A stretch of 64,000 nucleotides of DNA, from the NCBI GenBank assembly GCA_001898835.1, contig MKVM01000001.1:62001-126000 (forward strand), written 5' to 3'. Made by a program: the position numbers and the translations under genes. Below are positions 1-64,000 of the stretch, one piece after another; within the stretch, counting starts at the first letter, position 1; each line of letters starts with the position of its first letter. A model generated the notes under the pieces. It was not told the DNA's origin. It did no database searches and worked only from the letters and a program-made list of their open reading frames with translations. The DNA comes from Micrococcales bacterium 72-143 (lineage in GTDB: Bacteria; Actinomycetota; Actinomycetes; Actinomycetales; Microbacteriaceae).

Positions 1-2
1 GC

Positions 3-401
3 ATCTCGTTGAACTCCGCGGCGAATCAGCGGGGGATCGACGGGTATTTCACGGGCGCTCCTCTCGAAGGCCGCAGCGTCAACGTCAAGTGGTATCTCAA
101 ACGGGAAGGGATCCTGGACCTGTCGCCGTCGGGGGCACCGGACTACTACCTGGTTCTCACCGGGCCCGCGTCAGCTGCGCGTTCGTCAGCCGGCACGACC
201 CGGCCGTGGCGGATCGACTTCGTCTACCTCTTCGACGCGAAGGAACTCCATACGGACCTCGCCGTGCGCGGTCGGCGGATCGGCGTGGCCTCAAGCGTTC
301 GTCGATCGACGTGGGAGAGCGCGGAGATATACCCGACGGAGAGCGCCCGGCTCCCGTTGACCCCTCAGCAGCGCTCGGCGCTGGCGGGCTTCGCCCTCTG
401 A
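3..401 (+). CDS. Hypothetical protein, 5'-truncated by the window edge; possible PD-(D/E)XK nuclease-like C-terminal domain
   Basis: ORF open to the left edge. NQRGIDGYF...GRSVNVKWY...DYYLVLTG resembles the ID..(Q/E)xK pattern of restriction-like folds. Family assignment is inference only. Confidence 0.45.
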   Translation: MSLNSAANQRGIDGYFTGAPLEGRSVNVKWYLKREGILDLSPSGAPDYYLVLTGPASAARSSAGTTRPWRIDFVYLFDAKELHTDLAVRGRRIGVASSVRRSTWESAEIYPTESARLPLTPQQRSALAGFAL

Positions 402-462
402 CCGGTCGGCAGCATCCCGCGAGCTGACGCCGCGCGCTGCGGCCCGCTGTCTTCCCCTGCTT

Positions 463-587
463 GCTGTTGTGCAGGAGGCGACGCGGCGGCCGGCGCGCAA
501 TGCCCCGGAAATCCGGGGGAGTCGACTCAGGAAACCTGACAACCGCGTGAGATCTCCTGCATAACAGCAGATCTCCTGCACAACAGC
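463..587. repeat. Repeat cluster: two tandem 19-bp units (569-587 and 550-568 on the minus strand, GCTGTTRTGCAGGAGATCT) plus an inverted 15-bp copy (463-477)
   Basis: Direct reading: gctgttgtgcaggag at 463-477; ctcctgcataacagc at 554-568; ctcctgcacaacagc at 573-587. Hairpin ccccggaaatccgggg lies at 503-518 between them. Confidence 0.85.
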
Positions 588-592
588 GGCGG

Positions 593-1396
593 CTAGCTCG
601 GCTGCACCTCGTGCAGCCGCGAGGTGCGCAGCACGCGCTCGAGCAGCACGTCGAAGTTGTGCGCCATCTCCTGCGCGCCCTCGCCCGGCCACACGTGCAG
701 CGGCTTCGCGGCACCCTGCGCCTGCTGCAGCGAGGTGCGCTCGGGCAGCTGCGGTGCGAGCACGAGCGGGCCGAACATGTCGCGCAGCTCCTTGATGCGG
801 AACTGGTGCTCGAGCGACTGCACGCGCGCGCGGTTGACGATGATGCCGAGAGGCTGCAGCCGCGGCGAGATGCCGCGCCGGATCTCCTCGATCGCGCGGA
901 GGGCGCGGTCGGCGGCCGCCACCGAGAACAGGCCGGGCTCGGTCACCACCGCGACCCGGTCGGATGCCGCCCACGCCGTGCGGGTGAGCGCGTTGAGCGA
1001 CGGCGCGCAGTCGATGAGCACGAGCTCGTACTCCTTCTCGACGTGCGCGAGCGCCTCCTCCAGCTTCCAGATGTCGCGGATCGAGGGGTGCGGCCCGTCG
1101 AAGTTGATCGCCGAGGGCGAGCCGATGAGCACGTCGATCTTGCCGGTGCGTCCGCGCGTCCAGCCGGAGGGCGCGATCGCCGCGCGGACGATCTTCTCCT
1201 TCGGGGAGGCGAGCACGTCGGCGACGTTGAGGTGGCCGGCCACGTTGATGTCCATGCCGGTCGAGACATCCGACTGCGGATCGAGGTCGACCACGAGCGT
1301 CGAGATGCCGCGCGCGAAGGCCGCGGAGGCGAGTCCGAGCGTCACCGTGGTCTTCCCCACGCCCCCCTTGAGGGAGCTGACGCTCAGAACGTGCAC
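593..1396 (-). CDS. parA: ParA/Soj family ATPase (orphan, no adjacent parB seen)
   Basis: Walker A SSLKGGVGKTT, VVDLDPQSDVSTG, LIDCAPSL; likely GTG start at 1396. Confidence 0.85.
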   Translation of the reverse strand: MHVLSVSSLKGGVGKTTVTLGLASAAFARGISTLVVDLDPQSDVSTGMDINVAGHLNVADVLASPKEKIVRAAIAPSGWTRGRTGKIDVLIGSPSAINFDGPHPSIRDIWKLEEALAHVEKEYELVLIDCAPSLNALTRTAWAASDRVAVVTEPGLFSVAAADRALRAIEEIRRGISPRLQPLGIIVNRARVQSLEHQFRIKELRDMFGPLVLAPQLPERTSLQQAQGAAKPLHVWPGEGAQEMAHNFDVLLERVLRTSRLHEVQPS

Positions 1397-1476
1397 GAGA
1401 AGCCACCCTACCTTCACTAGTCTGAAAGAAGCCAAAGCCCCCCGCCGCGTCCCGCCCAGAGGCAGGAAAGGACCGC

Positions 1477-4400
1477 ATGTTCTCGAAGATCCTGGTCGCC
1501 AACCGAGGTGAGATCGCCATCCGCGCGTTCCGCGCCGCCTACGAGCTCGGCGCCCGCACGGTGGCCGTGTACCCCTGGGAGGATCGCAACTCGATGCACC
1601 GCCTCAAGGCGGACGAGGCGTACCTGATCGGCGAGGAGGGGCACCCGGTCCGGGCGTACCTCGACGTCGACGAGATCATCCGGGTGGCGAAGGAGTCGGG
1701 CGCCGACGCGATCTACCCGGGCTACGGCTTCCTCTCCGAGAACCCGGAGCTCGCCGCCGCGGCGGCCGCCAACGGCATCACCTTCATCGGCCCCGGAGAG
1801 CACGTCCTCGAGATGGCGGGCAACAAGGTCACCGCGAAGGAGCACGCCATCTCCGCCGGCGTGCCCGTGCTCAGGTCGACCCCCGCGACGACCGACATCG
1901 AGGAGCTGCTGCGCGGCGCCGACGAGATCGGCTTCCCCGTCTTCGCGAAAGCGGTCGCGGGCGGCGGCGGTCGCGGGATGCGGCGCGTCGACACGCGCGA
2001 GGAGCTGCGGCCGGCGCTCGAGGCGGCGATGCGGGAGGCCGACAGCGCCTTCGGCGACCCCACCATGTTCATCGAGCAGGCCGTCGTGCGGCCGCGTCAC
2101 ATCGAGGTGCAGATCCTCGCCGACGCCACAGGCGAGACGATCCACCTCTTCGAGCGCGACTGCTCGGTGCAGCGCCGCCACCAGAAGGTCGTCGAGATCG
2201 CGCCGGCGCCGAACCTCGACGACACCATCCGCCAGGCGATGTACCGCGACGCGGTCGCCTTCGCGAAGTCGATCGGCTACGTCAACGCGGGCACCGTCGA
2301 GTTCCTGCTCGACACGGCAGGCGAGCGCGCCGGGCAGCACGTCTTCATCGAGATGAACCCGCGCATCCAGGTCGAGCACACCGTCACCGAGGAGGTCACG
2401 GACGTCGACCTCGTGCAGGCGCAGATGCGGATCGCGGCGGGGGAGACCCTCGCCGACCTCGGGCTCAGCCAGGAGGAGCTCCAGCCGCGGGGCTTCGCCA
2501 TCCAGTGCCGCATCACGACCGAGGACCCGGCGGCCGGCTTCCGGCCCGACACGGGCAAGATCACGACCTACCGCTCGCCGGGCGGCGCCGGCATCCGGCT
2601 CGACGGCGGCACCGTCGCAGCGGGCGCCCAGGTGTCGCCCTACTTCGACTCGATGCTCGTCAAGATGATCTGCCGCGGGCGCGACTTCCCGTCGGCCGTG
2701 CGCCGGGCGCGCCGCGGCCTCGCCGAGTTCCGCCTGCGCGGGGTGGCGACCAACATCCCCTTCCTGCAGGCAGTGTTCGACGACCCCGACTTCCTCGCCG
2801 GCGACGTGTCGACCTCGTTCATCGAGGAGCGCCCCTGGCTCGTGCGGGGTCGCGAGTCGCGCGACCGCGGCACGAAGATCCTCAACTGGCTCGCCGACAT
2901 CACCGTCAACCACCCGAACGGCGCGGGAGAGGGTGCGATCGATCCCGCGCTCAAGCTCCCGCCCCTCGATCTCGCGACGCCCGCCCCCGCGGGGTCGCGC
3001 CAGCGCCTTCTCGAGCTCGGGCCTGCGGGCTTCGCGTCCGCCCTCCGCGCGCAGACGAGCCTCGCGGTGACCGAGACGACGTTCCGCGACGCCCACCAGT
3101 CGCTGCTCGCGACGCGCGTGCGCACCAAGGACCTCGTCGCCGTCATGCCGTACGTCGCCCGCCTCACCCCCGAACTGCTCTCGGTGGAGGCCTGGGGCGG
3201 TGCCACCTACGACGTCGCGCTGCGCTTCCTCGGAGAGGACCCGTGGGAGCGGCTCGCCGCGATGCGCGAGGCGCTGCCGAACATCGCCATCCAGATGCTG
3301 CTGCGCGGGCGCAACACGGTCGGCTACACGCCGTACCCGACGGAGGTCACCGAGGCGTTCGTGCGCGAGGCGGCCGCGACCGGCGTCGACATCTTCCGCA
3401 TCTTCGACGCCCTCAACGACGTCGACCAGATGCGACCGGCGATCGACGCGGTGCTCGCGACCGGCTCGACGATCGCCGAGGTGGCCCTCTGCTACACGGG
3501 CGACCTGCTCGACCCCGCCGAGGACCTCTACACCCTCGACTACTACCTGCGGCTCGCGGAGCAGATCGTCGAGGCCGGCGCCCACATCCTCGCCATCAAG
3601 GACATGGCGGGCCTGCTGCGCGCCGGCGCCGCCGAGAAGCTCGTCGCGGCCCTGCGCGAGCGCTTCGACCTGCCCGTGCACGTGCACACCCACGACACCG
3701 CAGGCGGCCAGCTCGCGACGCTGCTCGCGGCGAGCCGGGCCGGCGCGGATGCGGTCGACGCGGCGAGCGCGCCGATGGCTGGCACCACGAGCCAGCCGAG
3801 CCTCTCGGCGCTCGTCGCCGCGACCGCGCACACCGACCGCGACACGGGTCTCTCCCTCGCCGCCGTGAGCGACCTCGAGCCCTACTGGGAGGCCGTGCGC
3901 CGCGCCTACAAGCCGTTCGAGTCCGGCCTCCCGGGGCCCACCGGCCGCGTCTACCACCACGAGATCCCCGGCGGTCAGCTGTCCAACCTGCGCCAGCAGG
4001 CGATCGCGCTCGGGCTGGGCGACCAGTTCGAGAAGGTGGAGGACTGGTACGCGGCCGCCAACCGCATCCTCGGTCGCCCCACCAAGGTCACGCCCTCGTC
4101 CAAGGTCGTCGGCGACCTGGCGCTGCAGCTCGCCGCGACGAACGCCGACCCGGCCGACTTCGAGGAGAACCCCGACAAGTACGACATCCCCGACTCGGTC
4201 ATCGGCTTCATGGCCGGCGAGCTCGGCGACCTGCCCGGCGGATGGCCGGAGCCGTTCCGCAGCAAGGTGCTGAAGGGCCGCGAGGTCAGGATCGGAGTCG
4301 AGCAGCTGAGCGACGACGACCGCGCGGGACTCGCCGGCGACACCGCCGCGCGGCGCGAGACCCTCAACCGGCTGCTGTTCCCCGCGCCCACCCGCCAGTT

Positions 4401-4875
4401 CGAGCAGGTTCGCGAGCTGTTCGGCGACCTCTCGGCGGTGGACACCGTCGACTACCTGTACGGGCTCAAGCCCGGCGTCGAGCACACCGTGCACATCGGC
4501 CCCGGCGTGAGCCTGTTCGTGGGTCTCGAGGCGATCGGCGAGGCCGACGACAAGGGCATGCGCACCGTCATGACCACCCTCAACGGGCAGCTGCGGCCGG
4601 TGTTCGTCCGCGACCGCTCGATCGCCGTGCAGACGGCGAGCGCGGAGAAGGCCGACACGAGCAAGCCCGGCCAGGTCGCCGCGCCGTTCTCGGGGGTCGT
4701 GACGCTCAAGGTCGCCGAGGGCGATCGCGTGGAGGCGGGGCAGCCCATCGCGACGATCGAGGCGATGAAGATGGAGGCCGCCATCACGACGCCCGTCGCG
4801 GGCACCATCGCGCGCCTCGCCATCCCGTCGACGCAGCAGGTGGACGCCGGGGACCTGCTCGTCGTCGTCCAGTAG
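1477..4875 (+). CDS. pyc: Pyruvate carboxylase
   Basis: 1132 aa; biotin carboxylase domain (AGGGGRGMR, EMNPRIQVEHTVTEE), carboxyltransferase (FRDAHQSLLATR), biotinyl motif EAMKMEA. Confidence 0.97.
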   Translation: MFSKILVANRGEIAIRAFRAAYELGARTVAVYPWEDRNSMHRLKADEAYLIGEEGHPVRAYLDVDEIIRVAKESGADAIYPGYGFLSENPELAAAAAANGITFIGPGEHVLEMAGNKVTAKEHAISAGVPVLRSTPATTDIEELLRGADEIGFPVFAKAVAGGGGRGMRRVDTREELRPALEAAMREADSAFGDPTMFIEQAVVRPRHIEVQILADATGETIHLFERDCSVQRRHQKVVEIAPAPNLDDTIRQAMYRDAVAFAKSIGYVNAGTVEFLLDTAGERAGQHVFIEMNPRIQVEHTVTEEVTDVDLVQAQMRIAAGETLADLGLSQEELQPRGFAIQCRITTEDPAAGFRPDTGKITTYRSPGGAGIRLDGGTVAAGAQVSPYFDSMLVKMICRGRDFPSAVRRARRGLAEFRLRGVATNIPFLQAVFDDPDFLAGDVSTSFIEERPWLVRGRESRDRGTKILNWLADITVNHPNGAGEGAIDPALKLPPLDLATPAPAGSRQRLLELGPAGFASALRAQTSLAVTETTFRDAHQSLLATRVRTKDLVAVMPYVARLTPELLSVEAWGGATYDVALRFLGEDPWERLAAMREALPNIAIQMLLRGRNTVGYTPYPTEVTEAFVREAAATGVDIFRIFDALNDVDQMRPAIDAVLATGSTIAEVALCYTGDLLDPAEDLYTLDYYLRLAEQIVEAGAHILAIKDMAGLLRAGAAEKLVAALRERFDLPVHVHTHDTAGGQLATLLAASRAGADAVDAASAPMAGTTSQPSLSALVAATAHTDRDTGLSLAAVSDLEPYWEAVRRAYKPFESGLPGPTGRVYHHEIPGGQLSNLRQQAIALGLGDQFEKVEDWYAAANRILGRPTKVTPSSKVVGDLALQLAATNADPADFEENPDKYDIPDSVIGFMAGELGDLPGGWPEPFRSKVLKGREVRIGVEQLSDDDRAGLAGDTAARRETLNRLLFPAPTRQFEQVRELFGDLSAVDTVDYLYGLKPGVEHTVHIGPGVSLFVGLEAIGEADDKGMRTVMTTLNGQLRPVFVRDRSIAVQTASAEKADTSKPGQVAAPFSGVVTLKVAEGDRVEAGQPIATIEAMKMEAAITTPVAGTIARLAIPSTQQVDAGDLLVVVQ

Positions 4876-4885
4876 GGTCGCACAC

Positions 4886-6193
4886 ATGGTGCGGAACACG
4901 GAGGGGGAGGACCCCCGGAGCACGGGCGCGCTCCCGGACGAGGGCGACGCCCTCCTCGCGTCGGCGCTTCCCGAGAGCCTCACCGTCTCGATCGAGCTGC
5001 CCGCGCCGCAGCACGAGCTTCCCGAGGACGAGCAGAAGGTGACCCTCGGGGAGGTGGTCGCCACGCCGAGCGCCGTCGGGCCGATGGTCGAGGGACCGGG
5101 CGGGGGGACCGTCACGATCGAGGTCGTCTCCGACATCGTGCACGTCGCCGACGAGGAGGCCGCCCCGACCTCCGAGAACACGGTCGTGCCGCTGCCCGCG
5201 GACGACGAGCTGTACTCGCGCCGCGACCGCAAGCGCGGCGTCTCCTCGACGCCGGAGCCGGCCGCCATGCTCACCGCCGACCGCCTGCTCGAGCCCAAGC
5301 GCAACAGGAACGCCCCCGAGGGCGGCTGGCCGGCCTTCGTGTACGCGAGCACCCTGCACCTCGTGAACCTCGGCGACTCGCCGAAGGTGCGCGAACGCAA
5401 GGCGCTCGACGCCCGCATCGGCAAGCGGCTGGAGGGCGGCACCCGCTTCGTGCCGATCCTCACCCGCAAGGGCGGCGTCGGCAAGACGACCGTCACGACG
5501 CTGCTCGGGATGGCGCTGGCCGACGTGCGCGAGGACCGCATCATCGCCGTCGACGCGAACCCCGACCGCGGCACCCTCTCCGAGCGCGTCGCCCGGCAGA
5601 CCCGGTCCACGGTGCGCGACATCGTCACCCACGCGGCCGCCATCAAGGACTTCAACGAGTTCTCGGCCCACGTGTCCCGCGACGAGACCCGCCTCGACGT
5701 GCTCGCATCGGACACCGACCCGCTGCTGTCGGAGGCGTTCGACGAGAACGACTACAACGTCGTCGCGGACCTCGTCTCCCGTTACTACTCGATCTGCCTC
5801 ACCGACTGCGGCACCGGCATCGTGCACTCCGTCATGCGGGCCACGCTGCAGCGCGCCGACGGCATCGTCGTCGTCTCCGGCGGCAGCGTCGACGAGGCGC
5901 GCCTCGCGTCCGAGACCCTCACCTGGCTCGAGGCGAACAACTACGGCGACCTCGTGCGGAACGCGGTCGTCGCGATCAACACCGCGACGCACGGCACGAA
6001 CCTCGTCAAGCTCGACGAGATCGACGCCCACTTCGCCTCCCGCGTGCGGTCCGTCGTGCGCATGCCGTACGACCCGGAGCTCGCCGCCGGCTCCGTCGTG
6101 CGGTGGAGCAAGCTCAGGCCCTTCACCCGGGCCTCCGCCCGCGAGCTCGCCGCGCTCGTCATGGACGGCCTCCCGACCACCCGGAACGCGTGA
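4886..6193 (+). CDS. MinD/ParA-like P-loop ATPase with about 180 aa disordered N-terminus
   Basis: TRKGGVGKTTVTTLLG Walker A, AVDANPDRGTLSER, TDCGTGI. Confidence 0.8.
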   Translation: MVRNTEGEDPRSTGALPDEGDALLASALPESLTVSIELPAPQHELPEDEQKVTLGEVVATPSAVGPMVEGPGGGTVTIEVVSDIVHVADEEAAPTSENTVVPLPADDELYSRRDRKRGVSSTPEPAAMLTADRLLEPKRNRNAPEGGWPAFVYASTLHLVNLGDSPKVRERKALDARIGKRLEGGTRFVPILTRKGGVGKTTVTTLLGMALADVREDRIIAVDANPDRGTLSERVARQTRSTVRDIVTHAAAIKDFNEFSAHVSRDETRLDVLASDTDPLLSEAFDENDYNVVADLVSRYYSICLTDCGTGIVHSVMRATLQRADGIVVVSGGSVDEARLASETLTWLEANNYGDLVRNAVVAINTATHGTNLVKLDEIDAHFASRVRSVVRMPYDPELAAGSVVRWSKLRPFTRASARELAALVMDGLPTTRNA

Positions 6194-6201
6194 CCCGCCC
6201 C

Positions 6202-6699
6202 ATGACCGAACGACAGATCCGCCTCTTCGGCGACCCCGTGCTCCGCTCGCGCACCGACCCCATCGCCGACCCCGGCGACCCGCGCGTGCGCGCCCTCGTC
6301 GAGGACCTCGTCGAGACCGTCGAGCTGCCCGGCCGCGCGGGTCTCGCCGCGACCCAGATCGGGGTCGGCCTGCGCGCCTTCAGCGTCAACATCGACGGCG
6401 ACATCTCCTACGTCATCAACCCCGTCCTCGAGGTGGCGGGGGAGCCCGAGCTCGTCGACGAGGGTTGCCTCTCGGTGCCCGGCTTCTACTTCCCGCGGAT
6501 GCGGCACCCCTGGGCGCGCGTGACGGGCGTCGACGTCGACGGGAACGAGGTCGTGCTCGAGGGCGAGGGGCTCATGGCGCAGGCGCTGCAGCACGAGACC
6601 GACCACCTCGACGGCAAGCTCTACATCGAGGGCCTCGAGCCGGAGACCAAGCGCGAGGCGATGCGCGCCATCCGCCGGGCCGACTGGTTCCAGGCCTAG
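6202..6699 (+). CDS. def: Peptide deformylase
   Basis: GLAATQIG, EGCLSVPG, QHETDHLDG motifs; ATG at 6202 preferred over the longer ORF. Confidence 0.95.
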   Translation: MTERQIRLFGDPVLRSRTDPIADPGDPRVRALVEDLVETVELPGRAGLAATQIGVGLRAFSVNIDGDISYVINPVLEVAGEPELVDEGCLSVPGFYFPRMRHPWARVTGVDVDGNEVVLEGEGLMAQALQHETDHLDGKLYIEGLEPETKREAMRAIRRADWFQA

Positions 6700-6717
6700 C
6701 CGCGACGTCGGCGGGCA

Positions 6718-6810
6718 CGGATCGTGCTTCCGGGACGCATGCCCCCGCGTGCCGCCTTCGGCGGCGCGCTCCCGCCAGTCCCGATGCCAGCGTCCCGGAA
6801 GCACGATCCG
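6718..6810 (+). repeat. Conserved-core / variable-arm palindromic element, copy 1 (21-bp perfect arms, 51-nt core)
   Basis: Arms cggatcgtgcttccgggacgc (6718-6738) and gcgtcccggaagcacgatccg (6790-6810) are exact reverse complements. Core is atgcccccgcgtgccgccttcggcggcgcgctcccgccagtcccgatgcca. Confidence 0.97.
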
Positions 6811-7006
6811 ACCCCGCCTCCTCGGGCAAGGCGGAACCTCAGCCAGCGCATCGAGTTGAAAGGGCAGAGGGCGCCGGACGCATCCGGCCCCTCCGCCTCC
6901 TCGCGACGCGCCGCGGGACTTGGCGGGGTCTCCACAGCGGACGGCGCGACCGCGCTCGTGCCGTTCGCGGAGCGACGTGCCGCGGATTACCGCGGCGCCA
7001 ACCAAC

Positions 7007-8830
7007 TCAGCGCAGGGAGATGCCCTCGGTGACCGGGTTGCCCGAGTAGAGCTCCTCGATGACGGGCGCGAAGTCCTTGACGATGACGTTGCGCTTGATG
7101 GACATCTTCGGGGTGAGGTGGCCGCCGTCCTCGGTGAACTCGATGTCGAGGATCTTGAACTTGCGGATCGACTCGGCCCGCGACACCTTCGCGTTGGCGG
7201 TGTCGATGGCCCGCTGCACCTCCGCGATCACCTTCGGGTTGCGGGCCGCCTCGGTGAGGCTCATGTCGCCGGCCTCTCCGTTGTTGTTGAGCCACACCGG
7301 CAGCATCTCGGGGTCGAGCGTGATGAGCGCCGAGATGAACGGCTTCTGGTCGCCCACGACGACGACCTGCCCGATGATCGGGTTCGCCCGGATCGGGTCC
7401 TCGAGGCCGGCCGGCGCCACGTTCTTGCCGCCCGCGGTGACGATGATCTCCTTCTTGCGGCCGGTGATGGTGAGGTAGCCCTCGTCGTCGAGGGACCCGA
7501 TGTCGCCCGTGTGGAACCAGTCGCCGCTGAACACCTCGGCGGTGGCCTCCGGCTTGTTCCAGTAGCCGGCGAACACGTCGACGCCCTTCACGAGCACCTC
7601 GCCGTCCTCGGCGATCTTGATGCCGACGCCGGGGATGGGCGCCCCCACCGTGCCGATCTTGAACTTGGCGGGCACGTTGACGGTCGCGGGCGCCGTCGTC
7701 TCCGTGAGCCCGTAGCCCTCGAGGATCTTCACGTCGAGGCTGCGGAAGAAGTGTCCGAGGCGCAGGCCGAGCGGCGCCGAGCCGGACACGGCGTAGCGCA
7801 CCCGGCCGCCCATCGCCTCCTTGAGCTTGCTGTAGACGAGCTTGTCGAAGAGGGCGAACTGGATGCGGAGGCCGAACGGCACCTTGCCCGCGTCGAGCGC
7901 CTTCGAGTGCGCGATGGCGACGTCGGCCGCCTTGTGGAAGATCTTCTCCTTGCCGCCGGCGGCCGCCTTCTGCTCGGCGGAGTTGTAGACCTTCTCGAAC
8001 ACGCGCGGCACGGCGAGGAGGAAGGTCGGCTTGAAGCTGCCGAGCGCCGGGAGCAGCTGCTTGGTGTCTGCCTGGTGGCCGACCTTGACGCCCGCGTGCA
8101 CCGACAGGATCGCGATGAAGCGCGCGAACACGTGTGCGGTCGTGATGAAGAGCAGCGTCGACGCGCCCCCCTCCAGCACCTCCGCCATGGCGACCGCGGC
8201 GTTGCGGGAGAGCTCGACGAAGTTGGAGTGGGTGAGGATGCAGCCCTTCGGGGTGCCGGTCGAGCCGGAGGTGTAGATGAGGGTCGCCAGGTCGGAGCCC
8301 TTGGCCCGGGTTCGGCGCTCCTCGACCTCCGCGTCGCTCACCTCCGCGCCGCCGGCGACGAGCTTGTCGAGGTCGCCGAGGTGCAGCTGCCAGGCCTTTC
8401 CGATCTGGGGGAGGTCGGCGCGCACCTCGTCGAAGCGGGCGAAGTGCTCCGCCGTCTCGACGATGATGGCGTTCGCACCCGAGTCGGTGAGCGTGTAGGC
8501 GATCTGGGAGGGGGCTGAGGTCTCGTAGATCGGAACGAGTACGGCGCCCGCGAACCAGGTCGCGAAGTCGATGAGCGTCCACTCGTAGCGGGTGCGGCAG
8601 ATGAAGCCGATCTTGTCGCCCGGCTGGACGCCGGCGGCGATGAGGCCCTTGGCGAGCGCCACCACCTGACGGTGGAACTCGGCGGTCGAGACGTCCTCCC
8701 AGCCGCCGTCGGCGGTGGGCAGGGCGAAGAGCGGCGCATCCGGGGTCTGGGCGACGCGCTCGACCAGCAGATCGGTGGCGTTGGCCTCCGGGTCGGCGGG
8801 TACGACGGCGGGGACGTAGATCTCGTTCAC
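7007..8830 (-). CDS. fadD: Long-chain fatty-acid--CoA ligase / AMP-binding protein
   Basis: YTSGSTGTPKGCILTH, EGYGLTETTAP, GWFHTGDIG-like motif; GTG start with AAGGAG RBS. Confidence 0.93.
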   Translation of the reverse strand: MNEIYVPAVVPADPEANATDLLVERVAQTPDAPLFALPTADGGWEDVSTAEFHRQVVALAKGLIAAGVQPGDKIGFICRTRYEWTLIDFATWFAGAVLVPIYETSAPSQIAYTLTDSGANAIIVETAEHFARFDEVRADLPQIGKAWQLHLGDLDKLVAGGAEVSDAEVEERRTRAKGSDLATLIYTSGSTGTPKGCILTHSNFVELSRNAAVAMAEVLEGGASTLLFITTAHVFARFIAILSVHAGVKVGHQADTKQLLPALGSFKPTFLLAVPRVFEKVYNSAEQKAAAGGKEKIFHKAADVAIAHSKALDAGKVPFGLRIQFALFDKLVYSKLKEAMGGRVRYAVSGSAPLGLRLGHFFRSLDVKILEGYGLTETTAPATVNVPAKFKIGTVGAPIPGVGIKIAEDGEVLVKGVDVFAGYWNKPEATAEVFSGDWFHTGDIGSLDDEGYLTITGRKKEIIVTAGGKNVAPAGLEDPIRANPIIGQVVVVGDQKPFISALITLDPEMLPVWLNNNGEAGDMSLTEAARNPKVIAEVQRAIDTANAKVSRAESIRKFKILDIEFTEDGGHLTPKMSIKRNVIVKDFAPVIEELYSGNPVTEGISLR

Positions 8831-8948
8831 GGCAGCTCCTTCGGTACCGGTCGGGTGTGACCTCCACTGTAACCCGGCGCGTCCCCCGGCCGCGCCGGGC
8901 CGGGCGCGGATCTCCGCGATCGGGGCCCGATCGATAGACTCGTCCCTC

Positions 8949-9896
8949 GTGCATGCCATCGGAATCGACATCGGCGGAACGAAGATCGCGGGCGGACTCG
9001 TCGCCGAGGACGGCACGATCGTGCGCCAGGAGCGTCGCGCGACGCCAGCCGGCGACGGCGCCGAGATCATCCGGGCCGTCGTGGAGGTCGTGGAGAGCCT
9101 GCGGGGCGCCGAGGAGCTCGCCGCGGTCGGGGTCGCGGCTCCCGGCTTCATCGACGCCGCCCAGTCGACGGTGTACTACACGCCCAACATCCCCTGGCGC
9201 AGCGAGCCCCTGCGGGCCGATCTCGCGGCCAGGCTGCCGGGTCTCGACATCACGATCGACAACGACGCGAATGCGGCCGGTTGGGCGGAGTACCGCTTCG
9301 GCGCCGGTCGCGGCCACCGTGACATGACCCTGCTGACGATCGGCACCGGGGTGGGCGGCGCGATCGTCACCGACGGGCGCCTGCTGCGCGGCGGATTCGG
9401 CGCGGCCGCGGAGATCGGGCACATGCGCGTCGTGCCGGGCGGCCTCCCGTGCGGCTGCGGGCAGCGGGGCTGCATCGAGCAGTACGGTTCGGGGCGGGCG
9501 CTGCTGCGTTTCGCCAACGAGATCGCCGACCAGCGCGGCATCGGCCAGGCCCTCGCGGCGGCGCGCGAGGAGCAGGGCGAGCTCGACGGGCACCACGTGT
9601 ACGAGCTCATCGTCGCCGAGGACCCGGGCGCCCTCTACGCCTTGCGCGAGCTCGGCGGCTGGCTCGGCCAGGCGGCCGCCTCGCTCAGCGCCGTGCTCGA
9701 CCCGCAGGTTTTCGTATTCGGCGGCGGCGTCGCGGCGGCCGGAAAGCTGCTGCTCGAGCCGATCCGCGAGGCGTATCTCGCGCACCTGCCGGCCCGCGGG
9801 TTCCACCCGGAGCCGGGGTTCGCGACGGCCGAGCTCGTCAACGACGCGGGCGTCGTCGGCGCCGCGGACCTGGCACGCACCCACGCGAACGCGTGA
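8949..9896 (+). CDS. ROK family glucokinase/sugar kinase
   Basis: GIDIGGTKIAGGLV, GTGVGGAIV, GHMRVVPGGLPCGCGQRGCIEQ zinc motif. Confidence 0.92.
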   Translation: MHAIGIDIGGTKIAGGLVAEDGTIVRQERRATPAGDGAEIIRAVVEVVESLRGAEELAAVGVAAPGFIDAAQSTVYYTPNIPWRSEPLRADLAARLPGLDITIDNDANAAGWAEYRFGAGRGHRDMTLLTIGTGVGGAIVTDGRLLRGGFGAAAEIGHMRVVPGGLPCGCGQRGCIEQYGSGRALLRFANEIADQRGIGQALAAAREEQGELDGHHVYELIVAEDPGALYALRELGGWLGQAAASLSAVLDPQVFVFGGGVAAAGKLLLEPIREAYLAHLPARGFHPEPGFATAELVNDAGVVGAADLARTHANA

Positions 9897-9957
9897 GAAG
9901 CATGAGCTGCGCGGCATCCGTCGCGCCTAGAATCGGACGGCGGAAGGGAGGCGCGAC

Positions 9958-10653
9958 GTGTTCTACCTGTTCCTGAAGAACGTCATCGTCGGCCCGTTCC
10001 TGCTCTCCGTGTTCCGGCCGTGGGTGCGCGGGTACGAGAACGTGCCGCGCGACGGCGCGATCATCTTCGCGAGCAACCACCTCTCGTTCATGGACTCGAT
10101 CTTCCTGCCGCTCGTCGTCGACCGGCAGATCCGCTTCCTCGCGAAGAGCGAGTACTTCACCGGCCGCGGCATCAAGGGCCGCATCGTCCGCTGGTTCTTC
10201 CTCTCGATCGGGCAGCTGCCGATCGACCGCTCGGGCGGTAAGGCCTCCGAGGCCTCCCTCAACACCGGTCTCGACCATCTCGCCTCGGGCGGCTGGCTCG
10301 GGATCTACCCCGAGGGCACCCGCAGCCACGACGGACGGCTCTACCGCGGCCGCACGGGGATCGCGCGGATGGTGCTCGAAGCGGGTGTGCGGGTCGTCCC
10401 GGTCGCGATGGTCGACACCGAGAAGGTGATGCCGATCGGCGCGAAGCTGCCGAAGGTGCGCAAGGTCGGCGTCGTGTTCGGGGAGCCCCTCGACTTCTCC
10501 CGTTTCGCGGGCATGGAGGGCGACCGCTTCGTGCTGCGCTCGGTGACCGACGAAATCATGTACGAGCTCGCGCATCTGGGCGGCCAGGAGTACGTCGACG
10601 TGTACGCCTCGAGCGTCAAGGGGCGCCCGCAGGCGAAGCCGGCCGCCGAGTAG
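9958..10653 (+). CDS. plsC: 1-acyl-sn-glycerol-3-phosphate acyltransferase
   Basis: SNHLSFMDS (NHxxxxD) and YPEGTRSHDG motifs; GTG start. Confidence 0.9.
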   Translation: MFYLFLKNVIVGPFLLSVFRPWVRGYENVPRDGAIIFASNHLSFMDSIFLPLVVDRQIRFLAKSEYFTGRGIKGRIVRWFFLSIGQLPIDRSGGKASEASLNTGLDHLASGGWLGIYPEGTRSHDGRLYRGRTGIARMVLEAGVRVVPVAMVDTEKVMPIGAKLPKVRKVGVVFGEPLDFSRFAGMEGDRFVLRSVTDEIMYELAHLGGQEYVDVYASSVKGRPQAKPAAE

Positions 10654-10767
10654 CCGCGCAGCCGCCGAGCGCGCCGCCTCGCCCGTCAGCGTCGGCATCG
10701 GCCCTCGGATAGGCTCGACTGCTGGGCTCTCCGCCCGCATCCGACACCCGAGCCAGAGGAACCACCC

Positions 10768-12138
10768 GTGGTAGACCCGTCCGAGACCGTTGTGCAGGCA
10801 GATCCCGCCGTGATCGCCGGTCTCGACTATTGGCGCGAGCTGCCCATCAAGCAGCAGCCCGAGTGGTCCGACCCGGATGCGGTAGCCGCGGCGTCAGCGG
10901 AGCTCGCGACGCTCCCGCCGCTCGTGTTCGCCGGTGAGGTCGACATCCTGCGCGACCGTCTCGCCCGCGCGGCGCGCGGCGAGTCGTTCCTGCTGCAGGG
11001 CGGCGACTGCGCCGAGACCTTCGCGGGGGCGACCGCGGACCAGATCCGCAATCGCGTGAAGACGCTGCTGCAGATGGCGGTCGTGCTCACCTATGGCGCC
11101 TCGATGCCGATCGTGAAGATGGGCCGGATGGCGGGGCAGTTCGCAAAGCCGCGCTCGAGCGACTTCGAGACCCGTGGCGACGTCACGCTGCCGGCCTACC
11201 GCGGCGACATCGTGAACGGCTACGACTTCACGGCCGAATCGCGTCAGGCCGACCCGAAGCGGCTCGTGCAGGGCTACCACACGGCCGCCTCGACGCTGAA
11301 CCTCATCCGCGCGTTCACGCAGGGCGGCTTCGCCGACCTCCGTCAGGTGCACTCGTGGAACAAGGGCTTCGCGGCGAACCCCGCCAACCAGCGCTACGAG
11401 GGGCTCGCGAAGGAGATCGACCGCGCGATCCGCTTCATGGAGGCCGCCGGTGCCGACTTCGATGAGCTCAAGCGCGTCGAGTTCTACACCTCGCACGAGG
11501 GTCTGCTCATGGATTACGAGCGGCCCATGACACGCATCGACTCGCGCAACGGCACGCCCGTCAACACCTCAGCCCACTTCCTGTGGATCGGGGAGCGCAC
11601 ACGCGAGCTCGACGGCGCCCACGTCGACTACTTCTCGCGCATCCGCAACCCCATCGGCGTGAAGCTCGGGCCCTCGACGACGGCCGACGCGATGGAGCGG
11701 CTCATCGACAAGCTCGACCCCGAGCGCGAGCCGGGCCGGCTGACCTTCATCACGCGGATGGGCGCGGGCAAGATCCGCGACGCACTGCCGCCGCTGCTCG
11801 AGGCGATCAAGGGCCTCGACGCGACTCCGCTGTGGGTCACCGATCCCATGCACGGCAACGGCATCACGACCCCGACGGGCTACAAGACGCGGCGCTTCGA
11901 CGACGTGGTCGACGAGGTGCGCGGCTTCTTCGAGGCGCACCGCAACGCGGGCACGCACCCGGGCGGCATCCACGTGGAGCTCACGGGCGACGATGTCACC
12001 GAGTGCCTCGGCGGCTCGGAGATGATCGACGAGGCGACCCTGGCGACGCGCTACGAGTCGCTGTGCGACCCGCGCCTCAACCACATGCAGTCGCTCGAAC
12101 TCGCGTTCCTCGTCGCGGAGGAGCTCTCCGCACGGTGA
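10768..12138 (+). CDS. aroG: 3-deoxy-7-phosphoheptulonate synthase, class II
   Basis: LLQGGDCAETF, KMGRMAGQFAKPRS, WVTDPMHGN, GGIHVELTGDDVTEC. Confidence 0.96.
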   Translation: MVDPSETVVQADPAVIAGLDYWRELPIKQQPEWSDPDAVAAASAELATLPPLVFAGEVDILRDRLARAARGESFLLQGGDCAETFAGATADQIRNRVKTLLQMAVVLTYGASMPIVKMGRMAGQFAKPRSSDFETRGDVTLPAYRGDIVNGYDFTAESRQADPKRLVQGYHTAASTLNLIRAFTQGGFADLRQVHSWNKGFAANPANQRYEGLAKEIDRAIRFMEAAGADFDELKRVEFYTSHEGLLMDYERPMTRIDSRNGTPVNTSAHFLWIGERTRELDGAHVDYFSRIRNPIGVKLGPSTTADAMERLIDKLDPEREPGRLTFITRMGAGKIRDALPPLLEAIKGLDATPLWVTDPMHGNGITTPTGYKTRRFDDVVDEVRGFFEAHRNAGTHPGGIHVELTGDDVTECLGGSEMIDEATLATRYESLCDPRLNHMQSLELAFLVAEELSAR

Positions 12139-12162
12139 GCGCCTCCGCGAGCGGAGGCCCGC

Positions 12163-12165
<3 letters not shown>
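12136..12165. terminator. Putative bidirectional hairpin overlapping both stop codons of the convergent aroG/kinase pair
   Basis: tgagc-gcctccgc-ga-gcggaggc-cc-gctca: 8-bp inner and 5-bp outer stems; no U-tract. Confidence 0.55.
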
Positions 12166-14094
<1,929 letters not shown>

Positions 14095-14168
14095 CTTTCG
14101 AGTGTAGGAGGGCGTGTCTGAGTACCCCGGTTGCCACGCGGCCACCGGCACCGTCTCGAGCGGCTCGG

Positions 14169-15530
14169 TCAGCCCAGTTGCGCCAGCCACGAGGTTGCGC
14201 TCGTCTCCCACTTGGCGTAAGCGTTCGGGTAGGCGGAGATCTGGACGGCCTGCGCCGCCTGGGTGAGGCTCATCGACTGCCAGCCGGCGATGTCGAGCAG
14301 CCCGCGGGTCTTGCCCTTGTTGGGGTTCGAGGGGCCGCCGTAGAAGAGGCGCGCGGCGTGCGAGGCGTTGAGGATCTGGTCCTTCGTGCCCCAGCCGGTG
14401 CTCGGGCGCTGCTGGAACAGGCCGATCGAGTCCCGGTCGCCGTAGTCGATGTTGCGGAGGCTCGACTCCTGCATGGCGGCGGCGAGCGCGATGACGATGC
14501 CGCGGTCGGGCACGCCGAGCTCACGGCCGACCTGGATGATGATGCGCGCGTTGGCCGCCATCTCCGAGGTCAGCCCCGTGACGGTGGTGCCGTCCTGGAC
14601 GACGTTGACGCCGGGGACGGTGAGAGCGCGGCCCGCGTAGATGATGCTCGACCAGGACAGCCCGTTGGCGTCGAGTATCGCCTGGATGCTCACCCCGAAG
14701 GTGCGTGCGATCGAGGAGATGGTGTCGCCCGACTTGATGAGGTAGCTCGAGTTCAGCACGGGCGCGGGGCTCGACACGACGGGCGTGGTGGGCTCGGCGG
14801 GCTGCTCGGGCGCGGGGGCCGGTTGGGCGGGAGTGGGCTGGGCCGGCGTGACGGACGACACGTTCTCGGCGGCGAGCACCGTGCCGGGGATGGCGATCGT
14901 CTGACCCGGGTAGATGATGCTGGACCAGCCGAGGCCGTTGGCGGTCAGCACCGACTGGGTCGACACGCCGAACTTGGCGGCGATCCGGCTGATGGTGTCG
15001 CCCTTCTGGATCGTGTAACGCCCCCCGGTCGTCGCGGCGACGGGGGCGGCGGGCACGGGCGCCGGAGTGGAGGCGCCGCCCGTGAGCTTGAGCACCTGGC
15101 CGGGGAAGATGAGCGACTTCCAGCCGAGGCCGTTGAGGGCGAGCACGCTCGCGGTCGCGAGCCCGTATCGCCCCGCGATGCTCGAGACGGTGTCGCCCGC
15201 CTTGACGGTGTAGCTCGCGGGGGCCGAGGCCTGCGCCTTGACCGCGCTCGTGGCGGATGCGGCGGCGACGGCCGCGCGTACCGTGCTGCCGAGGGTGGTC
15301 TTCGGCTTCGCGGGCTTCCGCTCCGCGGAGGGTGCCGCATCCGCCGAGGCGACGGCGCCGGTCACCGTGAGGGCGCCGGTGAGCACGATCGGCATCGTCG
15401 CCATCATGCCCTTCGCGATGGCTGCGGGGACGGCGGTCTCGCGCGGCGCGCGAGGAGGGGCCGACGGTGTCGGTGCGAGGCCCGCGAACACCGCGCGCGC
15501 GCGATCCTCGACCTCATGCGTGTGCTGCAT
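14169..15530 (-). CDS. Triple-LysM cell-wall protein with C-terminal hydrolase/transglycosylase-like domain
   Basis: Three LysM repeats (YTVKAGDTVSSIAGRYG..., YTIQKGDTISRIAAKFG..., YLIKSGDTISSIARTFG...) and a C-terminal AAAMQESSLRNIDYGDRDSIGLFQQRPS domain. Confidence 0.9.
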   Translation of the reverse strand: MQHTHEVEDRARAVFAGLAPTPSAPPRAPRETAVPAAIAKGMMATMPIVLTGALTVTGAVASADAAPSAERKPAKPKTTLGSTVRAAVAAASATSAVKAQASAPASYTVKAGDTVSSIAGRYGLATASVLALNGLGWKSLIFPGQVLKLTGGASTPAPVPAAPVAATTGGRYTIQKGDTISRIAAKFGVSTQSVLTANGLGWSSIIYPGQTIAIPGTVLAAENVSSVTPAQPTPAQPAPAPEQPAEPTTPVVSSPAPVLNSSYLIKSGDTISSIARTFGVSIQAILDANGLSWSSIIYAGRALTVPGVNVVQDGTTVTGLTSEMAANARIIIQVGRELGVPDRGIVIALAAAMQESSLRNIDYGDRDSIGLFQQRPSTGWGTKDQILNASHAARLFYGGPSNPNKGKTRGLLDIAGWQSMSLTQAAQAVQISAYPNAYAKWETSATSWLAQLG

Positions 15531-15569
15531 CGCCGTCCTGCCTTCCCCCCGGCCCGGGGCGTTTCCGGT

Positions 15570-15660
15570 TCGGGGATAACGTGTCACAGATGTTTAATAG
15601 TGTCAATTACCGTGGCTCATGTTGTTTGAGTTCATCTGTTCGTAACATTTCGCGCCTGCG
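15570..15660. promoter_or_regulatory. AT-rich divergent promoter region with inverted acagatg/catctgt and GATAACG/CGTAAC-like motifs
   Basis: Local AT enrichment between divergent genes; acagatg 15586-15592 and catctgt 15633-15639. Confidence 0.5.
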
Positions 15661-15677
15661 GGTCGGGCGGGTGCGTC

Positions 15678-16031
15678 ATGCACGCTAGGAGGGTGACCGA
15701 ACCCGCCTCCGAGTGGCTCACCGTCCCCGATCTCGTCGATGCCCTCGGCATCACACCCGGCAAGGTGCACCGGCTCCTCGAAGACCGCCAGCTGCTCGCC
15801 CTACGCGTCGACGGGGTGCTGCGCGTGCCGGCGGCGTTCCTGCGCGACGGCGAGCCGCTGCACGAGCTCCGCGGCACGCTCATGTTGCTCGCCGACTCCG
15901 GCTACACCGACGAGGAGGCCATGCACTGGCTCACCACCGAGGACGACACGCTCGGCGTCGCCCCGGTGGAGGCGCTGCGCGCCGGTCGCAAGGCCGAGGT
16001 GCGGCGCGTCGCGCAGGCGCTGGCCTTCTAG
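15678..16031 (+). CDS. Rv2175c-like winged-helix DNA-binding protein
   Basis: WLTVPDLVDALGITPGKVHRLLEDRQLLALRVDGVLRVPAAF; resembles mycobacterial Rv2175c in sequence and neighbourhood (PknL, aroG). Confidence 0.8.
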   Translation: MHARRVTEPASEWLTVPDLVDALGITPGKVHRLLEDRQLLALRVDGVLRVPAAFLRDGEPLHELRGTLMLLADSGYTDEEAMHWLTTEDDTLGVAPVEALRAGRKAEVRRVAQALAF

Positions 16032-18163
16032 CTCGTCAGCACCACGAGCTGCTGCGTCGCGCGCGTCATCGCCACGTAGCGGTCGACGGCGCCCTCGATC
16101 CCCTCGCCCCAGGTCTCGGGGGCGACGAGCAGCACGAGGTCGAACTCGAGTCCCTTCGCGAGCTGGGGCGTGAGCGAGCGCACCCGGGCGGATCCGGTGA
16201 AGCCCTCGTCCCCGATGACGCACGCGACGCCCTCCGCGTGCTCGACGAGCCACGCATCCAGCACGGCGTCGCGCTCGCTCCGGGGGAGGTGTCGCACGGG
16301 GTACCCGCTGCGCCGGATGGCGACCGGCACGTTCGCGTCCGGGATCGCGGCGCGGATGACGGGCTCGGCCTGCGCCATCACCTCCTCGGGCGTGCGGTAG
16401 TTGACCGTCAGCGAGGCGAGCCGCACCTGCGGCAGCCCGACACGGGCGAGCCGGTCCTCCCAGCTCTCGCGGAACCCGTGTCGCGCCTGCGCCCGGTCGC
16501 CCACGATCGTGAGGCTGTGCGAGGGGGTGCGACGCAGCAGCATCGTCCACTCGGCGTCGGTGAGCTCCTGGGCCTCGTCGACGACGAGGTGCGCGTAGGG
16601 GCCGGCGAGCGCGTCGGGCGTCAGGGCGGGGAGCGCGTCCTCGTCGATGAGCCGATCGGCGAACGGCTCCTGGCGCAGCGCCTGCACCTCGCCCTCGTGG
16701 TCGTCGTCGGCGGCGATCAGGTCGTCGACGACGCGTTGGCGCACCTCGCGCTCCTCGGCGAGCGCCGCCGCCCGGAGGCGGGCGACCCGTGCCGCGTCCG
16801 GGTCGCCGATACGTGCCCGTGCGGCGTCGAGGTAGGGGAGGTCGGCGGTCGTCCAGGCCCTGCCGTCCTCGCGCGTCAGCGTCTCCACCTCGGCATCCGC
16901 GAGCCAGGGCGCGGTGATGCGGAGGTAGGCAGGCACCGTCCACAGGTCGGCGACGACACCCGCCGGATCGAGCAGCGGCCAGGCGCGCGCGAAGGTGCGC
17001 GTGAGCTCGCGGTGCTGCGCGAGGGCGCGGCGCAGGAGGTGCGGGGGCGTCTCGGTGTCGAACTGGTCGGTGAGGATCTCGAGCACCGACTCCCACACCA
17101 CCGCGCGGGCCTCGTTGTGGGTCGTGCCCGGCTCGACCGCGTCGAAGGCCTCCGCCCACTCCGCGGGGCCGATCCAGGCCGCACCCCACGGCGTCTCCAC
17201 CGAGAGCTCGTCCGCCGGGGGTCGCTCGTAGCCGCGCACCGCGTTCTCGACGGCGTCGACGAGTCGCGCGGACGCCTTCAGGCGCGCGACCTCGGCATCC
17301 GTCTCCTCGCCGGCGCCGCGGCCCTCGGGCACCAGGTCGCGCAGGGTGCAGGTCTGCACGCCCTCCTCGCCGAGGCTCGGCAGGACGTCGGCGACGTAGG
17401 AGAGGTAGGGCTCGTGCGGACCGACGAAGAGCACGCCGCCGCGCCGATGCCCGAGCCGCGGGTCGGCGTACAGCAGGTAGGCGGTGCGGTGCAGCGCCAC
17501 GACGGTCTTGCCCGTGCCCGGGCCGCCGTCGACCACGAGGGGCCCGCGGGAGGAGGCGCGGATGATGGCGTCCTGGTCGGCCTGGATCGTCGCGAGCACG
17601 TCGCGCATCTGCGGCGACCGGCTGGCGCCGAGGCTCGCGATGAACGCCGACTGGTCGTCGAGCGCCGCGTTCTGCTCGAGCCCCTCCGCCGTGAACACCT
17701 CGTCCCAGTAGTCGGTGACGCGACCGCGCGTCCAGCGGTAACGACGGCGGCTCGCGAGGCCCATGGGGTCCGCGTGCGTCGCCGCGAAGAAGGGCTCGGC
17801 GGCGGGCGCCCGCCAGTCGACGAGCAGGCGGGTGCCGTCCGCGTCGGCGAGGCTCAGGCGGCCGACGTAGACGGGCTCGGCGTCGTCCGCGGCGACCATG
17901 CGCCCGAGGCACACGTCGAGGCCGAAGCGGCGCAGCATCCGGATGCGTCCCGCGAGCTCGTGCACCTCGAGGTCGCGCTCGAGCACCTCCTGGTTGTTCT
18001 CGCCCTCCCGCAGCCGCGCGGCCGAGAGACGCGCCTCTAGCTCGGCGAGCTGCCGGGAGACGGCCGCGGCGATCGCCTCGAACCGCCGCTCGTCTCCCGC
18101 GATGAGCGCGGGATCCGCCTTCGCGGCGAGACGATCGGGGAGGTCGAAGAGGGGCGCGGTCAT
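16028..18163 (-). CDS. UvrD-like superfamily 1 helicase, HelD/HelR-type RNA polymerase recycling protein
   Basis: GPLVVDGGPGTGKTVVALHRTAYLLY, HLVVDEAQELTDAEW, NYRTPEEV, YVAMTRATQQLVVL; coiled N-terminal arm. Confidence 0.8.
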   Translation of the reverse strand: MTAPLFDLPDRLAAKADPALIAGDERRFEAIAAAVSRQLAELEARLSAARLREGENNQEVLERDLEVHELAGRIRMLRRFGLDVCLGRMVAADDAEPVYVGRLSLADADGTRLLVDWRAPAAEPFFAATHADPMGLASRRRYRWTRGRVTDYWDEVFTAEGLEQNAALDDQSAFIASLGASRSPQMRDVLATIQADQDAIIRASSRGPLVVDGGPGTGKTVVALHRTAYLLYADPRLGHRRGGVLFVGPHEPYLSYVADVLPSLGEEGVQTCTLRDLVPEGRGAGEETDAEVARLKASARLVDAVENAVRGYERPPADELSVETPWGAAWIGPAEWAEAFDAVEPGTTHNEARAVVWESVLEILTDQFDTETPPHLLRRALAQHRELTRTFARAWPLLDPAGVVADLWTVPAYLRITAPWLADAEVETLTREDGRAWTTADLPYLDAARARIGDPDAARVARLRAAALAEEREVRQRVVDDLIAADDDHEGEVQALRQEPFADRLIDEDALPALTPDALAGPYAHLVVDEAQELTDAEWTMLLRRTPSHSLTIVGDRAQARHGFRESWEDRLARVGLPQVRLASLTVNYRTPEEVMAQAEPVIRAAIPDANVPVAIRRSGYPVRHLPRSERDAVLDAWLVEHAEGVACVIGDEGFTGSARVRSLTPQLAKGLEFDLVLLVAPETWGEGIEGAVDRYVAMTRATQQLVVLTS

Positions 18164-18280
18164 GTGGCGGCTCCAGGGATGCGGTGGGATGAAGGCGGCC
18201 TGCCATCGTCACACGGGCCCGGCGACTTGTCACCGGGCGGCCGCGCAGGCTGGGGGAGTATCCTGGAGGCGGCGAGGGGG

Positions 18281-19408
18281 TCAGGCGTCCCGACGGGTGA
18301 CGCGATCGGCGAGCTGCGACAGCTCCTCCCGCGCCGAACCGCTCAGCGGGGCCTCGGCGAGGGCCTCCCGCGCGACGCGCACGTTGTGCGCGATGATCCG
18401 CTCGACCTGGTCGGCCGCGCCGCTGTCGCGCACGGTGTTCTGCAGCATCCGCACCTGCGCGTCGTCGAGCGAGGGGTCGCCGAGCAGCTCGTCGAGCACC
18501 CGCACCGCCGTCGGCGGCATCTTCTGCCGGGCGAGGCCGATGAGCACCGTGCGCTTGCCCTCCCGGAGGTCGTCGCCCGAGGGCTTCCCCGTCACCTCAG
18601 GGTCGCCGAAGACGCCGAGCATGTCGTCGCGCAGCTGGAAGGCGACGCCGAGGGGGAGCCCGAACTCGCGCAGTGCCGCGAGCTGGGCGAGCGACCCGCC
18701 CGCGAGCGCTCCGCCGATCGCGAGGGGAGCCTCGACGCTGTACTTGGCGGACTTGTAGACGATCACGCGGTGAGCGCGGGGGAGCGCCTCGGCATCCGGC
18801 CGGGATCGCCAGGAGTCCTCCTCGAGGACGTCGAGGTACTGGCCGGCGGTGACCTCGGTGCGCATCCGGAAGAACTCGGCGCGCGCGGATCTGGCCGCCT
18901 CGCGGTCGGCGAGCTCGGCGAGCCCCTCTTCGAAGAGCTCGTCGCTCCAGCCGAGGAGCAGGTCGCCGAGCAGGATGGCGGTCGAGGTGCCGAACGCCGC
19001 CGCGTCACCGTCCCATCCCTGCCGCCGGTGCAGCGTCTCGAAGGCGCGGTGGGCGGACGGGCGCCCCCGGCGCAGGTCGGAGCTGTCGATGATGTCGTCG
19101 TGCACGAGGGCAGCCGCGTGGAAGAGCTCGAGCGCCGCCGCGACGGAGACGACGGCGGGGAGCGCCTGGGAGGCGTCCGGACCGTCGAGCTCGGCGAGCT
19201 CGCCGTCGGCGGTGATCGCGGCGACCGACTGCCAGCCCCAGTAGCAGAACAGCGCCCGGAACCGCTTGCCGCCCGTGAGCAGCTCGCGCGCCTGCTGCAC
19301 GAGGGGGGCGAGGTCGGGGGAGATCTCGGCGAGGGCGGTCTCATGGGCGGCGAGTGCGTCGTCGATCCGAACGGCTATGCGGTCGACTAACCGCGTACTC
19401 CCAGGCAC
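18281..19408 (-). CDS. Polyprenyl (geranylgeranyl-type) diphosphate synthase
   Basis: LVHDDIIDSSDLRRG first Asp-rich motif; FQLRDDMLGVFGD second motif. Confidence 0.93.
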   Translation of the reverse strand: MPGSTRLVDRIAVRIDDALAAHETALAEISPDLAPLVQQARELLTGGKRFRALFCYWGWQSVAAITADGELAELDGPDASQALPAVVSVAAALELFHAAALVHDDIIDSSDLRRGRPSAHRAFETLHRRQGWDGDAAAFGTSTAILLGDLLLGWSDELFEEGLAELADREAARSARAEFFRMRTEVTAGQYLDVLEEDSWRSRPDAEALPRAHRVIVYKSAKYSVEAPLAIGGALAGGSLAQLAALREFGLPLGVAFQLRDDMLGVFGDPEVTGKPSGDDLREGKRTVLIGLARQKMPPTAVRVLDELLGDPSLDDAQVRMLQNTVRDSGAADQVERIIAHNVRVAREALAEAPLSGSAREELSQLADRVTRRDA

Positions 19409-19492
19409 GCGCCTAGCCTAGCCAGCCGACACGCGCCTACAATCGAGTCACCGGCGACACCCGTGGGCGCCGGATGCCTGAAGGAGCTCGAG

Positions 19493-19789
19493 ATGCCGCT
19501 TTCGGAACAGGAGCAGCGCCTCCTCGACGAGATGGAGCGCAACCTCTACCACAGTGAGGCGGAGGACGTCACGACCGTCGGCGCGCGCCCGGGCCGGGCC
19601 AACGGCACCGCCATCGTGGTCGCCGCGATCGGGGTGCTCCTGGGGCTCGCGCTGCTCGTCACCGGCGTCATCGTCCGGCAGCCGCTCGTCGGCATCCTGG
19701 GCTTCGCGGCGATGTTCGCGGGGGTCGTGCTCGTCGTGGCGCCGCCGCTGCGGCTCACGGTGCCGTCCCGTCCGCGCACGCGGGACTGA
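19493..19789 (+). CDS. DUF3040 family membrane protein
   Basis: MPLSEQEQRLLDEMERNLY start plus two hydrophobic segments; AAGGAG RBS. Confidence 0.88.
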   Translation: MPLSEQEQRLLDEMERNLYHSEAEDVTTVGARPGRANGTAIVVAAIGVLLGLALLVTGVIVRQPLVGILGFAAMFAGVVLVVAPPLRLTVPSRPRTRD

Positions 19790-19822
19790 TCCGCACCCCG
19801 ACCCGCACTTTCTGACCTCGTG

Positions 19823-19847
19823 AGGCCGGCCTTCGGGCCGGCCTTTT
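19823..19847 (+). terminator. Intrinsic terminator
   Basis: aggccggcc-ttcg-ggccggcct followed by ttt: 9-bp perfect stem, UUCG loop, short U-tract. Confidence 0.9.
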
Positions 19848-19868
19848 CGCATGCCTGCGTGGGGGCGA

Positions 19869-19997
19869 TTCCACCCCAAAGCCCTCCACCTTCCTCCACG
19901 CCCTGCTTCCCTTGTGTTTTCAGGCGTGTTGCGGGTCTCTGTGTCTATTTTTCCCTGATTTTGCTTGTTTGGTGGTGGAGTGTGGAGTAAAGTGGAG
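19869..19997. promoter_or_regulatory. Candidate MraZ-box region upstream of mraZ: three GTGGAG boxes on + (19975, 19982, 19992) and CTCCAC boxes (19884, 19894) plus a TTCCAC at 19869
   Basis: Direct reading of repeated hexamers with 7/10 bp (plus) and 10 bp (minus) register. Confidence 0.55.
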
Positions 19998-20032
19998 CAA
20001 ACCTGGATCCGGCCGGAGCGAAGGGGGACGAC

Positions 20033-20464
20033 ATGCTGCTCGGCACCTTCGTTCCCAAGCTCGACGAGAAGGGGCGCATCATCCTTCCGGCGAAGTTCAT
20101 GGGCGACTTCGCGAACGGCGTCGTGATGACCCGCGGCCAGGAGCGGTGCATCTACCTCTTCAGCCAGCGCGAGTTCGAGGAGCTGCACGAGCGCGCCCGG
20201 CAGGCGCCCGTCACCGGCAAGAAGGGCCGCGACTTCCTCCGCATGTTCCTGAGCGGCGCCGCCGAGGACATGCCCGACAAGCAGCACCGCGTCACGATCC
20301 CGCCGATGCTGCGCGAGTACGCGGGACTCGACCGCGAGCTGACCGTCATCGGCGCGGGCAACCGCGCCGAGATCTGGGACACCGCGGCCTGGAACGCCTA
20401 CTACGAGGCAACCGAGGCCGACTTCGCCGACACCGACGAGGAGGTGATCGCGGGACTGTTCTGA
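20033..20464 (+). CDS. mraZ: Transcriptional regulator MraZ
   Basis: [21 protein letters not shown], first gene of the dcw cluster. Confidence 0.95.
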
Positions 20465-20567
20465 ACCCGCGGATGCGACCCTCAGCCGCGCTCCCTGGCG
20501 CACCTTCCCCGGTGCCAGGTGGCGGCGGATGGGGATCGGATCCGGGGGCGCGGACCATCGCACGGCC

Positions 20568-21515
20568 ATGAACGACCGCCACATCCCCGTCCTCCTCGAG
20601 CGCTGCCTCGACCTGCTCGCCCCCGCCCTCGCGGCGCCGGGTGCGGTCGTCGTCGACGCGACGCTCGGGCTCGGCGGCCACGCCGAGGCGCTCCTCGCCC
20701 GCTTCGACCGCATCCAGCTCGTCGGGCTCGACCGCGACCGCCACGCGCTCGCGCTGGCGGGGGAGCGGCTCGCGCCGTTCGCCGACCGCATCCACCTCGT
20801 CCACACCGTGTACGACCGGCTGCCGGACGCCCTCGACGAGCTCGGCATCGCGCGGGTGGCCGGCATCCTCTTCGACCTCGGCGTCTCCTCGATGCAGCTC
20901 GACGAGGTCGACCGCGGCTTCTCCTACGCGCACGACGCGCCCCTCGACATGCGCATGGACGACACGGCCGAGCTGACCGCCGCCCGCGTCCTCGCCGAGT
21001 ACGACGAGGCGGAGCTGCGCCGCATCTTCTGGGAGTACGGCGACGAGAAGCTCGCCCCGCGCTACGCGCGCCGCATCGTCGAGGAGCGCCGCACGTCGCC
21101 CATCGAGAGCTCCGCCCGACTGGTCGCGATCATCGACGCGGCGACCCCCGCGGCCGCGCGCCGCACGGGCCACCAGTCGAAGCGGGTGTTCCAGGCGCTC
21201 CGCATCGAGGTCAACCAGGAGCTCGCGGTGCTGGAGCGCGCGATCCCGGCGGCGGTCGACGCGCTCGAGGTCGGCGGCCGCATCGTGGTCATGGCCTACC
21301 AATCGCTCGAGGACCGCATCGTGAAGCGCGAGCTCCAGGCCCGCTCCACCTCGACGGCGCCGCGCGGCCTTCCCGTCGAGCTGCCCGAGCACCGCCCCGA
21401 GCTGACGCTGCTGACCCGCGGCGCCGAGCTCGCCGACGACGACGAGCGGGCGCGCAACCCGCGCGCCACCCCCGTGCGGCTGCGCGCCGCCGAGCGGATC
21501 CGGGAGGCCGCATGA
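20568..21515 (+). CDS. rsmH: 16S rRNA (cytosine(1402)-N(4))-methyltransferase
   Basis: [46 protein letters not shown]. Confidence 0.96.
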
Positions 21516-22141
21516 GCACCGCCACCGCCGTCCGGATGCCGGCCCCGGCCCGCGAGGACGAGGCGCCCCGTCGGCATCTCGACATCGCGCCGACGCGGGC
21601 CCAGCGCCGCCGTCGACCGCGCATCTACGCCGCGCTCGTCGCGATCGCGGGCATCGGCGCCATCCTGCTCGCCCAGCTGCTCATGAGCCTCGTGCTCGCC
21701 GAGGGCGCCTACCGCATCCAGGGCCTGCAGACCGAGAAGCGCGACCTCGCGCGCGAGACGCACGCGGCATCCGAGACGCTCGACCAGCTCAGCTCCACCC
21801 AGAGCCTCATGGCGAACGCGGCGGCGCTCGGCATGGTCTCGAGCGGCAACCCGGTCTTCCTCGACGTGGCCACCGGGCAGGCGCTCGGCACGGCCTCCGC
21901 CCCGAGCGGGCAGCTCGTCGGCACGGGCGGCAACCTGATCGGCAACGCGCTGCTCGCCGACGGCTCCAACCTGCTCGACCCCGCCGCGATCGCGCGGGCG
22001 CAGGCGGCGGCGAACGGCGCGGGCACCGCGGCGACCGACGCGACCGACGCGACCGGCACGGGCGCCGCCGGAACCGCGCAGCCGGGTGTCGCTCCCGTGG
22101 GCGGCGCGTCGGGCACGCTACCGTCGCCGACGACGCGCTGA
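21512..22141 (+). CDS. FtsL-like small single-TM division protein with Ala/Thr/Gly-rich C-terminus
   Basis: Position between rsmH and ftsI; single TM ([25 protein letters not shown]) followed by a coiled region; ATGA overlap with rsmH. Confidence 0.75.
22031..22057 (+). repeat. Three in-frame 9-bp units (gcgaccgac, gcgaccgac, gcgaccggc) in the ftsL-like gene
   Basis: Direct reading; encodes ATDATDATG. Confidence 0.9.
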
Positions 22142-22154
22142 CCGGGGGAGGATC

Positions 22155-23939
22155 GTGATCGAGGCCCGCAGATCCCGCCGCCGGCTCGCGGTCGCCGTCG
22201 TCGCGGTGCTCGCGATCGTCGTCGTGTTCTCGGTCCGGCTCGTCGACATCCAGGTGGTGCGCGCGGACACGTACCGCACCGTCGCCGGCTCCAACTACAC
22301 GACGTCGACCCTGTGGGGCACGCGCGGCAGCATCGTCGACGCGAACGGCACGGTGCTCGCCACGAGCGTCGACCGCTTCAACATCACGGCGGCGCCCGTC
22401 AACGTCGACCCGGACGGCTTCGAGCGGCGTGTCGAGGTGGACGGGCAGAAGAAGACCGTCCACGTCAGCATCATGGACGCGCTCCAGCAGATCTCCGAGG
22501 CGGTCGGCGGCGCAGACGTGCAGAAGATGTTCGACGCGCTGATGAAGGACCCCAAGGCGAACTTCGCGTACCTCGTCAAGGGCGTCAAGCTCGACGCCTT
22601 CACGAAGGTCAAGAAGCTCGGCATCCCGTGGGTCTACAGCGAGCCGCAGCCGGCCCGCAGCTACCCGAACGGCGCCGTCGCCGGCAACCTCGTGGGGCTC
22701 ATGGGCACGGATGGGCCGCTCTCGGGCACCGAGTACCAGTGGAACCAGTGCCTCGCCTCCGAGAACGGCGAGGTGAGCTACGCCGTGAGCGAGGACGGCG
22801 TGCGGATGCCGGGGTCGGAGGTCGTGGAGCAGCCCGCGATCGACGGCGGCACCGTGCACCTGACGATCGACTCCGACCTGGAGTGGTTCGCGCAGCAGGC
22901 GCTCGCCGAGCAGGGCACGGCGATCGGGGCCCAGTGGGGGACGGCGTTCGTCGTCGAGGTCAAGACGGGCAAGATCCGGGCGGCGGCCGACTGGCCGTCG
23001 ATCGACCCGAACGACCTGAACTCCGCATCCGCCGATGACTCGGGTGCACGCAGCTTCACCGCTCCGTACGAGCCGGGCTCGGTCATCAAGCCCGCGACGG
23101 TCGCCTCGCTGCTCGACGCGGGCAAGCTCACCCGCACGACGCCGTTCACCGTGCACGCGAGCTACCACATCCCCGGCACCCACGCGACGATCACCGACTC
23201 GTTCTGGCACGGCGACGTCAACTACACGACCGCCGGCATTCTCGTGAACTCCTCCAACATCGGCATCGCGCAGATGACCGAGCTCATGCCGCTCGAGCAG
23301 CGCATCGCGTACCTCAAGAAGTTCGGCTTCGGCACCGAAGGATCCGGGGCCGGCTTCCTCGGGGAGGATCAGAACCGCGGCTTCGTGCGCTCGGTCTCCG
23401 AGAGCGACCCCGTGACCTCCGTGACCCAGCAGTTCGGGCAGGGCATGACGGCCACGAGTGCGCAGGTCGCGAGCATGTACCAGACGCTCGCCAACCACGG
23501 CGTCCGCATCCCGCTCACGCTTGTCGAGGGCTGCGAGAAGCCGGACGGCAGCTACACCGACGTCCCGGATCCGCAGGGTACCCGGGTCGTGTCCACCCAG
23601 GCGGCCGACGACGTGGTGACCATGCTCGAGGGCATGACGACCCAGCACCCGTTCGCGGCCCAGCTCGCGGTGCCCGGATACCGGATCGCCGCCAAGTCCG
23701 GCACGGCGCAGGTGGCCAACGGGAACGGCTACGGCTCCGACCGCATCGTCTCGATGGCGGGCATGTTCCCGGTCGACGACCCCCAGTACGCCATTGTCGT
23801 GACCTTCGCGAAGCCGGTTACTATCAAGTCATCGTCTGCGGCGGTGCCGACCTTCAACGCGATCGTCAAGCAGGTCATCAAGACCTACCGGGTGACCCCG
23901 TCGACGGTGCCCGCACCGGACAACCCCCTCACCTGGTGA
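22155..23939 (+). CDS. ftsI: Peptidoglycan transpeptidase FtsI/PBP
   Basis: EPGSVIKP (SxxK), NSSN, KSGTAQ (KTG-like); GTG start. Confidence 0.94.
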   Translation: MIEARRSRRRLAVAVVAVLAIVVVFSVRLVDIQVVRADTYRTVAGSNYTTSTLWGTRGSIVDANGTVLATSVDRFNITAAPVNVDPDGFERRVEVDGQKKTVHVSIMDALQQISEAVGGADVQKMFDALMKDPKANFAYLVKGVKLDAFTKVKKLGIPWVYSEPQPARSYPNGAVAGNLVGLMGTDGPLSGTEYQWNQCLASENGEVSYAVSEDGVRMPGSEVVEQPAIDGGTVHLTIDSDLEWFAQQALAEQGTAIGAQWGTAFVVEVKTGKIRAAADWPSIDPNDLNSASADDSGARSFTAPYEPGSVIKPATVASLLDAGKLTRTTPFTVHASYHIPGTHATITDSFWHGDVNYTTAGILVNSSNIGIAQMTELMPLEQRIAYLKKFGFGTEGSGAGFLGEDQNRGFVRSVSESDPVTSVTQQFGQGMTATSAQVASMYQTLANHGVRIPLTLVEGCEKPDGSYTDVPDPQGTRVVSTQAADDVVTMLEGMTTQHPFAAQLAVPGYRIAAKSGTAQVANGNGYGSDRIVSMAGMFPVDDPQYAIVVTFAKPVTIKSSSAAVPTFNAIVKQVIKTYRVTPSTVPAPDNPLTW

Positions 23940-23994
23940 GCGAACCAGCGGGGGAGACCAGGCGGACGACCCGAGACACAGGAGGCCACGCAGC

Positions 23995-25557
23995 GTGAGC
24001 TCACGGATCCCTCCGATCCTCCGCCCCGAACACCCCACGCCGCGTCCGCTGGCGACGCTCGTGCAGGAGTTCGGCCTCGACCACCGCGGCGAGCTGGACG
24101 GGGTCGAGGTCACGGGCGTGACCCTCTCGACCGGCGACCTGCATCCGGGCGACCTCTTCGTGGGGGTGCCCGGCGCCAAGCAGCACGGCGCCGCCTTCGC
24201 GGAGGCGGCGGCGGAGGGCGGCGCGGTCGCTGTCGTCACCGACGAGGCTGGCGCCGAGCTCGCCGCCGGCAGCGGGCTGCCGATCGTTCTCGTGCCCTCG
24301 CCGCGTGCGGCGCTCGGCGAGATCGCGGCGTGGGTATACCGCACCGACGACGACCCGCCGCTGCTCTTCGCGACGACCGGCACCAACGGCAAAACCTCGA
24401 CGAGCTACCTGCTCGAGGCGGTGCTGCGCCAGCTCGGCCTCGTCACGGGGCTCTCCACGACGGCGGAGCGCCACATCGGCGAGCTCTCCGTCGTGAGCCT
24501 CCTCACGACCCCCGAGGCGAGCGAGATGCACGCCTTGCTCGCCCGGATGCGGGAGGCCGGGGTGCGGGCGGTCGCCGTCGAGGTGAGCGCGCAGGCCCTC
24601 TCGCGGCACCGTGTCGACGGCCTCGTGTTCGACGTCGCCGGCTTCACGAACCTCAGCCACGACCACCTCGACGACTACGCGGACATGGAGGAGTACTTCC
24701 AGGCGAAGCTCCCGCTGTTCACCCCCGAGCACGCGCGTCGCGGCGTCGTCTGTCTCGACACGGCGTACGGACGCCGCGTGGTGGAGGCATCCCGCATCCC
24801 GGTGACGACGATCGCGACGCTCGGCCACGCGAGTCCCGAGGACGTGGAATCCGCCGAGTGGACCGTGGAGGTGCTCGACGAGACCGCCGCCTACACCGAG
24901 TTCCGGGTGACGGGGCCGGACGGGCGCGAGCTCGTCACGCGCGAGCCGCTCATCGGGTGGCACATGGCGGCCAATGCGGCGCTCGCGATCGTGATGCTCG
25001 TGGAGGCGGGCTTCGAGCTCGAGGCGATCGGGGCGGCACTCGAGGCGGACGGCGGCATCCGCGCCTACCTGCCGGGCCGCACCGAGCGGGTCTCCGGCGA
25101 CCGCGGGCCGAGCGTCTACGTCGACTTCGGCCACAGTCCGGACGCCTTCGAGAACACCCTCGCCGCCGTGCGCAAGTTCACGCCGGGGCGCACGATCATG
25201 GTCTTCGGCGCCGACGGGGATCGCGACGCGACCAAGCGGCACGACATGGCGCGCGTCGCGGCGGAGGGGTGCGACATCCTCGTCATCACCGACCATCACC
25301 CGCGCTTCGAGGATCCGGTGTCGATCCGCAGGACACTGCTCGAGGGCGCTGCGCTCGCCGAGCATCAGCCCGAGATCCACGAGGTGAGCCCGCCCGAGCA
25401 GGCCATCCGCGTCGCCGTCGGGCTCGCGCGGGAGGGCGACTCCATACTGTGGGCGGGCCCGGGGCACCAGGACTACCGCGACATCCGCGGGGTGCGCACG
25501 CCGTACTCGGCGCGCGAGGAGGCGCGGGCCGCGCTGCGTGAGGCGGGCTGGGCATGA
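23995..25557 (+). CDS. murE: UDP-MurNAc-tripeptide synthetase
   Basis: ATTGTNGKTSTSYLLEAVLRQ; dcw order. Confidence 0.95.
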   Translation: MSSRIPPILRPEHPTPRPLATLVQEFGLDHRGELDGVEVTGVTLSTGDLHPGDLFVGVPGAKQHGAAFAEAAAEGGAVAVVTDEAGAELAAGSGLPIVLVPSPRAALGEIAAWVYRTDDDPPLLFATTGTNGKTSTSYLLEAVLRQLGLVTGLSTTAERHIGELSVVSLLTTPEASEMHALLARMREAGVRAVAVEVSAQALSRHRVDGLVFDVAGFTNLSHDHLDDYADMEEYFQAKLPLFTPEHARRGVVCLDTAYGRRVVEASRIPVTTIATLGHASPEDVESAEWTVEVLDETAAYTEFRVTGPDGRELVTREPLIGWHMAANAALAIVMLVEAGFELEAIGAALEADGGIRAYLPGRTERVSGDRGPSVYVDFGHSPDAFENTLAAVRKFTPGRTIMVFGADGDRDATKRHDMARVAAEGCDILVITDHHPRFEDPVSIRRTLLEGAALAEHQPEIHEVSPPEQAIRVAVGLAREGDSILWAGPGHQDYRDIRGVRTPYSAREEARAALREAGWA

Positions 25558-26969
25558 TCCCGCTGCACCTCGAGGAGCTCGCGAAGGTCCTCGACGGCCG
25601 ACTCGTGCTGCCGCCTGGCGCCCGGGCGGATGCCGTGGTATCCGGCTCGGTCGAGACCGACTCCCGCCGCGTCGGCGCGGGATCCATCTTCTTCGCGCTC
25701 CCCGGCGAGCAGAGCGACGGGCACCTCTTCGCCCCGGCCGCCGTCGATGCGGGCGCGGCGCTCGTCGTGTGCCGGGAGGACCTCGGCCTGCCGGTGCCCC
25801 AGCTCGTCGTCGCCGACGGCTATGCGGCCCTCGCGGCCCTCGCCCATGAGGTGCTCGAGCGCGTGCGGGCGGGCGGCCGCCTGCGGGTGGTCGGCGTCAC
25901 CGGCTCGAACGGCAAGACGACCACCAAGAACCTGCTGCGGGCGATCCTCGAGCAGGAGGGGCCGACGGTGGCCGCGGAGGGCTCGTTCAACAACCACGTC
26001 GGTGCGCCCATGACGATGCTGCGGATCGACGAGGCGACGCGCTACCTCGTCCTCGAGATGGGTGCCGGAGGTCCCGGCCAGATCGCGCGGCTCGTCGAGA
26101 TCGCGCATCCCGACATCGCCGTCGTGCTCAAGGTCGGCCTCGCGCACGCCGGCGGGTTCGGCGGGATCGACGCGACCGAGGCCGCCAAGGCGGAGATGGT
26201 CACCGAGCTGACCCCCCGCGACGTCGCGGTGCTCAACGTCGACGACGAGCGCGTGGCCCGGATGGCGCACCGCACCGCTGCGCGCGTCGTCGGCTTCGGC
26301 CTGTCGCGGGGTGCTGAGGTGCGTGCCGAGGAGGTCTCCACGACGATCCGCGGGACCGAGTTCACACTCGTCGCCGACGGTGCGCGCATCCCGGTGCACC
26401 TTCGGATCCTCGGCGAGCACCACGTCATGAACGCTCTGGCCGCTCTCACCGTCGCGCGCGAGCTCGGCGTCGACCTCGGCCGAGCGGTAGCCGCCCTCGG
26501 CACCGTGCCGCGCGCCGAGCGCTGGCGCATGGAGCTGCTGACGCGCGACGACGACGTCGTCATCGTCAACGACGCCTACAACGCCAGCCCGGACTCCACC
26601 GCGGCCGCCCTCAAGACCCTCGCCCAGCTGGGCCGTGACGAGGGCAGGCGCACCGTCGCCGTCCTCGGCGAGATGGCCGAGCTCGGCGAGTACGCCCAGG
26701 AGGAGCACGACCGCATCGGACGCCTCGTCGTGCGACTCGACATCCGTCAGCTCGTGGTCGTCGGGGATGCGGCCCGCCACATCCACGCCGCCGCGGGGCT
26801 CGAGGGCTCGTGGGACGGGGAGTCGATGCTCGTACCCGACCTCGACGCCGCCTACGATGTGCTGCGTGAGCAGTTGCGCCCCGGAGACCTCGTGCTCGTG
26901 AAGTCGTCGAACTCCGCGGGCCTGCGACTGCTGGGCGACCGTCTCGCGGAGGCGGGGGCCGGCGCATGA
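25554..26969 (+). CDS. murF: UDP-MurNAc-tripeptide--D-Ala-D-Ala ligase
   Basis: [25 protein letters not shown]. Confidence 0.95.
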
Positions 26970-28078
26970 TCGTTCTCCTGCTGGCCGGCGGCTTCTCGCT
27001 CGCGTTCACCCTCCTGACCACACCCCTCTGGATCCGGCTGTTCAAGCGGCTCGGCTGGGGGCAGTTCATCCGCGACGACGGGCCGCAGACGCATCACACG
27101 AAGCGCGGCACGCCGACGATGGGCGGGATCGTATTCATCACGGGCACCGTCTTCGGCTACCTGGTCGCGCACCTCATCATGGACGTGCCGTGGACCGGCG
27201 TCGCCGTGCTGGTGCTCGGGATGATGGTCGGCCTCGGCATCGTCGGCTTCGTCGACGACTTCCTGAAGACCCGCAAGCAGCGCAGCCTCGGCCTCGGCGG
27301 ATGGTCGAAGGTCGTGGGGCAGGCGATCGTGGCGACGGTGTTCGCCGTGCTCGCGCTCAACTTCCCCGACGAGAACGGGCTGACCCCCGCGTCCGGGTAC
27401 ATCTCGTTCGTCCGTGATCTGCCGTGGCTCGACCTGTTCACCTTCGGCCCGGTGATCGGCGTCATCCTGTTCCTGCTCTGGGTGAACCTCATCACGATCT
27501 CGGCGTCGAACGGCGTGAACGTCGCGGACGGCCTCGACGGCCTCGCGACGGGCGCCTCGATCTTCGCGGTCTCGGCGTACATCTTCATCGGCTTCTGGCA
27601 GTTCAACCAGTCGTGCTTCAACGAGAACATCGATCTCGACGTCGCGTTCAAGTGCTACGTGGTCCGCGACCCCATCGACCTCGCGGTCGTCGCGGCCGCG
27701 ATCGCGGGGAGCCTCGTCGGTTTCCTCTGGTGGAACACCTCGCCCGCGCAGCTGTTCATGGGCGACACGGGATCGCTCGCCCTCGGCGGCGCCCTCGCGG
27801 CGCTCGCGATCCTCAGCCGCACCGAGTTGCTCCTCGTGATCATCGGCGGCCTGTTCATCATCACGACCGGCTCCGTCATCCTGCAGCGCGCCTACTTCAA
27901 GCTCACCAAGTGGAGATACGGGCAGGGCAGGCGCATCTTCCTCATGAGCCCGCTGCACCATCACTTCGAGCTGAAGGGATGGGCGGAGATCACGGTCGTC
28001 GTGCGCTTCTGGCTCATCGCGGCGCTGTTCGTGGCCGCGGGCGTGGGCACCTTCTACCTCGAATGGGCGATCCGCTGA
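26966..28078 (+). CDS. mraY: Phospho-MurNAc-pentapeptide transferase
   Basis: [58 protein letters not shown]. Confidence 0.96.
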
Positions 28079-29625
28079 GCGCGCCGCTCGCGGAGCTGAC
28101 CAGCTGGCGCGCCGACTGGTCCGGCCTCCGGGTCGCCGTGCTGGGGCTCGGGATGACCGGGTTCTCGGTCGCCGACACCCTCATGGAGCTGGGCGCCGAG
28201 GTGCTCGTCGTCGCGGCGCGTGGGAGCGACCAGCACCGGGAGCTGCTCGACGTGATCGGCGCCCGCTTCCTGCAGCACCCGGACGACGCGGGCGTGCCGG
28301 ATGCGCTGCTCGCCTTCGCCCCGCAGCTCGTCGTGGTCTCGCCCGGCTACCACCCCGACCATCCGCTCCTCACCTGGGCGGCCGAGGCCGGCGTCCCCGT
28401 CTGGGGCGACATCGAGCTCGCCTGGCGGCTGCGGGACAAGGTGCCGCGACCCGACGGCCAGGCGGTCGAGTGGATCCTCGTGACGGGCACCAACGGGAAG
28501 ACCACGACGACGCAGCTCACCGCGCACATGCTGGTCGCGGGCGGGCTGCGCGCGGCCCCGGCGGGGAACATCGGCATCCCCGTGCTCGACGCGATCCGCG
28601 ACCCGGCGGGCTTCGACGTGCTCGTCGTCGAGCTCTCGAGCTACCAGCTGCACTGGAGCCACCGAAACGACGGCGGCGCGCTCGCGCCGCTCGCGAGCGT
28701 CTGCCTCAACATCGCCGACGACCACCTCGACTGGCACGGCTCGCGGGAGGCCTACACGGCCGCGAAGGGGCGCGTCTACGAGAACACCCGCGTCGCGTGC
28801 GTCTACAACCGCGCGGACGAGGCGACCATGCACCTCGTCGAGGACGCCGAGGTGCAGGAGGGCTGCCGCGCGATCGGGTTCGGGCTCGGCGTGCCCGGGC
28901 CGAGCGATCTCGGGGTCATCGAGGGGATCCTCGTCGACCGCGCCTTCCTCGAGGAGCGCCGCAGTCAGGCGCTCGAGCTCACGACGCTCGCGGAGCTGCG
29001 GGAGGCGGGGCTCGGCGCCCCTCACTCGGTGCAGAACGTGCTGGCCGCCGCGGCCCTCGCGCGCGCGGCGGGCGTCGAGCCCGACCGCATCCGCTCGGCC
29101 GTCGCGAGCTTCCGGATGGACGCGCACCGCACCGAGGTCGTCGCGAGCGCCGACGGCGTGGTCTGGATCGACGACTCGAAGGCCACCAACGCCCACGCCG
29201 CCGACGCGTCGCTCCGCGCCGCCGAGAGCGTCGTGTGGATCGCGGGCGGGCTGCTGAAGGGCGTCGATCCCGCGCCCCTCGTCGAGCGCCACGCGGGGCG
29301 GCTTCGGGCGGCTGTCCTCATCGGCGTCGACCGCGACGCGCTGCGGTCCGCGTTCGGACGACACGCGCCCGACGTCCGGGTGCTCGAGGTGGACCAACCG
29401 GAGACTGGGGACGTGATGTCCGCGGCTGTGCGCGCGGCCGCATCCGTCGCCCGGCCGGGGGACGTGGTGCTGCTCGCGCCGGCGGCGGCGTCGATGGACC
29501 AGTTCACGGACTATGCGGATCGCGGCACGCGGTTCGCCGAGGCGGTGCGGAGGCACCTGGGAGGGGCGACGCATGACGACGACCAGACCCCCGGCCCGCC
29601 CGCGTCCGGGAGCGACCCCGCCTGA
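28063..29625 (+). CDS. murD: UDP-MurNAc-L-alanine--D-glutamate ligase
   Basis: [34 protein letters not shown]. Confidence 0.94.
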
Positions 29626-30826
29626 GCCCGAGCCGGAGCGCCGCGGCCGCTCCGCCGTCGTGGGCGTGCGCAGGATCTTCGCCGCCGAGACGCCCGAGTA
29701 CTTCGTCCTGCTCGGCACCACCGTCTTCCTCGTGGTGTTCGGCCTCGTGATGGTGCTGTCGTCGTCGTCGATCGAGTCGTGGGTGTCCGACAACGACTTC
29801 TTCGCGCGCACCAGCCGGCAGGCGATCCTCGCCGCGATCGGCGTTCCGCTCATGCTCATCGCCTCCCGTGCGCCGACGGTGTTCTGGAAGCGGTGGGCGT
29901 GGCACGCAGTCCTCGGCGCCCTCGTGCTGCAGGCCTTCGTCGTGGCGATCGGCGGCGGGGGCTACAACAACAACTGGCTCACCGTGGCGGGCTTCTCCTT
30001 CCAGCCCTCGGAGTTCATCAAGCTCGCCTTCGTGATGTGGCTGCCGCTCATCGTGACCCGCAAGGCACCCGTCATCAACGACTGGAAGAACAACGAGTGG
30101 AAGCAATACGTGCTGCCGCTCGCACCCGTCGCGGGCGGCGCGCTCCTGCTCGTCATGCTCGGCAACGACCTCGGCACGACGATCATCTTGACCGCGATGG
30201 TGCTCGGCGCGATGTTCTTCGGCGGCATCCGGCTGCGCATCATGACCGCCATCACGGCCGTGCTGGCGCTCGGCGCATTCGTGGCGATCCGCATCAGCTC
30301 GTCCCGCAGCGACCGCATCGACGCGTGGCTCACGGGGTGCCTGGAGGGCGACCCGGTTCTCCTCGGCAGGTACTGCTATCAGCCGCTGCACGGCTGGCAG
30401 GCGCTCGCCAACGGCGGCGTGTTCGGCCTCGGCCTCGGCAACTCGGAGTCGAAGTGGAACTGGTTGCCGGAGGCGGAGACCGACTTCATCTTCGCGGTCG
30501 TCGGCGAGGAGCTCGGTCTCGTCGGCGCGCTCCTGGTGGTCGCCCTGTTCGTGGTGCTCGCGATCTGCTTCGTGCGCATCGTCCGGCGCCAGGTCGACCC
30601 GTTCGCGCGGCTCGCCACGAGCGTCGCGATGGTGTGGATCATCGGCCAGGCGCTCGTCAACATCGCGGTCGTCCTGGGCCTGCTGCCGGTGCTGGGCGTG
30701 CCGCTGCCGTTCATCTCGGCCGGCGGCTCCTCGCTCGTGACGAGCCTCGTCGCGGTGGGCATAGTGCTGTCCTTCGCGCGCCGCGATCCGCGACGGGACG
30801 CCGTATCCGAGGGGTCGCTGCGTTGA
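29573..30826 (+). CDS. ftsW: FtsW/RodA-type peptidoglycan glycosyltransferase
   Basis: Multi-TM SEDS protein; QPSEFIKLAFV, LPFISAGGSSLVTSL. Confidence 0.95.
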   Translation: MTTTRPPARPRPGATPPEPEPERRGRSAVVGVRRIFAAETPEYFVLLGTTVFLVVFGLVMVLSSSSIESWVSDNDFFARTSRQAILAAIGVPLMLIASRAPTVFWKRWAWHAVLGALVLQAFVVAIGGGGYNNNWLTVAGFSFQPSEFIKLAFVMWLPLIVTRKAPVINDWKNNEWKQYVLPLAPVAGGALLLVMLGNDLGTTIILTAMVLGAMFFGGIRLRIMTAITAVLALGAFVAIRISSSRSDRIDAWLTGCLEGDPVLLGRYCYQPLHGWQALANGGVFGLGLGNSESKWNWLPEAETDFIFAVVGEELGLVGALLVVALFVVLAICFVRIVRRQVDPFARLATSVAMVWIIGQALVNIAVVLGLLPVLGVPLPFISAGGSSLVTSLVAVGIVLSFARRDPRRDAVSEGSLR

Positions 30827-31935
30827 CCGTCTATCTGATGGCGGGCGGCGGGACCGCCGGTCACGTGAACCCGCTGCTCGCGACGGCCGACCGCATCCGC
30901 GAGCGCGAGCCGGACGCCGAGGTGCTCGTGCTGGGCACGGCCGAGGGTCTCGAGGCGCGTCTCGTGCCGTTGCGTGGCTACGAGCTCGTCACGGTGCCGC
31001 GGCTGCCGTTCCCGCGCCGCCCCGACGCGGATGCGCTGCGTTTCCCGTCCCGCTGGCGTGCGTCGGTCGACACCGTGCGCGACATCATCCGCGAGCGGGG
31101 CGTGGACGCCGTGGTGGGCTTCGGAGGCTACGTCGCCGCGCCCGCCTACGCGGCGGCGCATCGGGAGGGGCTGCCGCTCGTGATCCACGAGGCGAACGCA
31201 CGCCCGGGCATCGCCAACCGCTACGGGGCGCTCCGGACGCGGTACGTCGCGACGGTGTTCCCGGGCACCCGCATCCGGCACGGCCGGGTGGTCGGGCTGC
31301 CGCTGCGTCGCGAGATCGAGACGCTCGACCGCTTCGTCGCCCGCCCGGAGGCCCTGACGGAGTTCGGGCTCGCGGAGGGGCGTCCCACACTGCTCGTGAC
31401 GGGGGGCTCCCTCGGCGCGCGCCGCCTCAACGAGGGCATCTCGGGTGCCGTCGACGCCGTGCTCGCGGCGGGCTGGCAGGTGCTGCACATCACGGGCGAT
31501 CGCTCGCCCGTGGAGGATCCGGGGCTTCCGGGCTACGGCATCCTCGCCTACTGCGATCGCATGGATCTCGCCCTCGCGGCCGCGGACCTCGCCGTGTCGC
31601 GCGCCGGCTCGGCGACCGTGAGCGAGCTCGCGGCCCTCGGCATCCCGGCGGTGTTCGTGCCCTACGCCGTGGGCAACGGCGAGCAGGCGCTCAACGCCCG
31701 CGAGTCGGTCGACGCGGGCGGCGCGCTGCTCGTGCCCGATTCGGAGTTCGACGCCGACTGGGTGCGGGGCCCGTTCCTGCGCCTACTGGAGGATCCTGCG
31801 CTCGTCGCCGACATGGCTGCGCGGATGGCCGCGACCGGTCGCCGCGACGGCGCCGACCGCCTGGTCGACCTCGTGCAGGAGGCGTTGCGCGCGGCACCGG
31901 CGTCGCCGTCGGCGACCGCCGGGGCGGACGGGTAG
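30823..31935 (+). CDS. murG: UDP-GlcNAc--MurNAc-pentapeptide GlcNAc transferase
   Basis: [53 protein letters not shown] start overlapping the ftsW stop. Confidence 0.95.
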
Positions 31936-31945
31936 CGTTGACAGG

Positions 31946-33343
31946 ATGATCAAGCCCGACCTCGACCAGGAGCTGCCCGAGGAGCTCGGCGCGGTGCATT
32001 TCGTCGGCATCGGGGGATCCGGGATGAGCGGCATCGCTCGGCTGCTGCTCGAGGCCGGCCACCGCGTGACCGGGTCGGATGTGCGCGAGTCGGATGCCGT
32101 CGCCGAGCTGCGCGCCGCGGGCGCCCGCATCGCGATCGGGCACGACGCCGCGAACGTCGGCGACGCCGACACCCTCGTCGTGACGGGTGCCCTGTGGGAG
32201 GACAACCCCGAGTACCGCCGCGCGCTGGCCGAGGGCATCCCGGTGCTGCACCGTTCCCTCGCGCTCAACTGGCTCATCCGCGGCCATCGCGTCGTGTCGG
32301 TCGCGGGCGCGCACGGCAAGAGCACCTCGACCGGCATGATCGCGACCGCCCTCCGCGAGCTCGGCGTCGACCCCGGCTTCGTCAACGGCGGCGTCATCGC
32401 GGGCTACGGGCGCAGTTCGTCCTTCGGCACCGACGACCTCTTCGTCGTGGAGGCGGACGAGTCGGACGGCTCGTTCCTGCTCTACGACACCGCGGTCGCG
32501 CTCATCACCAACGTCGACGCCGATCACCTCGACCACTACGGCACCCAGGAGGCCTTCGAGGACGCCTTCGTGACGTTCGCCGAGGGGGCGAGCGAGTTCG
32601 TCGTCGCCTCGAGCGACGACCCGGGCGCCCTCGCCGTGACGCGGCGGCTGACCGGCACCCGCGTTGTGAGCTTCGGTCTCGCGGAGGATGCCGAGGTCCG
32701 GGTTCGGGACGTCGTCGCCGACGGCCCGGTCGCGTTCACGATCGTCCACGAGGGGCGCGAGCTGCCCGTGCGGATGGCGATTCCTGGCGCGCACAACGCC
32801 CTCAACGCGGCCGGTGCGTTCGCCGTGCTCGCGACGCTCGGATTCGACCCGGAGGGCATCGTGCGGGGGCTCGAGGCCTTCGCGGGCACCGGGCGGCGGT
32901 TCGAGCTGCACGGCGAGGTGCGCGGCGTGCGCGTGTACGACGACTACGCGCACCATCCGACCGAGGTCGCCGCGGCGCTCGCGACGGCGCGCTCGGTGGT
33001 CGGCGAGGGACGGGTGATCGCCATCCACCAGCCGCACCTCTACAGTCGCACCCGCATGATGGCGGGCGAGTTCGCCGAGGTCTACGAGCGCCTCGCCGAC
33101 CACACGGTCGTGCTCGACGTCTACGGCGCCCGGGAGGACCCGGAGCCCGGCGTCACGGGTGCGCTGGTCGCCGAGCGCTTCGCGGACCCCGCGCACGTCG
33201 ACTTCCTGCCCGACTGGCAGGCGGCGGCGGATCGCGTGGCCGAGATCGCGCGCGAGGGCGACCTCGTCATGACCCTCAGCTGCGGCGACGTCTACCGCAT
33301 CATCCCTCAGGTGGTCGCGGCGCTCGGCGCGGAGCAGGCGTGA
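31946..33343 (+). CDS. murC: UDP-N-acetylmuramate--L-alanine ligase
   Basis: [38 protein letters not shown]. Confidence 0.96.
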
Positions 33344-33356
33344 TCGGGCGGCGCCG

Positions 33357-34343
33357 ATGAGGCGGCCCGAGGGCTTCGACGCGTCGCCCGCTCAGGCCCC
33401 GGAGCCCAAGCCGGCGCGGACCCCCCGGGAGCGGAAGCCGGCGAAGACGCCGAAGGCGGCCCGCGCCGCGGCGGCTCCGCAGGAGCAGCGTCCGGCGCAT
33501 CCGGCGCCGCGGAAGGCGGCGCCGCCGCGCGAGCGCGCCGCTCGCCGCCCCCCGCGTCCCTCGGCGAGCAGGGTGGCCGAGGCGGAGCTGCGGGCTGCCG
33601 AGCGCGCCCGCAAGCGCGCCGAGAAGCGCGAGCTCCGCCGCTTCACCCGTCGCACGCGCCGCCGCCGGATCGCGTGGCTCACGGCGGGTGGTCTCGTCGT
33701 GGCGCTCGTCGGGCTGAGTCTGGGCGCGGTGTACTCGCCGCTGCTGGCGTTGCGCGAGATCCGCGTCGAGGGGACGACGAGCCTCGACCCGGCGCAGCTC
33801 GTGGACGCCGTCGACGGCCAGCTGGGCACCCCGCTCGCACTGCTCGACGAGGGGGAGCTGCGGGATCAGCTCGCGCAGTTCACCCTCATCCGCAGCTACT
33901 CGACCGAGATCCTGCCGCCCGGCACGCTCATCCTCCACATCGTGGAGCGGACGCCGGTCGGCGTGATGGTCGACGGCGGCGCCTTCGACGTGGTGGACGC
34001 CGCGGGGGTCGTGCTCGCGACGAGTCCCGAGCGTCCCGCGGGTCTTCCGCTCATCGAGCTCGGGCGCGGCGACGTCGACGGCGTCGCGTTCCGCTCGGTC
34101 GCCGAGGTGCTGCTCGCCTTGCCCGCCTCGGTGCGCGATCAGCTCGACAGCATCTCCGCGACGACGCGCGACGACGTGACCTTGACGCTCGCCGGCTCGA
34201 CGCAGCGGGTGGTGTGGGGGAGCGCGACGGACTCGGATCACAAGGCTCGCGTGCTCGCGGCGCTCGTCGCCATCCACGCCGGTTCGGGCCCGGGCGTCTA
34301 CGACGTGTCCGCCCCGGGCACCGCGGTCTTCCACGCGGGCTGA
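33357..34343 (+). CDS. ftsQ: Cell division protein FtsQ (POTRA)
   Basis: Long Pro/Arg/Ala-rich cytoplasmic N-terminus, single TM, POTRA LREIRVEGTTSLDPAQLVDAV; between murC and ftsZ. Confidence 0.9.
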   Translation: MRRPEGFDASPAQAPEPKPARTPRERKPAKTPKAARAAAAPQEQRPAHPAPRKAAPPRERAARRPPRPSASRVAEAELRAAERARKRAEKRELRRFTRRTRRRRIAWLTAGGLVVALVGLSLGAVYSPLLALREIRVEGTTSLDPAQLVDAVDGQLGTPLALLDEGELRDQLAQFTLIRSYSTEILPPGTLILHIVERTPVGVMVDGGAFDVVDAAGVVLATSPERPAGLPLIELGRGDVDGVAFRSVAEVLLALPASVRDQLDSISATTRDDVTLTLAGSTQRVVWGSATDSDHKARVLAALVAIHAGSGPGVYDVSAPGTAVFHAG

Positions 34344-34437
34344 GCCGGCCTCCGTTTCGCGACACGCGGGGTGTCGCACGGAGCGCACCGCCTGCCGCGC
34401 TTACCGTGAGGGCACACAACAGTACTGAGAAAGACTC

Positions 34438-34482
34438 CAAACCTCAAGTAGAGGTTGAAGGTTTTCTCCAGGAGGCCGGACG
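34438..34482 (+). promoter_or_regulatory. ftsZ leader: small hairpin AACCTC-AAGTA-GAGGTT followed by repeated GAGGTTGAAGGTT and AGGAGG RBS
   Basis: Direct reading: aacctc 34440-34445 pairs with gaggtt 34451-34456. Confidence 0.4.
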
Positions 34483-35627
34483 TGACTTCGAACCAGAACT
34501 ACCTCGCCGTCATCAAGGTCGTCGGCATCGGCGGCGGCGGCGTGAACGCGGTGAACCGGATGATCGAGCTCGGCCTGCGCGGCGTCGAGTTCATCGCCAT
34601 CAACACCGACGCCCAGGCGCTGCTCATGAGCGACGCCGACGTGAAGCTCGACGTGGGCCGCGAGCTCACGCGCGGCCTCGGCGCCGGGGCGGACCCGGAG
34701 GTCGGCCGGCGCGCCGCCGAGGACCACGCGGAGGAGATCGAGGAGGCCCTCGCCGGCGCCGACATGGTCTTCGTGACCGCGGGTGAGGGCGGCGGCACGG
34801 GCACGGGCGGCGCGCCCGTCGTGGCGCGGATCGCGAAGTCCATCGGCGCGCTCACGATCGGCGTCGTCACGAAGCCCTTCGGCTTCGAGGGCAAGCGTCG
34901 TCAGGCCCAGGCCGAGATCGGCGTCGCGACCCTCAAGAACGAGGTCGACACGCTCATCGTCGTGCCGAACGACCGACTGCTCGAGATCAGCGACCGCGGC
35001 ATCTCCATGCTCGAGGCCTTCTCGACCGCCGACCAGGTGCTCCTCGCCGGTGTCCAGGGCATCACCGACCTCATCACGACGCCCGGACTCATCAACCTCG
35101 ACTTCGCCGACGTCAAGTCGGTCATGCAGGGTGCGGGCTCCGCGCTCATGGGAATCGGCGCCAGCCGCGGCGCGGACCGCGCGATCAAGGCGGCCGAGCT
35201 CGCCGTCGCGAGCCCCCTGCTCGAGGCCTCGATCGACGGCGCGCACGGTGTGCTGCTCTCCATCCAGGGCGGCTCGAACCTCGGCATCTTCGAGATCAAC
35301 GACGCGGCGCGCCTCGTGCAGGAGGCGGTGCACCCGGAGGCGAACATCATCTTCGGCGCCGTCATCGACGACACGCTCGGCGACGAGGTGCGCGTCACCG
35401 TCATCGCGGCGGGCTTCGACGGCGGCGAGCCGACCGTCCGGCCGCAGAGCAGCGAAAAGCGCAGCAACTACGTCGAGGCGCCCGTGCCCGTCGCCGTGGC
35501 TGCGGCTGCCGAGGACGGCGCGCCCCAGCCCGAGGGCTGGGCGCGTGAGCCGGAGGTGCCCGTCGTGGCGTCGCTCGACGACTTCGACGACGAGGGCGAC
35601 CTCGACATCCCCGACTTCCTCAAGTAG
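34482..35627 (+). CDS. ftsZ: Cell division protein FtsZ
   Basis: [37 protein letters not shown] start. Confidence 0.97.
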
Positions 35628-35630
35628 CGC

Positions 35631-36314
35631 ATGAGCGCCGACGCACCGCTCGCCGAGCGGCTCGCGACGGTCGACGCCGGGATCGCGGATGCCGCGCGCG
35701 CGGCCGGACGCGATCCGGGCGAGCTCACGCGCATCGTCGTCACCAAGTTCCACCCCGCCTCCCTCGTGCGCGAGCTGGCCGCCCTCGGCGTGCGCGACGT
35801 GGGGGAGAACCGCCACCAGGAGGCGCAGGCCAAGGCGGCCGAGACCGCCGACCTCGGGCTGAACTGGCACTTCGTCGGCCAGCTGCAGAGCAACAAGGCG
35901 CGCGCCGTCCGGCGGTACGCCCACGCGATCCACTCGCTCGACCGGGACTCGCTCGTCGACGCCCTCGCGGCCACCGATGCCCCGCCGCTCGAGGGTTTCC
36001 TCGAGATCGACCTGTCGGGCGAGCCCGGGCGCGGCGGGGCGACCCCCGCGGATGCCGAGCGCCTCGCGGAACGCGTGCTCCGCACCCCCGGGCTGCGCCT
36101 GGTGGGGGTCATGGCGGTCGCGCCCATCGGGGCGGAACCCCGCGCCGCGTTCGCGCGCCTGCGCGAGGTCTCGGAGCGCGTGCGCTCGCTCGCCCCGGAT
36201 GCCGACCGCATCTCGGCGGGCATGTCGGGCGACTACGCGGCGGCGATCCTCGAGGGCGCGACACACCTCCGCATCGGCACGGCAATCACGGGAAAGCGGC
36301 CGGAGCGCGGTTAA
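35631..36314 (+). CDS. YggS family PLP-binding protein (PLPBP)
   Basis: VTKFHPAS, GENRHQEAQAKA, WHFVGQLQSNKAR, GMSGDYAAAI. Confidence 0.92.
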   Translation: MSADAPLAERLATVDAGIADAARAAGRDPGELTRIVVTKFHPASLVRELAALGVRDVGENRHQEAQAKAAETADLGLNWHFVGQLQSNKARAVRRYAHAIHSLDRDSLVDALAATDAPPLEGFLEIDLSGEPGRGGATPADAERLAERVLRTPGLRLVGVMAVAPIGAEPRAAFARLREVSERVRSLAPDADRISAGMSGDYAAAILEGATHLRIGTAITGKRPERG

Positions 36315-36350
36315 TCTCGGGAACAGGAACCGCACGATCCGGAGGATGTC

Positions 36351-36812
36351 ATGGCGAACCCGCTGCGCAAGACGATGGTCTACCTCGGCCTGGCCGATGA
36401 GGACTACGACGACGTCGCGCCCGAGCAGGCGGCGCCCGCGCCCCGTGAGCACTCGGCGCCCGCGAACGCACGCCCGGCCCCGGTGACCCCGCTGCGCCGC
36501 GCCCCCGCGCCGCGCACCGCGCCCGCAGGCATGAACGAGATCCTCACGGTGCACCCGCGCCACTACAAGGACGCCCAGACGATCGCCGAGAGCTTCCGCG
36601 AGGGAGTTCCCGTCATCATCAACCTGTCGCAGATGAGCGAGCCGGAGGCGCGTCGCCTCATCGACTTCGCGAGCGGCCTCTCGATGGGCCTCTACGGCAA
36701 GATCGAGCGCGTCACCAACAAGGTCTTCCTGCTCTCGCCCGAGCATGTCGCCGTCAGCGGCGACCAGGCGGAGGCCGAGTCCGAGGTCGACGCGGGTTTC
36801 TTCGCGGGCTGA
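36351..36812 (+). CDS. sepF: Cell division protein SepF
   Basis: [21 protein letters not shown] ... [44 protein letters not shown]. Confidence 0.95.
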
Positions 36813-36946
36813 GCGCCGAACCCTCGGGTCGAGCGGCGCCCACAGGCGCGTGTCGAGACCACACCAGCCACACCATCCTCACTGGCAACCGAACGGGGGG
36901 CAGCGTCCTCCCAGCCGTCGGGCGGTAATCTGGTCACCGCGCGACT

Positions 36947-36979
36947 CTCAACCGGGGCATGAACCTTGCTACGGTTGAG
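36947..36979. promoter_or_regulatory. 8-bp inverted repeat ctcaaccg/cggttgag (17-nt spacer) overlapping a TACGGT -10-like hexamer upstream of divIVA
   Basis: Direct reading at 36947-36954 and 36972-36979. Confidence 0.45.
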
Positions 36980-37020
36980 GGATTCGGGAACCGGATGAGG
37001 AAAGCAATCGAGGTGCGGTC

Positions 37021-38055
37021 ATGGCTCTGACGCCGGAAGATGTCGTCAACAAGCGTTTCAACCCCACGAAGTTTCGTGAGGGATACGACCAGGACGAGGT
37101 CGACGACTTCCTGGACGAGGTCGTGGTCGAGCTCCGCCGCCTCGGTCAGGAGAACGAGGAGCTGCGTCAGCGCCTCGTCGCCGCCGACGCGCGGGTGAGC
37201 GAGCTGCAGCGCTCCGCGAGCCAGGCGCCCCTCGCCGCGGCCGCACCGCCGTCGGTCGCCCCCGTCCCCGCACCGGTCGTCGCGCCCGAGCCCGTGGCCG
37301 CGGCTCCCGTCGCCGCCCCGGTTCCCGCGCCCGCCGCCGACCTCGGCGGTGCGGACGCCGGTTCGATGGACCAGAGCAACACGAACAACCTGCTCCAGCT
37401 CGCCCGCCGCCTCCACGAGGAGCACGTGCGCGAGGGCATGGAGAAGCGCGACCAGCTCATCGCCGAGGGCCACGCGACCGCCGCACGCCTCGTCTCCGAC
37501 GCCGAGACCCAGCAGCGCACCGCGATCGAGACGCTCGAGGCGGAGAAGGCCGGGCTCGAGCGTCAGGTCGAGGAGCTCCGCATCTTCGAGTCCGAGTACC
37601 GCGACAAGCTCAAGGGCTACATCGAGGGCCAGCTGCGCGAGCTCGAGTCGGCCGCGCCGCTCGCCGCCGCCGAGTCGCAGCCCGCGCTCGGCTCGGCCGC
37701 ACCGGCCTACGCCGCGCCGCTCGTGGATGCGCCCGAGGCCTCCGCCTTCGAGACCCCCAGCTACGAGGCCCCGAGCTACGACGCACCCGTCGTCGACGTG
37801 CCCCCGGCCTACGATGCCCCTGCCACGGACGCGCCCCAGGCGCCCGAGTACCCGGCGCCGTCGTTCGGCGACTACAGCCAGGCTCCCGCGCCGCAGCCGT
37901 CGAGCGCCTCGACGCCGCCCGCCTACGCCGGCTTCCCGGCCCCGCAGGTGACGAACGAGTTCCCGGCGCAGCAGCCCGAGCAGACCTCGCAGCAGCCGGA
38001 GTACCCGGCCTACTCGCAGCGCAACAACGAGTTCCCCGGCCTTGGCGGCAACTGA
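37021..38055 (+). CDS. divIVA: DivIVA/Wag31 polar growth protein
   Basis: MALTPEDVVNKRFNPTKFREGYDQDEVDDFLDEVV; coiled coil. Confidence 0.95.
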   Translation: MALTPEDVVNKRFNPTKFREGYDQDEVDDFLDEVVVELRRLGQENEELRQRLVAADARVSELQRSASQAPLAAAAPPSVAPVPAPVVAPEPVAAAPVAAPVPAPAADLGGADAGSMDQSNTNNLLQLARRLHEEHVREGMEKRDQLIAEGHATAARLVSDAETQQRTAIETLEAEKAGLERQVEELRIFESEYRDKLKGYIEGQLRELESAAPLAAAESQPALGSAAPAYAAPLVDAPEASAFETPSYEAPSYDAPVVDVPPAYDAPATDAPQAPEYPAPSFGDYSQAPAPQPSSASTPPAYAGFPAPQVTNEFPAQQPEQTSQQPEYPAYSQRNNEFPGLGGN

Positions 38056-38632
38056 GCCCCAGCGCACGCCGGACGACACGGGGCGCGCGCGCGTGAGCGT
38101 GCGCGCCCTCGTGCTGCTCGGCGTCGTGGCCATCGGCATCCTGACCGTCGACCAGCTCGCGAAGTACCTCATCGTCAGCAACCTCGAGGTCGGCGAGATC
38201 GTCCCGGTGCTGGGGCAGATCCTGCAGTTCCACTTCGTCAAGAACTCGGGGGCCGCGTTCTCCCTCGCGAGCGGGTTCACCTGGATCCTGTCGATCGTCG
38301 CGCTCGGTGTGATCGCGGCCATCGTCGTATTCGCGAAGCGGATCAAGTCGGCGGCCTGGGCGTGGATGCTCGGGCTGCTGCTCGGCGGCGCGCTCGGCAA
38401 CGTGACCGACCGGTTGTTCCGCGAGCCGAGCTTCGGCCAAGGGCACGTGATCGACTTCATCCAGGTCTGGGGCTTCCCGGCCATCTTCAACATCGCCGAC
38501 ATCGCGATCTGCACCGCCATGGGCCTCTTCCTGCTGCTGACGCTGCGCGGCGTGCGACTGGACGGCACCAAGGCGTCGGAGACGATCGAACGCATCCCGA
38601 AGCCGGACGCGCCCGGGGCGTCGGAGGAGTGA
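38042..38632 (+). CDS. lspA: Lipoprotein signal peptidase (start codon uncertain)
   Basis: [44 protein letters not shown]. Confidence 0.92.
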
Positions 38633-39549
38633 CCGAGAGCCGCGGCATGCCGATTCCCGACGGGCTCGTCGGGGAGCGGGCGGATGCCGCAGTCGCCCGA
38701 CTGCTCGGCTTCTCGCGCACCTTCGCGCAGGAGGTGCTCGAGGCGGGCGGCGTCAGCCTCGACGGCGTCGTGCTCGGAAAGTCGGACCGGATGCGGCCCG
38801 GCTGGCTCGACGTCGAGTGGATGCCGAAGCTCGAGCCCGCGGTCGTCCCGCAGCTCGTCCCCGGCTTCCACGTCGTGCACGACGACGACGACCTCGTCGT
38901 CATCGACAAGCCGGTGGGCGTGGCCGCGCATCCGGCCACCGGCTGGGACGGGCCGACGGTGCTCGGCGCGCTGGCGGGGGCCGGCTACCGCATCGCGACC
39001 TCAGGGTCCGCCGAGCGTCAGGGCATCGTGCACCGGCTCGACGTCGGCACGAGCGGCCTCATGGTCGTCGCCAAGAGCGAGCGCGCCTACAGCGAGCTGA
39101 AGCGCCAGTTCCACGACCGCGAGGTCGACAAGATCTACCACGCCGTCGTGCAGGGCCATCCCGACCCGTTCTCCGGCACGATCGACGCGCCGGTCGGCCG
39201 GCATCCGGGGTCGAGCTGGAAGTTCGCCGTCACCGCCGACGGCAAGCACGCGGTGACCCACTACGACACGCTCGAGGCGATGCGGTCGGCCACCCTCCTC
39301 GAGATCCACCTGGAGACGGGGCGCACGCACCAGATCCGCGTGCACATGGCGGCCCAGCGGCACCCCTGTGCGGGCGACCTGCTGTACGGCGCCGACCCGA
39401 CGCTCGCGGCGCGGCTCGGGCTCGAGCGGCAGTGGCTGCACGCCGTGAAGCTCGGATTCCGGCACCCGGGCAGCGGCGAGCACGTCGAGTTCGAGACACG
39501 CTACCCCGACGATCTGCAGCACGCCCTCGACGTCCTCCGCGCGGACTGA
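38629..39549 (+). CDS. RluA/RluD family 23S rRNA pseudouridine synthase
   Basis: [19 protein letters not shown] catalytic motif; [12 protein letters not shown]4-like N-terminus. Confidence 0.93.
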
Positions 39550-39722
39550 GCCGTCGGCGCCGTGGTGATCCGCGGCGCGTCGTCCCGGATCCGATCCGAG
39601 CGCGGTCGCATCGAATCCTCGTGGTCGGGTCGAGGGGATAGCGGATGGCGTCGACACGCCGCCTCGTCGTCGCTCCGTCACCGGCGGCGGTTAAGCTGGG
39701 GGGACCACCGACCGGAGAAGGC

Positions 39723-42700
39723 GTGACGAGCAGCGATTCCTTCGTGCACCTGCACGTGCACAGCGAATACAGCATGCTCGACGGCGCCGCCCGGGTGTCC
39801 GACCTCATGAAGGAGGTCGCCGCGCAGGGGATGCCCGCGATCGCGGTGACCGACCACGGCAACAACTTCGGCGCCTTCGACTTCTGGTCGCAGGCCAACG
39901 CCAACGGTGTGAAGCCCATCATCGGCACCGAGGCGTACCTCACCCCGGGAACCCACCGCACCGACAAGACGCGCGTGCGCTGGGGTGACGGGGGAGAGGA
40001 CGACGTCTCCGGCTCCGGCGCCTACACGCACATGACCCTGTGGGCCGAGAACACGGCGGGCATGCACAACCTGTTCCGCCTGTCGAGCCTCGCCTCCATC
40101 GAGGGCTACTACTTCAAGCCCCGCATGGACCGCGAGCTGCTGCAGAACTACGCGACGGGCATCATCGCCACCACCGGCTGCCCGTCCGGCGAGGTGCAGA
40201 CCCGGCTGCGGCTCGGGCAGTACGAGGCGGCCCGCGATGCGGCGGCCGAGTTCCGCGACATCTTCGGCAAGGACAACTTCTTCGTCGAGCTCATGGACCA
40301 CGGCCTCGGCATCGAGCGTCGAGTGATGACCGACCTCATCCGCCTGTCGAAAGACCTCGGGCTGCCGCTCGTCGCCACCAACGACCTGCACTACACGCAC
40401 GCCCACGACTCGTCCGCGCACGAGATCCTGCTGTGCGTGCAGTCGGGGTCGACGCTCGCCGACCCCAAGCGCTTCAAGTTCGACGCGCAGGAGTTCTACC
40501 TGAAGACGCCCGCGCAGATGCGTCAGCTGTTCCGGGACCACCCCGACGCGTGCGACAACACACTCCTCATCGCCGAGCGCTGCGACGTCGCGTTCAACAC
40601 GAGCGCCAACTACATGCCGCGCTATCCGGTGCCCGAGGGCGAGACCGAGGAGACCTGGTTCATCAAGGAGGTCGAGCGGGGACTGCACGAGCGCTACCCG
40701 TCCGGCATCCCCGACGAGGTGCGCAAGCAGGCCGACTACGAGACCGGCGTCATCACCCAGATGGGCTTCCCCGGCTACTTCCTCGTCGTCGCCGACTTCA
40801 TCAACTGGTCGAAGGACCACGGCATCCGCGTGGGACCGGGGCGCGGTTCGGGCGCCGGCTCGATGGCCGCCTACGCCATGAAGATCACCGACCTCGACCC
40901 GCTGCAGCACGGGCTCATCTTCGAGCGCTTCCTCAACCCCGACCGCGTCTCGATGCCCGACTTCGACGTCGACTTCGACGAGCGTCGGCGGGGCGAGGTC
41001 ATCAGGTACGTGACCGAGAAGTACGGCGAGGAGCGCGTCGCGCAGATCGTCACCTACGGCACCATCAAGGCCAAGCAGGCGCTCAAGGACTCCGGCCGGG
41101 TGCTCGGCTTCCCGTTCTCCATGGGGGAGAAGCTCACCAAGGCGATGCCGCCTGCCATCATGGGCAAGGACATCCCGCTCACCGGCATCGTCGACCCGGC
41201 GCACGAGCGCTACAAGGAGGCCGGAGACTTCCGCGCCATCCTCGACACCGACGCGGATGCGCGCACCGTCTTCGAGACGGCGCGCGGCCTCGAGGGGCTC
41301 AAGCGCCAGTGGGGCGTGCACGCCGCGGGTGTCATCATGTCGAGCGAGCCGCTCATCGACATCATCCCCATCATGCGCCGTGAGCAGGACGGCCAGATCG
41401 TCACCCAGTTCGACTACCCGGCCGCCGAGGCGCTCGGCCTCATCAAGATGGACTTCCTGGGCCTCAGGAACCTCACGATCATCGACGACGCCCTCGACAA
41501 CATCGAGGCGAACCGCGGCTTCCGCCCCGGGCTCGAGGAGCTGGCGCTCGACGACCCCGCCGCCTACGAGCTGCTCGGCCGCGGCGACACGCTCGGCGTC
41601 TTCCAGCTCGACGGCGGGCCCATGCGCTCGCTGCTGCGCCTCATGCGACCGGACAACTTCGAGGACATCTCGGCCGTCATCGCGCTGTACCGCCCGGGTC
41701 CGATGGGCGCCAACTCGCACACCAACTACGCCCTGCGCAAGAACGGCCAGCAGGCGATCGTGCCCATCCATCCGGAGCTCGAGGAGCCGCTCAGAGACAT
41801 CCTCGACACGAGCTACGGCCTCATCATCTACCAGGAGCAGGTGATGGCGATCGCGCAGCGGGTGGCGGGCTTCTCGCTCGGCCAGGCCGACATCCTGCGC
41901 CGTGCGATGGGCAAGAAGAAGAAGTCCGAGCTCGACAAGCAGTACGAGGGCTTCTCGAACGGCATGAAGGAGCGCGGGTTCTCCGACACGGCGATCAAGA
42001 CGCTGTGGGACATCCTGCTGCCGTTCTCCGACTACGCCTTCAACAAGGCGCACTCCGCCGCCTACGGCGTGCTCAGCTACTGGACCGCCTACCTCAAGGC
42101 GCACTACCCGGCCGAGTACATGGCGGCGCTCCTCACGAGCGTCGGCGACGCGCGCGACAAGCTCGCCATGTACCTCAACGAGTGCCGCCGCATGGGCATC
42201 CAGGTGCTGCCCCCGGACGTCAACGAGTCGATCGGCTACTTCGCGGCCGTCGGCGAGGACATCCGCTTCGGCCTCGGCGCGGTGCGCAACGTCGGCTTCG
42301 GCGTCGTCGACCAGATCCGCGCTGCCCGCGAGGAGAAGGGCGCCTTCACCTCCTTCCACGACTTCCTGCGCAAGGTGCCGCTCACCGCGCTCAACAAGCG
42401 CACCATCGAGTCGCTCATCAAGGCCGGCGCCTTCGACTCGCTCGGCACGACGCGGCGCGCCCTCATCGAGATCCATGAGGAGTCCGTCGAGTCGGCCGTC
42501 TCGGTGAAGCGCAACGAGGCCAACGGCCAGGTCGGATTCGACTTCGACTCGCTCTGGGACGAGCCCGCCGCCGTCGACCACGTGCCCGAGCGCCCCGAGT
42601 GGTCCAAGAAGGACAAGCTCGCCTTCGAACGCGAGATGCTCGGCCTCTACGTCTCCGAGCATCCGCTCGACGGGCTCGAGGTGCTGCTCGCCAAGCACGC

Positions 42701-43235
42701 CTCGATCGGCATCGGCGAACTGCTCGCCTCGGAGTCCATCCAGGACGGCGAGACCGTCACCGTCGCCGGCCTCCTCACGAGCGTGCAGCATCGCACGGCG
42801 CGACAGTCGGGCAACCCCTACGGCGTCGTCACCGTCGAGGACTTCGGCGGCGAGGTGAACGTCATGTTCCTCGGCAAGACCTACCAGGAGTTCGCGCCCG
42901 GCCTGCAGAGCGACACCATCGCCGTCATCCGGGCCCGCGTGAGCCAGCGCGACGACGGTATCGGCCTGCACGCGCAGAGCATGTTCCAGCCCGACACCGG
43001 CCAGAGCCTCGGCTCGGGGCCGCTCGTCATCCAGGTGCCGGAGCACCGGGCGACGACCGAGGTGGTGTCGGCGCTCAGCGACGTGCTCATCCGCCACCAG
43101 GGCGACAACGAGGTGCGGCTGCGGCTGGTGCGCGGTGACTCCGCGCGGCTCTTCGAGATCCCGTACCCGGTGTCGGTCACCGCCGACCTCTACGGCGAGC
43201 TCAAGAGCCTCCTCGGCCCCAACTGCGTCGTGTGA
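39723..43235 (+). CDS. dnaE: DNA polymerase III alpha subunit
   Basis: VHLHVHSEYSMLDGAA (PHP), GPGRGSGAGS, MPDFDVDFDERRR; GTG start. Confidence 0.97.
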   Translation: MTSSDSFVHLHVHSEYSMLDGAARVSDLMKEVAAQGMPAIAVTDHGNNFGAFDFWSQANANGVKPIIGTEAYLTPGTHRTDKTRVRWGDGGEDDVSGSGAYTHMTLWAENTAGMHNLFRLSSLASIEGYYFKPRMDRELLQNYATGIIATTGCPSGEVQTRLRLGQYEAARDAAAEFRDIFGKDNFFVELMDHGLGIERRVMTDLIRLSKDLGLPLVATNDLHYTHAHDSSAHEILLCVQSGSTLADPKRFKFDAQEFYLKTPAQMRQLFRDHPDACDNTLLIAERCDVAFNTSANYMPRYPVPEGETEETWFIKEVERGLHERYPSGIPDEVRKQADYETGVITQMGFPGYFLVVADFINWSKDHGIRVGPGRGSGAGSMAAYAMKITDLDPLQHGLIFERFLNPDRVSMPDFDVDFDERRRGEVIRYVTEKYGEERVAQIVTYGTIKAKQALKDSGRVLGFPFSMGEKLTKAMPPAIMGKDIPLTGIVDPAHERYKEAGDFRAILDTDADARTVFETARGLEGLKRQWGVHAAGVIMSSEPLIDIIPIMRREQDGQIVTQFDYPAAEALGLIKMDFLGLRNLTIIDDALDNIEANRGFRPGLEELALDDPAAYELLGRGDTLGVFQLDGGPMRSLLRLMRPDNFEDISAVIALYRPGPMGANSHTNYALRKNGQQAIVPIHPELEEPLRDILDTSYGLIIYQEQVMAIAQRVAGFSLGQADILRRAMGKKKKSELDKQYEGFSNGMKERGFSDTAIKTLWDILLPFSDYAFNKAHSAAYGVLSYWTAYLKAHYPAEYMAALLTSVGDARDKLAMYLNECRRMGIQVLPPDVNESIGYFAAVGEDIRFGLGAVRNVGFGVVDQIRAAREEKGAFTSFHDFLRKVPLTALNKRTIESLIKAGAFDSLGTTRRALIEIHEESVESAVSVKRNEANGQVGFDFDSLWDEPAAVDHVPERPEWSKKDKLAFEREMLGLYVSEHPLDGLEVLLAKHASIGIGELLASESIQDGETVTVAGLLTSVQHRTARQSGNPYGVVTVEDFGGEVNVMFLGKTYQEFAPGLQSDTIAVIRARVSQRDDGIGLHAQSMFQPDTGQSLGSGPLVIQVPEHRATTEVVSALSDVLIRHQGDNEVRLRLVRGDSARLFEIPYPVSVTADLYGELKSLLGPNCVV

Positions 43236-43250
43236 TCACCGACGCGGGAC

Positions 43251-53212: not shown

Positions 53213-53425
53213 CTACTGGCGCTGTGCGCTCGTCATCGCCGCCATCTGACCCGCGGTAGCCTGCTCGTGCAGGCTGTGACCGCGGAGGGCGGCCGCCTGA
53301 TCCGAGGGGGCGAGGTGGGTGTCGCCGGCGCGCCGCGCCCGGCGACGCAGCAGGATCGCCGCGACGACCCAACCCGTCAGCGCGACGACGGCGAACGAGA
53401 TGCCGAGGATGAGCGAGAGCTCCAT
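53213..53425 (-). CDS. Small (70 aa) single-TM hypothetical protein
   Basis: MELSLILGISFAVVALTGWVVAAILLRRR. Confidence 0.6.
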   Translation of the reverse strand: MELSLILGISFAVVALTGWVVAAILLRRRARRAGDTHLAPSDQAAALRGHSLHEQATAGQMAAMTSAQRQ

Positions 53426-53508
53426 GGGTCAAGTATCGCTCACCCCGCGCGAGAACGGCAGATGGGGCGAGGCCTGTCGGCCCCGCCCCCTCTGAACGTC
53501 CGTGCGAC

Positions 53509-55143
53509 TCAGTGGTGGTCGTGCTTCGACGCCTCGAGCTCCGTGCGGGTGACGGGCGCGATGCGGTCCTCGAAGAACCAGCGCGACAGCACCCCGCGCA
53601 CCTTGGTGCCGAAGGTGATCCGCCCCTTGGCGTTGGGGCGCACCATGAGCGGGGCGTAGTCCTCGTAGCTCACGAGACGCCAGCGCTCGTAGTCCGAGAG
53701 CTGCTCGTGCACCTCGATGTACTCGCCGCCCGGGAGACGCACGATGCGGCCCGACTCGAAGCCGTGCAGCGCGATCTCGCGATCCTTCTTCTGCAGGGCC
53801 AGCGCGATGCGCTTGGTGACGAGGTAGGCGACGATCGGGCCGGCGATGAGCATCACCTGCAGCGTGTGCGTCACGCCCTCGATCGAGAGCCGGAAGTGGG
53901 TCGCGATGAGGTCGGAGCTCGCGGCGGCCCACATCACGGCGTAGAAGGTGACTCCCGCGGCGCCGATCGCGGTGCGCGTCGGGGCGTTGCGGGGACGGTC
54001 CGCGATGTGGTGCTCGCGCTTGTCGCCCGTGACGAACGCCTCGATGAACGGGTAGAAGGCCACGAGCAGCAGGAACACCAGCAGCACGACGATCGGGATC
54101 AGGATGTACCAGGTGACCGTGAACCCGAAGATCTCGGTCTCGAGGTGCGGCGGGATGAGCCGCAGCATGCCGTCGGCGAAGCCGATGTACCAGTCCGGCT
54201 GCGTTCCCGCGGAGACCGGCGACGGGTCGTAGGGGCCGTAGTTCCAGATCGGGTTGATCGTGACGGTCGACGCGATGAGCATGATCACGCCGAACACGAT
54301 GAAGAAGAACCCGCCGGCCTTCGCCGCGAACACCGGCATGATCGGGTTGCCCACGACGTTGCCCTCGGTGCGGCCGGGGCCCGCGAACTGGGTGTGCTTG
54401 TTGACGATCAGCAGGATCATGTGCACACCGATGGCCGCGACCACGAGCGCCGGCAGCAGCAGGATGTGCAGCGTGTAGAGGCGGCCGACGATCGCCTCGC
54501 CCGGGAACTCGCCGCCGAACAGCAGGTACGAGATCCAGGTTCCGATGACCGGGATGCCCTTGACCATGCCGTCGATGATGCGGAGGCCGTTGCCGGAGAG
54601 CAGGTCGTCGGGGAGCGAGTAGCCGGTGAAGCCCTCACCCATGGCGAGCACGAAGAGCACGAAGCCGACGACCCAGTTGATCTCGCGCGGCTTGCGGAAG
54701 GCGCCCGTGAAGAACACCCGGAGCATGTGCAGCCCGATCGAGGCGACGAACAGCAGCGCCGCCCAGTGGTGCACCTGACGCATGAGCAGGCCACCGCGCA
54801 CATCGAAGGAGATGTCGAGCGTGGAAGCCATGGCGGCCGACATCTCGACGCCCTTGAGCGTGGGGTAGGAGCCCTCGTAGATGACGGGTGCCATCGACGC
54901 CTGGAAGAAGAACGTCAGGAAGGTGCCCGACAGCAGCACGACGACGAAGCTGTAGAGCGCGACCTCGCCGAGCATGAACGACCAGTGGTCGGGGAAGATC
55001 TTGCGGCCGAGCTCCTTGACGAAGCCCGAGAGGCTCGTGCGGTCCTCGATGTAGTTGGCGGCGCCGTTGACGAAGCGCATGCCCTTGCCGGGGGGAGGCG
55101 TCGTCTCCATCACCTCGGGCGACGTGGTGGCGGTGGCGGTCAC
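53509..55143 (-). CDS. qcrB: Cytochrome bc1 complex cytochrome b subunit
   Basis: QVHHWAALLFVASIGLHMLRVFFTGAFRKPRE; multi-TM. Confidence 0.96.
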   Translation of the reverse strand: MTATATTSPEVMETTPPPGKGMRFVNGAANYIEDRTSLSGFVKELGRKIFPDHWSFMLGEVALYSFVVVLLSGTFLTFFFQASMAPVIYEGSYPTLKGVEMSAAMASTLDISFDVRGGLLMRQVHHWAALLFVASIGLHMLRVFFTGAFRKPREINWVVGFVLFVLAMGEGFTGYSLPDDLLSGNGLRIIDGMVKGIPVIGTWISYLLFGGEFPGEAIVGRLYTLHILLLPALVVAAIGVHMILLIVNKHTQFAGPGRTEGNVVGNPIMPVFAAKAGGFFFIVFGVIMLIASTVTINPIWNYGPYDPSPVSAGTQPDWYIGFADGMLRLIPPHLETEIFGFTVTWYILIPIVVLLVFLLLVAFYPFIEAFVTGDKREHHIADRPRNAPTRTAIGAAGVTFYAVMWAAASSDLIATHFRLSIEGVTHTLQVMLIAGPIVAYLVTKRIALALQKKDREIALHGFESGRIVRLPGGEYIEVHEQLSDYERWRLVSYEDYAPLMVRPNAKGRITFGTKVRGVLSRWFFEDRIAPVTRTELEASKHDHH

Positions 55144-56201
55144 AGCGAACGCTCCCAGAAGCTCGGGCCGACGGGCTCGTGGAAGTCGCTCTGCGCGATC
55201 AGGTAGCCCTCCTCGTCGACGGTGATGGGCAGCTGCGGCAGCGGGCGCTTGGCGGGCCCGAAGATGACCTCGGCCTCGCGCGTGATGTCGAACTGCGACT
55301 GGTGGCAGGGGCACAGCAGGTGGTGGGTCTGCTGCTCGTAGAGAGCCACAGGGCAGCCGACGTGCGTGCAGATCTTGGAGTACGCGACGATGCCGCGGAA
55401 GTTCCAGTCCTTGCGCTCCTCCGAGACGTGAAGGTCCTCGGGGCGGAGGCGCATGAGCAGCACGGCCGCCTTGGCCTTCTCCTCGAGCGGGTGGTCCGAC
55501 TCGTGGAGGTTCGCGGGGATGACGTGGAACACCGAGCCGATGGTGACGTCGGATGCCTTGATCGGCACGCCGTTCGGGTCGCGCGCGAGGCGCGTGCCCT
55601 TCTCCCACATGGTGTGCTTGAGCAGCTTCACCGGGTCTTCGGCCGGGGCGAAGTCGCGGAAGATGACGATCGCCGAGAGGGGCGCGAGCGCGAGGGCGCC
55701 GAGGAGGCCGTTGCGGATGAGCTTGCGACGCGTGAAGCCCGACTCCTTGTTGCCGAGGGTGAAGATCTCGGCGGCTCGCGCGACGGTCTCGGGGTTGCCG
55801 CGGGTCTCGTGCCGCAGCTCGACCATGTCGTGGCCGTCCATGAGCGACTTCGACCAGTGCACGGCGCCGAATCCGATGCCGAGCAGCCCGAGGGCGAAGC
55901 CGAGGCCCAGGAAGAGGTTGTTGAGGCGCACCGACCCCATGTCGCCCTCGTGGATGGGGAAGACGATGTAGGCGACGACCGCGAACACGCTGCCCGCCAT
56001 CGAGACGAGGAACAGCCAGAAGATACGCCGCTCGTTCTGGCGCTCCTTGACCGGGTCGGTGTCGGAGACGCGCGGCCGGTACGGCGGGAACCCGGGGTTC
56101 TCGACGCGGTCATCCGCGATGACGGCGACGCCCGAGGGCAGCGGCGCGTGCTCGTGCCTCTCGACTGCGGTGCCGGGTTCGGCCCCGTCGGTCCCTGCCA
56201 T
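55140..56201 (-). CDS. qcrA: Cytochrome bc1 complex Rieske iron-sulfur subunit
   Basis: CTHVGCPVALYEQQTHHLLCPCHQSQFD. Confidence 0.96.
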   Translation of the reverse strand: MAGTDGAEPGTAVERHEHAPLPSGVAVIADDRVENPGFPPYRPRVSDTDPVKERQNERRIFWLFLVSMAGSVFAVVAYIVFPIHEGDMGSVRLNNLFLGLGFALGLLGIGFGAVHWSKSLMDGHDMVELRHETRGNPETVARAAEIFTLGNKESGFTRRKLIRNGLLGALALAPLSAIVIFRDFAPAEDPVKLLKHTMWEKGTRLARDPNGVPIKASDVTIGSVFHVIPANLHESDHPLEEKAKAAVLLMRLRPEDLHVSEERKDWNFRGIVAYSKICTHVGCPVALYEQQTHHLLCPCHQSQFDITREAEVIFGPAKRPLPQLPITVDEEGYLIAQSDFHEPVGPSFWERSL

Positions 56202-56234
56202 GCGATTCCCTTCCTGTGTTTCCGTGCTCACGCG

Positions 56235-57044
56235 TCAGTTCGACTTCGCGGTCAGCCAGACGGTGATCGCCACGATCCCGCCGAGAGCGAAGATCCAGAC
56301 GAAGAGGCCCTCCGACACGGGTCCGAGGTTGCCGAGGTCGAGCCCGCCGGGGGAGGAGTTGTTCTCGAGGTACTTGAGGTAGGTGATGATCGCCGACTTG
56401 TCCTCGGGCGTGATGTTGGCGTCGTTGAAGACCGGCATGTTCTGCGGTCCCGTGATCATCGCCTCGTAGATGTGCTTGGCGGAGACGCCCATGAGGCCGG
56501 GGGCGAACTTGCCCTGCGTGAGCGCGCCGCCCGCGCCCGCGACGTTGTGGCACATGGCGCAGTTGATGCGGAACAGCTCGGCGCCGACGGCGAGGTCGCC
56601 GTCGCCCGCGAGGTACTTCTCGTCGGGGATCGCGGGGCCGGGGCCGAGCGAGGCGACCCAGGTGGCGAGGGCGGCGATCTGCTCCTCGGTGAACTGGACG
56701 GGCTTCTGCTCGGCCTGCGGGCCGGAGGCCGCCATCGGCATGCGGCCCGTGCCGACCTGGAAGTCGACGGCTGCGGCGCCCACGCCGATGAGGCTCGGGC
56801 CGTCCTCGGTGCCCTGCGCCTGCAGGCCGTGGCAGCTCGCGCAGTTGGCCGCGAAGAGCTTCGCGCCCTCCTCGGTGAGCTTGGCCACCTGCGTCTCGCT
56901 CGAGGCATCCGCGGTGGATCCGGCGGTGAACGCGGTGTACGCGCCACCCGTGGCGAGGAGGCCGATCAGCAGGAGCGCACCCGACGCGAGCGGGGAACGC
57001 CGTCCGGCGCGGCGGGAACGTGTTGAGGAAGCGGAGGTCGCCAT
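56235..57044 (-). CDS. qcrC: Cytochrome bc1 complex diheme cytochrome c subunit
   Basis: Two CxxCH motifs (CASCHG, CAMCHN). Confidence 0.96.
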   Translation of the reverse strand: MATSASSTRSRRAGRRSPLASGALLLIGLLATGGAYTAFTAGSTADASSETQVAKLTEEGAKLFAANCASCHGLQAQGTEDGPSLIGVGAAAVDFQVGTGRMPMAASGPQAEQKPVQFTEEQIAALATWVASLGPGPAIPDEKYLAGDGDLAVGAELFRINCAMCHNVAGAGGALTQGKFAPGLMGVSAKHIYEAMITGPQNMPVFNDANITPEDKSAIITYLKYLENNSSPGGLDLGNLGPVSEGLFVWIFALGGIVAITVWLTAKSN

Positions 57045-57072
57045 GATCGTGGAGTGGATCCGTTCTGCCGGG

Positions 57073-57708
57073 CTATCTGAGGACGTAGATGACGAGGAAC
57101 AGGCCGATCCATACGACATCGACGAAGTGCCAGTAGTAGGAGACGACGATCGCGCTCGTCGCCTCCTTGTGGGTGAACTTCTTGACCGCGAAGGTGCGCC
57201 CGATGACGAGCAGGAAGGCGATCAGACCGCCCGTCACGTGGAGGCCGTGGAAGCCCGTCGCGAAGTAGAAGACCGAGCCGTAGGAGTCGGACTGGAAGCC
57301 GACGTGCTCGGAGACGAGCATCCCGTACTCGTAGATCTGGCCGACCACGAAGACCGCGCCGAGGGCATAGCTCAGGAAGAACCACTCGACCATGCCCCAT
57401 TTGGTGAGGGCGAACACCCCGCCCGTGCGGCGCGGCTGCATGCGCTCCGCCGCGAACACGCCGAACTGCGCCGTGAACGAGGACGACACGAGGATCAGGG
57501 TGTTGACGAGCGAGAACGGGACGTTGAGCTTGGCGGTCTGGTCGGCCCACAGCTCGGGGGACATCGCGCGGAGCGTGAAGTACACCGCGAAGAGGCCGGC
57601 GAAGAACATGACCTCGCTGCCGAGCCAGACGATGGTGCCCACCGCCACGGTGTTCGGTCGGTGGATGACCGGCGTGCTCGGGGCGCTGACGGCGGAGGTA
57701 GTGGTCAC
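57073..57708 (-). CDS. ctaE: Cytochrome c oxidase subunit III
   Basis: [44 protein letters not shown]. Confidence 0.96.
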
Positions 57709-57813
57709 CCGTCCATTATGGCCGATATCGCTCACGGCGAATTCACCGGGGAGCGCCTGTCGCGTGGATTCCCGCCCGGATCGGGTGCGAATCGAGTCGC
57801 TACGATCGTGCCC

Positions 57814-58866
57814 ATGCCCACCGAACTGACCTGGCCGGCCGTGCTCACCGAACTCCTCGCGGGAGGTGACCTCTCGATCGCCGAGGCCGATTGGGCGATG
57901 GGTCAGGTGATGTCGGGGGATGCGACGCCCGCGCAGATCGCCGCGTTCCTCATCGCGCTGCGCGCGAAGGGCGAGACGGTGGACGAGATCGTCGGGTTCC
58001 GGGATGCCGTGCTCGCGGCCGCGAAGCCGCTCCCGATCGACCCGATGGCGCTCGACATCGTGGGCACCGGGGGCGACCGCTTCGGCACCGTGAACGTCTC
58101 CTCGATGTCGTCGATCGTGTGCGCCGCGGCCGGGGTGCCGGTCGCCAAGCACGGGAACAGGGCCGCCAGCTCGGCATCCGGCGCCTCCGACACGCTGTCG
58201 GCGCTCGGCGCGGACATCATGATCGAGCCGGAGCGGGTCGCGCAGGTGCTCGCGGAGACCGGGCTGACCTTCGTCTTCGCCTCGCACTTCCACCCCGGCT
58301 TCAAGAACGCCGGCCCGGTGCGCGCGGAGCTCGGCATCCCGACGGTCTTCAACTTCCTCGGCCCGCTCTGCAACCCGGCGCGGCCCGAGGCCTCCGCCGT
58401 GGGGGTCGCGAACCTCGACAAGGTGCCGCTCATCGTCGGGGTCTTCCAGACCCGTGGGGCCACGGCCCTCGTGTTCCGCGGCGACGACGGGCTAGACGAG
58501 CTGTCCACGACGGGCCACAGCCACATCTGGGAGGTGTCGCGCGGCGCCGTCGACGAGCACGACATCGATCCTGCGGACCTCGGCATCCCGCGCGCGTCCA
58601 TCGACGATCTGCGCGGCGGTGACCCCGCTCACAATGCCGCCGTCGCGCGACGCGTCCTCGCGGGGGAGACGGGGCCGGTGCGCGACATCGTGCTGCTCAA
58701 CGCCGCCGCGGGCCTCGTCGCCTGGGATCTGGCCCTCGACCCCACGCGGGGCGAGGAGGACATCCGCTCGCGCTTCCGCGACAAGATCGCCGTCGCCGCC
58801 TCGGTCATCGACTCGGGCGCCGCGACCGCCAAGCTCGACCAGTGGGTCGCGGCGACGCGCGCCTGA
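57814..58866 (+). CDS. trpD: Anthranilate phosphoribosyltransferase
   Basis: [35 protein letters not shown]. Confidence 0.96.
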
Positions 58867-58872
58867 GTTCCG

Positions 58873-60159
58873 TCAGATCCGCACGACGTCGTCGGGGATC
58901 AGCTCGGCGACGGCGCGGTGCCCGGCGAGCCCGAGCGTGAGGTCGGTCTCCGCGACGAGATCCCGCAGCACCTGCCGCGCGCCATCCTCACCCGCGATCG
59001 CGAGCCCGTAGACCCAAGCCCGGCCCACGCCGACCGCGGTCGCCCCGAGAGCCAGCGCGCGCACGACGTCCGCACCCCCGCGCACGCCCGAGTCGAGGAT
59101 CACGGGGACCCGTCCGGCGACCGCCTCCACGACGCCCGGCAGCACGTCGAGCGAGCCGACGGCGCCGTCCACCTGCCGTCCGCCGTGCGTCGACACCATG
59201 ACGCCGTCGACGCCCGCGTCGACCGCGCGGCGTGCGTCGTCGGGATGCTGGATGCCCTTGAGCACGATCGGCAGGCTCGTGCGCGCCCGCAGGAAGGGGA
59301 GGTCCGACCAGGCCAGCGAGGGGCGCGAGAAGACGTCGAGGAAGGTCTCCACGGCCACGCGGGGCTCGCCCGAGCGCAGGTTCTGCCGGAAGCCGCCCGG
59401 ATGCCGCCGCGTCATCTCGACGAGGGTGCGTACGGCCGCCGGGGTGACACGCGGCCGCTCGCCGCTCGCGGGGCGCGCCATCCGCCGTGCCACGAGCTCG
59501 CGGAACACCGGATCGCTCGTGTACTGCGCGATACCCATCCCGCGGATGAAGGGCAGGAAGCCGCGGTCGAGGTCGCGGGGCCGCCAGCCGAGCATCCCCG
59601 TGTCGAGCGTCACGACGATCGCCTCCGCGCCGGAGGCCTCGGCGCGGCTCACGAAGCTCTCGACGAGGGCGTCCTCGCTCGACCAGTAGAGCTGGAACCA
59701 CCACGGTCCCGCCCCGAGCGCCGCGATGCGCTCCATGGGATGCGAGGCCTGGCTCGACACGATGCCCGTGATGCCCAGCGAGCCCGCGGCGCGCGCGATC
59801 GCGAGGTCGGCATCCGGGTCGACGAGCTCGAGCACGCCGATGGGCGAGGCGAGCAGCGGCGTCGGGTGCCGTCGGCCGAACAGCTCCACCGAGAGGTCGC
59901 GATCGGAGACGTCGCGCAGCATCCGCGGCACGAGCCGCCAGGCGTCGAAGGCGTCGTAGTTCGCCTCCGCGGTCGACTCGCGGCCCGCGGACCCGGCGAC
60001 GTAGGCCCAGGCGTCCGCGGACATGGCGCCCTCGGCAGCGGCGACGAGCGCGCCCCAGCCGGTCGGGACCGCCGGGCGGGCTCCCGACGCCCCGGCACGG
60101 AAGATCTCGGACTGCCGGGCGCGGCCCGGGGCGGGGGAGCGGACCTCGTCGTCCGTCAT
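58873..60159 (-). CDS. FMN-dependent alpha-hydroxy-acid oxidase (lactate monooxygenase-like)
   Basis: WWFQLYWS, PIVLKGIQHPDDARRAVDAGVDGVMVSTHGGRQVDGA, LDSGVRGGADVVRALALGA. Confidence 0.88.
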   Translation of the reverse strand: MTDDEVRSPAPGRARQSEIFRAGASGARPAVPTGWGALVAAAEGAMSADAWAYVAGSAGRESTAEANYDAFDAWRLVPRMLRDVSDRDLSVELFGRRHPTPLLASPIGVLELVDPDADLAIARAAGSLGITGIVSSQASHPMERIAALGAGPWWFQLYWSSEDALVESFVSRAEASGAEAIVVTLDTGMLGWRPRDLDRGFLPFIRGMGIAQYTSDPVFRELVARRMARPASGERPRVTPAAVRTLVEMTRRHPGGFRQNLRSGEPRVAVETFLDVFSRPSLAWSDLPFLRARTSLPIVLKGIQHPDDARRAVDAGVDGVMVSTHGGRQVDGAVGSLDVLPGVVEAVAGRVPVILDSGVRGGADVVRALALGATAVGVGRAWVYGLAIAGEDGARQVLRDLVAETDLTLGLAGHRAVAELIPDDVVRI

Positions 60160-60196
60160 GGGGGTCTCCTGCGGTTCGGATGCGGTTCGGGGGTCG

Positions 60197-61411
60197 TCAG
60201 GCCTGTCCGTGGGCCGCGCGCGAGCGGCGCGACAGCGAGTCGATGATGACTGCGAGCAGCAGCACGCCGCCCGTGATCATGTAGCGGATCGAGGAGTCGA
60301 GGTTGAGGAGGGTGAGCCCGTTCGAGATGGACTGGATGACGGTGATGCCGAGCAGTGCGCTCCACGCCGAGCCGCGCCCGCCGAAGAGGCTCGTGCCGCC
60401 GATGACGGCCGCCGCGATGGCGTTGAGGTTCGTGTCGCCCGCGCCGGAGTTGAGGTTGACCGACATGAGGCGCCCCGCCGCGAGCAGGCCGCCGACGACC
60501 GCGAACGTCGAGCACAGCACGAAGACGGAGATGTAGACGCGGCCGACCCGGATGCCGGCGCGCCGCGCCGCCTCCACCGAGCCGCCGACCGCGTACACCT
60601 CGCGGCCCCACCTCGTGCGCGTGAGCACGACGTCCATGACGATGACGAGCACGATGAAGAAGACGAACATCACCCCGACACCGCGGTTGGTCGCGAGGTA
60701 GCTCGCCGCGAGCACGCACAGCACGAGCAGCCCGCCCGCCTTCGCCGCCTGCCAGCCGAGCGGGCTGATCGTCAGCCCCGCGCGCAGCCGGCGCCGCCTG
60801 CGCAGCACGGCCGCGGTGAACATCCCGCCCGCCCAGAACGCCGAGAGGAGGTAGGCGACCCACGGCGGCAGGAACCAGCTGGTCGCGAAGAGCACGAGCG
60901 GGGAGTCGGCGGGGAGGTTGATCGAGCCGTTGGGGCCGAGCACCTTGAGCTGCAGGCCGAGCACCCCCAGCAGGCCCGCGAGGGTGATGATGAAGCTCGG
61001 CACCCCGAAGCGCGTGAACAGCAGGCCGTACAGGAGGCCGATGGCGGCGCCCGCCGCGAGCGCGGCGAGGATCGCCACTACGAGCGGCCAGCCCAGCTGG
61101 GTGAGCCCGACGCCGAGGATCGCGGCCGCGAGCCCGCTCACCGATCCGACGGAGAGATCGATCTGGCCGAGCAGCAGCACGAGCACGACGCCGATCGCGA
61201 TCGTGCCGCCCGCCGCGCACTGCAGGGTCAGGTTCACGAGGTTGTCGGCCGAGAGGAAGCTCGGGTTCATGACCTGGAACGCCGCCCAGATGATGACGAG
61301 ACCGACCACCACCGGCAGCGACCCCAGGTTGCCGGTGAGCCGCGTGCGCACCTCGTCGACGAGCGCCGCCGCCCGGCTGCGGGCGGACTCCGGATGCATC
61401 GCCTCGGTCAC
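60197..61411 (-). CDS. Sugar ABC transporter permease (XylH/RbsC type)
   Basis: Multi-TM; IGVVLVLLLGQIDLSVGSVSGLAAAI; AVIGGTSLFGGRGS. Confidence 0.93.
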   Translation of the reverse strand: MTEAMHPESARSRAAALVDEVRTRLTGNLGSLPVVVGLVIIWAAFQVMNPSFLSADNLVNLTLQCAAGGTIAIGVVLVLLLGQIDLSVGSVSGLAAAILGVGLTQLGWPLVVAILAALAAGAAIGLLYGLLFTRFGVPSFIITLAGLLGVLGLQLKVLGPNGSINLPADSPLVLFATSWFLPPWVAYLLSAFWAGGMFTAAVLRRRRRLRAGLTISPLGWQAAKAGGLLVLCVLAASYLATNRGVGVMFVFFIVLVIVMDVVLTRTRWGREVYAVGGSVEAARRAGIRVGRVYISVFVLCSTFAVVGGLLAAGRLMSVNLNSGAGDTNLNAIAAAVIGGTSLFGGRGSAWSALLGITVIQSISNGLTLLNLDSSIRYMITGGVLLLAVIIDSLSRRSRAAHGQA

Positions 61412-62241
61412 GCGACCGGTCCGATCCGCCGGGGGCCCCGGTAGGGCGGATCGGGCAGCGGACGGGCGTGCTCGGTCGCACCCGTGATCGCCGCGATGAT
61501 GTCCTCGTAGCCCACCTCGGAGGCGAGGAAGTCACCATTGTTGCGGCCGAGGCGCAGCACGATGATGCGGTCGGCCACCGCCTGCACGTCGGCCATGTTG
61601 TGGCTGATGAGCACGACGCCGTGGCCGCGCTCGCGCAGGCGCTCGATGAGGTTGAGCACCTCGGCGGTCTGCGCGACGCCGAGGGCCGCCGTCGGCTCGT
61701 CGAGGATCACGACGCGCGGGTCGCCGATGAGCGAGCGGGCGATCGCGACCGTCTGCCGCTGTCCGCCGGAGAGCGCCGCGATCGGCACCCGCACCGAGGG
61801 GATGCGCGCCGAGAGCTGCCGCAGCAGCTCCCAGGCGTCCTTCTCCATCTCCTCCTCGTCGAGCGCGACGCCCGCGATCTCGCGCCCGAGGAAGAGGTTC
61901 GCGACGACGTCGAGGTTGTCGCACAGGGCGAGGTCCTGGAAGACGGTCGCGATGCCGAGCGCGCGGGACGTCGAGGGGTCGGGGATCTGCACCGCCTGTC
62001 CCTCGAACTCGATCTCGCCCTCGTCGGCCGGGTGCACCCCGGCGAGGATCTTGACGAGGGTGGACTTGCCCGCCCCGTTGTCGCCGACGATCGCGACCAC
62101 CTCGCCCGCGAAGATGTCGAGGTGGATGTCGTCGAGCGCCTGCACCTTGCCGAAGCTCTTCGAGATCCCGCGCATCGAGAGCACCGGGACGCGGTCGACC
62201 GGACCGGGCGAGGCGAGCGGCGCGAGCGCCTCGACGCTCAT
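61408..62241 (-). CDS. Sugar ABC transporter ATP-binding protein (XylG-like)
   Basis: VGDNGAGKSTLVKIL, LSGGQRQTVAIARSL, VVILDEPTAALG. Confidence 0.94.
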   Translation of the reverse strand: MSVEALAPLASPGPVDRVPVLSMRGISKSFGKVQALDDIHLDIFAGEVVAIVGDNGAGKSTLVKILAGVHPADEGEIEFEGQAVQIPDPSTSRALGIATVFQDLALCDNLDVVANLFLGREIAGVALDEEEMEKDAWELLRQLSARIPSVRVPIAALSGGQRQTVAIARSLIGDPRVVILDEPTAALGVAQTAEVLNLIERLRERGHGVVLISHNMADVQAVADRIIVLRLGRNNGDFLASEVGYEDIIAAITGATEHARPLPDPPYRGPRRIGPVA

Positions 62242-63332
62242 GCGACGCCCGCCTCACGGCAGGCGGCCGCGTAGTCGGAGGTGCACAGCTGCTTCACCGT
62301 GAAGAACCCGTCCGCGATCACGATCGACCGTATCTCGCCCCGGGTGACCGCGAGCGGCTCGAGCAGGAACGAGGGGATCGCGGCGTCGCCGACGTCGACC
62401 TGAACCTTGCCCTCGGGCATGCGGCCGTTCGCCAGATCGACGGCGAGCTCCGCCGCCTGGAACGCCTCGGGCCTGAGCGCCTTGTAGACGGTCATGTACT
62501 GGTCGCCGGTGAGGATGCGCTGGAGGCCGGCGAGCTCGGCATCCTGGCCCGTGACGGGCGGCAGCGGCGACACGCCGGCCGCCTTGAGCGAGGCGATCGC
62601 CCCGCCGGCCGTCGGATCGTTGGCCGCGTAGACGCCCACGATGCGCGAGCCGAAGCGGGTGATCTGCCCGGAGACCCAGTCCTGCGCCTTCCCCGGATCC
62701 CAGCCGGGGGTGTCGAACTCGGCGAGCACCTCGTAGCCGCTCGCGTCGATGACCTCGTGGGCACCCTTCTTGAACTGGGAGGCGTTGTTGTCGGTCGGCG
62801 AGCCGTTGACCATGAGGATGCCGCCGTCGCCCGGTGCGACGCCGAGCTCCGAGAGCCGGTCGACGAGCGCCTGGGCCTGCAGACGGCCGACGAGCTCGTT
62901 GTCGAAGGAGATGTAGTAGGCCAGGTCGGGGCTCGCGATGAGGCGGTCGTAGGCGATCACCGGCACCCCGCGCGCCTTCGCGAGGCCCACGATCGAGGCG
63001 GCGGCGACGCCGTCGAAGGGGTCGAGCACGAGCACCCGCACCCCCTGGGTGAGCATCGACTCCGCCTGCTGCTGCTGCTTCGCGGCGTCGCCGTCGGCGT
63101 TCGCGTACAGCACCTCGCATCCGCCGCAGAGCTCCGCGATGCGCTGCTCGAAGTAGGGGCGGTCGGCGCTCTCGTAGCGGGCCGTCACGGAGTCGGGGAG
63201 CAGGAGGCCGATCTTCGCGTGGGCGGGGTCGCCCGAGACGCCCGTCGTGACGCCGTTGGTGCAGCCGCCCAGCGTGAGGACGGCGACGAGGGAGGCGATC
63301 GCGAGGACGACCGCCCGGGGCGTGCGGGTCAT
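62238..63332 (-). CDS. Sugar ABC transporter substrate-binding lipoprotein (XylF-like)
   Basis: Lipobox TLGGC; AKIGLLLPDSVTARYESADRPYFEQ; periplasmic-binding-protein fold sequence. Confidence 0.92.
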   Translation of the reverse strand: MTRTPRAVVLAIASLVAVLTLGGCTNGVTTGVSGDPAHAKIGLLLPDSVTARYESADRPYFEQRIAELCGGCEVLYANADGDAAKQQQQAESMLTQGVRVLVLDPFDGVAAASIVGLAKARGVPVIAYDRLIASPDLAYYISFDNELVGRLQAQALVDRLSELGVAPGDGGILMVNGSPTDNNASQFKKGAHEVIDASGYEVLAEFDTPGWDPGKAQDWVSGQITRFGSRIVGVYAANDPTAGGAIASLKAAGVSPLPPVTGQDAELAGLQRILTGDQYMTVYKALRPEAFQAAELAVDLANGRMPEGKVQVDVGDAAIPSFLLEPLAVTRGEIRSIVIADGFFTVKQLCTSDYAAACREAGVA

Positions 63333-63336
63333 CGCG

Positions 63337-64000: not shown

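Follow-up and report, generated by a model that had tools for sequence, protein, structure and literature searches.

Three copies of the element and their neighbouring genes

The window, meaning the whole 64,000-nucleotide stretch of DNA that was analysed, holds exactly three copies of a palindromic element as located by the R2 covariance model, each between two convergent genes. Gene context was taken from our own codon-usage gene finder, which was checked against the window and whose calls are approximate and uncurated. The copies and their neighbours are as follows.

6190..6699, plus strand: peptide deformylase (def), gene A of copy 1 (Pfam PF01327)
6710..6818, folding strand minus: copy 1, with 29-bp arms at 6710-6738 and 6790-6818 and core at 6739-6789
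6813-6715, minus strand: R2 model match of copy 1, 91.9 bits
6769..6789, minus strand: conserved G-rich loop of copy 1 from the alignment of all copies, reading UGGCAUCGGGACUGGCGGGAG on the minus strand
7007..8830, minus strand: AMP-binding enzyme, gene B of copy 1, convergent (Pfam PF00501)
39723..43235, plus strand: DNA polymerase III alpha (dnaE), gene A of copy 2 (Pfam PF07733)
43248..43357, folding strand minus: copy 2, with arms at 43248-43276 and 43329-43357 and core at 43277-43328
43352-43253, minus strand: R2 model match of copy 2, 99.6 bits
43308..43328, minus strand: conserved G-rich loop of copy 2 from the same alignment
43492..44016, minus strand: flavin reductase-like protein, gene B of copy 2, convergent (Pfam PF01613)
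45936..46958, plus strand: dihydroorotate dehydrogenase (pyrD), gene B of copy 3, convergent (Pfam PF01180)
47056..47165, folding strand plus: copy 3, with arms at 47137-47165 and 47056-47084 and core at 47085-47136
47061-47160, plus strand: R2 model match of copy 3, 98.7 bits
47085..47105, plus strand: conserved G-rich loop of copy 3 from the same alignment
47177..47749, minus strand: DUF3043 protein, gene A of copy 3 (Pfam PF11241)

The element begins 10 nt past the def stop (6699) in copy 1, 12 nt past the dnaE stop (43235) in copy 2 and 11 nt past the stop of the minus-strand DUF3043 gene (end 47177) in copy 3. A preliminary description had placed the near-identical cores at 6739-6789 (+), 43277-43328 (+) and 47085-47136 (-), and these positions were correct when re-located in the sequence. 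It had also called the element three-copy; all three copies exist but they are 3 of the 11 in the genome, as counted by a 93-nt whole-genome search and confirmed with the covariance model. An Rfam search of the whole window at the gathering score left the element unmatched and returned only an mraW RNA (RF01746) elsewhere, at 20460-20558 on the plus strand, while a search of the element itself up to an E of 5 gave sub-threshold chance matches only.

Covariation of the stem and the strand that folds

Realignment of the inner 21 nt of the arms of copies 1 and 2 reproduced the six differences described before, all of them compensated on the opposite arm. The arms pair as claimed, while the stems proved longer than described, at 29 bp, most copies having 0-2 internal mismatches. 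Among the 11 copies of this genome, 95.2% of stem cells were paired and 19 of 32 pairs were altered on both sides. None of 500 shuffles reached this degree of pairing, which fell to 31-43% when the partner was slid by 1-3 columns. In 23 divergent copies, from which a second covariance model was built for the wider searches, two-sided changes occurred in 29 of 31 pairs including all 24 modelled outer-stem pairs. The shuffle, slide and divergent-copy tests agree with the original proposal that the conserved loop and covarying stem mark a structure under selection.

Seventy-three genus copies aligned outward from the loop gave a 29-bp stem with a sharp end, beyond which GAA faces GAA in a symmetric internal loop, followed by two further pairs. 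Stem length was ~20-38 bp in other groups and the whole element spans ~110-165 bp. Stem sequences were specific to each locus in the genus (71 of 73 distinct by 20 nt), and the weak consensus among these otherwise distinct sequences indicates that the stems are homologous. On the folding strand the genus loop consists of UGGCAUCGGGNCUGGCGGGAGC and GCGGGGGCAU, in that order, separated by an apical hairpin that varies in sequence and length. In other families it reads UGG..UGGGNCUGGCGGGAGC ... GCGGAUGG and the asymmetric G-rich internal loop is conserved. The apical hairpin is usual but absent from several copies in G581, a genome of another family. A second palindromic repeat, of the GGTGGTCGAGGAGCGCCG...CGACGCGTCTCGAGACCA and GGTTGAGTGCGGCGCGC...GCGTATCGAAACC types, often adjoins the element in the genus; it was seen at L130, L306, L316 and in other intergenic flanks, on the folding-strand 5' side of many copies.

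The strand that folds was examined by counting, on each strand, the stem mismatches able to be G-U wobbles. Forty-eight were found on the folding strand versus 7 on the opposite strand in 74 genus copies, and 71 copies belonging to other genera and families gave 58 versus 4. The combined 106 versus 11 is made up of counts that are not fully independent, as copies share descent. The bias was present in all four gene arrangements and tracked the element, not gene direction, while a small control of 24 ordinary long hairpins at the same loci gave 6 versus 5. Since the G-U excess lies on one strand, the fold of a single strand, either RNA or single-stranded DNA, is the most likely target of selection, and by this G-U/A-C asymmetry that strand is not the one on which the element was first written. 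The preference also disfavours the double-stranded cruciform that had been put forward as an option, because a cruciform needs both strands and would prefer neither.

If the folding strand were transcribed into a small structured RNA or an antisense RNA acting in trans, this would account for the G-U tolerance and for the purine-rich loops of that strand (the GAA/GAA base motif and the G-rich loop). It would also suit a paired change read inside the core, where GGCAU with GCGGGGG is exchanged for GGCAC with GCGAGGG (U+G or C+A) in 12 copies; by reading, a second core pair changed from C-G to U-A in three copies. However, no promoter was conserved or enriched upstream of the element on the folding strand (TANNNT occurred 3 times in this gap and 15 times on the opposite strand), the element is multi-copy with turnover, and its tandem gene contexts would require antisense transcription. 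We judge such an RNA to be quite improbable, and the lack of a local promoter on the folding strand favours DNA over RNA.

Distribution, gene context and turnover

The search of the genome and its relatives with the core and covariance model, suggested at the outset, recovered the 11 own copies and 74 in the genus, where all nine genomes carried the element at 1-17 copies each. With the second model it was found within the family in at least 29 of 400 genomes and at least 10 of 85 genera. Of 396 genomes across the order, at least 15 had it, four further families among them. All of these are lower bounds, as only ten candidates per genome were scored. Matches in a class-wide sample were confined to the own family, and the genomes searched gave none beyond the order. 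The element family is therefore larger than first described, extending from 11 copies in this genome through the whole genus and ten genera of the family to four more families of the same order among the genomes searched. Three isolated copies lacking covariation in relatives had been named as the outcome that would count against a structure; instead the 74 genus copies and many beyond the genus covary.

Phage and plasmid records returned short chance matches only, the core pattern matched viral contigs at five places inside other sequence, all without stems, and no credible element was present at the pyrD loci of 60 relatives. Draft contigs tend to end at or near copies (L140, L141, L142; genome G005), so draft genomes probably undercount the element family.

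Seventy of 85 copies immediately followed the stop codon of a gene encoded opposite to the folding strand, which makes the folding strand antisense to the adjoining gene. For copies after a same-direction gene the median distance from stop codon to stem was ~15 nt, and the other neighbour was farther. Convergent genes flanked 56 of 85 copies versus ~22% of neighbouring gene pairs. Among the 65 copies of other genera for which both neighbouring genes were called, 46 showed the same polarity (median ~40 nt), and tandem gene context was as frequent there as convergent. Facing pairs of copies 50-360 bp apart, one per convergent gene, were observed at G000 C3:206720/206923, G004 C7:317625/317779 and C16:166238/166387, G006 C1:935220/935418 and G008 C1:943140/943501, and in genomes G034, G116, G265, G333 and G359.

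Because copies keep to the stop codon of one gene and their loop is deeply conserved, a cis-acting function at gene 3' ends is a serious rival explanation, although on balance an unlikely one. Such an element might be a terminator, an mRNA stabiliser or an insulator against antisense transcription, serving the upstream gene through the strand first described or blocking the transcripts of the convergent gene through the folding strand. The positional figures speak for it, as do convergent gene pairs that can bear one copy each, ordinary long hairpins that often occupy the same place where the element is absent, and a loop strongly conserved across families. Yet neither flank of the stem had a run of T-rich columns in the 73-copy profile, and the U-tract of the intrinsic terminator that had been offered as an option is thus absent from both strands. 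The conserved fold is antisense to the preceding gene, tandem contexts have no promoter reading that strand, only ~10 genes per genome carry the element and sister-species orthologues are without it.

Eight own loci were read at matching gene ends in other genomes and the def locus was read separately. The element was present or absent as a block at the compared loci, and sites without it could have a short intergenic gap or an ordinary long hairpin. Species sharing it at one locus had stems that differed in sequence and still paired, and in genus g35 the orthologous copies L369 and L373 of two close genomes differed by a C-G pair turned to G-C on both arms (by reading). Partial relics kept one half of the element (L282) or the outer arms alone (L303). 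At L315 (G001) the stem is complementary and ~70 nt is inserted in the loop or core, and at L279 (G004, the end of the 174-aa gene homologue) one half is duplicated and inverted, an arrangement that looks like the product of a template switch. Neither a target-site duplication nor an exact empty site was readable.

In genome G352, three copies are ~96% identical across ~146 bp, stems included, and their outer flanks are unrelated, which shows that the whole unit disperses there and directly supports the earlier suggestion of a mini mobile element. Stems are also nearly the same at several loci of genus g35. The own genus held no near-identical stems between loci and no two copies per genome that share stems; on these comparisons recent movement is shown in another genus only, not in the own genus. 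No mobility genes were found among the neighbours of the three G352 copies. A small inverted repeat (CTTGACAGTA...TACTGTCAAG) lies in the upstream flanks L333, L356 and L357 of G352, near the near-identical copies. The idea that cores had inserted themselves into the loops of ordinary terminators was rejected, at least in its simple version, as the stems have their own consensus and travel with the loop in G352 and genus g35.

The apical hairpin behaved differently from the stem. Its similarity was 0.62 between loci within a genome, 0.35 at the same locus across genomes and 0.40 between unrelated copies, a within-genome excess reached by none of 1000 permutations, whereas stem similarity in the same three comparisons was 0.62, 0.64 and 0.57. 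Judged from these alignments, the homogenisation of the hairpin would mean gene conversion of the loop, a loop copied apart from its stem, or the recent replacement of copies at the same loci.

Relation to known systems and interpretation

The best explanation at present, to which we give a probability of about 0.5, is that these structured elements of one actinobacterial order are a non-autonomous, dispersed family recognised as a folded single strand. This reading draws on the multiple copies, turnover, dispersal, strand-specific fold and lack of a promoter, while the tie to the stop codon (70 of 85 copies) could equally mean a function in cis. A putative trans-acting factor would bind the folded strand, as single-stranded DNA or less likely RNA, via the G-rich loop. 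This binder could be a nuclease, a recombinase or some other factor of the host, and would place the unit close to the 3' ends of genes by copying or inserting it. Selection on the fold would keep the stem paired while its sequence drifts, and template switching between the arms during replication probably helps to keep that pairing. In a narrower and rather doubtful form of the mechanism, which would make these a new class of mobile element, a host or other enzyme that recognises one folded strand by its G-rich loop would spread the loop between loci, so that the copied unit is often the loop while the stem of each locus stays its own, drifting freely yet perfectly paired.

Template switching has been described as a cause of compensated stem changes (PMC8794818) and may contribute to the compensated stems here. 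That the elements are altogether a functionless mutational by-product, palindromes that template switching during replication makes and keeps perfect, agrees with the likeness of L279 to such a product and with the ability of the process to create or maintain hairpins and compensated changes (PMC8794818). It is nevertheless very improbable, since it leaves the loop conservation across families, the strand-specific G-U excess and the location unexplained.

The preliminary description had recognised no described family, and comparison with known systems bears this out. Like REP/REPIN-RAYT systems, the elements are short intergenic palindromes at gene 3' ends with covarying stems and specificity for one DNA strand. 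They differ in that the Y1 transposase (PF01797) was found in none of the nine genus genomes while control genomes were positive, in their length of 110-165 bp, in their large conserved loop, and in a stem foot of GCGAAG in the 73-copy profile where the GTAG/CGTC foot tag of the 20-40 nt REP/REPIN palindrome is absent. Integron attC sites are likewise recognised as a folded single (bottom) strand just past a stop codon and have divergent stems. However, attC conserves the stem base GTTRRRY/RYYYAAC, while in the column profile our element has GCGAAGCGG/CCGCGAAGC at the base and its conserved part at the apex, and the neighbours are housekeeping genes (such as def and dnaE) and not cassettes. 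The associated reverse transcriptase of retrons, group II introns and DGR RNAs (PF00078) was present in one of nine genus genomes only, and the stem-loop with following U-tract of intrinsic terminators was lacking in the column profile. The sole reverse transcriptase of the genus, L261 (G003:C1:2135634-2136227), lies in a 996-aa open frame, and its presence does not follow element copy number.

ERIC/IRU, bcr1 and NEMIS/Correia are imperfect intergenic dispersed palindromes of ~100-160 bp whose mobilisation is borrowed or obscure, and which keep their stem sequence between copies. By contrast, the stem sequence here is almost free and the pairing alone is kept. As in MITEs, the three 146-bp G352 copies form a discrete dispersed non-coding unit; the arms, taken as terminal repeats, differ between copies in this genus and are shared in genus g35 and G352.

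No description of such an element in this order was found in the open-access literature. The nearest published description found was MRSC-65-2, a mobile or repeat sequence candidate proposed as a selfish element possibly acting as DNA (PMC11109978). It too has a single long stem, strong covariation and multiple copies per genome, but it features UYCCGG repeats and occurs in dozens of copies in diverse phyla (PMC11109978), while our element has a conserved asymmetric G-rich loop and 1-17 copies within one order, a separation made by description only. TTCCG recurs in the element stems and a distant relation to MRSC-65-2 is possible.

The element family is a previously unlabelled one that recurs just past gene ends in many related bacteria. 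It is an order-wide structured element missing from Rfam, in well-sampled bacteria. The stem covariation is very clear, the polarity between strands reveals which strand folds, and a homogenised loop beside a drifting stem is an unusual split. Two questions are made testable by this split: whether long perfect stems are kept by selection or by template switching, and what mobilises small palindromes without a REP-type transposase.
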